Source: Glycomyces arizonensis DSM 44726
Lineage (GTDB): Bacteria > Actinomycetota > Actinomycetes > Mycobacteriales > Micromonosporaceae
Direction: 5' to 3'
DNA length: 64,000 bases
NCBI RefSeq assembly: GCF_000482705.1
Contig: NZ_AXWO01000003.1
Span: 310,001 to 374,000, forward strand
Shown: positions 1 through 64,000 of the stretch, in pieces
Numbering within the stretch: position 1 is the first letter of the stretch
How the letters are laid out: each line of letters begins with the position of its first letter
Notes under the pieces: generated by a model
Told to the model about the DNA's origin: nothing
Databases searched by the model: none
The model's input: only the letters and a program-made list of their open reading frames with translations
Translations under genes and position numbers: made by a program

Positions 1-1
1 G

Positions 2-298
2 AAGGAGCGGAACCGGCCGGCCGTCTCCGCGATCAAGTCGGCGCTGTCGGCCATCGACAACGCCGGGGCCGTCGACGCCGTGCCGGTCGACTCCGCCGCG
101 CCGCTCGGCCCCGCGGGCCTCGCCGCCGACGTCCCGCGCCGCGAGCTGACCGAGGACGAGGTCGTCGCCATCGTCCGCGCCGAGGCCGACGAGCTGCGGG
201 CGGCCGCCGAGGAGTACGAGGGCTACGGCAAGGGCGAGCGCGCCGAGGAGCTGCGCTCGGCCCTGCGGGCCCTCGCGCCCTACACCGGCGCCGCCTGA
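2..298 (+). CDS. GatB/YqeY domain protein, 3' part
   Basis: The reading frame is open from the window edge to a TGA at 298, so the 5' end lies outside. The visible 98 residues begin with a segment rich in Lys/Arg and small residues ([15 protein letters not shown]), as in the helical region of actinobacterial GatB/YqeY-domain proteins. They end with an E/A-rich helix pair ([21 protein letters not shown]). The family resembles the tRNA-binding tail of the GatB amidotransferase subunit, but its role is not established. A perfect hairpin follows and separates it from aroC. Confidence 0.7.
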
Positions 299-307
299 AG
301 CTCAGCC

Positions 308-327
308 GGTGGGACACCCGTCCCACC
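308..327 (+). terminator. hairpin between YqeY-like gene and aroC
   Basis: GGTGGGAC and GTCCCACC form a perfect 8-bp stem with an ACCC loop, 10 nt after the preceding stop codon. There is no T-run, as is usual for hairpins in this GC range, so termination is inferred from position only. Confidence 0.45.
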
Positions 328-367
328 AGGTGCGCGATCGCGGCGGCCGGGGTGGCAGACTTGAGGC

Positions 368-1546
368 GTGTTGCGATGGATGACAGCTGGAGAATCACAC
401 GGACCCGAGCTCGTGGTCACCCTCGACGGCCTGCCCGCGGGCGTCGAGCTGACCACCGGCGCCGTGGCCGCCGAACTGGCCCGCCGCCGCCTCGGCTACG
501 GACGCGGCGCCCGCATGAAGTTCGAGGCCGACCAGGTCGGCTTCATCGGCGGCGTCCGCCACGGCCGCACCCTCGGCTCGCCCGTCGCCATCAAGGTCGG
601 CAACACCGAGTGGCCCAAGTGGGAGCAGGTCATGGCCGCCGACCCCGTCGACGAGGCCGTCCTGGAAGGACTCGCCCGCAACGCGCCCCTCACCCGCCCC
701 CGGCCCGGCCACGCCGACCTGGCCGGGATGCAGAAGTACGACCACGCCGACGCCCGCCCCATCCTCGAGCGCGCCTCCGCCCGCGAGACCGCCGCGCGCG
801 TCGCCGGAGGCACCGCCGCCAAGGCGTTCCTGAAGCAGGCCTTCGGCATCGAGATCGTCTCCCACGTCAAGGCCCTCGGGCCCGTCCGCGTCAAGGACGG
901 CACCGTCCCCGCCCCGGCCGACGCCGAGGCCGTCGACGCCGACCCGATGCGCTGCCTCGACCCCGACGCCTCGGCCCGCATGGTCGCCGAGGTCGACGCC
1001 GCCAAGAAGGACGCCGACACCCTCGGCGGCGTCGTCGAGGTCCTCGCCTACAACGTCCCGCCCGGCCTGGGCTCCCACGTCCAATGGGATCGCAAGCTCG
1101 ACGCCCGCCTCGCCACCGCGCTCATGTCCATCCAGTCGGTCAAGGCCGTCGAGATCGGCGACGGCCTCATGCAGGCGAGCGTCCGCGGCTCGGCCGCCCA
1201 CGACGAGATCGTCCCCGGCGCCGCAGGCGTCGAGCGCCTCACCGACCGCGCGGGGGGCCTCGAAGGCGGCATCACCACCGGCCAGCCCGTGCGCGTCTCG
1301 GCGATGCTCAAGCCGATCTCGTCCCTGACGAGGCCGCTGCGCACCGTCGACACCGCCACCGGCGAGGCGGCCGAGGCCATCAACCAGCGCTCCGACGTGT
1401 GCGCCGTCCCCGCCGGGGCCGTCGTCGCCGAGGCGATGGTCGCCTACGTCCTCGCCGAGGCCGCCCTCGAGAAGTTCGGCGGCGACTCCGTCGCCGAGGC
1501 CAGGCGCAACTGCGAGTCCTACCTCGAGCACCTGCGGGTGAAGTGA
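368..1546 (+). CDS. aroC: chorismate synthase
   Basis: Chorismate synthase converts 5-enolpyruvylshikimate 3-phosphate to chorismate with reduced FMN, the last common step of aromatic amino acid synthesis. The 392-residue product is full length. It has the N-terminal GESHGP motif (residues 8-13, including the active-site His11) and the Arg-rich [12 protein letters not shown] segment at 39-50 that binds FMN and substrate. The start is GTG at 368. No Shine-Dalgarno sequence is clear, and a weak -10-like CAGACT lies about 6 nt upstream, so the transcript may be leaderless. The stop codon overlaps the ATG of aroKB (TGATG), which implies translational coupling. Confidence 0.96.
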
Positions 1547-3102
1547 TGGGACTCGTCGTCATCGTCGGCCCGCCCGGCTCGGGCAAGACCACCGTCGGCA
1601 CCGCGCTCGCCGAGCGCCTCGGCACGACCTTCCGCGACACCGACGCCGACATCGCCGCCGCGGCCGGCAAGCCGATCCCGGACATCTTCATCGACCACGG
1701 CGAGGACCACTTCCGCGCGCTCGAACGCGAGGCCGTGCGCCGCGCCGTCGCCGAGCACGACGGCGTCCTCGCGCTCGGCGGGGGAGCGGTCATGGCCGAG
1801 GCCACCCGCAAGCTCCTGGCCGACGTGCCCGTCGTCCACCTCCTGGTCGACCTCGCCGACGCCGTCAAGCGCACCGAGATCGACCGCGGCCGCCCGCTCC
1901 TGGCGGTCAACCCGCGCGCCACGCTCCGCAGGCTCATGGACGAGCGCCTCCCGCTCTACCGGGAGGTCGCCGACATCGAGATCGACACCAGCGGCAGGGC
2001 CGTCGAGGACCTGGCCGCCGAGATCGCCGGGAAGCTCGCCACCCGCACCGTCACCGTGCACGACGCCGAGGCGCCCTACCCGGTCCTCATCGGACGCGGC
2101 GCCGTCGAGCGCCTGCCCGAGCACCTGGGCCGCGCCTCCCGCGTCGCAGTCCTCCACACCGCCAGCACCGCCGCCCTCGCCGAACGGGTCGGCTCGCTCG
2201 CGCCCGAAGGCGTCGAGACCACCCTCATGGAGATCCCCGACGCCGAGGACGGCAAGTCGATCGCCGTCGCCGAGCAATGCTGGGAAGCGCTCGGCGCCGA
2301 AGGCTTCACCCGCACCGACCTCGTCGTCGGCGTCGGCGGGGGAGCGGTGACCGACCTGGCCGGGTTCGTCGCGGCCTGCTGGCTGCGCGGCGTGGCCGTC
2401 GTCCACGTCCCCACCTCGCTGCTCGGCGCGGTGGACGCCGCCGTGGGCGGCAAGACCGGCGTCAACACCGCCGCGGGCAAGAACCTCGTCGGCGCCTTCC
2501 ACCCGCCGAGCGCGGTCCTGGTCGACCTCGACAACTTCGCGACCCTCCCGAAGCGCGACCTCGCCGCGGGCATGGCCGAGATCGTCAAGGCCGGGTTCAT
2601 CGACGACCCGGCCATCCTCGAACTCATCGAGCGCGACCCCGAGGCCGCCCTCGACGCCTCAGGGCCCGTCCTGGCCGAACTGGTCGAGCGCGCCATCGCC
2701 ATGAAGGCCCGCGTGGTCGCCGCCGACCTCAAAGAGGGCGGCCTGCGCGCGATCCTCAACTACGGGCACACCTTCGCGCACGCCATAGAGAAGCTCGAGC
2801 ACTACCGCTGGCGCCACGGCGACGCCGTCGCCGTCGGCATGGTCTACGCCGCCCACCTCGGCGCCATCACCGGCCGTATCGACCTCGTCGAGCGCACGAG
2901 ATCGCTGCTCTCGGCGATCGGCCTGCCCGTCACGTACGAGGCCGGCCGCTGGGACGAGATCAGCGCGGTCATGAAGATCGACAAGAAGAACATCGGCGCC
3001 ACGCAGCGGTTCGTGCTGCTGGACGCGCTCGGCCGGGCCGTCGTGGTCGACGACGTGACCGCCGAGCAGCAGCGCGAGGCGTATGGGAGACTCACCGCTT
3101 GA
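1546..3102 (+). CDS. aroKB: fused shikimate kinase / 3-dehydroquinate synthase
   Basis: One uninterrupted 518-residue frame carries two enzymes usually encoded by adjacent genes. Residues 1-165 are shikimate kinase: Walker A GPPGSGKT at 8-15, substrate-binding Asp33 and Arg57, the Gly78-Gly80 turn and an RGRPLL lid at about 114-119. Residues 166-518 are dehydroquinate synthase: NAD-binding [30 protein letters not shown], and the metal-ligand [11 protein letters not shown] and HGDAVAVGM segments. There is no stop, start or linker of note between the halves. The TGA stop lies inside the right end of the TnpB element that follows (TTGA at 3099-3102). A fused enzyme would run the second and fifth steps of the shikimate pathway. 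Confidence 0.93.
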
Positions 3103-3330
3103 CATCCTTCACCCGCCTGTGGGCGGGCTGTTCCCGGCTTGCGGTCCGCTTGGGGCGGGCCGGCTACGGTTGGGTTCCCGTTTCGACGGGCCGTGCCGGG
3201 CATGCCCGGTCTTACCGGCCCTCCGCGGGCGTTTCAGGTGTCCGCATGCCCTGCGGCCACCAGGCGTTTGCCTTCACGTCTGATGTTGATCTCGGCGTTG
3301 GCGTCCCGGTCGTGGACCGCCCCGCATCCG
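3099..3330 (-). ncRNA. candidate omega (reRNA) guide RNA of TnpB
   Basis: TnpB nucleases use an RNA transcribed from the 3' end of tnpB through the element's right end. Here about 135 nt of structured noncoding sequence follow the tnpB stop: a CCGGGCATGCCCGG palindrome (3196-3209), a CCCG/CGGG hairpin (3177-3190) and the terminal CCCGCC/GGCGGG hairpin (3112-3127). The RNA would end at 3099 and its guide would be read from the flanking aroKB sequence (3079-3098). The 5' end is a guess placed inside tnpB. Confidence 0.4.
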
Positions 3331-4418
3331 CACGCCCATTCCCGCACCGACAGACCCTCCAGGCCCTTCGGGCCGGTCAACGCCCCGCAGGCCGAGCACA
3401 GCTGCGTGGACGGGAAGTACCGGTCAATCCAGGCGAAGGTGCGCCCGGTGCGTGCGGCTTTGGATTCGAGCCGGGCCAGGAACATACCGAGTGCGGCGTC
3501 ATGTACGGACTTCGATGCGCGGCAACGCGCCAGGCCCTTGACGCACAGGTCTTCGACGTACACGGCTTGGTTCTCGCCGATGATCGCCTTGACCTGTTTG
3601 TTAAGCCAGTCGTCTCGCTTTGCTCGGGTCTGCTCGTGAAGGCGCGCCACTTTGAGCCGAGCCTTCTCCCGGCGTGCCGACCCCTGCTGCTTGCGCGAGA
3701 GGGCGCGCTGGGCCTTTTTCAGTTTTCGCTCCGCCTGGCGGAAGAACTTCGGCGACTCGATCGTCTTCCCGCCGCGCAGCACAGCGAAGGACTTGAGCCC
3801 GAGGTCGATGCCGGTCTCGGCCTCGGGGTCGGCGATCGGCTCGGCCATCTCCGTACCGTCGTCGACAGCGACGACGAAGCTCGCGTAATATTTCCCGGTC
3901 GGGGTCTTGATGACCGTCACGCTGGAGGGCTCTGCGGGCAGTTCCCGCGACCAGGCGATTTTGAGTTCGCCGACCTTCGCGATGTACAACCGGCCGTTCG
4001 CCTTCAGGGTGAATCCGCGCCGCGTGTACCGGGCGGTCTGTGTGTTCGAGCGGCGCTTGAACCGCGGCGGCCCGATCCGGCCACCGGCCCGCTTGCCGGT
4101 CAGGGAGTCGAAGAAGTTCCGGTACGCCTGATGGCAGTCGCGCAGCGCCTGCTGCAACGGCACCGTGGAGACCTCGGCCAGCCAGGCCCGCTCGGGAGTG
4201 CGTTTCGCCGCGGTGATGAGCCGCTTGTCCAGCTCGGCCGTCGATGGGTAGGCCAGCTGCGAGCGGTGCGCGGCCTTGCGGGCGGCCACGGCGTCGTTGT
4301 ACACCACCCGAACGCACCCGAACACCCGCGCCAGCGCCTGGCGCTGCGGGCGGGTCGGGTAGATCCGAAAGGAGTACCGAAGATGCACGCGAGCAACCGT
4401 AGCCAAGAGGTACGACAT
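3234..4418 (-). CDS. tnpB: TnpB-family RNA-guided nuclease (IS605 OrfB)
   Basis: With the ATG at 4418 the product has 394 residues, normal for TnpB, although the frame stays open to 4466. The N-terminal [15 protein letters not shown] is the usual OrfB opening. The split RuvC nuclease is intact: Asp205 in GIDLGLKSF, Glu289 in [11 protein letters not shown] and Asp372 in [12 protein letters not shown] zinc ribbon uses Cys341/Cys344 (CSAC) and Cys363/Cys365 (CGC). All catalytic residues are present, so it may be active. TnpB proteins are RNA-guided DNA endonucleases that cut donor sites next to a short motif. It is antisense to the aro operon and has no tnpA partner. Confidence 0.92.
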
Positions 4419-4516
4419 TCCCTCGTCCCCAGGCTCGCTGGCGCAGGACCGCGGGCAGACGATCACCCCGGTTTCCTTCCAGCCCGAAAAGACGGGGCAT
4501 TCTCTGGGAGGACCGC

Positions 4517-4942
4517 GTGAAGACGTACGTGCTCAACGGCCCCAACCTCAACCGCCTCGGCAGGCGCGAACCGGCGATCTACGGCTCGCAGACGCTCGAC
4601 GACCTCGCCGAGCTGTGCCGGGGGACCGGCGCCGAGCTCGGCCTGGAGGTCGACTTCCGGCAGACCAACGCCGAGCACGAGCTCCTCGAATGGCTCCACG
4701 AGGCCGCCGACGAGCAGACCTCGGTGGTGCTCAACGCCGCCGCCTGGACGCACACCTCGGTGGCCGTCGGCGACGCCTGCGCGCAGCTGACCGCGCCGCT
4801 CATCGAGGTCCACCTGTCCAACGTCTTCACCCGCGAGCCGTTCCGCCACCACTCCTACGTCTCGGCGCACGCCGTCGGCGTCATCGCGGGCCTCGGCTTC
4901 GGCGGCTACACCGCCGCGCTCCGCCACCTCGCCGCCCTCTGA
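4517..4942 (+). CDS. aroQ: 3-dehydroquinate dehydratase, type II
   Basis: This enzyme removes water from 3-dehydroquinate, the third shikimate-pathway step. The 141-residue product matches type II size. It has [17 protein letters not shown] (residues 7-23) with catalytic Arg17 and Tyr22, Asn73 in NAAAWTHTS, His99 in EVHLSN and Arg110. The start is GTG at 4517 with GGGAGG at 4506-4511, which now lies inside the left end of the TnpB element. Before insertion the gene probably overlapped aroKB by GTGA. It converges with the amidohydrolase gene, 14 bp apart. Confidence 0.94.
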
Positions 4943-4956
4943 CGGCACGGCGGCGC

Positions 4957-6414
4957 TCAGGTCGGCGGCGCGAGCGCGACCGGATGGCCGTTCTTCCAGA
5001 CGGCGGCGACGCCGTAGGAGCCGATGACCCGGTCGGGATCGGTCGTGTCGAACAGGACCAGGTCGCCGCGGCGGCCTTCGGCGATGCGGCCGCGGTCGTC
5101 GAGACCGAAGACGTCGGCGGTCTTGGAGGTCGCCCCGGACAGGACCTCCTCGGTGGACAGTCCGGCGCCGGCGAGCAGCTCCATCTCGTGGTGGACGCTC
5201 ACCCCGGCGATGGTCGGGGCGTTGCTGAGGTCCGTGCCGACCAGCAGTTCCACGCCCGCCGAGCGGACCGCCTCGATTGAGGCGTCGGTCCGGTCCCGCC
5301 ACCATTCGAGGTCGGCCACGGCGCAGAACTCGAACACCCGCTCAGCGTCCCGCTCCTGCAGACGGTCGAGCCGTTCGGCGACCGGATGGTCCGGATCGAG
5401 GAACCGGGTGGCGTCGTGCTCGCACCGAGCCGGAGAGGCGACCGTCAGGGTGGCGACGACCGGGATGCGCCGCTCCGCCATCAGCTCCACCGCCTCCTGC
5501 GAGACGGCCTCGCCGACCGGCAGGTGGGCGAGGACGTCGACGTCGGCTCTGGCCGCCGTCAAGGCGTCCTCCCAAGTGGAGACGTGAGCGACGGCGAGGC
5601 GGTTCCGGGCGTGGGCGGCCGCTGCCGCCGCCGTCGCCTGGTCTTGGTCCAAGGTGGGCATCTCGCCGGTCCCGGCGATGAACAGCTTGAGGTAGTCGGC
5701 CCCGGCCGCGAACCGGTCCTCCACGAAGCCCGCCACGTCATCGAGCCCTTCGACGACCGGCGCGTCCGGCGTGATCTGGGTCGGGTGGCCGCCGGGCACG
5801 GTCATGCCCCAGCCCGCGAACCAGATGTCGGCGTACGGGGACTCGTCCAGGGAAGTGCGGGCCTCGCGCGCATCGGCGTCGGCCTCGCCGTGCATGTCGA
5901 GCATGGCCGTGACGCCGAACCGGAGCGAGGCGGCGGCGTAGACGGTCGAGGAGTGCGCGTGCGCGTCGATCAGGCCGGGCAGCAGGACGCGGCCGCCGCA
6001 GTCGAACACCTCGAGGCCCTCGCCGTCCAGGCCGCGGCCGACCTCGGCGACCATGCCGTCGCGGATCGCGACGCTGTCGTGCTCGGTGAACCGCTCGCCG
6101 TCGAAGACCACGGCGTTGGCCAGCAGCGCCGCTCCGCCGGTGCCGCTCGTGTCGGAACCGGTGCCCTCGCAGGCGGCGGTCAGGGGCACGGCCAGTCCCG
6201 CGGCCAGGAGGCCGCGTCGCGAGAGGTGCGGGGCCGTGGGCCTCCCGCCGGGGTGGTCGGACGTCGGGGCGATGCCGTCAATATATCGCGGCGGCCCGCC
6301 CGCGAGGGTCCGGCCGCTCGCCGGGCAGGGCTGCGTGCCTGGACACAGCCGACTCGCCTGCCCGGTGGCGCGCCGACGATGGCCGCTACTATTGATCGCC
6401 GGTCCGCTCAACAA
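4957..6414 (-). CDS. amidohydrolase-family lipoprotein
   Basis: The metal-dependent amidohydrolase core is clear: HxH in DAHAHSS, a lysine in DYLKLF that may be carboxylated, His in VAHVSTW and LAHLPVG, and Asp in VGTDLS. It resembles imidazolonepropionase/prolidase-like members, but the substrate is unknown. [18 protein letters not shown] combines a twin-arginine-like motif with a lipobox, so the protein is probably exported and lipid-anchored. The only ATG upstream is at 6414, which leaves 65 residues before SRR and crowds the efp promoter. A start nearer 6282, at an unusual ATT, is possible. In mycobacteria a pepQ-type peptidase gene occupies this place between aroQ and efp; here an unrelated gene on the other strand does. 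Confidence 0.75.
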
Positions 6415-6439
6415 CCTCTATCGAAAGAGACTTACGCCC

Positions 6440-6997
6440 GTGGCAACCACGAACGACCTCAAGAACGGCATGGTGCTCAACCTGGAGGGCCAGCTCTGGC
6501 AGGTCCAGGAGTTCCAGCACGTCAAGCCCGGTAAAGGCCCGGCGTTCGTGCGCACGACCCTGAAGCAGATCCCCTCCGGCAAGATCGTCGACAAGACCTT
6601 CAACGCCGGCACCAAGGTCGAGACCGCCACCGTCGACCGCCGCACCATGAACTACCTCTACAAGGAGGGCGAGGACTTCGTGTTCATGGACATGGAGACC
6701 TACGACCAGTTCCCGATCATGCCCGCCCTGGTCGGCGAGGCCGGCAAGTGGATGCTGGAGAACTCCGAGGCCACCGTCGCCATGCACGAGGGCAAGGCCC
6801 TGTACGTCGAGATCCCGGCCTCGGTCGAGCTCACCATCACCTACACCGAGCCGGGCCTCCAGGGCGACCGCTCCTCGGGCGGCACCAAGCCCGCCACCGT
6901 CGAGACCGGCGCGCAGGTCAACGTGCCGCTGTTCATCGAGAACGGCGAGAAGATCAAGGTCGACACCCGCGACGGCAAATACCTCTCGCGGGCCTAG
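6440..6997 (+). CDS. efp: translation elongation factor P
   Basis: EF-P enters the ribosomal E site and relieves stalling at consecutive prolines. The 185-residue product has the KOW-like N domain and two OB domains of the family. The loop is KPGKGPA with Lys32 at the tip. Actinobacterial EF-Ps have this PGKGP loop, and in Corynebacterium the lysine works without modification. No modification genes are seen here. GTG at 6440 is preceded by GAAAGAGA at 6422-6429. nusB follows after 5 nt. Confidence 0.96.
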
Positions 6998-7002
6998 GCG
7001 CA

Positions 7003-7482
7003 GTGGGGAAGAAGCAGACGCAGTCCGGTCCCCTCACCGCGCGTACGAAGTGGCGCATGCGCGCCGTCGAGATCCTCTACGAGGCCGAGAGCCGCGACGA
7101 GCCGGTCGAGACCGTCCTCCGCGAGCGTGCCGACCGCGCCGCGGCCGACCCGGAGGCGCCCCGGCTCCCGGCCTACGCCGAGCAGCTGGTGCGCGGCGTC
7201 GCCGACCGCATCGACGGGATCGACGAGGCGCTGCGCGAGGCCGCGTCCGGCTGGGCGATCGAGCGGATGCCCGCCGTCGACCGGAACGTGCTGCGGGTGG
7301 GCCTCTACGAGATCCGGTTCGTCGAGGACGTCGACGTGCCGGTGGCCATCAAGGAGGCGCTGCGCGTGGCCGAGCAGATCGGCTCCTCGGACGACCCCTC
7401 GTTCGTCAACGCCGTCCTCGACAGGGCCGCCCGCCTGAAGTGGAACGACGAGTCCGATGAGGACCACGGCTCCGAAGACTGA
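7003..7482 (+). CDS. nusB: transcription antitermination protein NusB
   Basis: NusB pairs with ribosomal protein S10 on boxA RNA to promote rRNA antitermination. The 159-residue all-helical product has the family blocks RMRAVEILYEAE near the start, AIERMPAVDRNVLRVGLYEI in the middle, and VPVAIKEALRVAEQIG followed by FVNAVLDRAA near the end. GTG at 7003 is 5 nt after the efp stop, so the two genes are co-transcribed, with a strong hairpin 12 nt after nusB. The C-terminus is acidic (ESDEDHGSED). Confidence 0.93.
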   Translation: MGKKQTQSGPLTARTKWRMRAVEILYEAESRDEPVETVLRERADRAAADPEAPRLPAYAEQLVRGVADRIDGIDEALREAASGWAIERMPAVDRNVLRVGLYEIRFVEDVDVPVAIKEALRVAEQIGSSDDPSFVNAVLDRAARLKWNDESDEDHGSED

Positions 7483-7493
7483 GCCTTGGAAGC

Positions 7494-7535
7494 ACGACGG
7501 CCGGGACGCCCGTGAGGGCGGCCCGGCCGTGTCGT
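7494..7535 (+). terminator. two-part hairpin after nusB
   Basis: ACGGCCGGG (7497-7505) pairs with CCCGGCCGT (7522-7530). Inside it CGCCC/GGGCG forms a second stem with a GTGA loop, giving a continuous 14-bp hairpin with one internal mismatch. The remaining 230 bp to bldD hold no gene; a second GC-rich inverted sequence around 7600-7670 could end bldD transcription. Confidence 0.6.
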
Positions 7536-7762
7536 ATGTGCACTGGTTTTTGGGCACTGCCTGTGTGCCGCACGCCGTCCCGGCGTGCCGCGCCACCGGC
7601 GCCGGCCCAGGCCGCAGGGGATCGGTGTTGCGGCCCGGCCGTGTGGCCGCCGACTGCTCGTCGGCGGTCGGCGGGAGTCACGCCCCCACCTCGAATCGAT
7701 TCGTTCCTCAGAAGACCCGCTAGGGCCCCAACGGCACTGAATCGTTTTACTCGGCGCTGCCG

Positions 7763-8260
7763 CTACTCGTCGGCGGCGAAGAAGGCTTGCAGGTCGTGCA
7801 CCAGGACACCGAAGTCCTCGAGCTTCTCGATCAGGCCGGAGGGCGTGGTCGAGTAGATGACCGCCAGGGTGTAGAGGTCGTCGGCGCGGATGGAGAGGAT
7901 CCGGCCGTTGTAGTCGCCGCGGCGCTGCTGGATCGAGCGCGCCAGCCTGGCGACGTGCTCGAGGTCGGCGTCGGGGTGGTCGTACAGCGCCTCGAGGTTG
8001 AGGACGATCTTCTCGGGCTGCTCGATGGGGAGCGGCACGCCCTCCGGCAGCAGTTCCGAGACGGGGATCCGGTAGAAGTCGGCCAGCTCGGCGAGGCGGC
8101 TGACGGTGATGGACCGGTCGCCCCGCTCGTAGGAACCGATGACGACGGCCTTCCACTTGCCGCCGGACTTGTCCTCTACGCCTTGCAGCGACAGCCCCTG
8201 CTGCATGCGGATGTCACGCAGCCGGTTGCCGAGCGCCTTGGCGTATTCAGATGTCGCCAT
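7763..8260 (-). CDS. bldD: BldD, c-di-GMP-responsive developmental regulator
   Basis: BldD represses sporulation genes in Streptomyces when held dimeric by tetrameric cyclic di-GMP. Residues 1-75 are an XRE-type helix-turn-helix (GNRLRDIRMQQGLSLQGVE, then GSYERGDRSITVSRLAELA). The C-terminal domain carries the c-di-GMP signature RxD-x8-RxxD: Arg114-Gly-Asp116 and Arg125-Ala-Asp-Asp128, at the positions used in S. coelicolor. The 165-residue length also fits. Binding of c-di-GMP is therefore likely. It is transcribed away from the pyr operon. A TTGGTA-18-TAGGAT pair at about 8299-8328 could be its promoter. Confidence 0.93.
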   Translation of the reverse strand: MATSEYAKALGNRLRDIRMQQGLSLQGVEDKSGGKWKAVVIGSYERGDRSITVSRLAELADFYRIPVSELLPEGVPLPIEQPEKIVLNLEALYDHPDADLEHVARLARSIQQRRGDYNGRILSIRADDLYTLAVIYSTTPSGLIEKLEDFGVLVHDLQAFFAADE

Positions 8261-8444
8261 GTGGGATCAACTCCAAGTTTTCGGTACGGGAGGAATCCTA
8301 TTGTTGACTACAGTCGGTTACCAACGGCCGTTGGGGTCCCCGAAACTAGTGTTCTTCGTCGCGTAAGGCCCGCTCAACCGGTTTCCAAACCTTACTAAAT
8401 CAGTCATACGGGTGTCTTTCGGTGCCGTCTGCGACCGCTCCGCC

Positions 8445-8473
8445 TTCACGCTCTGTTACGGGCAACGTAAGAT
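8445..8473 (+). promoter_or_regulatory. candidate pyr operon promoter
   Basis: TTCACG (8445-8450) and TAAGAT (8468-8473) are separated by 17 bp. A start near 8480 would give a leader of about 53 nt containing the PyrR loop. Confidence 0.4.
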
Positions 8474-8496
8474 GGCTCCCGACGAAACCGTTCTTT

Positions 8497-8528
8497 AACA
8501 GACCGTCCAGTGAGGCGGAGAAGGAGGT
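8497..8528 (+). promoter_or_regulatory. PyrR-binding loop overlapping the pyrR ribosome binding site
   Basis: The leader contains GTCCAGTGAGGC (8505-8516) between short complementary arms, followed by GAGAAGG. This matches the conserved PyrR RNA recognition loop of Bacillus and mycobacterial pyr leaders. It runs directly into AAGGAGG (8521-8527), 5 nt before the pyrR GTG. As shown for Mycobacterium smegmatis, UMP-bound PyrR could block translation initiation. There is no terminator/antiterminator pair in the leader, which supports translational rather than transcriptional control. Confidence 0.72.
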
Positions 8529-8532
8529 TCGC

Positions 8533-9123
8533 GTGGCTCACCCTGCCCGCAGTGCGCCCTCCGGAGGCCCGGACCGGCCGCCGGGAGGCAAACGGATCCT
8601 GGCCACCGACGACATCGGCCGCATCCTCGACCGCATCGCCCACCAGATCCTCGAGAAGACCAAGGGCGCCCCCGACACGATCCTGCTCGGCATCCCCACC
8701 CGCGGCGTGGCGCTCGCCGGGCGGCTCGCCGACCGCATCCGCCGCTTCGGCGACGTCGACGTCCCCGCCGGAACCCTCGACATCACGCTCTACCGGGACG
8801 ACCTGCGCCGCCACGCGCTCCGGCCGCTCGGACCCACCGACCTGCCGCCGTCCGGAGTGGACGAGCAGCGCGTCATCCTCGTCGACGACGTCCTGTACTC
8901 CGGCCGCACCGTCCGCGCCGCCCTCAACGCGCTGTACGACCTCGGCCGCCCCGCGCAGGTGCAGCTGGCGATCCTGGTCGACCGCGGCCACCGCGAACTG
9001 CCGATCCGCGCCGACTACGTCGGCAAGAACATCCCCACCTCCAGCGCCGAGAACGTCGTCGTCAGCCTCACCGAGTACGACGGCTCCGACTCGGTGGTCC
9101 TCACCGGAGGCGAGGACCGGTGA
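8533..9123 (+). CDS. pyrR: PyrR, pyrimidine operon regulator / uracil phosphoribosyltransferase
   Basis: PyrR binds pyr mRNA with UMP to repress the operon and can also act as a uracil phosphoribosyltransferase. The phosphoribosyltransferase fingerprint [13 protein letters not shown] is intact, with [13 protein letters not shown] and the YRDD element that precede it in the family. The GTG at 8533 is chosen because AAGGAGG lies 5 nt upstream; the frame is open further upstream but without a ribosome site. Product length is 196 residues. Its stop overlaps the pyrB GTG by 4 nt. Confidence 0.94.
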
Positions 9124-10040
9124 AGCACCTCTTGACGACCAAGGACCTCACCCGCGACGAGGCCGAGCTCATCCTCGACCTCACCGGCCAGATGGCCGAC
9201 GCGGTCTCCGGCCGCGAGGTCCCCAAGCTCCCCACCCTGCGCGGGCGCACCGTGGTCAACCTCTTCTACGAGGACTCCACCCGCACCCGCACCTCCTTCG
9301 AGACCGCCGCCAAGCGCCTGAGCGCCGACGTCGTGAACTTCTCCGCGAAGACCTCCAGCGTCAACAAGGGCGAGAGCCTCAAGGACACCGCGCTCACCCT
9401 CCAGGCCATGGGCCCCGAGGCCGTGGTCATCCGCCACCCCGCCTCCGGCGCGCCCCAGCGCCTCACCCAGTGGGTCGACGGCGCGGTCCTCAACGCCGGG
9501 GACGGCACCCACGCCCACCCCACGCAGGCCCTGCTCGACGCCTACACCATGCGCCAGCGCCTCGGCGGCGTCGAAGGGCGCACCGTCGCCATCGTCGGCG
9601 ACATCCTCCACAGCAGAGTCGCCCGCTCGAACGTGTGGTTGCTGACCAAGCTGGGCGCCCGCGTGCGCCTGGTCGGCCCGCCGACGCTCCTGCCCACCGA
9701 CATCGACGCCTGGCCCGTCGAGGTCTCCTACGACCTCGACGCCTCCTTGCGCGACGCCGACGCGGTCATGATGCTGCGCGTCCAGCGCGAGCGCATGAAC
9801 GACGCGTTCTTCCCCACCGCCAACGAGTACGCGCGCCTCTACGGGCTCGACGAGCGGCGCCTGGGCCTCATGCCCGGCCACGCCGTCGTCATGCACCCCG
9901 GGCCGATGAACCGCGGCATGGAGATCGCCGCCCGCGTCGCCGACTCCCCGCGGGCCACCATCACCGAGCAGGTCGCCAACGGCGTCTGGGTCCGCATGGC
10001 CGTGCTCTACCTCCTGCTGACGAACGGAGCGACCCGATGA
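9120..10040 (+). CDS. pyrB: aspartate carbamoyltransferase, catalytic chain
   Basis: PyrB makes carbamoyl-aspartate from carbamoyl phosphate and aspartate. The 306-residue product has the carbamoyl-phosphate motif STRTRTSFE (residues near 53), [11 protein letters not shown] and the aspartate-binding loop MLRVQRERM. No pyrI regulatory chain is present. It starts at GTG within the pyrR stop (GTGA) and ends overlapping the pyrC ATG, so it is translationally coupled on both sides. Confidence 0.96.
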
Positions 10041-11344
10041 CGGAATCCACACTCATCAAAGGCGCCGACATCGTCGGGCGCGGCAGGGCCGACGTCCTCG
10101 TGCGCGAGGGCCGCATCGCCGAGATCGGCACCCCGAGCGCGGCCGGAGCCGCCGTCGTCGACGCCGACGGCCTCGTCCTCCTGCCCGGCCTGGTCGACCT
10201 CCACACGCACCTGCGCGAGCCCGGCCGCGAGGACGCCGAGACCGTCTACACCGGCACCCGCGCCGCCGCCAAGGGCGGCTACACGGCCGTGTGCGCCATG
10301 GCCAACTCCTACCCCGTCGCCGACACCGCCGGCGTCGTCGAGCAGGTCGCCGCGCTCGGCCGCGCCGCCGGCTACGCCGACGTCCAGCCCATCGGCGCGG
10401 TCTCGGTCGGGCTCGGCGGCGAGCGCCTCGCCGAGATCGGCGCCATGGCCGACTCGGCGGCGAAGGTCCGCATGTTCTCCGACGACGGCCACTGCGTCGC
10501 CGACGCCCGCCTCATGCGCCGGGCCCTGGAGTACGTCAAGACCTTCGACGGCCGCATCGCCCAGCACGCCGAGGAGCCGCGCCTGACCGAAGGCGCCCAG
10601 ATGAACGAGGGCGCCGTCTCCGCCGAGCTCGGCCTGCCCGGCTGGCCCGCCGTCGCCGAGGAGGCGATCATCGCCCGCGACGTGCTCCTGGCCGAGCACG
10701 TCGGCGCGCGGATCCACTTCTGCCACGTCTCGACCGCCCGCTCGGTCGAGATCATCCGCGAGGCCAAGGACCGCGGCGTCGCGGTCACCGCCGAGGTCTG
10801 CCCGCACCACCTGCTGCTGACCGACGCGAGGGCCCACACCTACGATCCGGTCTACAAGGTCAACCCGCCGCTGCGCGGTGACGGCGACGTGGCCGCCCTG
10901 CGCGCCGCGCTCGCCGAAGGCGTCGTCGACGCCGTCGCCACCGACCACGCCCCGCACGCCCCCCAGGACAAGGACTGCGAGTGGTCCGCGGCCCGGCCGG
11001 GCATGCTCGGCCTGGAGACGGCCCTGTCGATCACCGTCGCCGCCCTCGGCGGCCCCGAGAGCGTGGACTGGGACCTCGTCGCCGAGCGCACCTCGCGCAC
11101 GCCCGCCCGCATCGCCGCTCTCGCCGCGCACGGCCGCGACCCCGAGCCGGGCCTGGAGGCCAACTTCACGCTCGTCGACCCCTCCCGGTCCTGGACGGTA
11201 GTGCCGTCCGAACTGGCGTCCCTGTCACAGAACACCCCCTACGCCGGGATGGAACTCCCGGTCACGATCCAGGCGACGTTCCTGAGAGGACGCGCCACCG
11301 TACTCGACGGCAAGCTCGCCGAGACCGCAGAGGAGAACCAATGA
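10037..11344 (+). CDS. pyrC: dihydroorotase
   Basis: Dihydroorotase closes carbamoyl-aspartate to dihydroorotate. The 435-residue type I enzyme has the metal-binding HxH ([10 protein letters not shown]), the following KGGYTAV, His residues in FCHVSTA and EVCPHHL, and the catalytic Asp in VATDHAPH. The ATG at 10037 overlaps the pyrB stop by 4 nt and its own stop overlaps carA. The small membrane gene found between pyrC and carA in mycobacteria (Rv1382) is absent. Confidence 0.96.
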
Positions 11345-12466
11345 GCAGCCGCGCACCCGCGATCCTCGTCCTCGAAGACGGCCGCGTCTTCCGCGGCGAA
11401 GCCTACGGCTCGGTCGGCGAGACCTTCGGCGAGGCCGTCTTCTCAACCGGCATGACCGGCTACCAGGAGACGCTCACCGACCCGTCCTACTACGGGCAGG
11501 TCGTCGCCCAGACCGCCCCGCAGATCGGCAACACCGGCTGGAACGACGAGGACGACGAGTCCCGCCGCATCTGGGTCGCCGGCTACGTCGTCCGCGACCC
11601 CTCCCGCGTCACCTCCAGCTGGCGGGCCAAGCGCGGCCTCGAAGACGAACTGGCCGCCCAGGGCGTCGTCGGCATCTGCGGCGTCGACACGCGCGCCCTC
11701 ACCCGCCACCTGCGCGAGGCCGGAGCGATGCGGGTCGGCATCTCCTCACAGGACACCGACGAGGCCGCGCTCCTGGCGAAGGTCGAGAACGTCCCCCACA
11801 TGGCCGGGGCGAACCACGTCGGCGCGGTCACCGCCTCCGAGCCCTACACCTACGAGGCCGAACAGACCGAGTACACCGTCGCCGCCCTCGACCTGGGCAT
11901 CAAGCGCAACACGCCGCGCCGCCTGGCCGAGCGCGGGATCACCACCACCGTCTACCCGGCCTACGCGACGGTTGAACTCCTCCTCTCGGGCAACCCCGAC
12001 GCGGTGTTCCTCTCCAACGGGCCCGGCGACCCCGCCACCGCCGACCACCAGGTCGAGCTGACCCGCGAGCTGCTGCGCCGCAAGGTGCCGGTCTTCGGCA
12101 TCTGCTTCGGCAACCAGATCCTCGGCCGCGCGCTCGGCCTGGACACCTACAAGCTCAAGTACGGCCACCGCGGCATCAACCAGCCCGTGCTCGACCGCCA
12201 CACGAACAAGGTGGAGATCACCGCCCACAACCACGGGTTCGCGCTCGCACCGCCGGAGTCGGGCGAGTTCTTCGACACCGAGTTCGGGCGCGTCCAGGTC
12301 AGCCACGTCTGCCTCAACGACGACGTCGTCGAGGGGCTCACCTGCCAGGACGTCCCGGCCTACTCCGTCCAGTACCACCCCGAGGCCGCCGGCGGTCCGC
12401 ACGACGCCGACTACCTGTTCGACCGCCTCACCGCCTTGATCGACGACAGCAAAGGGGCCGACACCG

Positions 12467-12474
<8 letters not shown>
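11341..12474 (+). CDS. carA: carbamoyl-phosphate synthase small (glutaminase) chain
   Basis: CarA hydrolyses glutamine and passes ammonia to CarB. The 377-residue protein has the N-terminal CPSase domain ([17 protein letters not shown]) and a class I glutamine amidotransferase domain with nucleophile Cys in VFGICFGNQ and His/Glu in YHPEAAGGP. It starts at ATG 11341 inside the pyrC stop and overlaps carB by 8 nt. Confidence 0.96.
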
Positions 12475-15778
<3,304 letters not shown>

Positions 15779-15811
15779 GCGGTTACTCGGCGAATAGGTG
15801 TATACCGGAAG

Positions 15812-16897
15812 ATGATGCTTTATCAGAAACTGGCCCGGCCGGTCCTGTTCCAGGTCGGCCGGGGCGATGCCGAGACCGCGCACGAGACCACGCTGCGCTG
15901 GCTCTCCCGCCTGTCCTTCCAGCGGCAGGCCCGTGACGCGCTCATCAAGCTCAACCAGGTGAGCGCGCCCGTCACCGTCGCCGGGATCCGGTTCCCCAAC
16001 CCGATCGGCCTGGCCGCCGGGATGGACAAGAACGGCATCGCCGTCGGCGCCTGGCCGGCCCTCGGCTTCGGCTTCGCCGAGATCGGCACCGTCACCGCCC
16101 AGCCGCAGCCGGGCAACCCGAAGCCGCGGCTGTACCGGATGCCGAAGTCCGAGGCCTTCGTCAACCGCATGGGCTTCAACAACGACGGCGCCCAGGCCCT
16201 GGCCGCCCGGCTCGCCGCCGCCCCGCCGGTCAACTGCCCGCTGGGCATCAGCATCGGCAAGTCCAAGGCCGTGCCGCTGGAGGCGGCCGTGGAGGACTAC
16301 CTGCACTCCATGCGGACCCTCTACCCGTTCGCCGACTACCTCGCGGTCAACGTCTCCTCGCCGAACACGCCGGGCCTGCGCAGGCTCCAGGACGCCGACG
16401 CGCTCGGGCAGCTCCTGGGAGCGCTGCGGGCCGAGGGCGAGCGCATCGCCGCGGGGAGGCGCCCGCACCCGGTGTTCGTCAAGATCGCGCCCGACCTCAC
16501 CGAGTCGGCCATCGGCCAGCTCCTGGAGGTGTGCCTCGCCTCCGGCGTGTCGGGCGTGATCGCCACCAACACCACGCTCGGGCGCGACGGCGTCGAGCCC
16601 AGCGAGGACGCCGTGGCCGCTCAGCCCGGCGGCATGTCGGGCAGGCCCCTGTCGGCCGTCTCGCGGGAGATCGTGCGCTTCGTCCACCGCGAGACGGGCG
16701 GGCGGCTGCCGATCATCGGCTCGGGCGGCGTCATGACGCCCGACGACGCCGACGCCATGTTCGACGCCGGCGCCAGCCTGGTCCAGATCTACACCGGCCT
16801 GGTCTACAGCGGGCCGTCGCTGGTCCGGCGGAGCGCCCGCCGCCACAAGCGCCGATCCACCGGACGCCGCCGCGCCCCGGTCGGCCACCGCTCCTGA
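15812..16897 (+). CDS. pyrD: dihydroorotate dehydrogenase, class 2 (quinone)
   Basis: PyrD oxidises dihydroorotate to orotate with FMN and passes electrons to membrane quinones. The 361-residue protein has the amphipathic N-terminal helix region of class 2 enzymes, [13 protein letters not shown], and the catalytic serine in [12 protein letters not shown], plus [14 protein letters not shown] and [11 protein letters not shown] near the end. The C-terminus is very basic ([16 protein letters not shown]), which is unusual and could aid membrane contact. TATACC lies 5 nt before the ATG, with GGAAG also present, so it may have its own promoter. In mycobacteria pyrD is not in this cluster. Confidence 0.94.
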
Positions 16898-16925
16898 AAG
16901 CCCTATCCTCCGAGAGGAAACAACC

Positions 16926-17843
16926 GTGTCCGCAACCAAGGATTTCGGCGCCCGAGCCCACCACATGTTCGCCACACGTGGTCCGCTCTGCGCCGGAATC
17001 GACCCGCATAGCGCCCTGCTCCAGCACTGGGGCCTCGACGACGACCTCGCCGGAGCCGAGCGCTTCGCGCTGACGATGGTCGAGGCCTGCGCCGGCAGCG
17101 TCGGGTTCATCAAGCCGCAGTCGGCGTTCTACGAGCGCTTCGGCTCGGGCGGCGTCGCGCTGCTGGAGCGGGTCATCGCCGAGGCCCGCAAGACCGGCGC
17201 CCTGGTGATCCTCGACGTCAAACGGGGCGACATCGGCTCGACCATGGCCGCCTACGCGAGCGCCTACCTCGACCCGGCCTCGCCGCTGGCCGTCGACGCC
17301 ATCACCGCCACCCCGTTTTTGGGGACCGCCTCCCTCCAGCCGGCCTTCGACCTCGCCGCCGCCCACGGCAAGGGCGTGTTCGTGCTCGCCCGCACCTCGA
17401 ACCCCGAGGGCAAGCAGGTGCAGCTGGCGAAGCGCCGCGACGGCAAGTCGGTGGCCCAGGGGATCATCGACGAGCTCGCCGCCATCAACGGCGACGCCGA
17501 GCCGCTGGGCTCCCTCGGCGTGGTCATGGGCGCCACCGTCGGCGCCTGCGCCACCGAGGGGGAGGCCAGGCTGCGTGAGTCGACTTACGGAATCACCCAC
17601 ACGACGGTCCAACAACGTGACACTGCTCACGATCTGTCGGAATTCAACGGACCTATCCTGGTTCCGGGCATGGGCGCCCAGGGAGGGCGCCCCAGTGATC
17701 TACCGCGCGTCCTCGGACCCGCCGTGAACTTCGCAATTCCGTCCTATTCAAGGCAAATCGCGCAGCCGGGGCCCGCCGTGGCGAGCATTCGCAGCACCGT
17801 CGAGGCCTTCCAGGAGGAGTGCCGGGCCGCCACCGGGGAGTGA
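16926..17843 (+). CDS. pyrF: orotidine 5'-phosphate decarboxylase
   Basis: PyrF makes UMP from OMP. The 305-residue product belongs to the long, mycobacterial-type family: LCAGIDPHSALL, the Lys/Asp catalytic array in ILDVKRGDIGSTM, and PGMGAQGGRPSDL for phosphate binding. The start is GTG at 16926 after GAGAGGAAAC. The segment coded at about 17574-17660 is less GC-rich than its surroundings and inserts about 20 residues before the PGMGAQG loop (see findings). Confidence 0.93.
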   Translation: MSATKDFGARAHHMFATRGPLCAGIDPHSALLQHWGLDDDLAGAERFALTMVEACAGSVGFIKPQSAFYERFGSGGVALLERVIAEARKTGALVILDVKRGDIGSTMAAYASAYLDPASPLAVDAITATPFLGTASLQPAFDLAAAHGKGVFVLARTSNPEGKQVQLAKRRDGKSVAQGIIDELAAINGDAEPLGSLGVVMGATVGACATEGEARLRESTYGITHTTVQQRDTAHDLSEFNGPILVPGMGAQGGRPSDLPRVLGPAVNFAIPSYSRQIAQPGPAVASIRSTVEAFQEECRAATGE

Positions 17844-17988
17844 TCGCCGAGGGCCCCGGCCGAATTGCCCCACCCCCGGTCGCAGGCGTGTCGGTAGCTG
17901 GGGTTACCTTTCCCGAGCTGGGTATGCTTTGGCGATACCAGCACGTCAAGGTCCAGAGGGACGAAACCATCGACTGCAAGGAGACCCC

Positions 17989-18312
17989 GTGCCGCTCCCT
18001 AAACTGACACCGGAACAGCGCGCCGCAGCCCTCGAGAAGGCCGCCGCCGCCCGCAAGGCCCGCGCCGAGCTCAAGGAGAAGCTGAAGTCGGGTGAGACCA
18101 CCCTGGAGGAAGTCCTCAAGTCCGCCGCGACCGACGACATCTCCGGAAAGATGAAGGTCTCGGCCGTCCTCAAGGCCCTCCCGGGCATCGGCGACAAGCG
18201 CGCGCTCCAGATCATGGAGAAGCTCAAGATCGCCGACTCCCGCCGCCTCCGCGGGCTGGGCGAGCACCAGCGCGCCGCGCTCCTGGATGAATTCAAGGGC
18301 GACCAGGCCTGA
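17989..18312 (+). CDS. mihF: actinobacterial integration host factor (mIHF)
   Basis: mIHF is a small DNA-bending nucleoid protein found only in actinobacteria and unrelated in fold to proteobacterial IHF. The 107-residue product begins [15 protein letters not shown] and has the DNA-binding helix-two-turn-helix [17 protein letters not shown]. The GTG at 17989 has AAGGAG 5 nt upstream. Its position between pyrF and gmk is conserved in mycobacteria and streptomycetes. TATGCT near 17922 may be a -10 element. Confidence 0.95.
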
Positions 18313-18332
18313 TCTCGAGTAGTAGTAGTCGA

Positions 18333-18947
18333 GTGAGCATCGAAAGACCGCACACGGCCCCGGCCCAGCGCCTGACGGTCCTCTCCGGCCCGTCCGGGGT
18401 GGGCAAGGGCAGCGTCAAGGCTCTCATCCAGGAGTACTACCCGTGGGTCTGGCTCTCCGTGAGCTGCACGACCCGCAAGCCGCGCCCGGGTGAGGCCGAC
18501 GGCGCCGACTACCACTTCGTGTCGACCGACCAGTTCGAATCGATGATCGCCGCGGGGGAGTTCCTCGAATGGGCCTCCTACGCGGGGAACCTGTACGGAA
18601 CCCCCCGCGGCCCCGTCGAGCGCCAGCTGCACGCCGGACTGCCGGCGCTGCTGGAGATCGAGCTCCAGGGCGCCCGCCAGGTCCGCCTGGCCATGTCCGA
18701 GGCGCAGCTGGTGTTCCTCGCGCCCCCGTCGTGGGAGGAGCTGGTCCGCCGCCTGACCGGACGGGGCACGGAGGACGCGGCCACCATCGAGCGCCGGCTG
18801 GAGGCCGCGCGGTCCGAGCTCGACGCCGAGGCCGAGTTCGACCACACGATCACGAACGTCTCGATCGAGCAGGCCGCCTCCGAGCTGGTGGAACTGCTCG
18901 GCACTCCGGCAGGCACCACCTCGGCGATGCTTGCGAGCCGTAAGTGA
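18333..18947 (+). CDS. gmk: guanylate kinase
   Basis: Gmk phosphorylates GMP to GDP. The 204-residue protein has the P-loop SGPSGVGKG, the GMP-binding [14 protein letters not shown] and DYHFV segments, and [10 protein letters not shown]. The start is GTG at 18333, with no good Shine-Dalgarno sequence; a CTCGA/TCGAG inverted repeat (18314-18333) includes the first base of the start codon. The last codons and stop (LASRK*) are the first copy of a repeat array that fills the space before rpoZ. Confidence 0.95.
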
Positions 18948-19196
18948 GCCGAGTGGTGCTCGCAAGCCGTAAATGAGCAGGCTCAGCGGTGCTCAAGCCC
19001 GTAATGAGTTGAGCTGGTGCTCGCGCCGCAAAGCGGGCCGTGCCGCTGCCCGCAAGCGAGCGGTCGCCGCGAGCGGTGAGTTAGTCCGGCCACGGCGATG
19101 CGCCCGCGAGCCGCGAAGCCGCCCGCTCTGGGTTACGCTTGCTCATTGCCGACCGAGCCGCCATCACACGGCGCTCGCGAGCCGCAAACGAGTTCC
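18928..19196 (+). repeat. degenerate tandem repeats between gmk and rpoZ
   Basis: This 310-bp gene-free interval holds a run of about 30-bp units starting TGCT(T/C)GC(A/G)AGCCGTAA(A/G)TGAG. Units begin at 18928 (inside gmk), 18957, 18990, 19018 and about 19047. A later partial copy with GCTCGCGAGCCGCAAACGAG starts at 19172. Copies become more diverged along the run. No open frame with normal codon use was found here. Confidence 0.65.
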
Positions 19197-19256
19197 ACAG
19201 CCGACTCCGCAAGTCCGGAGCCGTCTGAACCGCAAGACGCACACGAAGGAAGACAC

Positions 19257-19529
19257 GTGTCAGGGACTGTCGCCGACCCAGTCGGCATCACCAACCCGCC
19301 GATCGACGACCTGCTCGAGAAGAGCCAGTCGAAGTACCAGCTGGTGATCTACTCGGCCAAGCGGGCCCGCCAGATCAACGCCTACTACTCGCAGCTCGGC
19401 GAGGGCCTGCTCGAATACGTCGGCCCCCTGGTCGAGACCACGCCCGAGGAGAAGCCGCTGTCGATCGCCATGCGCGAGCTGGACAAGGGCCTGCTCGAGA
19501 CGAAGGCCTTCGACGACCCCGAGGCTTAG
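19257..19529 (+). CDS. rpoZ: RNA polymerase omega subunit
   Basis: Omega helps fold and hold the beta' subunit. The 90-residue product has the actinobacterial pattern: [32 protein letters not shown], then [11 protein letters not shown] and the C-terminal [17 protein letters not shown] at 19257 has GAAGGAAG at 19245-19252. The frame is open upstream into the repeat region, but the extension lacks a ribosome site and homology. coaBC follows after 8 nt. Confidence 0.94.
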
Positions 19530-19537
19530 GGCCCGGA

Positions 19538-20776
19538 TTGAACGTCGTCCTCGGCGTGTCGGGCGGCATCGCCGCCTACAAGGCCTGCACACTGCTCCGC
19601 CTTCTCAAGGAGGCCGGTCACGAGGTGACCGTCGTTCCCACCGAGGCGGCGCTCAATTTCGTCGGTGAAGCCACCTGGGAGGCCCTCTCGGGCCGCCCGG
19701 TGGCTTCCGGCGTGTTCTCGGACGTCTCGGACGTCAAGCACGTGCGGCTCGGGCGTCAGGCCGACCTCGTGGCCGTCGTCCCGGCCACCGCCGACCTGCT
19801 CGCGCGCGCCGCCGCCGGACGCGCCGACGACCTGTTGACCTCCACACTCCTGACGGCCACCTGCCCCGTCGTCTTCGCGCCCGCGATGCACACCGAGATG
19901 TGGCATCACGCCGCGACGCGGGCGAACGTCGCCGTGCTGCGCGAGCGGGGCGCCCACATCATCGAGCCCGACTCGGGCCGCCTGACCGGCGCCGACACGG
20001 GCCCGGGCCGCCTGCCCGAACCCGAGGCGCTGTTCGCCCTGCTCAAGGGCTTCTTGTCCCGCCCGTCACTCACCACCACCCGAACCGGAGCGAACGCTGA
20101 GCCGAACACCAGCCAGCGCGATCTCGTCGGCCGCCGCGTCCTCGTCACCGCCGGAGGCACCCGCGAGGCGATCGACCCGGTCCGCTTCATCGGCAACCAC
20201 TCCTCGGGCCGCCAGGGCGTCGCGCTCGCCGCCGCGGCCGCCGCCCGCGGCGCCGAGGTCACCCTCATCGCCGCGCACATCGACACCGCCCTCCCGGCCG
20301 GGATCGAGGCGCACCGCGTGGAGACCACCGGCCAGCTCTACGACGCCACCGTCAAGGCCGCCGCGGGCGTCGACGCCGCGGTCCTGGCCGCCGCACCCGC
20401 CGACTTCCGGCCGAAGCACACTTCGGAGCGCAAGCTCAAGCGCGACGGTGACGTCGATCTCGCCTTGACCTCCACCGCCGACATCGCCGCCGCGGTGGGG
20501 GAGCGCAAGCGCGACGGCCAAGTCCTGGTGGTCTTCGCCGCCGAGACCCACGACGGCCCCGAGCACGCCCAAGCCAAGCGCGCGAAGAAGGGCGCTGACC
20601 TGGTGGTGCTCAACGACGTCTCGGGCGGTGCCGTGTTCGGCGCCGCGGAGAACTCGGTCACCGTCTTCGACGAACGTGGCGTGGTCGACTCGATCGCGGG
20701 CGCCGGCAAGGAATCGGTGGCCGACGCCATCTGGGACGCCGTCGCGGCGCGCCTCCCGGCTGGTGGACTGGGCTGA
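19538..20776 (+). CDS. coaBC: bifunctional phosphopantothenoylcysteine decarboxylase / synthetase
   Basis: CoaBC adds cysteine to 4'-phosphopantothenate and decarboxylates the product in coenzyme A synthesis. The N-terminal CoaC domain (to about residue 180) has GVSGGIAAYKA and PAMHTEMW; the more usual PAMN is PAMH, as in other actinobacteria. The C-terminal CoaB domain has VTAGGTREAIDPVRFIGN, SSGRQG and the KIKK-like KLKRDGDV segment. The start is TTG at 19538, needed to keep NVVLGVSGG, and the ribosome site is weak. Length is 412 residues. Confidence 0.94.
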   Translation: MNVVLGVSGGIAAYKACTLLRLLKEAGHEVTVVPTEAALNFVGEATWEALSGRPVASGVFSDVSDVKHVRLGRQADLVAVVPATADLLARAAAGRADDLLTSTLLTATCPVVFAPAMHTEMWHHAATRANVAVLRERGAHIIEPDSGRLTGADTGPGRLPEPEALFALLKGFLSRPSLTTTRTGANAEPNTSQRDLVGRRVLVTAGGTREAIDPVRFIGNHSSGRQGVALAAAAAARGAEVTLIAAHIDTALPAGIEAHRVETTGQLYDATVKAAAGVDAAVLAAAPADFRPKHTSERKLKRDGDVDLALTSTADIAAAVGERKRDGQVLVVFAAETHDGPEHAQAKRAKKGADLVVLNDVSGGAVFGAAENSVTVFDERGVVDSIAGAGKESVADAIWDAVAARLPAGGLG

Positions 20777-20801
20777 GACCGCCTGGGGCCGACGCGCCGA
20801 G

Positions 20802-20830
20802 TTGGTGCGATGATCTGGAACGCATAGACT
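20802..20830 (+). promoter_or_regulatory. candidate metK promoter
   Basis: TTGGTG (20802-20807) and TAGACT (20825-20830) are 17 bp apart. A CGCCGC/GCGGCG hairpin lies in the leader at 20857-20871. No SAM riboswitch was recognised. Confidence 0.4.
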
Positions 20831-20893
20831 TGTGAGCTGCGAAGTCAGTCGAATAGCGCCGCTGCGCGGCGTGGATGTGTGTTGAGGAGTGCC

Positions 20894-22087
20894 GTGGCAC
20901 GTCGCCTGTTCACCTCCGAGTCGGTCACCGAAGGCCACCCGGACAAGATCGCCGACCAGATCTCCGACGGAGTGCTGGACGCCCTGCTGACGCAGGACCC
21001 GGCGAGCCGTGTCGCCGTCGAGACGCTCATCACCACCGGGCAGGTCCACGTGGCCGGCGAGGTGACGACCGCCGCGTACGCCGACATCCCCCGCATCGTG
21101 CGCGACACGATCCTGAAGATCGGCTACGACTCCTCCAAGAAGGGCTTCGACGGCGCCTCGTGCGGCGTCAACGTCTCGATCGGCGGCCAGAGCCCCGACA
21201 TCGCCCAGGGCGTCGACAAGGCGTGGGAGTCGCGTTTGGACACGACCGACCACGACCAGCTCGACCTCCAGGGCGCCGGCGACCAGGGCCTGATGTTCGG
21301 CTACGCCTGCCGCGAGACCCCCGAGCTGATGCCGCTGCCGATCGCCTTGGCGCACCGGCTCTCCCAGCGGCTCACCGAGGTCCGCAAGGACGGCACCGTC
21401 CCGTACCTGCGCCCGGACGGCAAGACCCAGGTCACCGTCGAGTACGACGGGCTCCGGCCCGTACGACTGGACACTGTGGTCGTCTCCAGCCAGCACGCCC
21501 CCGACATCTCGCTCGACTCGCTGCTCGCGCCCGACGTGGCCGAGCACGTCATCGCGCCGGTCGTCTCGGGGCTCGACCTCGACACCGACGGCTACCAGCT
21601 GCTGGTCAACCCGACCGGCCGCTTCGAGATCGGCGGCCCGATGGGCGACGCCGGGCTGACCGGCCGCAAGATCATCGTCGACACCTACGGCGGCTACGCC
21701 CGCCACGGCGGCGGCGCCTTCAGCGGCAAGGACCCGTCGAAGGTGGACCGCTCGGCGACGTACGCCGCCCGCTGGGTGGCCAAGAACATCGTCGCGGCCG
21801 GGCTCGCCGAGCGCTGCGAGGTGCAGGTGGCCTACGCGATCGGCAAGGCCAAGCCGGTGAGCGTCGCCGTGGACCCGCAGGGCACCGAGACGGTCGACCC
21901 GGCCCGGATCGAGCGGGCCGTGCGCGAGGTCTTCGACCTGCGCCCGGCGGCGATCATCCGCGACCTCGACCTGGTGCGCCCGATCTACTCCAAGACCGCC
22001 GCCTACGGGCACTTCGGGCGTGAGCTCCCCGAGTTCACCTGGGAGTCCACCGGCCGCGCCGCGGCACTGAAAGAGGCCGTGAACTAG
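20894..22087 (+). CDS. metK: S-adenosylmethionine synthetase
   Basis: MetK makes S-adenosylmethionine from ATP and methionine. The 397-residue protein starts [18 protein letters not shown] and has [12 protein letters not shown] (ATP loop) and [16 protein letters not shown] (phosphate loop). GTG at 20894 is chosen because GAGGAG ends 6 nt upstream; an in-frame GTG at 20879 would add five residues and lacks a site. Confidence 0.97.
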
Positions 22088-22158
22088 GCATCCGAGCGGT
22101 GCCGCCCGCATCCCGCGTCTCGGCGCGAATCGTCGGCGGCACCTGGTAGAACTGCTGT

Positions 22159-24078
22159 ATGTCCCCGTCTCCAGCGATCGCAGCGGTATGCATCGACCGG
22201 CCGCTGCCGCAGCTGGACCGGCTCTTCGACTACCGCATTCCCGAAGACCTCCAGGGCCTGGTGCGCCCCGGCTGCCGCGTCAGAGTCCGATTCGGACGGC
22301 GCAAGATCAGCGGCTACGTCATCGGCCTCAAGCACACCTCCGACTTCGACGGCAAGCTGCTGTGGCTCTCCGAACTCGTCTCGCCGCAGCCGGTTCTCAC
22401 GCCGGAGGTGGCACGCCTGGCGCGGGCCGTGGCCGACCGCTACGCCGGCACGCTCACTGACGTGCTGCGCCTGGCCGTGCCGCAGCGGCGCAAGAAGGTC
22501 GAGGACGAAGAGCCGGGCGAGGCGCGGCCGGTGACCGCACCGGCCGCGGTGCAATGGAAGAGATATATCGCAGGCGATGCATTCCTGCGCGCGCTGCGCG
22601 CCGCGAAGTCACCGAAGGCGGTGTGGAGCGCCCTGCCCGGCGAGGACTGGCCCACCCGGCTCGCCGAGGCCGCCGCCACCACCGCGGCGGCGGGCCGCGG
22701 GGCGGTGCTCGTGGTGCCCGACCAGGCCGACCTCGACCGGCTCGACGCCGCCCTCGGCGCCGTGCTCGGCCCCGACCGCCACGTGACGCTCTCGGCACAG
22801 CTGGGGCCCACCAAGCGCTACCGGGCGTTCCTGCGCGCCGCCAGAGGCGAGGTCCGCATCGTCGCGGGCACCCGCGCGGCCGCCTTCGCGCCGGTCGCCG
22901 GCCTCGGGCTGGCGGCGATCTGGGACGACGGCGACGAATCCCACGTCGACCGCCACGCGCCCTACCCGCACGCCCGGGAAATCCTGCTCACCAGGGCCGA
23001 GCTCGCCGACGCGGCCTGCCTGGTGGGCGGCCACGCCCGCACGCCCCAGGCCCAACTGCTCGTCGACGCCGACTGGGCCGCCGAGGTCACCGCGTCCCGG
23101 CGCGAGATCCGCTCGACCGCGCCGCGCATCGTGCCGGTCGGCGACGAGTCCGACATGGCCCGAGACCCGTCCGGCGGCACTGCGCGGCTTCCCACGGTCG
23201 CGTGGGAGGCCGCCAAGGCCGCGCTCGACCGCGAACTGCCGGTGCTGGTGCAGGTGCCCAGGAGAGGCTACGTTCCCGCCGTCTCGTGCCAGCGCTGCCG
23301 TGCCCGCGCGGTGTGCCCGCACTGCTCGGGGCCGCTGCGGCTGCCCGGCGCCAGGAGGGCCCCGGTGTGCGGCTGGTGCGGCAGGGCCGCCGAAGACTTC
23401 CGGTGCCGCGAATGCGGTTCGAACCGCGTGCGCGCCAGGGTCATCGGTGCCGAGCGGACCGCCGAGGAGCTCGCGCAGGCATTCGGCGCCACGGTCGTCG
23501 AGTCCACCGGGGAGCGGCGCCTCGACGTCGCCCCCGCCGGGCGATCGGTCGTGGTGGCCACGCCGGGAGTGGAGCCGCCCGCACCCGAGGGCTACGGGGC
23601 GGTCCTGCTCTTGGACACGTGGGCGCTGCTGACCCGCGCCGAGCTGACGGCCTCGGAGGAGGCGCTGCGCCGCTGGATGCACGCGGTGGCGCTCGCCCGT
23701 CCCGACGCGACCGCCGTGGTGGTCGCCGACGGGGGGCTGCCGGTGGTGCAGGCGCTGATGCGCTGGGACCCCGGTTGGCACGCCGCCCGCGAGCTGGCCG
23801 AGCGGGCCGAGCTCGGCTTCCCCCCGGTGATGAAGATGGCCGCCCTGACCGGACCGAACGGCGCCCCCGAGAAACTGGCGGCCGACCTTCCACCGGACCT
23901 GGGCGCCGAGGCCATCGGCCCGATTCCCGTCGACGAGGCGAGCGAGCGCCTCCTGCTGCGGGTCCGCCGCCGCGACGGCGCGGCCCTCGCCGCGGCCTTG
24001 GCGGCGGCGAACGCCGCCCGGGCCGCCGAGAAGGCCGAACCGGTCAGGATCCAGATCGATCCCCGCGAGATCCTCTGA
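22159..24078 (+). CDS. priA: actinobacterial PriA, helicase motifs lost
   Basis: PriA restarts stalled replication forks. The 639-residue protein keeps the N-terminal 3'-binding domain (DYRIPEDLQGLVRPGCRVRV) and the cysteine-rich zinc module (CQRC, CPHC, CGWCG and CREC at about residues 380-425). However, there is no GxGKT/S Walker A where one is expected (AAAGRGAVLVV), and the DEEH Walker B is replaced by WDDGDE. Actinobacterial PriA homologues share this loss, so it is probably not an active helicase but a loader or scaffold. TAGAAC lies 6 nt before the ATG, which fits a leaderless transcript. Confidence 0.9.
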   Translation: MSPSPAIAAVCIDRPLPQLDRLFDYRIPEDLQGLVRPGCRVRVRFGRRKISGYVIGLKHTSDFDGKLLWLSELVSPQPVLTPEVARLARAVADRYAGTLTDVLRLAVPQRRKKVEDEEPGEARPVTAPAAVQWKRYIAGDAFLRALRAAKSPKAVWSALPGEDWPTRLAEAAATTAAAGRGAVLVVPDQADLDRLDAALGAVLGPDRHVTLSAQLGPTKRYRAFLRAARGEVRIVAGTRAAAFAPVAGLGLAAIWDDGDESHVDRHAPYPHAREILLTRAELADAACLVGGHARTPQAQLLVDADWAAEVTASRREIRSTAPRIVPVGDESDMARDPSGGTARLPTVAWEAAKAALDRELPVLVQVPRRGYVPAVSCQRCRARAVCPHCSGPLRLPGARRAPVCGWCGRAAEDFRCRECGSNRVRARVIGAERTAEELAQAFGATVVESTGERRLDVAPAGRSVVVATPGVEPPAPEGYGAVLLLDTWALLTRAELTASEEALRRWMHAVALARPDATAVVVADGGLPVVQALMRWDPGWHAARELAERAELGFPPVMKMAALTGPNGAPEKLAADLPPDLGAEAIGPIPVDEASERLLLRVRRRDGAALAAALAAANAARAAEKAEPVRIQIDPREIL

Positions 24079-24088
24079 CGGGTCCTCC

Positions 24089-24412
24089 AAGGAGGTCAGC
24101 GTTCTCGACTCCTGCGACCACGACCCCGTCGTGGACCGGTCGGGCGAGCTTGGGGCCGCGTTCGTCCCGTTCTTCCCGCTGTCGTTCGACCCCGATGCGC
24201 TGCCGGGGCCGGCGGCGATCGCCGCCGACCGGGGCGCCACCGTCGGCCAGATCGCGCTGGCCTGGCTGCTGCACCGAGCGACGGCCGCCGTCCCGATCCC
24301 GGATACGACCTCCCTGGGCCACTTGGAGGAGCACCTCGCCGCGCTCGAGATCGAGCTGTCGGAGCGGGAACCGGCCGTCCTGGACCGCCGTGGGGGAGCG
24401 GCGGCGGCCTAG
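24089..24412 (+). pseudogene. aldo/keto reductase C-terminal remnant
   Basis: Only the last third of an aldo/keto reductase is recognisable: FVPFFPLS, the IAADRGATVGQIALAWLLHR helix, AVPIPDTTSLGHLEEHLAAL and the final ELSEREPAVLD. The normal protein is about 280-330 residues and its NADPH-barrel N-terminal half is missing because priA ends only 10 nt earlier. A GTG at 24131 could start a 93-residue peptide, but similarity extends upstream of it, so this looks like a deletion product. Confidence 0.7.
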
Positions 24413-24492
24413 CGCCCGCCCGGGCCGCTTGAACGAGTCCTGAGCGGTGCGCTCGCGGGCATCGGTCGTGCCAGAGTGTCGGGTTTCTGCGT

Positions 24493-24550
24493 GGTCTCGC
24501 GCCTCAATTGATGCAATCGGGGTACCACCCGCTTGTAGAGAGGCGAGACC
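24493..24550 (+). promoter_or_regulatory. inverted repeat ending at a start codon
   Basis: GGTCTCGCGCCTC (24493-24505) and GAGGCGAGACC (24540-24550) are complementary apart from a 2-nt bulge. The second arm abuts the ATG at 24551 and includes the only purine-rich ribosome-site candidate, so a hairpin could mask it, or the arms could form a DNA operator. Confidence 0.4.
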
Positions 24551-25027
24551 ATGCAGAAGATCGTGACCAATCTCTGGTACGACGGCGACGCCGAGGACGC
24601 TGTCAACTATTACTGCTCGCTGTTCGATGACTCCAGCATCACCAGCGTGCAGCGCTACGGCGAGGCGGGACCCGGCGAGAAGGGCACGGCCATGCTCGTC
24701 AACTTCCAGCTGGCCGGCCAGCAGTTCACCGCCATCAACGGCGGCGGCGACTTCCACTACACCCACGCCATGTCCCTGCTGGTCAACTGCGATGGCCAGG
24801 AGGAGGTGGACCGCCTCTGGGAGGCGCTGATCGACGACGGCGGCCAGGAGGTCGAGTGCGGCTGGCTCAACGACAGGTACGGCGTTCCCTGGCAGATCTG
24901 GCCCCGGCAGGCCGAGGACCTGATCGGCGGTCCCGATCCCGAGGGCGCCGACCGCGCCATGCGGGTCATGCTCGGCCAGCGGAAGATCGTCATCCAAGAG
25001 CTCCAGGACGCCTACGACGGCAGGTGA
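24551..25027 (+). CDS. VOC-superfamily (PhnB/glyoxalase-like) protein
   Basis: The 158-residue product has the PhnB-type vicinal oxygen chelate fold: KIVTNLWYDGDAEDAVNYYCSLF at the start, then GTAMLVNFQLAGQQFTAINGG, MSLLVNCDGQEEVDRLW, and the C-terminal GVPWQIWPRQAEDLI with MRVMLGQRKIVIQEL. Such proteins are often called 3-demethylubiquinone methyltransferase-like, but true activities are mostly unknown. It stands alone, with an inverted repeat directly upstream. Confidence 0.85.
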   Translation: MQKIVTNLWYDGDAEDAVNYYCSLFDDSSITSVQRYGEAGPGEKGTAMLVNFQLAGQQFTAINGGGDFHYTHAMSLLVNCDGQEEVDRLWEALIDDGGQEVECGWLNDRYGVPWQIWPRQAEDLIGGPDPEGADRAMRVMLGQRKIVIQELQDAYDGR

Positions 25028-25055
25028 ACGGCGCCCTTCCTCGCGCAGAGGGCAG

Positions 25056-25205
25056 GTTATAGGATATAGGAATACACTGTGAAGTTATAGGCTATAACAA
25101 GCTCCCTGCGCAAGGGTCGATCGCGTCGCCCTGTCGCGGTCGCGATGCCGAGACGCTTTCCCCGCGTGCGGCGACCTCCGCTGAGTGTAGGTTATAAGTT
25201 ATATC
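25056..25205. repeat. three GTTATA-type palindromes
   Basis: Three 15-bp AT-rich sites occur in otherwise GC-rich DNA: GTTATAGGATATAGG (25056-25070), the perfect inverted repeat GTTATAGGCTATAAC (25084-25098), and GTTATAAGTTATATC (25191-25205). The shared form is GTTATA(G/A)-G-nTATA. They are candidate binding sites for a dimeric regulator in the 540-bp gene-free interval before the histidine kinase. Confidence 0.55.
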
Positions 25206-25266
25206 CTTCGACGCCTCTATGTGCGGGAGCCGGTCAAAGGCTCTTCGAAGTCGGGCGGGCCGCGTA

Positions 25267-25520
25267 TTCACCTCCCGCGCGCGAACCGTTCGCGATCACC
25301 TCCGCACGCGAGACTCACCTCCCGCGCGCGAGCCGTTCGCGGTCGTGGTCGCGATTGGTGGTCGCCATGGCTCACCTCCCGCGCCCGCGAGAGTCGTTCC
25401 ACCCGACCTCCCCATCTGCCAGCTCGCCGTATGCACCTTCCGCTCGCGAGCCGATTCAAGCCGGCCCTTGAAGCGTCCGGCACGGTGCTCACCTTCCCCC
25501 GCGCGGGGGAGCCGGTCCGC
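25267..25520. repeat. degenerate CTCACCTCCCGCGCGCGAGCCG repeats
   Basis: Five copies of a roughly 30-bp motif lie at 25267, 25314, 25371, 25433 and 25488, with a partial one at 25296. The first and second agree at 28 of 31 positions. Later copies keep CACCT(C/T)CC followed by a CGCGCG/CTCGCGAG core and GAGCCG. Spacing is irregular (about 47-62 bp). Apparent translations through this region are arginine-rich and repetitive, and are not credible proteins. Confidence 0.6.
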
Positions 25521-25566
25521 TCCCGGGAGGGAAGGCCTGGGCCGCCGGGCGGTGGAGACTGGCGGC

Positions 25567-26841
25567 ATGACCGAGCGCCGCTGGCACAATGACCTCATGC
25601 GTCTGCTCGCCCCGCTCTGGTCCCGGGCCACCTACCGCGGGTGGATCTGGGTGATCCTGGGCGGGGCGCTCATGATGCCGTTCATGATGGTCGGCGCCGT
25701 CGGCTACAACTGGTGGCGCCCGTACTCCGGTTTCAGCGGCGTCCTCGAACCCGGCGTCTTCCTCGCGGTGCTGCCGCTCGTGGCCGCCGTCTCCCTCCTC
25801 CTGCCCGATCGGGAGATCGAGCGCACCGCTGCCCGCCGGCTGCTCGGCGCCCGCTTCGAGTCGCCGGTCGAGGACGACTCGTGGAACTCGCGCTGGCGCA
25901 CCGGCTGCTGGTTCACCCTTCACGCCGCCGTGGGCGGCGTCCTGTCGGGCGTCACGCTCGCGTTGGTGCCGTTCGTGGCCTATCTCCTGATCGCCGGCGT
26001 CGACGGCTCCGAGCCGCTGCAGGCGATGCCCGAGCGGCTGCCGCCGCGGTGGGGACTGCTGCTCGGGCCGCTGTTCCTGGCGTTGCTCGTCTGGCTCGTG
26101 GCCGCCGCGTCGGCGGGGATGCGGCGCCTGGCCCCCCTCCTGCTCGGCCAGGGCGCGGCCGACCGCCTGGCGGGCGCCCGCGCCGAGGCCGCCCGGCTGG
26201 CCGCCCGCAACCGCATCGCGCGCGAGCTCCACGACTCGGTGGGCCACGCCCTGTCGGTCGTGGTCGTCCAGTCCGACGCCGCCGCCCGCCTCATCGAGGC
26301 CGATCCCGCGTTCGCGGCGAGGGCCATGGCCGCGGTGGGGGAGACCGCGCGCGGGGCGCTGGCCGAACTCGACACGGTGATCGGCGCGCTGCGCGAGGAC
26401 GGCGGCGCCCGCCGCGCCCCGCAGCACGACCTGGGCGACCTCGAGACCCTGGCCGATGAGTGCGGCGTCGAGGTGGAGCTGCGCGTCTCGGGCGACCTCG
26501 CGGCCCTCGGCCGCCTGGCCTCGCGCGAGGCCTACCGGATCGTGCAGGAGGCGCTGACGAACGTGCTGCGCCACGCCGACCGGCCCGAGGCCGTCGTGGA
26601 GGTCGCCGTGGGGGAGGGGCGGGTGCGGATCGCCGTCGACAGCCCCTCGGCGAGGCCGCCGCGTCCGGGCCGCCACGGGCGCGGGCTGATCGGCATGGGG
26701 GAGCGGGCGGCCGTCGTCGGCGGCGCGGTCCGGGCCGGGCGCGAGGGCGGGCGCTGGCTCGTCCGCGCCGACATCCCCTTGGAGGAGACCACTGAAAGGG
26801 CTGACGATGGACATGCCGCTGCGCATAGCGCTGATCGATGA
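25567..26841 (+). CDS. two-component sensor histidine kinase, HisKA_3 type
   Basis: The 424-residue protein has several hydrophobic N-terminal segments (WVILGGALMMPFMMVGAVG, VFLAVLPLVAAVSLLL, VTLALVPFVAYLLIA, LLGPLFLALLVWLVAAASA). A HisKA_3 dimerisation helix follows with the phosphorylated His in ARELHDSVGHALSVV, then an ATPase domain with EALTNVLRHA and GRGLIGMGERA. This is the NarL-linked kinase family, sensing an unknown signal, often membrane stress or antibiotics. The ATG at 25567 follows a weak GGAG; an ATG at 25597 is an alternative. It overlaps its response regulator by 35 nt. Confidence 0.9.
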   Translation: MTERRWHNDLMRLLAPLWSRATYRGWIWVILGGALMMPFMMVGAVGYNWWRPYSGFSGVLEPGVFLAVLPLVAAVSLLLPDREIERTAARRLLGARFESPVEDDSWNSRWRTGCWFTLHAAVGGVLSGVTLALVPFVAYLLIAGVDGSEPLQAMPERLPPRWGLLLGPLFLALLVWLVAAASAGMRRLAPLLLGQGAADRLAGARAEAARLAARNRIARELHDSVGHALSVVVVQSDAAARLIEADPAFAARAMAAVGETARGALAELDTVIGALREDGGARRAPQHDLGDLETLADECGVEVELRVSGDLAALGRLASREAYRIVQEALTNVLRHADRPEAVVEVAVGEGRVRIAVDSPSARPPRPGRHGRGLIGMGERAAVVGGAVRAGREGGRWLVRADIPLEETTERADDGHAAAHSADR

Positions 26842-27451
26842 CGAGGAGCTCATCCGCTCCGGCTTCGCCGCCATCATCGGCGCCGAGCCGGACCTGGAGG
26901 TGTCGGCGCAGGGCGCCGACGGTGTCGACGCGGTCAACATCGCGCGCGCGGGGAAGGCCGATGTGCTGCTGATGGACGTGCGCATGCCGACCGTGGACGG
27001 CATCGAGGCGACCGAGCGGATCACCGCCGAGGTGAGCGAGCGGCCGAAGATCCTGGTGGTCACCACGTTCGACAACGACGACTACGTGTGGCAGGCGCTG
27101 CGGGCGGGGGCCGACGGGTTCCTGCTCAAGCGCACCAGGGTGGAGGATCTGCTCGCGGCGGTGCGGCTGGTGGCGCGCACGGACGCGCTGCTGTTCCCCG
27201 AGGCGATCCGGCGCCTGGCCGCGGTGTCGGCCAGGCAGTCGGGGCCGCGGCCGGGCATCGCCGACCTGAGCGAGCGCGAGCGCGAGGTCCTCCAGTTCGC
27301 GGCCAAGGGGCTCTCGAACGCCGAGATCGCCTCGCGGATGTTCCTGGGCCGCGAGACGGTGAAGACCCATCTGAGCAGCGTCTACACCAAGCTCGGCGTG
27401 CGCGACCGCACGCAGGCGGTCATCGCCGCCTACGACTCCGGCCTCGTCTGA
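26807..27451 (+). CDS. NarL/LuxR-type response regulator
   Basis: The 214-residue protein pairs with the overlapping kinase gene. The receiver domain (1-120) has DDE near the start, phospho-acceptor Asp in LLMDVRMP, and Thr and Lys in VVTTFD and LLKRT. The C-terminal LuxR helix-turn-helix is complete (LSEREREVLQFAAKGLSNAEIASRMFLGRETVKTHLSSVYTKLGV). It probably regulates neighbouring genes; the nearest downstream unit is the GntR/ABC operon, which has its own operator. Confidence 0.93.
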   Translation: MDMPLRIALIDDEELIRSGFAAIIGAEPDLEVSAQGADGVDAVNIARAGKADVLLMDVRMPTVDGIEATERITAEVSERPKILVVTTFDNDDYVWQALRAGADGFLLKRTRVEDLLAAVRLVARTDALLFPEAIRRLAAVSARQSGPRPGIADLSEREREVLQFAAKGLSNAEIASRMFLGRETVKTHLSSVYTKLGVRDRTQAVIAAYDSGLV

Positions 27452-27501
27452 GCATCCGGTCATGACCCCGGGCCTCCCGGCCCGGGGTCGCTTCGTGCTA
27501 T

Positions 27502-27541
27502 GGTTCATTAGTCAAGTAATGAACCCCTTGACCAATGAACC
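27502..27541 (+). promoter_or_regulatory. operator of the GntR/ABC operon
   Basis: GGTTCATTA (27502-27510) and TAATGAACC (27517-27525) form a perfect 9-bp inverted repeat with a 6-bp spacer. A third half-site AATGAACC follows at 27534-27541, just after TTGACC. The site lies 45-85 bp before the GntR start codon and is the likely autoregulatory operator. Confidence 0.7.
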
Positions 27542-27585
27542 AGTACGGCAGCGCCCGCGCGGCCGTCAACCACCAAGGAGGCGAG

Positions 27586-27951
27586 ATGTTCGATGACGGC
27601 ACGCCGATCTATCGGCAGATCGCCGACCAGATCAAGGCCGAGATCCTCAACGGATCACTCGAGCCGGGAGGAAAGGTCATGTCGACGAACCAGTACGCGT
27701 CGTTCTTCCAGATCAACCCGGCCACGGCGCAGAAGGCGTTCCGGGACCTGGTCGACGAAGGCATCCTCTACAAGCAGCGGGGCGTCGGCATGTTCGTCGC
27801 CGACGACGCCCGCGACCGACTCGCCGGCGACTTCCGCGCCCGCTTCTTCGACGACGTCCTCAAGCCGCTCGTCCGCGAGGCCCGCCAAGCCGGGATCTCC
27901 CTGTCCGACATCATCGACTACCTCAAAGCCCAGGAAGGAGCCCTGAAATGA
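27586..27951 (+). CDS. GntR regulator, YtrA subfamily
   Basis: YtrA-type regulators repress adjacent ABC transporter operons. The 121-residue protein has the winged helix-turn-helix PIYRQIADQIKAEILNGSLEPGGKVMSTNQ followed by INPATAQKAFRDLVDEGILYKQRGVGMFV, and the short C-terminal helices of this subfamily. The ATG at 27586 follows AAGGAGG. The frame is open to 27535, but the extension has no ribosome site. It overlaps the ATPase gene by 4 nt. Confidence 0.92.
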   Translation: MFDDGTPIYRQIADQIKAEILNGSLEPGGKVMSTNQYASFFQINPATAQKAFRDLVDEGILYKQRGVGMFVADDARDRLAGDFRARFFDDVLKPLVREARQAGISLSDIIDYLKAQEGALK

Positions 27952-28886
27952 GCTTCTCCGTCAGTCTGCGGGACGTGACGCTGAAATACGGCGACACCGA
28001 AGCCCTCTCCGACGTCACCCTCACCCTCGAGGCCGGCAAGATCCACGGCCTCCTCGGCCGCAACGGCGCCGGCAAGACCACCCTGCTCAGCCTCCTCGCC
28101 GCCTTCCGCAGGCCCACCAGCGGCGAAGTCCTCGTCGACGGCCGCCCGGTGTGGGAGAACGTCGACGTGGTCTCCCAGGTCGCCCTCGTCCGCGAAGGCG
28201 GCGACTTCGACGACACCGACACCGTCAAGTCCTCGATCGAGACCGGCGAGCTGCGGCCCTCCTTCGACCTCGAGTACGCCCTCAAGCTCGCCGAGCGGTT
28301 CGAGGTGCCGCTCGACAAGAAGGTCAACCAGCTCTCGCGTGGCAAGCGCTCGGTTCTGGCCGCGATCTGCGGCCTGGCCGCCCGCGCGCAGCTGACCATG
28401 TTCGACGAGGTCCACCTCGGCATGGACGCGCCCACCCGCGACGCGTTCTACAAGGAGCTGCTCGATGAGTACATGGACCGGCCCCACACCGTCATCCTCT
28501 CCACGCACCTGATCGACGAGGTCGCCAACTACCTCGAAGGCGTCGTCATCGTCGACAAGGGACGCATCATGCGCCACGAGGACGTCGAGGCCTTCCAGGG
28601 CATGGGCGCCACCCTGACCGGACCGGCCGACGCGGTCGACGCCGTCGCCGCCGGGCTCGAGGTGCTCGCCGAGCAGCGCCTGGGCGGCACCAAGAGCGTC
28701 ACCGTCGCGGCCGCCCTCGGCGCCGCCGAGCGCGAGCGAGCCTCGGCCGCCGGTGTCGAGATCGGCCCGGTCGGCCTGCAGGACCTCTTCATCCACCTGA
28801 CGACCCCACGCCCGTCGCCCCACCCGCACCCCGAACCGGAGAAGGCGAAGCCCTCGCAATCCAAAGACGACCGGACGGGAGCCTGA
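27948..28886 (+). CDS. ABC transporter ATP-binding protein
   Basis: The 312-residue ATPase has Walker A GRNGAGKTT, a Q-loop around VSQVALV, a slightly non-standard signature QLSRGKRS instead of LSGGQ, Walker B LTMFDEVHLGMD, and the switch His in ILSTHLIDE. The C-terminal 40 residues are Pro/His rich (PRPSPHPHPEPE). With the two permeases it forms an ABC-2-type exporter under GntR control. The substrate is unknown; antimicrobial peptide or envelope-stress export is typical of the family. Confidence 0.92.
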   Translation: MSFSVSLRDVTLKYGDTEALSDVTLTLEAGKIHGLLGRNGAGKTTLLSLLAAFRRPTSGEVLVDGRPVWENVDVVSQVALVREGGDFDDTDTVKSSIETGELRPSFDLEYALKLAERFEVPLDKKVNQLSRGKRSVLAAICGLAARAQLTMFDEVHLGMDAPTRDAFYKELLDEYMDRPHTVILSTHLIDEVANYLEGVVIVDKGRIMRHEDVEAFQGMGATLTGPADAVDAVAAGLEVLAEQRLGGTKSVTVAAALGAAERERASAAGVEIGPVGLQDLFIHLTTPRPSPHPHPEPEKAKPSQSKDDRTGA

Positions 28887-28887
28887 G

Positions 28888-29640
28888 ATGCCCAACACCG
28901 TCACCCTCGCCGGGCGCCGGTACGCCTTCGGCCTCAACCTGTTCCCCGCGACCGTCAAGTACTTCGCCGGCTGGATCCTGGCCGCGGTCGTCCTGGCCGC
29001 GATCGTGCCGCTCATCGTCTCGCAGTGGCGCTCGGTCGACATCTCCGCGTGGTACATCGCCGCCAACGCCGGCAAGTACCTCATCGCGATCATCATCGGC
29101 GGATTCGTGCACACGCTGCTGCCGATCATGGTCGCCCAAGGGCTGACCCGCCGCGAGTTCGCCACCGCGATGGGCATCTTCGGCCTGCTGTGGTCGCTGT
29201 TCACCGGCGTGATCGCCATCGCCGGATTCCTCGGCGAGCGGGCGTACTTCAGCGCCATGGACTGGACCCAGGCCGTCGGGCAGGACGACCCCGGAATCGT
29301 GCTCCGCTCCGTGGGCGAGGCGCTCGACTTCGCCAAGCTCTACCCGCTGTCCTACGTGCTCTACGGTACCGCGGGCGCCCTCCTCGGGGCCGCGATCTAC
29401 CGCTCCGACAGCGGCTGGCTCGCCATCCTCCCCGTCGTCCCCGTCACGCTCGCCGTCGACGACGCCATGTCCCACGCCGGGGCGTGGGGGCCGTCGTGGC
29501 TGGTCCAGTTCACCTCCGTCGTCACCGACTCGTGGGGCGACTGGGGCGCCGCCGCGGCCGCCGTCGCCGCGATCGTGATCGGCGCCTGGGTCGCCCGCCG
29601 CATCATCATCGACTCCCCGATCCGCTCGAAGCAGGCATGA
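28888..29640 (+). CDS. ABC-2-type permease subunit, first
   Basis: The 250-residue protein has about six hydrophobic segments (GWILAAVVLAAIVPLIV, KYLIAIIIGGFVHTLLPIMV, AMGIFGLLWSLFTGVIAIAGF, YPLSYVLYGTAGALLGAAIY, AAAAAVAAIVIGAWVA). GLTRREFATAMG is also found in the next gene (GLTRREITTAIG), which marks them as paralogues that may heterodimerise. The ATG is 1 nt after the ATPase stop codon. Confidence 0.8.
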   Translation: MPNTVTLAGRRYAFGLNLFPATVKYFAGWILAAVVLAAIVPLIVSQWRSVDISAWYIAANAGKYLIAIIIGGFVHTLLPIMVAQGLTRREFATAMGIFGLLWSLFTGVIAIAGFLGERAYFSAMDWTQAVGQDDPGIVLRSVGEALDFAKLYPLSYVLYGTAGALLGAAIYRSDSGWLAILPVVPVTLAVDDAMSHAGAWGPSWLVQFTSVVTDSWGDWGAAAAAVAAIVIGAWVARRIIIDSPIRSKQA

Positions 29641-30347
29641 CCATGAACACGACACTCGCGCACCGCCCTTATCGGCTCTGCATGCGGCTGTTCACCCGCA
29701 CCGCCCGCTCCTTCCTCTGGTGGCTCGTCATCGGCATCCCGGTGACGTTCGCGATCACGATCGTCTTCGGCGACGCGATCGAGATCGGCGCCTGGACCAT
29801 CGCCGCCTCGGTCTTCCAGTGGTTCGTCGCCGTCTCCGCGGGCATGGTGATCCACCTGATCCTGCCGACCCAGATCGCCACCGGCCTGACCCGCCGGGAG
29901 ATCACCACCGCGATCGGCATGTTCGGCGCCCTGCTGTGCGCCGCCAGCGTGCTCATCGTCGCCGCCGGGTTCCTCGCCGAGCACGCCATGCTCGCCGCGC
30001 TCGACGCCGACCCCGCCCCGCTCGGCGAGACGCTGGCGCATGCGGCCCGGTACCTGCTGATCACCCCGCTGTACTGCAGTGTCGGCCTGGCCATCGGCGC
30101 CGCCGAGATCCGCATGCGTCCCGGCGGCTCCTTCCACGGCTTCGTCCAGGTGCCGGCGATCCTCGTGATCGCCGGGCTCCTGGGCGTGGCGTGCATGTGG
30201 TTCGAGTACTCGCCGGCCTGGTCCGACACCTGGTCCGCGGCCTCCTCGGTGGCCTGGACCGGAGCCGGACTCGCCTTCCTCGGCGTGATGGCCGCCGCGT
30301 TCGTGCTGCTCATGCGCGGTATGCCGGTGCACCCGAAGCGGGCCTGA
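29637..30347 (+). CDS. ABC-2-type permease subunit, second
   Basis: The 236-residue protein resembles the preceding permease in length and order of membrane segments and shares the GLTRRE motif after VIHLILPTQIAT. Membrane segments include WWLVIGIPVTFAITIVFG, AIGMFGALLCAASVLIVAAG, LLITPLYCSVGLAIG and VPAILVIAGLLGVACM. ATG 29637 overlaps the preceding stop; ATG 29643 is an alternative. No further operon member is certain. Confidence 0.8.
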   Translation: MTMNTTLAHRPYRLCMRLFTRTARSFLWWLVIGIPVTFAITIVFGDAIEIGAWTIAASVFQWFVAVSAGMVIHLILPTQIATGLTRREITTAIGMFGALLCAASVLIVAAGFLAEHAMLAALDADPAPLGETLAHAARYLLITPLYCSVGLAIGAAEIRMRPGGSFHGFVQVPAILVIAGLLGVACMWFEYSPAWSDTWSAASSVAWTGAGLAFLGVMAAAFVLLMRGMPVHPKRA

Positions 30348-30350
30348 GCC

Positions 30351-30632
30351 ATGGGACTGCTGGGAGCCGACGTGCCGGTGGTCGCGGTCGTGCTGGGCGC
30401 GTGCGCGGCCGCCGCCGCGGTCGCGGCCCTCCTCCTGGCGTCGGGGCCCACCGTCGGCGGCGGGCCGCGCGCCACAACCCGCACCGACCCCTCACCCGAC
30501 CGCTCCGGCGAGTGGGACACTGGAGCACGGCCAGTGCAAGCGTCGAGAGGTCAGCACATTGTCGATCCAGCCCATCCGCATCTACGGCGACCCGGTCCTG
30601 CGCACCGCCGCCGAGGCAGTCGACACCTTTGA
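30351..30632 (+). CDS. possible small membrane protein, doubtful
   Basis: A 93-codon frame begins 3 nt after the permease stop. Residues 8-30 are a credible membrane helix, and the first 35-40 codons have the G/C third-position bias of real genes here. The bias fades after about codon 50, and the last 25 codons overlap def1 in another frame. It may be a real short peptide, the stump of a longer gene, or chance. Confidence 0.25.
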   Translation: MGLLGADVPVVAVVLGACAAAAAVAALLLASGPTVGGGPRATTRTDPSPDRSGEWDTGARPVQASRGQHIVDPAHPHLRRPGPAHRRRGSRHL

Positions 30633-31110
30633 CAAGGAACTGCGCGGCCTGGTGAAGGACCTGCTGGACACCATGCGCGACGAGGGCGGCGCCGGGCTCG
30701 CCGCCCCGCAGCTGGGCGTCGGCAAACGGGTGTTCACCTTCGACGTCGACGACGTCGTCGGCCACATCGTCAACCCGGTCCTCGAATTCCCCGACGAGGA
30801 GGAGCAGGACGGCCCCGAAGGTTGCCTGTCGCTGCCGGGCCTGTACTTCGACACCGTCAGGCGCCAGAACGTCGTCGCCAAGGGCTTCAACGAGTACGGC
30901 GACCCGCTCCAGATCGTCGGCACCGGCATGATGGCCCGCTGCCTCCAGCACGAGACCGACCACCTCGACGGCATCGTCTTCATCGACCGGCTCGACACCG
31001 ACCGCCGCAAGGCGGCCATGGCCGAGATCCGCGCCCAGGACTGGTATAACGACGACGTCAAAGTCAAAGTCTCGCCCCACGACACCAAGGGCGTCTTCTT
31101 CAAGTCCTGA
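30559..31110 (+). CDS. def: peptide deformylase 1
   Basis: Deformylase removes the formyl group from new proteins. The 183-residue enzyme has all three metal motifs: [20 protein letters not shown] (Cys ligand) and QHETDHLDG (HExxH). The start is TTG at 30559 with GAGAGGT upstream. A second complete copy follows 27 bp later. The C-terminal tail KGVFFKS is shared with the copy. Confidence 0.94.
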
Positions 31111-31137
31111 CCCAGCGTTCCCGAAGGAAGGCCGAGC

Positions 31138-31701
31138 TTGTCCATCCAGCCAGTGCGCCTGTACGGCGACCCGGTCCTGCGCACCCGCGCCGCCGACGTC
31201 ACCGCGTTCGACGATCGGCTGCGCCGCCTGATCGACGACCTCCACGACACCCTCGACGACCAGCGGGGCGCCGGGCTCGCCGCCCCGCAGATCGGCGTCG
31301 GCCTGCGCGTGTTCGTCTACGACGTCCAAGGCCGCCGGGGCCACATGGTCAACCCCGTGCTCGAACTGCCCGACGAGGAGATCCAGACCGGCGGCGACCT
31401 CGAAGGCTGCCTGTCGGTGCCCGGCGGGCTCTACTACCCGCGGGCGCGCCGCCAGCGGGCGATCGCCCGCGGCGTCGACCTGCACGGCGATCCGATCGAG
31501 ATCCGCGGCGAGGGGTTCATGGCCCGCTGCCTCCAGCACGAGACCGACCACCTCGGCGGGCGGCTGTTCATCGACCGCCTCGACGCCGACACCCGCGCCG
31601 AGTTCCTGGCCGACCTCGAACGGCAGGACTGGTACCGGGACAGCCGGACGAGCGTCCACACCGACCGAGACGACAGCAGGGGCGTGTTCTTCAAACCATG
31701 A
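31138..31701 (+). CDS. def: peptide deformylase 2
   Basis: This second deformylase (187 residues) is clearly a tandem paralogue of the first: both open with SIQP(I/V)R(I/L)YGDPVLRT and close with GVFFK. Motifs are intact: [20 protein letters not shown] and [12 protein letters not shown] at 31138 has GAAGGAAGG upstream. It overlaps fmt by 4 nt, so this copy is coupled to the formyltransferase. Confidence 0.94.
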
Positions 31702-32621
31702 GGCTGCTCTTCGCGGGCACCCCGGAGGTCGCCGTGCCGACCCTGGAGGCGCTCAACGCGTCCGACCATGAGCTCGTCGCCGTCTTGACGAGGCCCGACG
31801 CGCGCACCGGGCGGGGCCGCAAGGTCTCGCGCTCCCCGGTGGCCGCCTGGGCCGACGAGCGCGGCATCGAGGTGCTCACTCCCGCCAAGCCGCGGGAGCC
31901 GGAGTTCCTGGAGCGGCTGCGCGGCCTTGAGGTCGACCTCGTGCCGGTGGTCGCCTACGGCGCGCTCGTGCCCCCTGCGGCGCTCGCGATCCCGCGCCTG
32001 GGCTGGATCAACCTGCACTTCTCGCTGCTGCCGGCCTGGAGGGGCGCCGCCCCCGTCCAGCACGCCGTGCTCGCCGGGGACGAGATGACCGGCGCGTGCG
32101 TCTTCCAGCTGGAGGCCGGGCTCGACACCGGGCCGGTCTACGGCCGCCTCACCGAGCCCATCGGTGGCCGCGACACCGCGGGCGACCTCCTCGAACGTCT
32201 CGCCTCAGCCGGTGCCAGGCTCACCGCCGACGTCGTCGACGGCCTCGCCGCCGGAGCGCTCCAGGCCGAGCCGCAGCCCGAGGACGGCGTCTCCTACGCC
32301 CCGAAGATCACCGTCGAGGACGCCCGCGTCCGCTGGGGCGACCCGGCCTTCGCCGTCGACCGCCGCGTCCGCGCCGTCACCCCCGCCCCCGGGGCCTGGA
32401 CCGAGTTCGCGGGCGCGCGTCTGCGCCTCGGGCCGGTGACCGTCGACCCCGACGGCCCCGCGCTGGAGCCCGGGGAGGTCGCCGTCGCCAAGCGCAGCGT
32501 CCACGTCGGCACCGCCACCGACCCGGTGCGGCTCGGCGAGGTCCAGCCCGCCGGGAAGCAGCGCATGGACGCCGCCGCCTGGAGCCGCGGCCACCAAAGC
32601 GCGAATCCGCGGTTCGCATGA
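31698..32621 (+). CDS. fmt: methionyl-tRNA formyltransferase
   Basis: Fmt formylates initiator Met-tRNA. The 307-residue enzyme has [15 protein letters not shown], the catalytic block [17 protein letters not shown] and a C-terminal tRNA-binding OB domain beginning near [17 protein letters not shown] 31698 lies in the def2 stop and the fmt stop overlaps the rsmB ATG. Confidence 0.95.
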
Positions 32622-33943
32622 GCGGGCCGAACCCGCGCCGCGTCGCCTTCGACGCCATCCGCGCCGTCAGCGCCGAGGACGCCTACGCCAACATCGCGCT
32701 GCCCAAACTGCTGTCGGCCACCGGGCTCGAAGGGCGCGACGCCGCCCTGGCCACCGAGCTGACCTACGGAACGCTGCGGAGCCTGGGCACCCTGGAGGCG
32801 ATCCTGGCCGCCGCCTCCGGCCGCGACCTCGACGGGCTCCAGGCCGACCTGGTCGACGCGCTGTGCCTCGGCGCCTACCAGCTGCTGTACACGCGCGTGC
32901 CGGTGCACGCGGCCGTCTCGACCACCGTCAGCCTCGTCAAGGCCGCGGTGAGCCCGCGCGTGTCGGGCCTGACCAACGCCGTCCTGCGCAAGGTCGCGGC
33001 GCGCGACCTCGACGGCTGGACCGCGCACCTCGCCTCCGGCGACCGCATCGCCGACCTCGCGCTGCGCCACGCGCACCCGAAGTGGATCGTCGAGGAGTTC
33101 GACGCGATCCTCGGGCCCGACGAGCTCCCCGACGCCCTGGCGGCCGACAACGTCGCGCCGCCGGTCCACCTGTGCGCCAAGCCGGGACGCATCGACCGCG
33201 ACGACCTGGCCGCGAAGGCCGGCGGGACGCCCGGGCGCTGGTCGCCCTACGCGGTCTACCTGCCCGGCGGCGCCCCCGGCAGGATCAAGGCCGTCGCCGT
33301 CGGTCGCGCGAGCGTCCAGGACGAGGGCAGCCAACTCGTCGCCACCGCACTGGCAAACGCTCCCATGGACGGCCCCGACACCGCCTGGGTCGACCTGTGC
33401 GCCGGGCCCGGCGGCAAGACCGCCCTGCTCGGCTCGCTCGCCGCCCAGCGCGGCGCCGCCGTCGACGCCGTCGAGCTCGCGCCCCACCGAGCCGACCTGG
33501 TCGCCAAGGCCGCCCAGGGATTGCCGGTCACCGTCCACACCGGCGACGGCCGCACCTTCGGCACGAGCGGCAGCGCCGACCGGGTCCTGGTCGACGCCCC
33601 CTGCTCGGGGCTCGGAGCGCTGCGCCGCCGCCCCGAGGCGCGCTGGCGCAAGCGGCCGGGCGACGTCGACGACCTGTCCCGTCTCCAAGGGGAGTTGTTG
33701 GCCTCGGCGCTCGACGTCGTCCGCCCCGGCGGCACCGTCGCCTACGTGACCTGCTCGCCGGTGCGTGATGAGACCGTCGGGGTCGTCGGCGACCTCCTCG
33801 GCCGCGGGGGAGTGGAACTCCTTGCGCCCCAATGGATCACCGATTCGGTGCCGGAATCGGCGCGGGAGGGTTTCGTCCAGCTGTGGCCCCAGCGGCACGG
33901 CACCGACGCGATGTTCCTGGCCCTGCTGCGCCGCACCGCCTGA
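32618..33943 (+). CDS. rsmB: 16S rRNA m5C967 methyltransferase (RsmB/Sun family)
   Basis: The 441-residue protein has an N-terminal NusB-like domain (residues about 5-140) and a C-terminal RNA m5C methyltransferase domain. This carries the SAM loop [11 protein letters not shown], the cysteine motif [18 protein letters not shown] and the second catalytic cysteine in VTCSPVRDE. It is coupled to fmt by an ATGA overlap, as in many actinobacteria. Confidence 0.93.
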
Positions 33944-33988
33944 AATTCATTCGACGAATATTCGACACCCCCTGTCGACATCGCATCG

Positions 33989-34002
33989 TGGTAGCGCTAC
34001 CA
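33989..34002 (+). promoter_or_regulatory. LacI/CebR-like operator before the GH6 gene
   Basis: TGGTAGCGCTACCA is a perfect 14-bp palindrome 66 bp before the cellulase start. The streptomycete CebR box is TGGGAGCGCTCCCA, which differs by one symmetric pair. A CebR-type cellobiose-responsive repressor is therefore a likely controller. A second palindrome CGAATATTCG is at 33955-33964. Confidence 0.65.
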
Positions 34003-34067
34003 TCAATACATCGATGAATGTGAATTTCACCGCTCGCGCCGGTGATTCGACCACGAAGGGGCAACTC

Positions 34068-35408
34068 ATGAATCGAAGAAGGAGACTCGCGGCGCTCACC
34101 GCGGCGGCCGGTGCCGCCGGGCTCGCCGCGGCCACCGCGCTCCTGCTGGCTCCCAGCGCGTCCGCCCAAGGCGAGAGCCTGTGGACGAATCCTTACACCC
34201 AGGCGGCCGAATGGGTCGCCGAGAACCCGAACGACTACCGGGCCGACCTGATCGACGAGCGCATCGCGCAGACGCCGGCGGGCACCTGGTTCACCGAGTA
34301 CAACCCCTCGGAGATCCAGAGCGAGGTCGCCTCCGTGGTCGCCGCGGCCAACGGCAAGGCGCCCACCATGGTCGTCTACAACATCCCCGACCGCGACTGC
34401 GGCGGCCACTCCAGCGGCGGCGCCCCCGACCACCAGTCCTACCGCAACTGGATCGACCAGTTCGCCGCCGGCCTGTCCGGTCCGGCCTACATCATCGTCG
34501 AACCCGACACCCTGCCCCACGACTGCTCCGACCCCTACCAGCGCAACCAGTCGCTGATCCACGCCGTCCAGGCCCTCAAGGCCGCGTCCTCCCAAGCCCA
34601 CGTCTACCTCGACATCGGCAACTCGGCCTGGCTCGACCCCGACGTCGCGGCCAGCCGGCTCCAGGGCGCCGGCGTCCAGTACGCCGACGGCTTCGCCATC
34701 AACGTCTCCAACTACCGCACCACCCAGGAGGCCACCGACTACGCCCACCAGATCCAGAACATCATCGGTTACGACAAGGGCGCGGTGATCGACACCAGCC
34801 GCAACGGCAACGGCCCGCTCTACCCGCCCAACCCGAACGACTGGTGCGACCCGCCCGACCGCGCCCTCGGCAACTATCCGACCACCTCGACCGGTGTCAA
34901 CGGCATCGACGCCTACCTGTGGGTCAAGCTCCCCGGCGAGGCCGACGGCTGCGCCGGCGCGGCCGGCCAGTTCCTCCCCGACCTGGCCTACGAGCTCGCC
35001 AACAACGCCGGATCCGACTGGCCCGGCGACATCCCGGACGACGACACCACCGAGCCCGACGACCCCACGACCGAACCGGACGACCCGACCACCGAGCCCG
35101 ACGACCCGCCCGCCGGTGACTGCACCGCCGAGATCGTCGTCGTCAACAGCTGGGGATCGGGCTGGCAGGGCGATGTGCACATCACCGCCGGCGACGCGTC
35201 CCTCAACAGCTGGACCCTCACCTGGACCTGGCCCTCGGGCCAGTCCGTCTCCAGCTCCTGGAACGTCGACCTCTCCCAATCCGGATCGACCGTGACCGCC
35301 TCCGACGTCGGCTGGAACGGCGCCATCGCCTCCGGCCAGTCCCGAAACGCCTTCGGCTTCATAGGGAACGGCTCCAGCGCCACGCCGACCGTCGAGTGCA
35401 GCGCCTGA
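34068..35408 (+). CDS. secreted GH6 endo-beta-1,4-glucanase with CBM2
   Basis: The 446-residue protein starts with an Arg-rich signal peptide cleaved after ASA (residue 33). The GH6 domain follows (about 35-320): Asp110 in NIPDRDCGG, the catalytic acid Asp147 in [28 protein letters not shown] and [10 protein letters not shown]. An acidic linker of DDPTTEP repeats (about 321-347) leads to a family 2 cellulose-binding module with conserved tryptophans ([28 protein letters not shown]). It lies between rsmB and rpe, a place normally without a cellulase, with its own LacI-type operator. Confidence 0.93.
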
Positions 35409-35472
35409 CCCACGCTTCACTTCACACCCGGTGTCCGGCCTGTGTCGCAGTTGCGGGACCTACACTGACTGT

Positions 35473-36159
35473 GTGGCACAGACCGAAGCGGCACAGGCCG
35501 ACACCGTCATCGCTCCGAGCCTGCTCGCGGCCGACTTCGCCCGCCTCGCCGAGGCGGCCGAGTCGGTCGCGGGGGCCGTCGACTGGCTCCACGTCGACGT
35601 CATGGACAACCACTTCGTCCCCAACCTCACCCTCGGCCCGCCGGTGGTCAAGTCCCTCAAGGCCGCCACCGACATCCCGCTCGACTGCCACCTCATGATC
35701 GAGGACCCCGAGCGGTGGGCCGTCGGCTACGCCGAACTCGGCGCCGCCAACGTCACCTTCCACGCCGAGGCCAGCGCCGACCCCACCACCCTCGCGGGGC
35801 GCCTCCGCTCCGCAGGGACCATGGCCGGGCTCGCCATCGACCGCGACACCCCCGTCGAGGACTACCTCGACCTGCTGCCCGAGTTCGACACGCTGCTCAT
35901 CATGACCATCAAGGCCGGCTTCGGCGGCCAGGAGTTCATGCCCGAGCTGCTCGACAAGGTCCGCACCGCCCGGCGCCACGCCAAGGCCGGGCACCTCCAG
36001 CTCCGCATCGAAGTCGACGGCGGCATCGCCGACGACACCATCGCCGCCGCCGCCGAGGCCGGAGCCGACGCCTTCGTCGCCGGGACCGCCGTCTACGGCG
36101 CCGACGATCCAGCCGAGGCCTGCCGCCGCCTGCGAGCCCGCGCCGACGCCGCCAGATGA
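35473..36159 (+). CDS. rpe: ribulose-phosphate 3-epimerase
   Basis: Rpe interconverts ribulose- and xylulose-5-phosphate. The 228-residue TIM barrel has [10 protein letters not shown], catalytic Asp/His in [14 protein letters not shown] and [19 protein letters not shown], and IEVDGGI near the end. GTG at 35473 has no ribosome site; TACACT (35461-35466) lies 6 nt upstream, which fits a leaderless mRNA. Confidence 0.94.
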
Positions 36160-36166
36160 GCCCGCC

Positions 36167-37201
36167 ATGTCCGCACCCCAGCAGTCTCCCCCAACCGCCC
36201 GCAACGGGGCGGAACCCGCACCGCAGCCCGCCCCCGACCTGGTCCTCATAGCCGACTCCGACCCCGAGGTCGCCGAGTTCCTCGCCGGGCGCCTGCGCGC
36301 CGACGGCTTCGACACCGCGCTGGCGCGCGACGGCTACCAGGCGCTCGCCGGGATCGCCCTGCGCCGCCCGGGCATCGTGCTGCTGGAGGCCGACCTGCCG
36401 TTCATCGACGGCCTCGCCCTGACCAGGCAGCTGCGCTCCGACCCCGCCACGGCCAGCCTGCCGATCATCCTGGTCTGCGCCCAGCCCACCTCGGCCGACA
36501 AGATCGCCGGGCTCAAGGCCGGCGCCGACGACTACGTCGCCAAGCCCTTCGACCCCGCCGAGGTCTCGGCCCGCATCGACTCGGCGATCCGCCGCCACCG
36601 CGAGATCCGCGAGTCCTCCCCGCTGACCGGCATGCCCGGCAACGACCGCATCCTGCGCGAGCTGACCTCCTGGATCAGACGCGGCGACCCGTTCGCCCTG
36701 TGCTACATCGACATCGATCACTTCAAGGCGGTCAACGACGTCTACGGGTTCGTGCGCGGCGACGAGTTCATCAGGGGGCTGGCCGAATGCGTCTACACGG
36801 CCGCCGGCGACGCGGGCGCCGCGCCGGTGTTCCTCGGCCACGTCGGCGGCGACGACTTCACGATCCTGTGCACCCCCGGCCACGCCCGCCCCGTCACCGA
36901 CTTCCTCAACGACCACTTCGCCGCCCGCGTGCGGCAGCTGTGCGATCCGATCGACGCCGAGCGCGGCTACATCGAGCACACCGACCGGGCCCGGCGCGTC
37001 ACCCGCTCGCGCCTGCCCACCCTCTCGATCGGGGTCGCCCTGTCGACCCGCCGGCCCTTCACCGACGCCTACGAGGCCGTCGCCGAGGCCACCGCCCTCA
37101 AGAGCATCGCGAAATCCCACGCCGGGACCTACGTCGCCTTCCCCGACGGGCGGGCCCCGAGCGTCAAGCGCCGCCCCGTCTTCTGGGCCGACGACCGCTG
37201 A
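36167..37201 (+). CDS. REC-GGDEF-like protein with altered active sites
   Basis: The 344-residue protein joins a receiver domain (about 25-145) to a GGDEF domain (about 155-320). In the receiver, LLEADLPFIDG has Glu where the phosphorylated Asp is expected, while CAQP and the Lys of VAKPFDP are kept. The GGDEF domain has YIDIDHFKAVNDVYGFVRGDEF, but the signature loop is GGDDF and there is no RxxD inhibitory site upstream. It may be a weak or inactive cyclase, or a signal-independent one. BldD in the same window makes a c-di-GMP link attractive but unproven. It lies 7 nt after rpe. Confidence 0.82.
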   Translation: MSAPQQSPPTARNGAEPAPQPAPDLVLIADSDPEVAEFLAGRLRADGFDTALARDGYQALAGIALRRPGIVLLEADLPFIDGLALTRQLRSDPATASLPIILVCAQPTSADKIAGLKAGADDYVAKPFDPAEVSARIDSAIRRHREIRESSPLTGMPGNDRILRELTSWIRRGDPFALCYIDIDHFKAVNDVYGFVRGDEFIRGLAECVYTAAGDAGAAPVFLGHVGGDDFTILCTPGHARPVTDFLNDHFAARVRQLCDPIDAERGYIEHTDRARRVTRSRLPTLSIGVALSTRRPFTDAYEAVAEATALKSIAKSHAGTYVAFPDGRAPSVKRRPVFWADDR

Positions 37202-37296
37202 GGCGCCGCCGGTCACACCGCGACCGGGCGCGAATGAGACAACACTCACGGAATAGGGACCGCTCACTGCGGCCGTGGCACAATTCTGAGTAGCAA

Positions 37297-37441
37297 ACGC
37301 GCGTCAGCGGGGTCGGTGAAATTCCGAGCCGGCGGTGAGCGGCCCAGCGCCGCGAGTCCGCGACCCGTCCGCAGCCAGCGGACGGTTGACCTGGTGAGAA
37401 TCCAGGACCGACGGTCAAAGTCCGGATGGGAGCAGACGCGT
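37297..37441 (+). ncRNA. FMN riboswitch (RFN element)
   Basis: The conserved RFN blocks appear in order: GGGGTCGGTGAAATTCCGA, GCCGGCGGTGAG, AGTCCGCGACCC, then GGTTGACCTGGTGAGAATCC and AGGACCGACGGTCAAAG TCCGGATGGGAG. ACGCG and CGCGT close the P1 stem at the ends. About 90 nt follow to ribE, including a GCCCGGG/CGGGC hairpin that may be the expression platform. It should lower ribE-ribBA-ribH expression when FMN is abundant. Confidence 0.93.
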
Positions 37442-37531
37442 CGCACGGCCCGGGCCTTCTCGGGCTGTCGCGAGCCTTTCCTCGACCCCGCCTGCGCGTG
37501 TAGGACAACCAGCAGGTAAAGGGGTCACCCG

Positions 37532-38128
37532 ATGTTCACGGGAATCGTCGAGGAACTCGGCGAAGTCGTCAAGGCAGGCGAATCGAGCCTGTCCATCCGC
37601 GGTCCGCTCGTCACCTCCGACGTCGGCTTCGGCGACTCGATCGCCGTCAACGGCGTCTGCCTGACCGTCATCGCCCTCGAAGGCGACGTCTTCACCGCCG
37701 ACGTGATGGCCGAGACCTACCGCCGCACCGTCATCGGCGACCTCGCTCCGGGCGACCGGGTCAACCTCGAACGCGCCGCCACCCTCACCACCCGCCTCGG
37801 CGGCCACCTCGTCCAAGGCCACGTCGACGGCGTCGGCGAGATCCTCAAACGGGAGCCCGCCGCGGAGTGGGAGGAAGTGTCCTTCCGCCTGCCGCCCGGC
37901 CTGGCCAAGTACGTCGTCGAAAAGGGATCGATCGCCATCGACGGCACCTCCCTGACCGTCGCCGCCGTCGACGGCGACGAGTTCACCGTCGGCCTCATCC
38001 CCGCCACCCTCGAAGCGACCACCCTGGGCCGCAAGCAGGCCGGCGACCCGGTCCACATCGAGACCGACGTGACCGCCAAGCACATCGAGAAACTCCTGCA
38101 GCACACCGAGGAAGGAAGCGCGCGATGA
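37532..38128 (+). CDS. ribE: riboflavin synthase, alpha chain
   Basis: RibE dismutates two lumazines to riboflavin. The 198-residue protein has the duplicated lumazine-binding halves: [12 protein letters not shown] with NGVCLTV, and [16 protein letters not shown] with IDGTSLTV. It follows the FMN riboswitch, with an AAAGGGG ribosome site, and overlaps ribBA by 4 nt. No ribD/ribG is in the window. Confidence 0.95.
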
Positions 38129-39378
38129 GCGACATCCGCACCGATGGCGTCGAAGAGGCCATCGCCGACATCGCCGCGGGCAGGGCCGTCATCGTCGCCG
38201 ACGACGAGCACCGCGAGAACGAGGGCGACCTCATCTTCGCCGCCGAGGACGCCACGCCCGAACTGCTGGCCCTGACCGTCCGCCACACCGGCGGCTACAT
38301 CTGCGTGGCCATGCCCGGCGAGACCGCCGACCGGCTCGAGCTGCCCCCCGCCTACCACACCAACCAGGACTACAAGGGCACCGCGTTCGCCGTCTCGGTC
38401 GACGCCCGCAACGGCGTGACCACCGGCATCTCGGCCGCCGACCGCGCCCGCACCATCCGGGTGCTCGGCGACCCGGCCACCGCCGCGAGCGACCTCAACC
38501 GCCCCGGCCACGTCGTCCCGCTGCGCGCCCGCGAGGGCGGCGTCATGGTCCGCGCCGGGCACACCGAGGCCGCCGTCGACCTCGCCCGCCTCGCCGGGAA
38601 GGCCCCCGTCGGCGCCCTCTCGGAGCTGGTGAACGACGACGGCACCATGATGCGCCTGCCCGAGCTGCGGGCCTTCGCCGACGAGTACGGCCTCAAGCTC
38701 ATCACCGTCGCCGAGCTCGCCGCCTGGCGCCAGCGGCACGAGACCCACGTCAGGCGCCTCGCCGAGGCCCGCCTGCCGCTGGAGGCCGGGGAGTTCACCG
38801 CCGTCGGCTACCGCGCCCTCTACGACGGCCACGAGCACGTCGCGCTCGTCAAGGGCGACATCGGCGACGGCCTGGACGTCCTCGTCCGCGTCCACTCCGA
38901 GTGCCTCACCGGCGACGCCTTCGGCTCGCTGCGCTGCGACTGCGGTCCGCAGCTCCAGGCCGCGCTGCGCGCGGTCGAGGACGAGGGCCGCGGCGTCGTG
39001 CTCTACATGCGCGGCCACGAGGGCCGCGGCATCGGCCTGGTCCACAAGCTCCAGGCCTACCAGCTCCAGGACAACGGCCGCGACACCGTCGACGCCAACC
39101 TCGAACTGGGCCTGCCCGCCGACGCCCGCGACTGGGTGACCGGCGCGCAGATCCTCGCCGACCTCGGCATCAAGTCGATGCGCCTCTTGACCAACAACCC
39201 GGACAAGCGCGCCGGGATCGAGGGCCACGGCCTGGAGGTCCTCGACCGGGTCGCCCTGCCGACCCACACCACGTCCGACAACCTCGCCTACCTGACGACC
39301 AAGCGCGACCGCATGGGCCACCTGCTGGAGGACCTGCCGCCGCTCGTGCCCGTCCAGACCGCCGAGGAGGCCGCCTGA
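38125..39378 (+). CDS. ribBA: bifunctional DHBP synthase / GTP cyclohydrolase II
   Basis: The N-terminal half (to about residue 205) is 3,4-dihydroxybutanone-4-phosphate synthase with [11 protein letters not shown] and [14 protein letters not shown]. The C-terminal half is GTP cyclohydrolase II with the zinc cysteines in [20 protein letters not shown], and [12 protein letters not shown]. At 417 residues both halves are complete. It begins two branches of riboflavin synthesis and is coupled to ribE and ribH. Confidence 0.96.
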
Positions 39379-39379
39379 C

Positions 39380-39850
39380 ATGGCCGGACACGGAGCCCCC
39401 GAGATCGTCGTCCCCGACGCCTCGGGCCTGACGCTCGGCATCGCCGCCACGAACTGGAACGCCGAACTGGTCGAGCAGATGCTCGGGCGCGCCCGCACGG
39501 CCGCGGCCGACGCGGGGTGCGCCGAGCCGGTGGTGCTGCGCGTGGCCGGGGCGGTCGAGCTGCCGATCGCCGCCCAGGCCCTCGCCAGGCGCTTCGACGC
39601 GGTGGTCGCGCTCGGCGTCGTCATCCGCGGCGGCACCGCCCATTTCGAATACGTGTGCAAATCCGTCACCGAAGGGCTCACGCGTGTGGCGCTCGACGAG
39701 TCGACGCCGGTGGCCCAGGGGGTCCTGACCGTCGACGACCTCGATCAGGCCGTCGCCAGGGCCGGGTACCGGGACTCGACCGAGGACAAGGGCTACGAGG
39801 CGGTGATCGCCGCGCTCGGCGCGGCCCTGGCCGTCCGCTCGCTGTCCTGA
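39380..39850 (+). CDS. ribH: 6,7-dimethyl-8-ribityllumazine synthase
   Basis: RibH joins the two riboflavin precursors in a capsid-like particle. The 156-residue protein has ATNWNAELVEQML, RVAGAVELPIAAQAL, GVVIRGGTAHFEYVC with the catalytic His, and a C-terminal ALAVRSL helix. The ATG is 1 nt after the ribBA stop. A perfect terminator follows at 39861. Confidence 0.95.
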   Translation: MAGHGAPEIVVPDASGLTLGIAATNWNAELVEQMLGRARTAAADAGCAEPVVLRVAGAVELPIAAQALARRFDAVVALGVVIRGGTAHFEYVCKSVTEGLTRVALDESTPVAQGVLTVDDLDQAVARAGYRDSTEDKGYEAVIAALGAALAVRSLS

Positions 39851-39860
39851 CTCGACGCGA

Positions 39861-39892
39861 CAAGGGGCGCTCGCCATTGCGAGCGCCCCTTG
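39861..39892 (+). terminator. terminator of the rib operon
   Basis: CAAGGGGCGCTCGC and GCGAGCGCCCCTTG form a perfect 14-bp stem with a CATT loop, 10 nt after the ribH stop. Confidence 0.8.
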
Positions 39893-39905
39893 CGTTGTGG
39901 TCGAA

Positions 39906-40067
39906 CCGAAGCCTTTGGGTCGGTCACGACCGACTTCGGACACTTCCGCCCACTTGCGATCGCTCGACGCCACTGCGACCCGGCGTCACTGAAAGCGCTG
40001 CTCAGAAACCCCGAAAAAGTGTGATCTGCGTCGCACGGTTGTAGAGTTGGCCCTAACGTCGTAGTGA
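39906..40067 (+). promoter_or_regulatory. nested inverted repeats and candidate promoter before the glycosyltransferase
   Basis: This 340-bp gene-free interval contains CCGAAG...CTTCGG (39906-39939) enclosing GTCGGTC-AC-GACCGAC (39919-39934), which could be an operator or second terminator. TTGTAG (40039-40044) and TAGTGA (40062-40067) are 17 bp apart and could be a promoter. Confidence 0.35.
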
Positions 40068-40191
40068 AATCATCACCCTGTGTGCATGGGTGCTGGCCAG
40101 GCCGGCGTCAGTCCATCTTGGGGATGGATCGAGCGGAAATCCACTCATGAGCGGCCTGGCGGCAGAGACGACTCACAGGTGGGAGGAAGCT

Positions 40192-41493
40192 GTGTTCACA
40201 GGCATTCGCGAGCTCACGGTCGACGAGGGCGCACGAGCGGTGCTCGGCGCCGGAGACCAGATCTCGGATGGGGCCGACAGACGGCCGCTGCGGGTGGCGA
40301 TGGTCGTGCCGCCGTACTTCTCGATTCCCCCCGGCGGCTACGGCGGCGTCGAGTCCGTCGTGGCCGACCTGACCGACGCGCTCATCAAGCGCGGCCACCA
40401 CGTGACGCTCATCGGCGTCGGCGAGAACGGCACCAACGCCGACCTCGTCTCGGTCTGGCCCCGCCCGATCCCGGAGCGGCTCGGCGAGCCGATGCCCGAG
40501 ATCCTGCAGGCGGCGCTGGCCCGCAATGCCATTCGCGAACTCGCCACCGGACCGGGCCTGGACATCGTCCACGAGCACACCGGCGCCGGACCGCTCAACG
40601 CGATCGCCTACGAAGCCCTGGGCCTGCCCACGGTGGTGACCATGCACGGCCCCGTCGACGAGGACCTGCACACGTTCTACCAGGCCGTCGGCAAGGAGAT
40701 CGAGCTCGTCGCCATCTCCGAGCGGCAACGCGAACTCGCGCCCGGCCTCAACTGGGCCGGGATGGTGCACAACGCCATCAGCACCGAGACCTTCCCGTTC
40801 CGGCGCGACAAGGGACGCTACGGCCTGTTCCTGGGCCGGTTCCACCCGAACAAGGCGCCGCACCTGGCCCTGGAGGCCGCGCACGCCGTCGGGATGCCGC
40901 TCATCCTCGCCGGCAAGTGCGCCGAAGCGATCGAAAAGGACTACTTCGAGCGTGAGGTCAAGCCGCGCTTGACCTCTGAGGACATCGTCTTCGGTGAGGC
41001 CGACTCCCAGGACAAGCGGCGGCTGTTCGCCGAAGCGCGCTGCCTGCTGTTCCCGGTGCAGTGGGAAGAACCGTTCGGCATGGTTATGATCGAAGCCATG
41101 GCATGCGGTACACCGGTGGTCGCGCTCCGTGGCGGCGCCGTCCCCGAGGTCGTCGTCGACGGCAGCACGGGGTACGTCTGCGACCATCCGTCCGAACTGG
41201 CCGACGCGCTGCGCCGGCTCGACCGCATCAGTCCCGAGCAGTGCCGCAGGCGCGTCGCCGAGCACTTCGACATCTCCGGGCTCGGCACGGCCTATGAGGA
41301 CGTCTACCGGCGCGTCCTGCGCGACAAGCAGGCAGCCGCCGAGACCCAGCCGAGGCTGCGCCGCGGCTACGTCGACCTGGACACCGGTCTCGACCGGCGC
41401 CACGGCCGCGAACGACAGGCGGTGGCCCGCGGGAGCCGCCCGCCGCTGAGCAACCGAGTCGCCGACCGCCCGCGCTCGGCAGGAGCCGCATGA
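40192..41493 (+). CDS. GT4-family glycosyltransferase
   Basis: The 433-residue protein is a GT-B-fold glycosyltransferase: RVAMVVPPYFSIPPGGYGGVESVV at the start, VVTMHGPVDE, then LFLGRFHPNKAPHLALEAA and the donor-binding EEPFGMVMIEAMACGTPVVALRGGAVPEVV. The GTG at 40192 is preferred because GGGAGGA lies 5 nt upstream, although the frame is open to 40090 with an ATG at 40147. The Arg-rich tail (from about residue 385) is extra to the fold. A 4-nt overlap links it to a glycogen-debranching enzyme, so alpha-glucan or trehalose-type metabolism is a reasonable guess; donor and acceptor are unknown. Confidence 0.88.
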   Translation: MFTGIRELTVDEGARAVLGAGDQISDGADRRPLRVAMVVPPYFSIPPGGYGGVESVVADLTDALIKRGHHVTLIGVGENGTNADLVSVWPRPIPERLGEPMPEILQAALARNAIRELATGPGLDIVHEHTGAGPLNAIAYEALGLPTVVTMHGPVDEDLHTFYQAVGKEIELVAISERQRELAPGLNWAGMVHNAISTETFPFRRDKGRYGLFLGRFHPNKAPHLALEAAHAVGMPLILAGKCAEAIEKDYFEREVKPRLTSEDIVFGEADSQDKRRLFAEARCLLFPVQWEEPFGMVMIEAMACGTPVVALRGGAVPEVVVDGSTGYVCDHPSELADALRRLDRISPEQCRRRVAEHFDISGLGTAYEDVYRRVLRDKQAAAETQPRLRRGYVDLDTGLDRRHGRERQAVARGSRPPLSNRVADRPRSAGAA

Positions 41494-43643
41494 CCTTGAA
41501 CAGCGATTCCGGGTCGGCACGGCCTCAGGCGTTCAACACGACTGAGCCCGTGCCGACCCAGGGCAACACCGAGGTGGTCACTCTCGTGGAGGGGGCCACC
41601 TTCTGCCTGTCCGACCGCAACGGCGACGTCACTCCCGGCGCGGCGCAGGGCCTGTTCGTGCGCGACGCCCGCGTGCTCTCGCGCTGGCAGCTGCATCTGG
41701 ACGGGCGCCGCCTGCAGCCGCTGACCGTGCTCGGCATGGACGCCTTCGCCGGGAAGTTCGTGCTGCGCCGCCCGCCCCTGCCCGGCAAGGCCGACAGCAC
41801 GGTCCTGGTGATCCGCGAGCGCCTCGTCGGCGACGGCCTGCGCGAGACGATCACCATCCGCAACCTCGGACGCGAGGCCACCTCGTGCGCGGTCACGCTC
41901 CTCATCGACGCCGACTTCGCCGACCTGTTCGCCGTCAAGGAGGGCCGCGTCTCGACCGGCGGTTCCGACGGCGCCGCGAACGGCGCGGAGCTGTGGCTGA
42001 CCGCCCACTCCGACGTCGGCCGCCAGCTGCGCATCAGCGCCACGGCCGATCCCGACGCCACGCCCGGCGCGCTGAGCTGGAACGTCGTGGTGGGCCCGCA
42101 CGGGCGGTGGACCTCGGAGATCGTGGCCGAGCCGGTCGTCGCCGGCCGGAAGCTCACGCCCGGCTTCGAGCGCGGCGAGAAGGTCGGCGCGAGCGCCGCG
42201 GCCCGCAAGATGGAGGCCTGGCGCCAGGGCAGCACCCCCATCGAGGTCGACGACGCGGCGACGGCGGCGGTGCTGGCCCAGACCGAGACCGACCTGGGGG
42301 CGCTCCAGATCTCCGACGAGCGCACCGGCACGCCGTTCGTGGCCGCGGGCGCGCCGTGGTTCATGACCCTGTTCGGCCGCGACAGCCTCCTGACCGCCTG
42401 GATGGCGCTGCCGCTCGACGCCGGTCTGGCGATGGGGACACTCGAGATCCTGGCCGCCACGCAGGGCCGGCGGGTGAACCCCTGCAACGATGAGGAGCCC
42501 GGGCGAATCCTCCACGAGCTGCGGCTCGGCCCCGAGAGCAAGCACGCGCTCGGCGGCAACCACTACTACGGCAGCGTCGACGCCACGCCGCTGTTCGTGA
42601 TGCTCCTGGTCGAGGCCTGGCGCTGGGGCGCCGACACCGAGACCGTCCGGCGGCTGCTCCCGGCCGCCGACGCGGCCCTGGAGTGGATCGAGCAGTACGG
42701 CGACCGCGACGGCGACGGCTTCATCGAATACCAGCGGGCCACCGACCAGGGCCTGCTCAACCAGGGCTGGAAGGACAGCTTCGACGCGATCAGCTTCGCC
42801 GACGGCAGCCCCGGCAACACGCCGATCGCGCTGTGCGAGGTCCAGGGGTACGCCTACGCCGCCTGGCAGGCGAGGGCCGAACTGGCCGACGCGTTCGAGG
42901 ACCCCGAGACCGCCCGGCACTGCCGCAGCAGGGCCGAGCAGCTGCGCGAGGCCTTCGCCGAGCGGTTCTGGCTGCCCGACCGCGGCTGGTACGCCCTGGC
43001 GCTGGACGGCGCCAAGCACCCGGTCGACTCGCTCACCAGCAACGCCGCGCACGCGCTGTGGACCGGCATCGCCGACGACGAGCACGCCGAGGAGCTCATC
43101 GCACACCTGTCCACTGAGGACATGGACACCGGCTACGGGCTGCGGACCATGTCGAAGGCGATGACGGCGTACAACCCGATGAGCTACCACAACGGCTCGG
43201 TCTGGCCGCACGACACGGCGATCGCCACCGCCGGACTGCTGCGCTACGCCCACCTGCCCGGCGCCGTCAAGCTCGCGCACCGGCTCCTGGGCGGCCTGCT
43301 CGACGCCGCGACCGCGTTCGGCGACCGCCTGCCCGAGCTGTTCTGCGGCTTCGACCGCGACCAGTTCTCGCCGCCGCTGCCGTACCCGTCGTCGTGCTCG
43401 CCACAGGCCTGGGCCGCGGCCACGCCGCTGCTCCTGGTGCGGTCGACGCTCGGCCTGGAGCCGAACGTGCCGGGGCGCACGCTGCGACTGGCGCCGCACC
43501 TTCCCGAGCGCTGGGGCCGCCTGGCCGTGTCCGAGCTGCGGCTCGGCTCGGCGAAGGTCCAGATCAGCGCCGAAGGCCGCCGCGCCGAGGTGCAGGGACT
43601 GCCCTCGGACTGGACCCTGGACAACGCCCACGGCCTCGCTTAG
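41490..43643 (+). CDS. amylo-alpha-1,6-glucosidase (glycogen debranching) family protein
   Basis: The 717-residue protein has an N-terminal beta domain typical of GDE_N_bis (VVTLVEGATFCLSDRNGDVTPGAAQGLFVRDARVLS) and a C-terminal (alpha/alpha)6 barrel: GAPWFMTLFGRDSLLTAWMAL, the acidic DRDGDGFIEYQR, GWKDSFDAI, and YHNGSVWPHDTAIATAGL. It would trim branched alpha-glucans. It is coupled to the preceding glycosyltransferase by ATGA. Confidence 0.9.
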   Translation: MTLNSDSGSARPQAFNTTEPVPTQGNTEVVTLVEGATFCLSDRNGDVTPGAAQGLFVRDARVLSRWQLHLDGRRLQPLTVLGMDAFAGKFVLRRPPLPGKADSTVLVIRERLVGDGLRETITIRNLGREATSCAVTLLIDADFADLFAVKEGRVSTGGSDGAANGAELWLTAHSDVGRQLRISATADPDATPGALSWNVVVGPHGRWTSEIVAEPVVAGRKLTPGFERGEKVGASAAARKMEAWRQGSTPIEVDDAATAAVLAQTETDLGALQISDERTGTPFVAAGAPWFMTLFGRDSLLTAWMALPLDAGLAMGTLEILAATQGRRVNPCNDEEPGRILHELRLGPESKHALGGNHYYGSVDATPLFVMLLVEAWRWGADTETVRRLLPAADAALEWIEQYGDRDGDGFIEYQRATDQGLLNQGWKDSFDAISFADGSPGNTPIALCEVQGYAYAAWQARAELADAFEDPETARHCRSRAEQLREAFAERFWLPDRGWYALALDGAKHPVDSLTSNAAHALWTGIADDEHAEELIAHLSTEDMDTGYGLRTMSKAMTAYNPMSYHNGSVWPHDTAIATAGLLRYAHLPGAVKLAHRLLGGLLDAATAFGDRLPELFCGFDRDQFSPPLPYPSSCSPQAWAAATPLLLVRSTLGLEPNVPGRTLRLAPHLPERWGRLAVSELRLGSAKVQISAEGRRAEVQGLPSDWTLDNAHGLA

Positions 43644-43670
43644 GGCCCGCTCAAGAGCCCTGGACGGGGA

Positions 43671-43684
43671 CCGCCGCGCGGCGG
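43671..43684. terminator. short hairpin between convergent genes
   Basis: CCGCCG-CG-CGGCGG lies in the 66-bp gap between the debranching gene and the convergent MarR gene and may end both transcripts. Confidence 0.3.
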
Positions 43685-43709
43685 CCCTCCGGACGCGGCA
43701 CCGCCGACC

Positions 43710-44171
43710 TCATTCGCCCTTGCGGATCTCCTCGACGGCCGCCCGGAAGGCCGGAGCGGCGCGGGCGAAGTAGTCGGCGAGCACCGCGATCTGGTCGGGG
43801 TCGAAGGAGGCGAAGATCGCCTCCAGGTTCCGCCGTGCGGGGGACAGGGCCGCGTCGAGGTCGACGCCGTCGGACTCGACGGCCTCCACCAGCACCCGCC
43901 GCCGGTCCTCGGGGTCGAGCACGCGGCGCACCAGGCCGCGCTGTTCGAGCCGGTCGATGAGCCGGGTGGTGGCGCCCGTCGTCAGACCCGTCCTGACCGC
44001 CAGCTCACCCGAGGTCAGTCGCCCTTCGAGCGCGAGGGCGCCCATCGCGTACAGGTCGGTCGGGCCCATGCCGAGCGCCTGCGCCGTCGCCAGGCCGTGC
44101 AGGACCACCGCGTTGAGGTAGCGGGGGTAGACCTCGCCCAGCGCGGCCAGATCGGGCCTTGACGACTCCAC
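43710..44171 (-). CDS. MarR-family regulator
   Basis: The 153-residue protein has the MarR winged helix: LTSGELAVRTGLTTGATTRLIDRLEQRGLVRRVLDPEDRRRVLVE. The start is GTG at 44171 with GGAGG 6 nt upstream. It is divergent from a SnoaL-like gene, with a palindrome between them, so it probably represses both. The ligand is unknown. Confidence 0.9.
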   Translation of the reverse strand: MESSRPDLAALGEVYPRYLNAVVLHGLATAQALGMGPTDLYAMGALALEGRLTSGELAVRTGLTTGATTRLIDRLEQRGLVRRVLDPEDRRRVLVEAVESDGVDLDAALSPARRNLEAIFASFDPDQIAVLADYFARAAPAFRAAVEEIRKGE

Positions 44172-44190
44172 GGCAGCCTCCTATAGTTAA

Positions 44191-44210
44191 TATCTGCATT
44201 GAAGCAGATA
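44191..44210. promoter_or_regulatory. MarR operator candidate
   Basis: TATCTGC-ATTGAA-GCAGATA is a 7-bp inverted repeat in an AT-rich patch between the divergent MarR and SnoaL-like genes. It lies 20 bp from the regulator's start codon. Confidence 0.65.
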
Positions 44211-44260
44211 ATGAATTGACACAACTTCTGTGTCGTCCAAACTACCAGGAGACCACCCGC

Positions 44261-44707
44261 ATGGACACCGAGACTCAGGCGATCGCCGACCTCATCCACT
44301 CCACCGCCGCGGCCTGGGGCGACGGCGACGCCCGCGCCTACGCCGAGCACTTCACCGCCGACGCCAGCTACACCACTTGGGTGGGCACCCTCTACCAGGG
44401 CCGTGAGGAGATCGCCCGCTCGCACGAGGCGCTCTTCGCGAAGTTCACCAAGGGCACCCGCCTCGCCGACGAGATCCTCGACGTCCGCTTCTACGGTGCC
44501 GATGCGGCGGTGGTCAACACCCGCGGCGAGATCTACAAGGGCGAGGCTCGCCCCGCGGCCGAGAAGATGAGCAAGGTCCAGACCTACACCGTCGTGCGCG
44601 AGGAAGGCGGCTGGAAGATCGCGGCGTTCCAGAACACCAAGCGCAAGGCCCTCATGGAGAAGATCTCCTTCAAGTTCGCCCCCGAGACCGTCCCGGCTGG
44701 GCACTAG
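44261..44707 (+). CDS. SnoaL-like/SgcJ-family protein
   Basis: The 148-residue product has the NTF2-like fold seen in SgcJ/EcaC proteins: ETQAIADLIHSTAAAWGDGDARAYAEHFTADASYTTWVG, REEIARSHEALF, and VVREEGGWKIAAFQNT. These are oxidoreductase or polyketide-cyclase relatives of largely unknown function. The ATG at 44261 follows CAGGAG. It is divergent from the MarR gene and its stop codon lies in the first arm of a large hairpin. Confidence 0.85.
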   Translation: MDTETQAIADLIHSTAAAWGDGDARAYAEHFTADASYTTWVGTLYQGREEIARSHEALFAKFTKGTRLADEILDVRFYGADAAVVNTRGEIYKGEARPAAEKMSKVQTYTVVREEGGWKIAAFQNTKRKALMEKISFKFAPETVPAGH

Positions 44708-44767
44708 GGGTGGGGTGGAACGAGGCCGGACACCGTCTCGGCCTGGCCCACACCATCCCTAGTGCCC
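44699..44767. terminator. large bidirectional hairpin
   Basis: GGGCACTAGGG (44699-44709) pairs perfectly with CCCTAGTGCCC (44757-44767). An inner AGGCCG/CGGCCT stem is enclosed. The left arm contains the TAG stop of the SnoaL-like gene, and the hairpin serves both convergent genes. Confidence 0.65.
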
Positions 44768-44783
44768 GACCGGGACGGCCCGT

Positions 44784-45698
44784 TCAGGCCGAGGCGTCGA
44801 CGCGCGCGAAGTAGGCGTCGACCAGCGGCTTGCCGATGCCCCGCATCCACTCCTCGAAGCCGAGCAGACCGGGGTGGATTGCTCGCAGCGGTTCGATGTC
44901 GAGTCGCATCGGGTTCTCGTTGATCGCGGTGAGCGTCTCGGCCGACGACGGGCTGACCTCGCGCAGCCGCTCGATCGGGATCGCCACGTAGGGCACCTCC
45001 CGGCCGGTCACCCGACTGATGAGCGCGGCCTTTTCGGCCTGCGTCATCTCGTCCCCGGCCAGCGCATACGCCTCGCCGCGGTGCCGCTCGGGGTCTTCGA
45101 AGGCCAGCGCGGCGAACACGCCGATGTCGTCCGCCGCGATGAGCTGCTCGGGCGTGTCGGCCCACAGGGCCGTGACCAGCCTGCCGCCCTGGAGCTCGCG
45201 CGGGGAGTCGAACGTATTCTCCATGAACGCCGTCGGGCGCAGGACGGTCAGCGACAGCCCCGTCTCGCGCCACGCCTCCTCGGCGGCCGCCTTGAGCCGC
45301 AGCATGGGGATCTTCGACACCATCGGACTGCCGGCGCCGACCGACGAGGAGTGCACGACGTGCGCCACCCCCGCGGCCTTGGACGCGGCGCCGAGCTTGG
45401 CGGCGGTGCGGACCTCATGGTCGCCGTCGTGGCCGTAGGGGCCGCCTTCATAGCCGCCCGGGTGGACGCTGAAGACGCCCCAGGCCCCCGTGGCGGCCGC
45501 GTCGAGCGAGTCGCGGTCGTCGAGGTCGCCGGTCACGACCTCGATCCCGGTATCGGCCAGCGCCTTCGCGCGCTCGCTCTCGGCGTCGCGGGTGAGTGCG
45601 CGGACTCTCCAGCCGTCGGCCAGCAGCCGGGAGGCGACGGCACCGCCCTGCCGCCCGGTGGCGCCGGTGACCAGGATGAGGCGGTCGTTGGGTGTCAT
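44784..45698 (-). CDS. NmrA-like NAD(P)-binding protein
   Basis: The 304-residue protein has the Rossmann loop LVTGATGRQGGAVASRLL, GDLDDRDSL, VVHSSSVGAG and TVLRPTAFMEN, typical of NmrA/HSCARG-like atypical short-chain dehydrogenases, which sense redox state or reduce quinones. The ATG at 45698 follows GGAAAGGA; the frame extends to 45770 without a better site. It is divergent from a TetR regulator with a palindrome between. Confidence 0.88.
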   Translation of the reverse strand: MTPNDRLILVTGATGRQGGAVASRLLADGWRVRALTRDAESERAKALADTGIEVVTGDLDDRDSLDAAATGAWGVFSVHPGGYEGGPYGHDGDHEVRTAAKLGAASKAAGVAHVVHSSSVGAGSPMVSKIPMLRLKAAAEEAWRETGLSLTVLRPTAFMENTFDSPRELQGGRLVTALWADTPEQLIAADDIGVFAALAFEDPERHRGEAYALAGDEMTQAEKAALISRVTGREVPYVAIPIERLREVSPSSAETLTAINENPMRLDIEPLRAIHPGLLGFEEWMRGIGKPLVDAYFARVDASA

Positions 45699-45749
45699 GG
45701 CAGTTCCTTTCCGTTTCGAGGGCCGCCGGATAGTATCGGAAATTGCGAC

Positions 45750-45765
45750 CCGCTTCCTGAAGCGG
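45750..45765. promoter_or_regulatory. TetR operator candidate
   Basis: CCGCTTC-CT-GAAGCGG is a perfect 7-bp inverted repeat located 52 bp from the NmrA-like gene and 45 bp from the TetR gene, the classic place for an autoregulated divergent operator. Confidence 0.65.
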
Positions 45766-45809
45766 AACACTACACCCGTTTAAGTTCGACGCATGAGAGG
45801 GGACCGTCC

Positions 45810-46613
45810 GTGGCCGACGCGGTGCAGCGAGCCGAACGCGCTGACGCCCAGCGCAACCGGCAACGCGTCCTGGAAGTGGCCGACCGGCTGTTCGCCGAGC
45901 GCGGTACGGCGGTGACCCTGGGGGAGATCGCCACCGCCGCGGGCGTCGGCGCCGGGACGGTCTACCGGCATTTCCCCACCAAGGACGCCTTGATGGCGAC
46001 CGTGCTCGACCGCCGGACCGAGCAGCTCACGGAGTGGGGCCGCAGGGTGCGGGCCGAGCTCCCGCCCGGGGAGGCGTTCTTCGCGTTCCTGCGGCACGTG
46101 GCCGATCACGCCTTCGCCAACCGGGCCATCTGCGAGGCGCTGGCCTCGCGGGGCGACTGGCACCAGCCGCTGCGGACCGGCGAAGGCGGGTGCAGGGTCG
46201 ACTCGCCGCTGGCCCTCATGCTGAAGGAAGCGCAGCGTGCGGGCGCTATCAGGGGCGATCTGGGAGCCGAGGACGCGCGGGCCATGATGCTGGGCTACGT
46301 GGCCATGGCCCAGGTGCTCAACTCTTCCGAGCGCGCGGGGCACCTGGCCGAGATCATGTGGGGCGCCCTGCGCCCGCAGGGGCAACGAAACTCCGAGTCT
46401 CGTAACGAAACGTCGCTCGTCTCTGAGGATCGTAACGAAACTACGGCGACCAATGGTAACGAAACCGCCCACCGCTGCCGCGCCTGCGGCGGCCCCATCG
46501 CCGCCGCCGGGACCGGCCGCCCGCCCAAGTACTGCTCGGCGGCCTGCCGCCAGAGGGCCTTCCGAGAGAAGCGCAAGGCCGCGGCCCCCGCGGCCGCGCC
46601 CGCAGGGCCGTGA
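45810..46613 (+). CDS. TetR regulator with C-terminal zinc-ribbon-like tail
   Basis: The 267-residue protein has a normal TetR helix-turn-helix (RVLEVADRLFAERGTAVTLGEIATAAGVGAGTVYRHFPTKDALM, split here for length) and a ligand domain to about residue 190. Two unusual parts follow: a linker with RNESR/RNET repeats (about 191-220), and a cysteine module HRCRACGGPI-x10-YCSAACRQRAFREKRK. Its CxxC and CxxxC pairs resemble a small zinc finger with a basic tail. GTG at 45810 follows GAGAGGGG. It likely controls the divergent NmrA-like gene. Confidence 0.87.
   Translation: MADAVQRAERADAQRNRQRVLEVADRLFAERGTAVTLGEIATAAGVGAGTVYRHFPTKDALMATVLDRRTEQLTEWGRRVRAELPPGEAFFAFLRHVADHAFANRAICEALASRGDWHQPLRTGEGGCRVDSPLALMLKEAQRAGAIRGDLGAEDARAMMLGYVAMAQVLNSSERAGHLAEIMWGALRPQGQRNSESRNETSLVSEDRNETTATNGNETAHRCRACGGPIAAAGTGRPPKYCSAACRQRAFREKRKAAAPAAAPAGP
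46382..46465 (+). repeat. in-frame GTAACGAAAC repeats in the TetR gene
   Basis: GCAACGAAAC (46382), CGTAACGAAAC (46401), CGTAACGAAAC (46431) and GGTAACGAAAC (46455) recur at intervals of 19, 30 and 24 bp and encode Asn-Glu-(Ser/Thr) repeats between the ligand domain and the zinc ribbon. Confidence 0.75.
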
Positions 46614-46635
46614 GGGCCGCGTCCGGTCCGAACCG

Positions 46636-47340
46636 TCAGACCGACAGCGAGTAGCTGTTGACGCGGAAGTCGTGCCCGCCCGCCGAGGAGGTGATCTCCC
46701 AGCCGAACTGGATCTGGTCGATGCGCACCTCGGGCATGTGGCCGCTGCTGACCAGCCACTGGCACATGGCGGTGATGTCCACCCACGAGTTCGTGGTGTG
46801 CGTGTGCGCCAGGAAGCTGTAGACGGCGTTGGAGCCGTTGCTGCCCTTGTGGAAGTCCCAGTTGCGCCCGCCGAGGTTGACGCTGGCGACCTGGCCGCCG
46901 ATCGGGCCGACGGGGCCGTACCAGTTGGTCCAGATCATGATCTCGTGCTCGTGGCCGTTGCCCCACACGTCGTAGGCGGTGTTGTAGGCCAGGCCCGAGC
47001 CGCTCGGGACGGTGACGTTGTGGGAGCTGGAGACGCTGCCCATGCTCCAGACGTTGCGGCCGAGGGTGTAGGACACGTTCGGGTAGGACTTGATGCCGCC
47101 GGTGTTCGGGTGGTCGGCCCACACGCCCCAGTTGCTCGGGGAGTTGGCCCAGATGGACTGGTACCCGGCGCCGGAGCCCCAGATGTTGTTGTAGAGCGTG
47201 TAGGGGCCCGACTGCCACTGGGCCCATCGGTCCGAGGAGGACCACGTGGCGGCCTGCGCCGGGGCCTGGAGGCCGCCGACGGCGGCCGCGGCGGCGAGCG
47301 GGGCGGCCAGGGCGGTCGTGAGGAGAGACCTGCGTCGCAT
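46636..47340 (-). CDS. secreted GH12 endo-beta-1,4-glucanase
   Basis: The 234-residue protein begins with a signal peptide (RRRSLLTTAL..., cleavage near APAQA, residue 30). The GH12 jelly-roll follows with Trp-rich strands (SPSNWGVWADHPNTGG, YNTAYDVWGNG). The nucleophile is Glu133 in GHEHEIMIW and the acid/base is Glu215 in QFGWEI. There is no carbohydrate-binding module. With the GH6 enzyme it suggests cellulose breakdown. An AAAGG site precedes the ATG and a palindromic operator lies upstream. Confidence 0.93.
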   Translation of the reverse strand: MRRRSLLTTALAAPLAAAAAVGGLQAPAQAATWSSSDRWAQWQSGPYTLYNNIWGSGAGYQSIWANSPSNWGVWADHPNTGGIKSYPNVSYTLGRNVWSMGSVSSSHNVTVPSGSGLAYNTAYDVWGNGHEHEIMIWTNWYGPVGPIGGQVASVNLGGRNWDFHKGSNGSNAVYSFLAHTHTTNSWVDITAMCQWLVSSGHMPEVRIDQIQFGWEITSSAGGHDFRVNSYSLSV

Positions 47341-47375
47341 GGAGTGCTGCCTTTCTCGGTTGTTCCTGTTATCGA

Positions 47376-47393
47376 CGACATTTACAAATGTCG
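47376..47393 (-). promoter_or_regulatory. operator candidate upstream of the GH12 gene
   Basis: CGACATTT-AC-AAATGTCG is a perfect 8-bp inverted repeat 36 bp before the start codon. On the minus strand it lies just after TAATTA (47400-47405), a possible -10 box, so a bound repressor would block initiation. It differs from the GH6 operator. Confidence 0.55.
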
Positions 47394-47589
47394 ATTGATT
47401 AATTAGACCACACGACCAAATTAATGTCCAGCCTGCCCCGCCCCGACCAGCACGGGAAGCGAATCCTCGATCCCGCCCCCGTGTCGGCGGCCGTTTCCGG
47501 CGCGCTCCGCCGCTCCGACCGTCCCGCCTGGCGGCACCCGCGCGTATCGGCGTCGCGACCGAGCGGGAAGGCACGTAGAATTCCCTGCC

Positions 47590-47853
47590 GTGAAGACCTT
47601 CGAGCAGCTCTACGCCGAACTCGCCGAGAAAGCACTCACCCGCCCCGAGGGCTCGGGAACCGTCGCCGCCCTCGACGCGGGCGTCCATGCCATCGGCAAG
47701 AAGATCGTGGAAGAAGCCGCCGAGGTCTGGATGGCCGCCGAGCACGAATCGGACGACGCCGCCGCAGAGGAGATCTCCCAGCTGCTCTACCACCTGCAGG
47801 TCATGATGATCGCCAAGGGCATCGCCCTCGACGACGTCTACAAGCACCTCTAG
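47590..47853 (+). CDS. hisE: phosphoribosyl-ATP diphosphatase
   Basis: HisE removes pyrophosphate from phosphoribosyl-ATP, step two of histidine synthesis. The 87-residue protein has the MazG-like EExxE site in [14 protein letters not shown] and [17 protein letters not shown] at 47590 lacks a ribosome site; TAGAAT (47576-47581) is 8 nt upstream, so the mRNA may be leaderless. Confidence 0.94.
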
Positions 47854-47884
47854 CCGGCGGCACATCTCCGAAAGGCCCGATCAC

Positions 47885-48730
47885 ATGCTCCGCATCGCCG
47901 TGCCCAACAAGGGCTCGCTGTCCCAAGGCGCCATCGACATGCTCGCCGAGGCGGGCTACCGCCAGCGCCGCTCCACCCGCGACCTCCAAGTCCTCGACGA
48001 CGCCAACGAGGTCGAGTTCTTCTACCTGCGCCCCGGCGACATCGCCACCTACGTCGCCTCCGGCGACCTCGACCTCGGCATCACCGGCCGCGACCTGGCC
48101 GTCGACTCCGGCGCCGAGATCGACGAGGTCCTCGCCCTCGGCTTCGGCCGCTCGACGTTCCACTACGCCGCGCGCCCGGGCACCGTCGACTCCACCGCCG
48201 GGCTCGACGGCCGCCGCATCGCCACGTCCTACCCGGGCGTGGTGCGCCGCAACCTCGCCGTGCACGGGATCGAAGCCGAGATCATCAAGCTCGCCGGTGC
48301 CGTCGAGAACGCCATCGCCCTGGGTGTGGCCGACGCGATCGCCGACGTCGTCGAGACCGGCACCACCCTCAAGCAGGCGGGACTGGCCGTCTTCGGCGAG
48401 CCGATCATGCGCTCCGAGGCCATCCTCATCCGCAAGAGCGGCAACGGCGACGCCGCCGGAGTCGAGCAGCTCCTGCGCCGCCTGCGCGGCGTGCTGGTGG
48501 CCCGCTCCTACGTCATGCTCGCCTACGACGTGCGCGCCGAACTGCTCGAGAAGGCCGTCGAGCTCACCCCCGGCATCGAGTCGCCGACGGTCTCGCCGCT
48601 GCATCGGGAGGGCTGGGTGGCCGTCCAGTCGATGACCGAGCGCGCCGACCTGCACCGGGTCATGGACGCGCTCTACGAACTGGGTGCCCGCGGGATCCTG
48701 GCCTCCGACATCGATGCCTGCCGCCTCTAA
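47885..48730 (+). CDS. hisG: ATP phosphoribosyltransferase, long form
   Basis: HisG starts histidine synthesis from ATP and PRPP. The 281-residue long form has LRIAVPNKGSLSQGAIDML, GDLDLGITGRDL, the PRPP loop DVVETGTTL and a C-terminal ACT-like domain (from about residue 210) for histidine feedback, so no HisZ is needed. It follows hisE by 31 nt. Its TAA overlaps the stop codon of the convergent PH-domain gene. Confidence 0.95.
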   Translation: MLRIAVPNKGSLSQGAIDMLAEAGYRQRRSTRDLQVLDDANEVEFFYLRPGDIATYVASGDLDLGITGRDLAVDSGAEIDEVLALGFGRSTFHYAARPGTVDSTAGLDGRRIATSYPGVVRRNLAVHGIEAEIIKLAGAVENAIALGVADAIADVVETGTTLKQAGLAVFGEPIMRSEAILIRKSGNGDAAGVEQLLRRLRGVLVARSYVMLAYDVRAELLEKAVELTPGIESPTVSPLHREGWVAVQSMTERADLHRVMDALYELGARGILASDIDACRL

Positions 48731-50181
48731 CTGAGCCTGGGTTGCTCCGCGGCGGCCGCCGCGTCGGCCCGCTCGCGCAGCTCGGCGGCCATCGCCACGG
48801 CCTCGGCCGCGTCCCGGTGGGGCGCCACGGCGTGGCGCCCCGCGCTCCCCGCCGTCATGGCCGTGACCGTCGCCACGCCCTGGCGGCGCTGGATCGGGCC
48901 CTGGACGACCTTGACCCACTGGATCCGCGCGTAGGGCACGGCCAAGACGCGGTTGACCATGAACCCGCCGCGCACGAGGAACGCGTGCTCGTCGAGCGCG
49001 GCGCCGCTGCGCCCCCACTGGAGGGGCATCCGCCAGCGGACCCGCCGCGGCGGGCGCTCGATTTCGATCCGGTCCCACGGCACGCCAGGCAGCGCCGTCG
49101 ACGCCACGAGTCCGACCTGTTCGAGGTCGCCGACCGGCAGGAGCGAGGAGACGGCGGCGCTCTGGTTCGGGCTCTCCTGGGCGGCGGACGCGGTCGAGGC
49201 CTCCACCGACCGCCACCGCTTGAACCGCCACAGCAGCGGCTCGGACACGCTGACGGTGGTCACCCGATCGAGCGGCACGGTCTCGTGGACGCGGTCGGTC
49301 AGGCCCCGCTCGATGAGGAACCGCCGCTCGGACTCGGCCAGGCGGAAGCGGCAGTGGCGCAGGAAGGAGTTCACGGTGCGGAAGGTGCTCTGGAGGTAGC
49401 CCACCAGAGCCGGCGCGATCAAGCCCACCCACAGCGTGTTCGCGACGGCGCCCGCACCGAAGAAGTAGCTGCTGACGCCGAAGGCGATCCCGACGACGAG
49501 GAGCACCACCACCTGCACCGGCAGCCACCGGAGGAATGAAGCGTAGGCGAGCCGCGCGACCGGCACAGTGGGGACCAGCGGCGTCGTCTCCGGTGCCGGG
49601 GCCGCCTGTCCCTCATCGGCCGCGGCGGTCGGTTCGGGGGCGCGCCCGGCGACCGCCAGCAGCTCGGATCGGAGCGCGAGCGCCTGGTCGTGCTTGAGGT
49701 AGGACAGGCGGTCGTTCGCCCCGTCCGACCCGGCGATCTCGATGCGGAGCTGCGCGAGGCCGAAGACCCGCGCCTGGATCGGGCGCACCACGTCGACGGA
49801 CTGCAACCGGTCCAGCGGCACCGTGCGATGGCTCCGGCTGAGCACGCCCGCGAAGATGTGCAGGTCGGTGCCGTGGATGAGGAAGCCGCGGTACTGGATC
49901 GAGATGAGGCTCACGATGCCGCCGCCGATCGCCGCCACCGCGGCCGCGAAGACGGCGAAGAGGAAGTTGCGGGAGGTGAACACCTGCAACCCGACGGCGG
50001 CGGCGACCGCCGCGAAGAACCGGAAGCTCTCCAGCAGCGGCGTCAGCGGGTGCAGGCGCCGCCGCGGCAGCGATTCGATCGGTGGCGGCGGGGGCGGGCC
50101 GATCGGCGCGGGGGCCATCGGCGGGGCGGGCCGCTGATCGGTCCCGGCCGCCTCAGGGGCGGGATCGGCCGGGCCGCTCAC
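48727..50181 (-). CDS. YdbT-like membrane protein with bacterial PH domains
   Basis: The 484-residue protein has a Pro-rich N-terminus (IGPPPPPPIESLP) and two hydrophobic pairs (FFAAVAAAVGLQ, FAVFAAAVAAIGGGIVSLIS and VVVLLVVGIAFGVSSYFF). PH-domain blocks with the VPLDRLQSV/ VPLDRVTTV/ VPYARIQWV pattern occur three times, as in Bacillus YdbT. The GTG at 50181 overlaps the stop of the smaller partner gene (GTGA). YdbS/YdbT pairs are of unknown function; resistance to an antimicrobial peptide has been linked to them in Bacillus. Confidence 0.85.
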   Translation of the reverse strand: MSGPADPAPEAAGTDQRPAPPMAPAPIGPPPPPPIESLPRRRLHPLTPLLESFRFFAAVAAAVGLQVFTSRNFLFAVFAAAVAAIGGGIVSLISIQYRGFLIHGTDLHIFAGVLSRSHRTVPLDRLQSVDVVRPIQARVFGLAQLRIEIAGSDGANDRLSYLKHDQALALRSELLAVAGRAPEPTAAADEGQAAPAPETTPLVPTVPVARLAYASFLRWLPVQVVVLLVVGIAFGVSSYFFGAGAVANTLWVGLIAPALVGYLQSTFRTVNSFLRHCRFRLAESERRFLIERGLTDRVHETVPLDRVTTVSVSEPLLWRFKRWRSVEASTASAAQESPNQSAAVSSLLPVGDLEQVGLVASTALPGVPWDRIEIERPPRRVRWRMPLQWGRSGAALDEHAFLVRGGFMVNRVLAVPYARIQWVKVVQGPIQRRQGVATVTAMTAGSAGRHAVAPHRDAAEAVAMAAELRERADAAAAAEQPRLS

Positions 50182-50681
50182 AGGCCCTCCCGCACCTCGG
50201 CCGCGCGGGCGGCGAGCCGGTCCCGCAGCTCCGAGGCCGCGCCCGGATCGAGCCCCGGGACTTCGGTGACGGTGCCCGGTGCGGCGGTGCGGATCTCCAC
50301 CGTCGTCAGGCCGAACGTGCGCTCGATCGGCCCGGCCTTGAGGTCCACCAGCTGGATGCGCCCGTACGGCACGATGCTCAGCTGCCGGAACAGGATGCCG
50401 TGCCGCACCAGCAGGTCCTGCTCGCGTTCGGCGTAGCCCCAGGCGCGGACGGCCCGCGCGATGACCACCGCCCGCACCGCGGCCAGAACCGCGACGGCGC
50501 CGAGGGCGATCCACAGCCCGTCGAGGCCGAGCAGGACCGTCAGCGGGATGAGCGCGGCGGCGAGGAGGAGCAGCATCCGGCCGCCCATGCCGAGCAGCCG
50601 GACCGTCCGCAGCTGCGGCGCCATCGGCCTCCAGTCGAGTTCGGTCGGCCACCGGTCCCAGACCTGCGCGTGAGCGTTCAT
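50178..50681 (-). CDS. YdbS-like PH-domain membrane protein
   Basis: The 167-residue protein has two membrane helices (MLLLLAAALIPLTVLLGLDG, LWIALGAVAVLAAVRAVVIA) and one bacterial PH domain (YAEREQDLLVRHGILFRQLSIVPYGRIQLVDLKAGPIERTFGLTTVEI, shown in parts). Its place before the larger YdbT-like gene, with a 4-nt overlap, is the standard ydbS-ydbT order. It begins 3 nt after the small Cys-containing gene. Confidence 0.87.
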   Translation of the reverse strand: MNAHAQVWDRWPTELDWRPMAPQLRTVRLLGMGGRMLLLLAAALIPLTVLLGLDGLWIALGAVAVLAAVRAVVIARAVRAWGYAEREQDLLVRHGILFRQLSIVPYGRIQLVDLKAGPIERTFGLTTVEIRTAAPGTVTEVPGLDPGAASELRDRLAARAAEVREGL

Positions 50682-50684
50682 GGT

Positions 50685-50888
50685 TCAATCATCCAACTTC
50701 ACCGTCTCGCACGGGAACCCGCGGGAGGTGAGGAAGTCTCTGAGCGGTTCCAGGTGCTCCTCGCAGGCGGCCCACCGCTTGACGCGGTCGGCGCTGTGCA
50801 GCCGCGGGTTGCGCCACTGGAGCATCCAGGCGGCGGTGCGGCGGCAGCCCCGCGAGGAGCAGACGGGCGTCTCGGCGTTCTGGCTCAC
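50685..50888 (-). CDS. small Cys/His protein, conserved in actinobacteria
   Basis: The 67-residue product has CSSRGCRRTAAWMLQWRNP and RWAACEEHLEPLRDFL, a Cys/His arrangement that may bind zinc. Related actinobacterial proteins have been labelled acetone carboxylase without clear basis, so no function is assigned. GTG at 50888 fits best; the frame runs to 50957. It leads the PH-domain operon. Confidence 0.7.
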   Translation of the reverse strand: MSQNAETPVCSSRGCRRTAAWMLQWRNPRLHSADRVKRWAACEEHLEPLRDFLTSRGFPCETVKLDD

Positions 50889-50913
50889 GCCACGATTGTG
50901 CGTCACAGGGGAC

Positions 50914-51522
50914 TCAGCCGCGACGGGGCCACACGGCCGTGTCGATGAACGTCTCAACGGCCCCGACGATGTCGGCCAGCGCGTACGCCGACTCGACGAG
51001 CGGTCGGCCGGGCACGAACATGCCGTGGTCGGCGCCGGCGATCTCGCAGACCTCGCCGGGCAGCTCGCGCGCGAGCGCGGAGTTCCACGCCGGGTCGGCG
51101 GTGCCGCCGATGAGCAGGTACGGGGCGGTGGCGCGGCGCAGCGCCTGCACGATCGGGTAGTCCTGGAGCAGCGGCGTGAACCAGATCGCCGGGAGCCCGT
51201 GGTGGGCGGCCAGGACGGCCGCGGCGCTGCCGAGCGACTTGCCGACCAGCAACGGAGGATCAGCGTTCACTCCGGTTCGGGTGGTGGTGGGCTGGCGGGT
51301 GGGGTCATCGTTGTGGGCGCGGTCGAGCGCGGCCTCGACCTGGTCGCACACGCCGTCGACCATGGTCTGCGCATCGGCGGTGAGCCGCTCGGGGCGCTGC
51401 CACTCCACCGGGTAGATGTGGGCGCCCCGCGACTGGAGGGCGACGTGGGCGAACATCAGCAGCGGCCCCTGCACCCCGTAGTTGCGGCCGGGGAGGAGGA
51501 GGGCCTGTCGACGACGAGCCAT
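50914..51522 (-). CDS. alpha/beta-hydrolase-like protein
   Basis: The 202-residue protein starts MARRRQALLLPGRNYGVQGPLL and has a nucleophile elbow LLVGKSLGS, Asp in GGTADPAW and His in AGADHGMF, the order of an alpha/beta hydrolase triad. The substrate is unknown. The ATG at 51522 is the first start with homology; the frame is open to 51876 but that part is not protein-like. Confidence 0.78.
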   Translation of the reverse strand: MARRRQALLLPGRNYGVQGPLLMFAHVALQSRGAHIYPVEWQRPERLTADAQTMVDGVCDQVEAALDRAHNDDPTRQPTTTRTGVNADPPLLVGKSLGSAAAVLAAHHGLPAIWFTPLLQDYPIVQALRRATAPYLLIGGTADPAWNSALARELPGEVCEIAGADHGMFVPGRPLVESAYALADIVGAVETFIDTAVWPRRG

Positions 51523-51600
51523 GAGGTGAATTCTAGTTCCGTGCGGCCCCGGAGGCGGGCACCGAACGATGCGGTGCCGCGGCGCGGGGGAGAAGAGGGA

Positions 51601-51630
51601 GCCGCACGGCCACGGGGGAAGCCGTGCGGC
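51601..51630. other. perfect 10-bp hairpin in the hydrolase-moxR interval
   Basis: GCCGCACGGC (51601-51610) pairs with GCCGTGCGGC (51621-51630). It lies upstream of the hydrolase gene on the minus strand, so it may be a leader structure or an operator. The rest of this 418-bp gene-free interval shows only the promoter listed next. Confidence 0.45.
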
Positions 51631-51872
51631 TTGCTCACAGCATAGCGCTCCGACATATTGCAGCAACGGATTGAATCGGCGCGGCGTGTCACTTGCGGGG
51701 GCAAAACGCGTTTCCAACCGCGACGGTCCGCACGCTATCGCCTTACGACAGTCTGCGATCCTGAAGCGGCCCAACGCCACCCCCGGCAAGTGTCGGATAG
51801 CCGACTCAAAGCGGGCCGGCGTGTCGCGCCAGGGCGCCGATCGCGGCGGCGCGTCGCGATCCTCCGCCACGC

Positions 51873-51901
51873 TCACGATCCTCGTACGGGCGAATTAGTA
51901 T
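51873..51901 (+). promoter_or_regulatory. candidate moxR operon promoter
   Basis: TCACGA (51873-51878) and TAGTAT (51896-51901) are 17 bp apart, about 38 bp before the moxR ATG. Confidence 0.4.
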
Positions 51902-51939
51902 CGACAGCACCAGACCGAAGCAGCAGGGAGCAGGAGTCC

Positions 51940-52998
<1,059 letters not shown>

Positions 52999-53002
52999 AG
53001 CG

Positions 53003-53896
53003 GTGGCCCCTGTGAACGCCGCCGACCTGCGCACCCTCGACCGGCTGCAGCTGCTCATCACGCGCCGGCTCGACGGCCTGCTCCACGGCGACTACCTCGG
53101 CCTGCTGCCCGGGCCCGGCTCCGAACCCGGCGAGGCACGGGAGTACCGGCCCGGCGACGACGTGCGACACATCGACTGGCCCGTCACCGCCCGCACCACC
53201 GTCCCGCACGTCCGCACCACCGTCGCCGACCGCGAACTCGAGGCCTGGCTCGCCGTCGACCTCTCGCCCAGCCTCGACTTCGGCACCGTGAACATGCTCA
53301 AACGCGACCTCGCGGTCAACGCCGTCGCGGCCTTCTCCTACCTCGCCGGGAGGGGCGGCAACCGCGTCGGCGCCGTCGTCACCGAAGGCGGCCGGTCCAA
53401 GGCCATCCCGCCTCGGCCCGGGCGCGCCGGATCGCGCTCGCTGCTGCGCGCGGTCACCGAACTCCCCAGGGGCACCGGCCCGGGCAACCTGCCCGAACTG
53501 CTCGACACCACCCGCCGCCACACGCGGCGGCGCGGCATGGCCATCGTCATATCAGATTTCATCGACGAGGGCGACTGGCCCCGCGAGCTGCGCCGCCTGA
53601 GCGTGCGCCAGCAGGTGCTGTGCGTCGAGGTCGTCGACCCCGCCGAACTGCGGCTCCCCGACGTCGGCGTCCTCGACCTCATCGACCCCGAGACCGGCGA
53701 CCACGTCGAGGTCCAGACCGCGGGCGCCCGCTTCCGCGCCCGCTACGAGGCCGCCGCAGCCGAGCAGCGCGCCCGCATCGCCGCCGGCATCCGCGGCGCC
53801 GGCGCGGCGCACCTGCGCCTGTCCACCGGCGCCGACTGGCTGCGCGACATCGCCGCGTTCGTCGCCGAGCGCCGCCACCTCGCCGCCTACCGCTAG
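53003..53896 (+). CDS. DUF58 protein
   Basis: The 297-residue protein has the DUF58 signature EYRPGDDVRHIDWPVTART and a VWA-like fold after it (LEAWLAVDLSPSLDFG, GMAIVISDFIDEGDW). It follows moxR by 4 nt and precedes a VWA protein, and presumably forms a complex with them at the membrane. The start is GTG. Function is not established. Confidence 0.9.
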   Translation: MAPVNAADLRTLDRLQLLITRRLDGLLHGDYLGLLPGPGSEPGEAREYRPGDDVRHIDWPVTARTTVPHVRTTVADRELEAWLAVDLSPSLDFGTVNMLKRDLAVNAVAAFSYLAGRGGNRVGAVVTEGGRSKAIPPRPGRAGSRSLLRAVTELPRGTGPGNLPELLDTTRRHTRRRGMAIVISDFIDEGDWPRELRRLSVRQQVLCVEVVDPAELRLPDVGVLDLIDPETGDHVEVQTAGARFRARYEAAAAEQRARIAAGIRGAGAAHLRLSTGADWLRDIAAFVAERRHLAAYR

Positions 53897-53914
53897 ACAT
53901 CCGAAGGAGACCCG

Positions 53915-54865
53915 TTGATCCGCCTGCTCGAACCGGCATGGCTCTTGGCGCTCATTGCGGTGGCCGCGCTCGCCGGCGTCTACGTCTGGGCGCAGTTCGC
54001 AAGGCAGCGGACCGCCGTGCGCTTCGCCAACACCGCGCTGCTGGCCAAACTCGTCCCCAAGCTCCCCGGCTGGCGGCGCCACCTCCCCGCCGGGCTCATG
54101 GTCATCGCGCTCGCCGTCCTGGTCGGCGGCATGACCCGCCCCGCCGTCGACGTCGAAGAACCGCAGGAGCGGGCCACGGTCATCCTCGCCATCGACGTCT
54201 CGCTGTCCATGATGTCCACCGACGTGGACCCGACGCGGATCGACGCCGCCAAGACCGCCGCCGTCGACTTCGTCGAGGAGCTGCCCGCGCAGTACAACGT
54301 CGGCCTGGTCTCCTTCGCCGGATACGCCTCGGTCGTGGTGCCCCCCACCAAGGACCGCGCCCAGCTCACCACCGCCATCCGCGGCCTGAACCTGGCCGAG
54401 GCCACCGCCACCGGCGACGCCGTCTTCGCCTCCCTCCAAGCCGTCCAGCAGGTCCTCAACGACGGCTCCGGCGAGCTCGCGCCCGCCCGCATCCTGCTGC
54501 TCTCCGACGGCTACCGCACCGCCGGGCGCAGCGTCGGCGAGGCCGCCGACGCCGCCGCCGCGGCCGAGGTGCCCGTCTCCACGGTCGCCTTCGGCACCGA
54601 CGAGGGCGTCATCGAACTCGAAGAGCAGCTCGTCGCCGTCCCCGTCGACCGCGAGGCCCTGTCCGGCCTCGCCGAGGAGACCGGCGGCACCTACTACGAG
54701 GCCGCCTCCGTCGAGGAGCTGCGCGAGGTCTACGAGGACATGGGCTCCTCGCTGGGCTACCGCACCATCGCCGAGGACATCTCGCAGTGGTTCATCGGCA
54801 TCGCGCTCGTGCTGCTGTTCACCGCCGCCGGACTCAGCCTCGCCTGGACCTCGCGCGTCCCCTGA
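53915..54865 (+). CDS. VWA-domain membrane protein, BatA-like
   Basis: The 316-residue protein has an N-terminal membrane helix (AWLLALIAVAALAGVYVWA), a second at about 58-76, and a VWA domain with a complete MIDAS (DVSLSM, then TGDAVF and LLLSDG). A C-terminal membrane helix (WFIGIALVLLFTAAGLSLAW) follows. The start is TTG at 53915 after GAAGGAG. It matches mycobacterial Rv1481. Confidence 0.92.
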   Translation: MIRLLEPAWLLALIAVAALAGVYVWAQFARQRTAVRFANTALLAKLVPKLPGWRRHLPAGLMVIALAVLVGGMTRPAVDVEEPQERATVILAIDVSLSMMSTDVDPTRIDAAKTAAVDFVEELPAQYNVGLVSFAGYASVVVPPTKDRAQLTTAIRGLNLAEATATGDAVFASLQAVQQVLNDGSGELAPARILLLSDGYRTAGRSVGEAADAAAAAEVPVSTVAFGTDEGVIELEEQLVAVPVDREALSGLAEETGGTYYEAASVEELREVYEDMGSSLGYRTIAEDISQWFIGIALVLLFTAAGLSLAWTSRVP

Positions 54866-54928
54866 CCGACCGCGCCGCGGCGGCGCCGACTACCAGCCGG
54901 ACTGTGCCAAGCGGCACACGGTGCGTGA

Positions 54929-55711
<783 letters not shown>

Positions 55712-55786
55712 ACCCCGGCCACACCGCGCCCTTGACGCCGCGCCCCACACTCGAACAAGTGCAATAGTTTTCCACGGAGGAACTTG

Positions 55787-56569
55787 ATGTCTGGAATCTT
55801 GGACGGCAAACGACTGCTCATCACCGGTGTCATCACCGAGCAGTCCCTCGGGTTCGGGGTGGCCAAGTACGCCCAGGAGCAGGGGGCCGAAGTCGTCCTC
55901 ACCGGCTTCGGGCGCATGTCCCTGGTCGAGCGGATCGCCAAGAAGCTGCCGAAGCCCGCGCCCGTCATCGAGCTCGACGTGACCGACCCCGAGCAGCTCG
56001 ACGCCCTCGCCGGGAAGGTCCGCGAGCACGTCGACGGCATCGACGGCGTCCTCCACTCCATCGCCTACGCGCCGCCCTCGGCGCTCGGCGGGAACTTCCT
56101 GAACACCCCGTGGGAGGACGTCGCCCAGGCCCTCCAGGTCTCGGCCTTCTCCTACAAGTCCCTGGCCGTCGCCTGCCTGCCGCTGATGGGCGAGGGCGGC
56201 GCGGTCCTCGGCCTCACCTTCGACGCCACCCAGGCCTGGCCGGTCTACGACTGGATGGGCGTCGCCAAGGCCGGCCTCGAGTCCGCCAACCGCTACCTCG
56301 CCCGCGACCTGGGCCCCAAGGGCATCCGAGTCAACCTCGTCTCGGCCGGACCGCAGCGCACCATGGCCGCCAAGTCCATCCCCGGCTTCGAGGCCTTCGA
56401 GGAGGCCTGGACCAGGCGCGCCCCGCTCGGCTGGTCCCTGACCGACTCCGAGCCGGTCGCCAAGGCCTGCGCGGTCCTCCTGTCCGACCTGTTCCCCGCG
56501 ACGTCGGGCGAGATCGTCCACGTCGACGGCGGCTTCCACGCCGTCGGAGTCGAGCGCACCGAGAGCTGA
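55787..56569 (+). CDS. fabI: enoyl-ACP reductase, InhA/FabI type
   Basis: This NADH-dependent enoyl-ACP reductase finishes each fatty-acid elongation cycle. The 260-residue protein has GVITEQSLGFGVAK, SIAYAPPSALGG and the catalytic Tyr/Lys in YDWMGVAKAGLES, as in InhA, with GPQRTMAAKSIPGF over the substrate loop. ATG 55787 follows CGGAGG; an in-frame TTG lies just before. Like InhA it may be a target of this inhibitor class. Confidence 0.94.
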   Translation: MSGILDGKRLLITGVITEQSLGFGVAKYAQEQGAEVVLTGFGRMSLVERIAKKLPKPAPVIELDVTDPEQLDALAGKVREHVDGIDGVLHSIAYAPPSALGGNFLNTPWEDVAQALQVSAFSYKSLAVACLPLMGEGGAVLGLTFDATQAWPVYDWMGVAKAGLESANRYLARDLGPKGIRVNLVSAGPQRTMAAKSIPGFEAFEEAWTRRAPLGWSLTDSEPVAKACAVLLSDLFPATSGEIVHVDGGFHAVGVERTES

Positions 56570-56578
56570 CGGCGACCC

Positions 56579-57616
56579 ATGCCTGAATACGACGCAGTCA
56601 TCCTGGTCTCCTTCGGCGGGCCCGAAGGACCGGCCGACGTCCTGCCGTTCCTGCGCAACGTCACCCGCGGCCGCGGCATCCCCGAGGAGCGCCTCGAAGC
56701 GGTAGCCGAGCACTACCACCACTTCGGCGGCATCTCGCCGATCAACCAGTGGTGCCGCGAGGTCATCGACGCCCTCCGCGCCGAATTCCGCGCCGGCGGC
56801 ATCGACCTGCCGATCTACTGGGGCAACCGCAACTGGCCGCCGATGCTGGTCGACGCGGTCACCCAGATGACCGCCGACGGGGTGCGCCGCGCGCTGGCCG
56901 TGTGCACCAGCGCCTACGGCTCGTACTCCTCGTGCCGCCAGTACGTCGAGGACATCAACGCCGCCCGCGCCGCCGTCGGCGAATCGGCCCCGGTCATCGA
57001 CAAGGTCCGCCACTTCTTCGACCACCCCGGCTTCGTCGGCGGGTTCGCGAAGCAGCTGCGCGGCAGTCTTGACCAGATCGCCGACCAGTCGGCCACCCGC
57101 GTGGTCTTCACCGCCCACTCGATCCCCGCGACCATGGAGGACTGCTCCGGCCCCGCCGGGGCCCGCTACTCCGACCAGGTCGCCGAGGCCGCCGCGCTCG
57201 TCGCCGAGCATGCCGGGTGGACCGGGCCGTTCGACGTGGTGTGGCAGTCCCGCTCGGGCCCGCCCGCGATGCCGTGGCTGGAGCCCGACATCAACGACCA
57301 CTTCAAGGTCCTCGCCGCCGAGGGCGTCGACACCGTCGTGGTCAGCCCCGTCGGCTTCCTCTCGGACCACATCGAGGTGCTGTGGGACCTCGACAACGAG
57401 GCCGCCGAGACCGCCGCGGGCCTGGGCCTGCGCTACCTGCGGGCCGGGACGCCCGAGATCGGCGCCGACCTGGTCGGCATGTTCCGCGACCTGGTCGCCG
57501 AGCGGGTCGCGGGGGCGCCCGTGCGGCGCCTGGGCAAGCTGCCGGTGTGGGACCCGATGGTCGAGGGCTGCTGCCCCGCCCGCCGTCCCCCGGCGCCCGA
57601 GAAGCACCGACGCTAG
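56579..57616 (+). CDS. cpfC: coproporphyrin III ferrochelatase
   Basis: The 345-residue ferrochelatase inserts iron into coproporphyrin III in the actinobacterial haem route (older name hemH). It has the catalytic His in TAHSIPATMED, Glu in FLSDHIEVLWDLD, and SRSGPPAMPWLEPD. Cysteines near the C-terminus (EGCCPARR) fit the [2Fe-2S] cluster of actinobacterial enzymes, though the cluster is inferred. It is 9 nt after fabI, with a strong terminator behind. Confidence 0.93.
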   Translation: MPEYDAVILVSFGGPEGPADVLPFLRNVTRGRGIPEERLEAVAEHYHHFGGISPINQWCREVIDALRAEFRAGGIDLPIYWGNRNWPPMLVDAVTQMTADGVRRALAVCTSAYGSYSSCRQYVEDINAARAAVGESAPVIDKVRHFFDHPGFVGGFAKQLRGSLDQIADQSATRVVFTAHSIPATMEDCSGPAGARYSDQVAEAAALVAEHAGWTGPFDVVWQSRSGPPAMPWLEPDINDHFKVLAAEGVDTVVVSPVGFLSDHIEVLWDLDNEAAETAAGLGLRYLRAGTPEIGADLVGMFRDLVAERVAGAPVRRLGKLPVWDPMVEGCCPARRPPAPEKHRR

Positions 57617-57620
57617 TCAC

Positions 57621-57649
57621 GAGCCCGGGCGGCCGCGCCGCCCGGGCTC
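57621..57649 (+). terminator. terminator after cpfC
   Basis: GAGCCCGGGCGGC and GCCGCCCGGGCTC form a perfect 13-bp stem with a CGC loop, 4 nt after the stop codon. Confidence 0.8.
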
Positions 57650-57714
57650 ATCGTCCACTGAGGTACGCGTAACCGGGTCTTCGCCGGAATGTGACTCGTG
57701 ACATGCTTATAAGC

Positions 57715-58149
57715 GTGGAACCCGCATTCATCTGGATCATCGTCGCAGTGATCCTCGGCGTGGCCGAACTGTTCACCGGCACCCTCGTGCTCGCCATGGT
57801 CGCCGGAGGCGCCGTCCTGGCCGCCATCGGCGCCGCGGTCGGCGCCCCGCTGTGGATCCAGGCCGTCCTCTTCGCCGCGGGCTCGGCCGCCTCGATCTGG
57901 GGCCTGCGCCCCTTCCTCAAGCAGGCCCTCGACTCCAGCGGCGACAGCCAGCCCATGGGCACGCGCGCCCTCCAGGGCAAAGAGGCCCTCGTCCTCGAGA
58001 AGGTCGACTCCAGCGGCGGCCTGGTCGAGATCTCCGGCGACAACTGGACCGCCTACCCCCTGGAGCCCGATGAGGTGCTGGAACCCGGCGATCGCGTGAC
58101 AGTGGTAGAAATCAAAGGAGCCACCGTCATCGTCTGGCGACAGACATAA
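57715..58149 (+). CDS. NfeD-family membrane protein
   Basis: The 144-residue product has two or three membrane helices (FIWIIVAVILGVAELFTGTLVLAMVAGG, AVLFAAGSAASIWG, given in parts) and a C-terminal OB-fold (GKEALVLEKV, PGDRVTVVEIKGATVIV). NfeD proteins partner with SPFH proteins, and the next gene is one. GTG 57715 is chosen by family start (EPAFIW). ATG 57703 and GTG 57691 are alternatives, and none has a ribosome site. Confidence 0.87.
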   Translation: MEPAFIWIIVAVILGVAELFTGTLVLAMVAGGAVLAAIGAAVGAPLWIQAVLFAAGSAASIWGLRPFLKQALDSSGDSQPMGTRALQGKEALVLEKVDSSGGLVEISGDNWTAYPLEPDEVLEPGDRVTVVEIKGATVIVWRQT

Positions 58150-58196
58150 CAGGAAGCCCGTACTAGACCGGCGAACACTGGAGGCAGAACTCAACC

Positions 58197-59231
58197 ATGG
58201 ACCCGCTCGGCATACTCCTGCTCATCGTGGTGGTATTCCTGGTCATCGTGCTCGCGCGATCGCTCAGGATCGTCCCCCAGCAGTGGAACTACATCATCGA
58301 GCGTCTCGGCAAGTACCGCCGCACGCTCGAACCCGGCCCGCGACTGCTCGTGCCCTTCATCGACTCCGTCCGCGCCAAGGTCGACCTGCGCGAACGCGTC
58401 GTCAACTTCCCGCCGCAGCCGGTCATCACCGAGGACAACCTCGGCGTCCAGATCGACACCGTGCTGTACTACATCATCACCCAGCCCACCGCCGCGGTCT
58501 ACAACATCGACGACTACCTCGCCGGTGTCGAGCAGCTGACGACCACCACGCTGCGCAACGTCGTCGGCGCGATGGACCTGGAGCAGACCCTCACCAGCCG
58601 CGAGGAGATCAACTCCCGCCTGGCCACCGAGCTCGACAAGGCCACCGACAAGTGGGGCCTCAAGGTCACCCGCGTCGAGCTGCGCTCCATCGAGCCGCCG
58701 ATGAGCATCCGCGACGCCATGGAGAAGCAGATGCGGGCCGAGCGCGACCGGCGCGCCGCGATCCTCAACGCCGAGGGCACCAAGCGCGCCGCGATCCTCA
58801 TGGCCGAGGGCGATCAGCAGTCCGCCGTCCTGCGCGCCAAGGGCGAGCGCGACTCCGAGGTGCTCCGCGCCGACGGCCAGGCCAAGGCCATCCAGACCGT
58901 CTTCGCGGCCATCCACAACGCCAAGCCCACCGACCGGCTCCTGACCTACCAGTACCTCCAGACCCTGCCGCAGATCGCCTCCGGCGACGCCAACAAGGTG
59001 TGGGTCATCCCGGCCGAGCTCACCAGGACCCTCGGCAGCATCGGCAACGCCTTCGGCGGCGTCGAAGCGCCCAGCGACGAGGACGAGGACATCGAGGTCG
59101 ACACCAGCGCCCTGGAACTCGACGAGTCCGCGGCCCAGGCCCTGGAGGCCGCGCAGCAGGCCGCCAGCGAGGTCAAGGACGTCGGCGAAGGCCGGAAGGC
59201 GGCCAACGAGCTGCCCCCGCCGCCCGAATAG
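58197..59231 (+). CDS. SPFH/band 7 protein (flotillin/stomatin-like)
   Basis: The 344-residue protein starts with a membrane helix (GILLLIVVVFLVIVLARS) and the SPFH domain (VPQQWNYIIERLGKYRRTLEPG, VDLRERVVNFPPQPVITEDN, TLRNVVGAMDLEQTLTSRE in parts). A charged coiled coil (RAERDRRAAILNAEGTKRAAIL) and an acidic Ala-rich tail with PPPPE follow. It forms membrane scaffolds. It matches Rv1488 and pairs with the NfeD gene 47 bp upstream. Confidence 0.93.
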   Translation: MDPLGILLLIVVVFLVIVLARSLRIVPQQWNYIIERLGKYRRTLEPGPRLLVPFIDSVRAKVDLRERVVNFPPQPVITEDNLGVQIDTVLYYIITQPTAAVYNIDDYLAGVEQLTTTTLRNVVGAMDLEQTLTSREEINSRLATELDKATDKWGLKVTRVELRSIEPPMSIRDAMEKQMRAERDRRAAILNAEGTKRAAILMAEGDQQSAVLRAKGERDSEVLRADGQAKAIQTVFAAIHNAKPTDRLLTYQYLQTLPQIASGDANKVWVIPAELTRTLGSIGNAFGGVEAPSDEDEDIEVDTSALELDESAAQALEAAQQAASEVKDVGEGRKAANELPPPPE

Positions 59232-59240
59232 CGACAAGGA

Positions 59241-59274
59241 GGCGCCCCGGACCGCTCGGTCCGGGGCGCCTTTT
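59241..59274 (+). terminator. rho-independent terminator after the SPFH gene
   Basis: GGCGCCCCGGACC and GGTCCGGGGCGCC form a perfect 13-bp stem with a GCTC loop, followed by TTTT. It is the only hairpin in the window with a clear T-run. Confidence 0.88.
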
Positions 59275-59288
59275 GCTGTAATCGAGGG

Positions 59289-60101
59289 GTGCCCGACACG
59301 ATCCCGATCGACGACCCCGACGACGAGCGGCTCGGCGACTACCGCGCCCTGACCGACCTGGCCCTGCGCACCCGCTTCGAGCAGCCTCACGGGCTGTTCA
59401 TCGCCGAAGGCAGGCAGGTCGTCTCCCGGGCGCTGCGCGCCGGGTACCGGATGCGCTCCATGCTCATCGACGCCAAGCGCGCCGACCAGCTCGCCGGCCT
59501 CGCCGAAGGGGCGCCGTGCTACACGGCCGGACCGGAGGTCCTGGAGTCGGTCACCGGCTTCCACGTCCACCGCGGCGCCCTGGCGTCCTTCCACCGCAAG
59601 GCCCTGCCCGCCCCCGCGCGGATCCTCGAAGACGCACGGCGCCTCGTCGTCCTCGAAGGGATGAACAACCACACCAACATCGGCGCGATCTTCCGCGTCG
59701 TGGCCGGGCTCGGCTTCGACGGCGTCCTCCTCGCTCCCGACTGCGCCGACCCGCTGTACCGGCGCAGCGTGCGCGTGAGCATGGGGGAGGTCTTCGCGAT
59801 CCCCTACACCTACCTCGACCCGTGGCCCGACGGCCTCAAAGACCTCAAGCACGCCGGGTTCACCCTCATCGGGCTCAGCCCCTCCGCGGGCGCGGTCGAC
59901 CTGCGCCGCATCAGCGCCGCCGACCGGGAGCGCCCGGCCCTGATGTTCGGCGCCGAAGGGCCCGGCCTGACGGCCGCGGCGCTGGCCGCGTGCGACCGCA
60001 CCGCCGTCATCCCGATGCACGCGGGCGTCGACTCGCTCAATGTCGCCGCGGCGACCTCGGTGGCCTGCTGGGAGCTCTCGCAGGCGGAGCCTAGAGACTG
60101 A
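59289..60101 (+). CDS. SpoU/TrmH-family RNA methyltransferase
   Basis: The 270-residue SPOUT methyltransferase has the three knot motifs: LEGMNNHTNIGAIFRV, LMFGAEGPGL and IPMHAGVDSLNVAAATSVA. The N-terminal domain (FIAEGRQVVSRAL) is the RNA 2'-O methylase substrate-binding type. The RNA target is unknown. GTG 59289 has TGTAAT 6 nt upstream, directly behind the previous terminator, so it may be leaderless. It converges with the C45 gene and overlaps it by 11 bp. Confidence 0.92.
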   Translation: MPDTIPIDDPDDERLGDYRALTDLALRTRFEQPHGLFIAEGRQVVSRALRAGYRMRSMLIDAKRADQLAGLAEGAPCYTAGPEVLESVTGFHVHRGALASFHRKALPAPARILEDARRLVVLEGMNNHTNIGAIFRVVAGLGFDGVLLAPDCADPLYRRSVRVSMGEVFAIPYTYLDPWPDGLKDLKHAGFTLIGLSPSAGAVDLRRISAADRERPALMFGAEGPGLTAAALAACDRTAVIPMHAGVDSLNVAAATSVACWELSQAEPRD

Positions 60102-61179
60102 CGGTCGTGAACTCGGACTCGCAGGGCGGGCCCCACGTGTAGTTGAAGCGGCCCGCGTCGAGCTCCAGGTGGGCCGCCAGCGCGGTGTGCGTCTGGAGTT
60201 CGGCCGGATCGGTCTCGACCGGGTGGCGGCAGATCGCGATCGCCCCGCCCTCGTGGTCGCGCATGGCCGCGTGCAGGTCCTCGGCGGACACCGGGGCGTC
60301 CAGCAGCGTCTCCATGCGCTCGCACCGGTGGTAGGTGGAGACCCGCCCGGACTCGAGCCAGCTCTGGTGCACCCCGAGCGCCTCGGGGGTCCGGAAGTGG
60401 TTGGCGTGCACCAAGGGCTCCGCCGTGTCCTGGTAGATCACGCGCGAGCCGAGCGGCGAGGTCTCGACCGTCGCCACGCCGCCGTCGACGCTCCCGACGA
60501 AGAAGTTCGCCGAACACGCGGGCCGCGGCGCCACCGCGTACCCGACGGCCTGCTCGAAACTCGTGGACTGGAGGATCCGCCACGTCCGCAGATGGAACGG
60601 CACGGAATCGGCCTTCCAGTCATCCGCGCTCGCCCCCAGGCCGTTGACGCACAACCCGATACCGGCGCTGTTGAGGCCGATCTTCGCGCCCGCGACGCCG
60701 GCCTCGGTGAAGCCGAGCACCGTCGTCTCGCCGCTCTTCCACTGCAGGAGCGCGCCCTCGATGCCGGTGAACCAGTCCCAGTTCTGCCCGAGCTGCACCC
60801 CACCGCCCTCGAAGGCGTCCCGCCCTCCGAACGACGTGCACTCACTGCGAATACTCTCAGCGGTCGGCTTCCCGAACTCGCTCCAAGCGCTGTAGAGCAG
60901 CTCATACCTCGCATTGAGCAGCGCGATGTCGAGCAGCGCCTGGCCCGAGCCCTCCGCGATGCCGTCCATGATCGCCCGGTAGGCGGCGTCCTTCCCGGTG
61001 AACTGCCCGAGGTAGCGCTGCGAGCGCTCGGCGAGCTGATCCTCCTTGAGCCCCGAGGTGAGCATCCGGGAGCGGTAGACCTCGATGTTGTTCGCGATCT
61101 GGTCCTTCAGCTGCCGACCGTGCTGCACGCCTTGGCGATACGGACTGCCTTGGAGATGAAGGAGGGGAAGTTCACTCAT
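60091..61179 (-). CDS. C45-family acyltransferase/peptidase-like Ntn hydrolase
   Basis: The 362-residue protein resembles isopenicillin N acyltransferase relatives (peptidase C45): GSPYRQGVQHGRQLKDQI at the start and a likely self-cleaving Cys114 in RSECTSFGGRDAF, followed by LGQNWDWFTGIEGALLQW and GLNSAGIGLCVNGLGA. ATG 61179 is supported by GGAGGGG-like sequence only weakly; ATG 61188 is an alternative. The substrate is unknown. It probably shares a transcript with the phosphotransferase gene upstream. Confidence 0.82.
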   Translation of the reverse strand: MSELPLLHLQGSPYRQGVQHGRQLKDQIANNIEVYRSRMLTSGLKEDQLAERSQRYLGQFTGKDAAYRAIMDGIAEGSGQALLDIALLNARYELLYSAWSEFGKPTAESIRSECTSFGGRDAFEGGGVQLGQNWDWFTGIEGALLQWKSGETTVLGFTEAGVAGAKIGLNSAGIGLCVNGLGASADDWKADSVPFHLRTWRILQSTSFEQAVGYAVAPRPACSANFFVGSVDGGVATVETSPLGSRVIYQDTAEPLVHANHFRTPEALGVHQSWLESGRVSTYHRCERMETLLDAPVSAEDLHAAMRDHEGGAIAICRHPVETDPAELQTHTALAAHLELDAGRFNYTWGPPCESEFTTVSL

Positions 61180-61222
61180 GGCACCCATTGTGGCAGAAGC
61201 GACACTGGATGTCACTCGCGAT

Positions 61223-62236
61223 TCAGCGGCCCATGAGCGCCTGTTCGACCTGCGAATAATGCACGGTCCACCACTTGACCAGCCCCGTCTGACCGGGAAG
61301 CAGATGATCACAGGCGGAGTTGTGACGCACGTAATGCCACTCGATGACCCAGTTGTCGGTCAGCCGATCCCACCACAACTGATGCGTGGCGAGCCCGATC
61401 TCCGGTTCTCCCACGTCGAACACCGATCGGTAACCTCCGGCGAAGGCCCGGATCCGATCGCAGTCCAGGCCCCGCTCGTCGCCGTACGTGAAATAGAACA
61501 CGGCAGCCCGGGCCATCTCCCGCGCATAGGAGGCGACCGTCAACCGGTCCCAGTCCAGAATCGCCGAGACCGCATCGTTCGGAGCGTGGAGCACGTTGTG
61601 CGGGTGCAGGTCTCCGTGCGTATAGCCGACGTACTGCGGCGCCATGTCAGGAGGACGACGATCACCCAACCGGACCAGCAGCCCCCGCTTCAAGCGAAGC
61701 GTCTGCTCGGCGGTGGCCTCGAACCCGGTCTTGTCCCCGCGCCCCGCCGCCACCAGATCGAGCAGCCGGTCGACCTTCTGCAGCGCGGCCTCCGTCGTCG
61801 GCGGAGCCTCGACCTTGGGAGGCCGGTCTGCCGGAATGGCGGTGTGCAGCGTGCGATGCAGCCGTCCGATGACCGACCCGAGCTCCCGGCACGAGTCCTT
61901 CGACATCGACAGCCCGGACCGGTGTCGGCCGCCGACCCACGGGAAGACCCCGAACTCCTCGCCCTCCAACAGAATGGTCGACATCCCGGCCCGGCTCGGC
62001 GTCGGCAGCACCACCGGCACCCCCGAGGCGCCCAGCGTCTGCAGCACATGGAACTGAAACTGGAGCTCAGCCCCAGTGACATCCCGGAACAACTTCAGCA
62101 GGTACGACCCCGATGAGGCATCGACGCGCCAGCTCCGGTTCATCAGACCGGTCTGGACACGCTGCATCCGGTAGATCTGGCCGAGGTCCCAATGTGTCAG
62201 CGCCGCGTCAGGGAGTCGAGGCGCGGTCACGGTCAT
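61223..62236 (-). CDS. APH/homoserine-kinase-II-like phosphotransferase
   Basis: The 337-residue kinase-like protein has the Brenner motif THGDLHPHNVL (catalytic Asp and Asn), metal Asp in AILDWDRL, and the ATP-binding lysine in YLLKLFRD. These enzymes phosphorylate small alcohols such as aminoglycosides, homoserine or choline; no substrate can be assigned. It is 35-45 nt upstream of the C45 gene on the same strand. Confidence 0.85.
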   Translation of the reverse strand: MTVTAPRLPDAALTHWDLGQIYRMQRVQTGLMNRSWRVDASSGSYLLKLFRDVTGAELQFQFHVLQTLGASGVPVVLPTPSRAGMSTILLEGEEFGVFPWVGGRHRSGLSMSKDSCRELGSVIGRLHRTLHTAIPADRPPKVEAPPTTEAALQKVDRLLDLVAAGRGDKTGFEATAEQTLRLKRGLLVRLGDRRPPDMAPQYVGYTHGDLHPHNVLHAPNDAVSAILDWDRLTVASYAREMARAAVFYFTYGDERGLDCDRIRAFAGGYRSVFDVGEPEIGLATHQLWWDRLTDNWVIEWHYVRHNSACDHLLPGQTGLVKWWTVHYSQVEQALMGR

Positions 62237-62351
62237 GGCATAAGCGTAACCGCCCCGCGCCCGACGAACGGACCGCGAACCCCCCTGCGACAGCGGCCGC
62301 GGCCGTCGTGTAAAGTTTCATCTCGCGCGCCGGGGAGGTCGAAACATCTCA

Positions 62352-62381
62352 CTGGCAGGCAAAACAAACTCCATATACACT
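62352..62381 (+). promoter_or_regulatory. candidate tRNA-Leu promoter
   Basis: CTGGCA (62352-62357) and TACACT (62376-62381) are 18 bp apart, ending 12 bp before the tRNA gene. Confidence 0.5.
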
Positions 62382-62393
62382 CTCTGTGTGCCC

Positions 62394-62482
62394 GCGCGAG
62401 TGGCGGAATGGCAGACGCGCTAGCTTGAGGTGCTAGTGTCCTACTAATGGACGTGGGGGTTCAAGTCCCCCCTCGCGCACCA
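62394..62482 (+). tRNA. tRNA-Leu(GAG)
   Basis: The gene is 89 nt with an encoded CCA. Acceptor arms are GCGCGAG (62394-62400) and CTCGCGC (62472-62478). The anticodon stem CTAGC/GCTAG holds the loop TTGAGGT with anticodon GAG. A long variable arm GTCC/GGAC marks a class II tRNA, and GGGGGTTCAAGTCCCCC is the T arm. The 3' half is overlapped on the other strand by the recombinase gene and is the likely attachment site of the element that follows. Confidence 0.95.
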
Positions 62483-64000
62483 GAGGTTCCCTATCAGGGA
62501 CTAGATGTTTTTGAACACCGTTTTCAGTGGCGTTATCCGTAGGGGTAGCGCCATTCGTGTCTCTACGATCGCACACCCATCGGACCAGTGGCCTGACCGT
62601 TTCGGCGTGTTCGGTCCGTTTCACGGTAGGTCCGTGGTCGCCTCGGTCGAGGAAGAGCTTGGAGAAGCAGACTCGGTTGAGCATCCGCCGGACATCATCG
62701 GCAGCGTCACGATAGAACCGCTTCGGATCGCACAGCAACCGCAGTAGCAGGTCGACGGTCTCCCCGGCCTGGTCGAGCCGCTGTGCGTGAGCGTCGGCGA
62801 GCCGGGCATTGATCGCCTCGCACTGGTCGCGGAGGCGGCGGATCTTGGCGGTGAGCTTGTCGGCGGGCCAGTCGGGATGGCCGATGAGGTCGACGCATTG
62901 GTTCTCAGCGGTCTCCAGGCGCCGCAGCTCGCGTTCTAGTTCCCGCCGCGTTGCCTCGGTCACGGATCCTTCGGCTTCGAGCGCATCGGATAGGCCCTCG
63001 CGGATCTGGTCGGCTTCGCTCTGGCTGATGGTGACGGTGGCCCAGTGGGTGACGACATGGTCTTCGACGGCGTCGACGGCCATCCGGGGAAGGTCGCATT
63101 CGCCGTTGGCCCGGCCCAGGCACAGGAAGTAGAAGTAGTAGCGGTCGGTCTTGGACTTGGCACGTTCGAGGGTGAGTCGCCGGTTGCAGCGGGCGCAGTG
63201 AACCAGTCCTTTGAGGTAGTGGTCCCATTTGCGGTCTCTGGTCCCGGCGTTGCGCTGGACATACAGCACCTGCTGGACCTGCTCGAACAGCTCGGGTGTC
63301 ACGAGCGGCTCGTGGCGGCCGTCGTATACGCGTCCTTTATAGGGGAGCTTGCCGAGGTAGTAGCGGTCCTTGAGGATCTTGCCGATGGCGTGGATCGACA
63401 GTTCGCATCCGGCCGGGTAGCGCTTCGTCGGCCGGGTGCGCAGCCCGGCGGCGGTGACGGTCTCGCGGAGTTGCTTGAAGGTGTACTGTCCGGGGTGGCG
63501 TAGTGCTCGAACAGCATCCGCACCAGCGGCGCACGCTCGGGATCGGGAACGACGGTGCGGACCGGACGGCCCTCAACCGACTCAGTGGTGTTCAGGTATC
63601 CCAGCCGAGCCCGGTTCGGCGTGCCGCCGCGCTGGGCCTTGGCTTCCATCTTGTAGGCGATGTCGTCCCCAGCCGCGCGCGACTGGTACTCGTTGACCAC
63701 GTCGAGGATGCCGGCGAGCATGTCGCCGGAAATCGAGTCGGCGGTGGGGTCCTTGACCGACAACAGGGAGACGCCGAGCTGTTTGAGGTCGCGGCGGGTC
63801 ATGGCGGCGTCGGCCGCGTTGCGGAAGATCCGCGAGCGCATGTAGATGACGATCGCGTCGACGTCACCGCGCTCGCGGACGCGCTCCATCATCGCGTTGA
63901 ACCGCGGCCTGCGGTCGATCGTCTTCGCCGAGCGCCCCGGCTCCACGTACTCTTCGACGACCGTCAAACCGAGCTGGCCAGCCAGCTCGGTGCACGCCTT
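62433..64000 (-). pseudogene. large serine recombinase, frameshifted and cut by the window edge
   Basis: Two frames together encode a large serine recombinase. The upstream part (63299-64000, 5' end outside) has resolvase-domain text such as VEEYVEPGRSAKTIDRRPRF and SISGDMLAGILDVVNEYQSR. The downstream part (62433 to about 63490) has the recombinase domain (QYTFKQLRETVTAAGLRTRP, GKILKDRYYLGKLPYKG), the zinc ribbon (CARCNRRL, CLGRANGEC) and a coiled coil. A missing C or G near 63490-63495 (TCCGGGG instead of TCCCGGGG) breaks the frame after FEHYATP. Restoring one base rejoins them. The last 13 codons (EGGLEPPRPLVGH) are antisense to tRNA-Leu. Confidence 0.85.
62440..62482 (+). other. likely attachment site at the tRNA-Leu 3' end
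   Basis: A recombinase gene directly abuts and overlaps the intact 3' end of a tRNA gene, the usual sign of an integrated element. The matching far end is not in the window, so the core cannot be delimited. Confidence 0.45.

Follow-up and report, generated by a model that had tools for sequence, protein, structure and literature searches.

In the window, that is, the whole 64,000-nucleotide stretch of Glycomyces arizonensis DSM 44726 that was analyzed, direct reading places a tnpB-only IS605-type element (3099-4516, minus strand) between aroKB and aroQ (Table 1). Its junctions read ..GGGAGACTCACCGC/TTGACATCC.. at one end and ..TGGGAGGACCGC/GTGAAGACG.. at the other, the slashes marking the limits of the element. 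With the element in place, aroKB ends in GCT TGA (3097-3102), the TTGA coming from the right end of the element, while the left end gives GGGAGG (4506-4511), then ACCGC (4512-4516) and then the GTG of aroQ at 4517. Joining the flanks in silico yields ACCGC-GTGAAG, so that the last codon of aroKB has changed silently from GCG to GCT. The first-pass annotation of this DNA had described the junctions base by base (a right end supplying TTGA, GCT TGA as the end of aroKB, GGGAGG 5 nt before the GTG and ACCGC-GTGAAG once the element is removed), and this description proved correct, as did its statements that the element terminates in TCAA, that the left end brings a ribosome-site motif and that both reading frames are kept. 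Its remark that a GTGA overlap is also found between neighbors in the operon stands for aroC/aroKB only if aroKB starts at GTG 1543; with a start at ATG 1546, the overlap is TGATG. Judged from its sequence, the element appears harmless to aroKB and aroQ, its own ends giving one a stop codon and the other a ribosome-site motif. From where homologues begin, the true start of TnpB may be the GTG at 4388 rather than the first GTG of the open frame.

Table 1. Features at the aroKB/aroQ locus, in window coordinates
Feature	Position	Strand	Basis
aroKB (shikimate kinase / 3-dehydroquinate synthase)	1546..3102	+	Sequence; Pfam SKI, DHQ_synthase, DHQS_C
Expected omega-RNA guide segment (flank 3' of right end, antisense to aroKB 3' end)	3079..3098	-	Position beside TCAA end; putative guide, by analogy with the ISDra2 reRNA (accessible part of PMC8612924)
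Element bases within aroKB (third base of last codon GCT, plus TGA stop)	3099-3102		Sequence
Right-end terminal TCAA (TTGA on +)	3099..3102	-	Sequence; gene call STOP for the occupied site L141
Right end / omega-RNA scaffold	3099..3248	-	28-sequence alignment; model R1 match G000:C3:313099-313248
tnpB open frame, 410 aa from first GTG	3234..4466	-	Pfam HTH_OrfB_IS605, OrfB_IS605, Cas12f1-like_TNB; phmmer to TnpB 8h1j/8bf8
Left end, outer 48 nt, with predicted hairpin ~19-38 nt inward from end	4469..4516	-	Copy comparison; single-strand folds
GGGAGG, Shine-Dalgarno-like, from left end, 5 nt before aroQ GTG	4506..4511	+	Sequence; class comparison
Target motif TCAC (GTGA on +), also aroQ start codon and original aroKB stop	4517..4520	-	Sequence; empty sites
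aroQ (type II dehydroquinase)	4517..4942	+	Pfam DHquinase_II

Thirty aroQ loci were collected, and the junction was displayed for 23 of them (7 lay outside the display pattern), these 23 including the window itself and 19 relatives from the same genus. None of the 19 displayed relatives carries an insertion at the aroKB/aroQ junction, which in each is an ATGA or GTGA overlap; in L012 and L013, both without the element, the junction reads GAG TGA. Together with the direct reading, these empty sites confirm the exact landing at the overlap that the first-pass annotation had claimed, and they give the outcome that it had expected of relatives lacking the element. When the window flanks were joined into a 400-nt junction, 21 alignments spanned the joint. 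Of 14 reconstructed junctions queried against the genus, all had spanning alignments, those of L145, L188 and L201 being only rough; the alignments crossed the joint without a gap at L141 (the window copy), L143, L147, L148, L161, L144, L154, L155, L162 and L173. Five copies without an empty site (L142, L150, L152, L159 and L172) were left out of this query.

The window copy has GCGGT (ACCGC on the plus strand) at both of its ends, which could pass for a 5-bp target duplication, and L142 has GATGT on both sides. A transposon generating such duplications, rather than an IS605-type insertion, is nevertheless extremely improbable, since no repeat of this kind is found at the four closest copies (L143, L147, L148 and L161) and since TnpB, the omega-RNA and the TCAA end are all IS605 features. 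The 5-bp duplication was therefore rejected, and the earlier claim of insertion without target duplication is upheld.

The element is an ordinary member of the tnpB-only (IS1341-type) group of the IS200/IS605 family. The helix-turn-helix, RuvC and zinc ribbon domains of TnpB score above the Pfam cutoff (PF12323, PF01385 and PF07282), and the best PDB alignment displayed covers TnpB residues 31 to 410, with the RuvC motif regions matched. The fold of the right-end RNA has compensatory changes at 21 of 31 predicted pairs in an alignment of 28 sequences, and an Rfam search gave no match. Subterminal hairpins are predicted at both ends: the right-end one covaries, and six left ends fold at about the same place, one of the six clearly above shuffled sequences. 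As seen from the empty sites and the list of motifs, insertion takes place 3' of a short fixed motif, without target duplication. No similarity to TnpA was found upstream of the window tnpB, and the only Y1 transposase in the genome is a C-terminal Y1_Tnp remnant, which led to the assignment to the IS1341-type group. TCAA right ends are reported for 16 of 39 IS605 elements in the part of PMC9956272 accessible to us. With the IS1341-type group, the window lineage shares the TnpB domains, a right-end omega-RNA, insertion 3' of a short motif, the lack of a duplication and the TCAA end; it differs in its TCAY/CTAC targets, in the stop-for-stop register described below and in the ribosome-site motif within the left end.

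Of 22 Glycomyces genomes searched with TnpB, 16 gave matches, 70 in all (E values up to 1e-80), and all 70 regions were taken; left-end boundaries come from the comparison of copies and right-end positions from an HMM, copies cut by contig ends being excluded. One part of the tree has TCAC or TCAT immediately before the left end, the other mostly has (G)CTAC, and a few copies deviate (TTTGC at L142, GTAC at L145 and L176, ATAC at L194 and CCAT at L208). TCAC/TCAT and CTAC are the reverse of NTGA and GTAG, in other words, a reversed stop codon plus one wobble base, and most mapped Glycomyces copies have the right end TCAA, which likewise holds a stop in reverse, in register with the target. An element that lands against a gene at its stop codon thus exchanges one stop for another. 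Another 54 right ends in the genus (40 newly retrieved and 14 in loci already collected) were obtained with a covariance model of the right end; the list from this model has 125 rows, about 17 of which, mostly the weakest, lie outside the examined set. Five additional rows were read but do not enter the counts: L213 and L310 (both TCAA, the former at a stop and the latter not), L212 and L214 (both CCAA, neither at a stop) and the unusable L203. In several cases, two Glycomyces copies may have their site in common through descent (L170/L178, L163/L164 and L151/L174), and L326/L351 look alike.

A codon model trained on the collected loci was used with a small gene caller of our own, and a copy was scored as positive if an opposing gene stops exactly at the TTGA of the element. 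In the first set, 19 of 50 copies were positive (TCAA, 18/42; TCAT, 1/1; CCAA, 0/7), as were 16 of 54 right ends in the second (TCAA, 16/37; other ends, 0/17). Pooled, 35 of 80 TCAA/TCAT copies lie at an exact stop versus 0 of 24 copies with other ends (Fisher test, P = 1.2e-5), counts that are not fully independent given the possible shared descent of sites; CCAA makes up 19 of these 24, and since such ends may use another target motif, the contrast between ends is not proof that the stop matters. Among the 24, L333 (TCAG) also holds a reversed TGA, and its reassignment gives 35/81 versus 0/23 (P = 2.6e-5). In neither Glycomyces set does an opposing gene run into the element and terminate in a different register.

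The null consisted of 462,582 bases of Glycomyces sequence with 449 genes from our own caller. Outside genes, 104 of the 883 TCAY sites (11.8%) and 47 of the 205 CTAC sites (22.9%) are stops; for TCAC, TCAT and CTAC taken together, the rate is 13.9% outside genes and 2.0% over all sites. With the window copy left out, 34 of 79 TCAA/TCAT copies lie at an exact stop, which exceeds both the pooled rate of 13.9% (P = 3e-10) and the CTAC rate of 22.9% (P = 6e-5). The first-pass annotation had suggested asking whether other copies of this tnpB family lie at stop/start overlaps more often than expected. Glycomyces copies do lie at stops, and those of the nearest subclade at starts, above expectation; the rule is broader than overlaps, the only stop/start overlaps among copies with both ends resolved being L141, L147 and L148. 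In the remaining stop cases, the stop was replaced in a gene without an overlapping downstream start.

As read from the sequence, protein length is kept and the last residue is changed at most, xx/T TGA replacing xx/N TGA or xx/G TAG; the third base of the last codon becomes T, turning Lys into Asn at L154 and L182. The site reads TAG in relatives of L168 and L173 but TGT and TTG in the occupied genomes, from which it follows that the original TAG has decayed and that the TGA of the element is now the stop. A Pfam scan on pieces of eight left genes identified ABC permeases (L147 and L148), a class II fructose-bisphosphate aldolase (L154), DUF4272 (L155), a ketopantoate hydroxymethyltransferase (L166), a UbiA-type prenyltransferase (L168), a UbiE-type methyltransferase (L182) and an alanine dehydrogenase (L201).

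The window copy groups near a clade of four copies, L143, L147, L148 and L161 (support, 100/99), all four of which abut an ATG (P = 0.006) that is kept in aligned relatives, although the base following it is not the same in all of them: one of the two relatives deviates for L143, one of the two for L148 and one of the four for L161. Stop/start overlaps occur at L147 and L148, where the permease genes lie on the left; by eye, their right genes resemble partner permeases, the scanned piece of the right gene of L147 being without a Pfam match. L143 and L161 involve starts only, without an overlapping gene upstream, and our own caller set the start at L161 at +30. All five start copies, of which four belong to one clade, carry a GGAG 4 to 8 nt from the left tip, compared with 2 of 24 others, and in each of the five it lies six bases before the start codon. 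Since four of the five copies are one clade, this may represent a single ancestral property. Only the presence and spacing of GGAG were used here; duplex energies between the left ends and the 16S end were set aside, being dominated by other pairings.

We had predicted beforehand that the excess at stops would recur in other genera of the Micromonosporaceae. This prediction failed: only 7 of 55 right ends of the same omega-RNA family lie at a stop, which equals the outside-gene rate and is above the rate of 3.1% over all GCTAC sites (P = 0.0015), and in 2 of the 55 (L397 and L402), the opposing gene ends in another register. The left ends in these genera show the motif GCTAC. Of their 16 copies with both ends resolved, 10 are intragenic, 4 are intergenic and 2 are at a stop, and all 16 have TnpA similarity upstream. 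By the same rule, 6 of 26 Glycomyces copies are intragenic (P = 0.02), or 4 of 26 (P = 0.003) if L145 and L173 are counted as decayed stop sites, this being a comparison and not an experiment, as the two sets differ in age, clade and host. TnpA similarity lies upstream of 6 of 68 Glycomyces copies and is extensive in 4 (the query was confirmed as Y1_Tnp). Further TnpB searches gave matches in 0 of 3 genomes of another family of the same order and in 2 of 5 genomes of a further genus; five loci of other genera were read, and one (L218) is at a stop. Among distant TnpBs (40 loci, 2 of them too short, with right ends unmapped), 3 of 26 opposing open reading frames ended in TTGA, no evident excess, and a general stop rule for all TnpBs was rejected on this count.

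Taking these results together, we favor the reading, at a probability of roughly 0.77, that this is a Glycomyces IS1341-type element with a stop-for-stop register whose commonness at gene ends reflects the survival of harmless insertions rather than targeting. A TnpA acting in trans would have moved the window element, insertion occurring directly 3' of TCAC/TCAT or CTAC, without target duplication, wherever the short motif occurs. Disruptive copies would then be lost while stop-for-stop copies persist, and the prevalence of stop sites among Glycomyces copies would be of this origin. In the window subclade, the left-end GGAG leaves a downstream start at ATGA/GTGA with a ribosome-site motif, and at stop/start overlaps (aroKB/aroQ, L147 and L148) both genes remain whole, and translation of aroQ would probably be driven by GGGAGG. 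TnpB and the omega-RNA, their guide being taken from the aroKB 3' end, may further hold the site by cutting empty alleles, as has been proposed for ISDra2 in the accessible portion of PMC8612924.

The main competitor to survivorship, that the transposase or the element ends actively prefer stops or stop/start overlaps beyond the four-base motif, draws on the 35 of 80 copies at stops, on the 4 of 4 at ATG starts in the closest subclade and on a single fba stop codon that is occupied by two right-end lineages (L154 in G013 and L355 in G007), the last of which leaves some room for a preference. We nonetheless consider such targeting unlikely, as the short motif suffices after removal of disruptive insertions; the failed prediction in other genera (7/55) and the mostly intragenic position of their tnpA-bearing GCTAC copies (10/16) are better explained by survivorship. 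Accordingly, of the two inferences offered in the first-pass annotation, that selection kept a silent insertion is favored, and that the ends of the element are suited to landing at stop/start overlaps holds only in the sense that they are suited to being tolerated there. Mere coincidence at aroKB/aroQ, with a family unrelated to gene ends, is conceivable, as a single insertion may well fall on a 4-bp overlap (our caller gave 49 in the 462,582 bases), but becomes very improbable once the exact register is found in 34 of 79 further copies and stop/start overlaps recur at L147 and L148. We give equally little credence to a domesticated element kept in the operon for regulation, through antisense transcription or RNA-guided binding at aroKB/aroQ. 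The tnpB frame is open even though the genome shows only a TnpA remnant, and the expected guide lies within aroKB, which would speak for such a role; however, the window TnpB can be aligned with nuclease TnpBs along most of its sequence, which is not known of nuclease-dead regulators, and the 19 displayed relatives lack the insertion.

Survivorship gives a simple account of how a short-motif transposon may persist in the operons of a compact genome, by replacing the displaced stop with its own end. It would also mean that TnpB insertion sites found in genomes are survivors and that motifs or site preferences derived from them reflect both target choice and purging. More tentatively, and with considerable doubt, one may ask whether the target motif and right end of this IS605 lineage were themselves shaped by selection to be reversed stops in matching register (TCA or CTA before the left end and TCA at the right end), forming a built-in gene-end adaptor that one subclade extended with a ribosome site for stop/start overlaps; other reversed-stop motifs, such as TTAC, might then share this origin. 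If true, this would be a host-sparing adaptation in three bases.

In the literature searched, which included the accessible parts of PMC7290912, PMC4227781, PMC9956272, PMC3119063 and PMC8612924 and was limited to sources outside subscription, we found no statement that IS605 elements rebuild or replace stop codons. The novelty of the stop-for-stop fit is thus provisional. Some related systems can be set beside it. Certain integrases insert at a gene's 3' end (in tRNA genes, guaA and others) and restore that end, which they have in common with the element described here; they do so with a longer copy of one gene's end, whereas the last bases of the Glycomyces element serve any gene. In IS608 (ISHp608) of Helicobacter pylori, the target is TTAC, the right end TCAA and the guide GAAT. 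The TCAA end is shared, and most aligned copies have GAAT immediately 5' of the right-end hairpin (GAAC in the window copy); the target motif differs, TTAC likewise being a reversed stop (GTAA). The TnpB of ISDra2 (8h1j and 8bf8) is a homologous nuclease (225 bits) with a guide RNA derived from the right end, as described in the portion of PMC8612924 available to us, but its target, TTGAT, is without a reversed stop in this register. IStrons, as far as the accessible text of PMC4227781 describes them, are likewise mobile elements rendered harmless to the gene that they interrupt; they are removed from the RNA by group I intron splicing, whereas the end of the Glycomyces element replaces the stop codon in the DNA.

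A sizeable group of Glycomyces right ends (n = 19) carries CCAA in place of TCAA, and when Glycomyces right ends were checked against the opposing genes, i.e., those reading towards the element, none of these 19 was found at a stop codon. In two relatives, further tnpB copies (L175 and L180) adjoin aroQ on its downstream side, within about 80 to 280 bases of the end of the gene, so the aroQ neighborhood has been invaded more than once in the genus.

Coordinates of individual tnpB-element copies (genome:contig:positions)
Locus	Description	Location	Right end
L175	tnpB copy near aroQ	G006:C3:28804-29976	CCAA
L180	tnpB copy near aroQ	G019:C317:121748-122905	CCAA
L142	second copy in the genome of G. 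arizonensis DSM 44726	G000:C1:390579-391805	

Among the Glycomyces left ends compared, the sequence directly 5' of the left-end hairpin tends to vary with target class, with GAGGA-type bases in TCAC copies and GAGAG/GGAGTG-type bases in CTAC copies. IS608 carries a guide in its left end that base-pairs with its target motif, and a difference of this kind would be expected if the left end of the present elements contained a similar guide. Outside Glycomyces, related tnpA-bearing elements with a GCTAC motif were found in other Micromonosporaceae (L383 to L385, L393, L394, L401, L405, and L410 to L412); host gene and tnpB were codirectional in all 10 intragenic insertions found, as expected if the motif represents a tyrosine TAC codon.

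One stop codon, that of a class II fructose-bisphosphate aldolase gene, serves as the site of two elements in two species (L154, G013:C41; L355, G007:C8), the right ends of which belong to clearly different lineages, scoring 160 versus 54 bits with R1, the covariance model of the right end.

In G. arizonensis itself, the sequence flanking L142 (TTTGC) is unusual, and both putative ends of this copy show a 5-base repeat, GATGT. Finally, a more distant TnpB element in this genome (L213, G000:C8), which was kept outside the stop-codon counts, has a TCAA end located exactly at the stop codon of the opposing gene.
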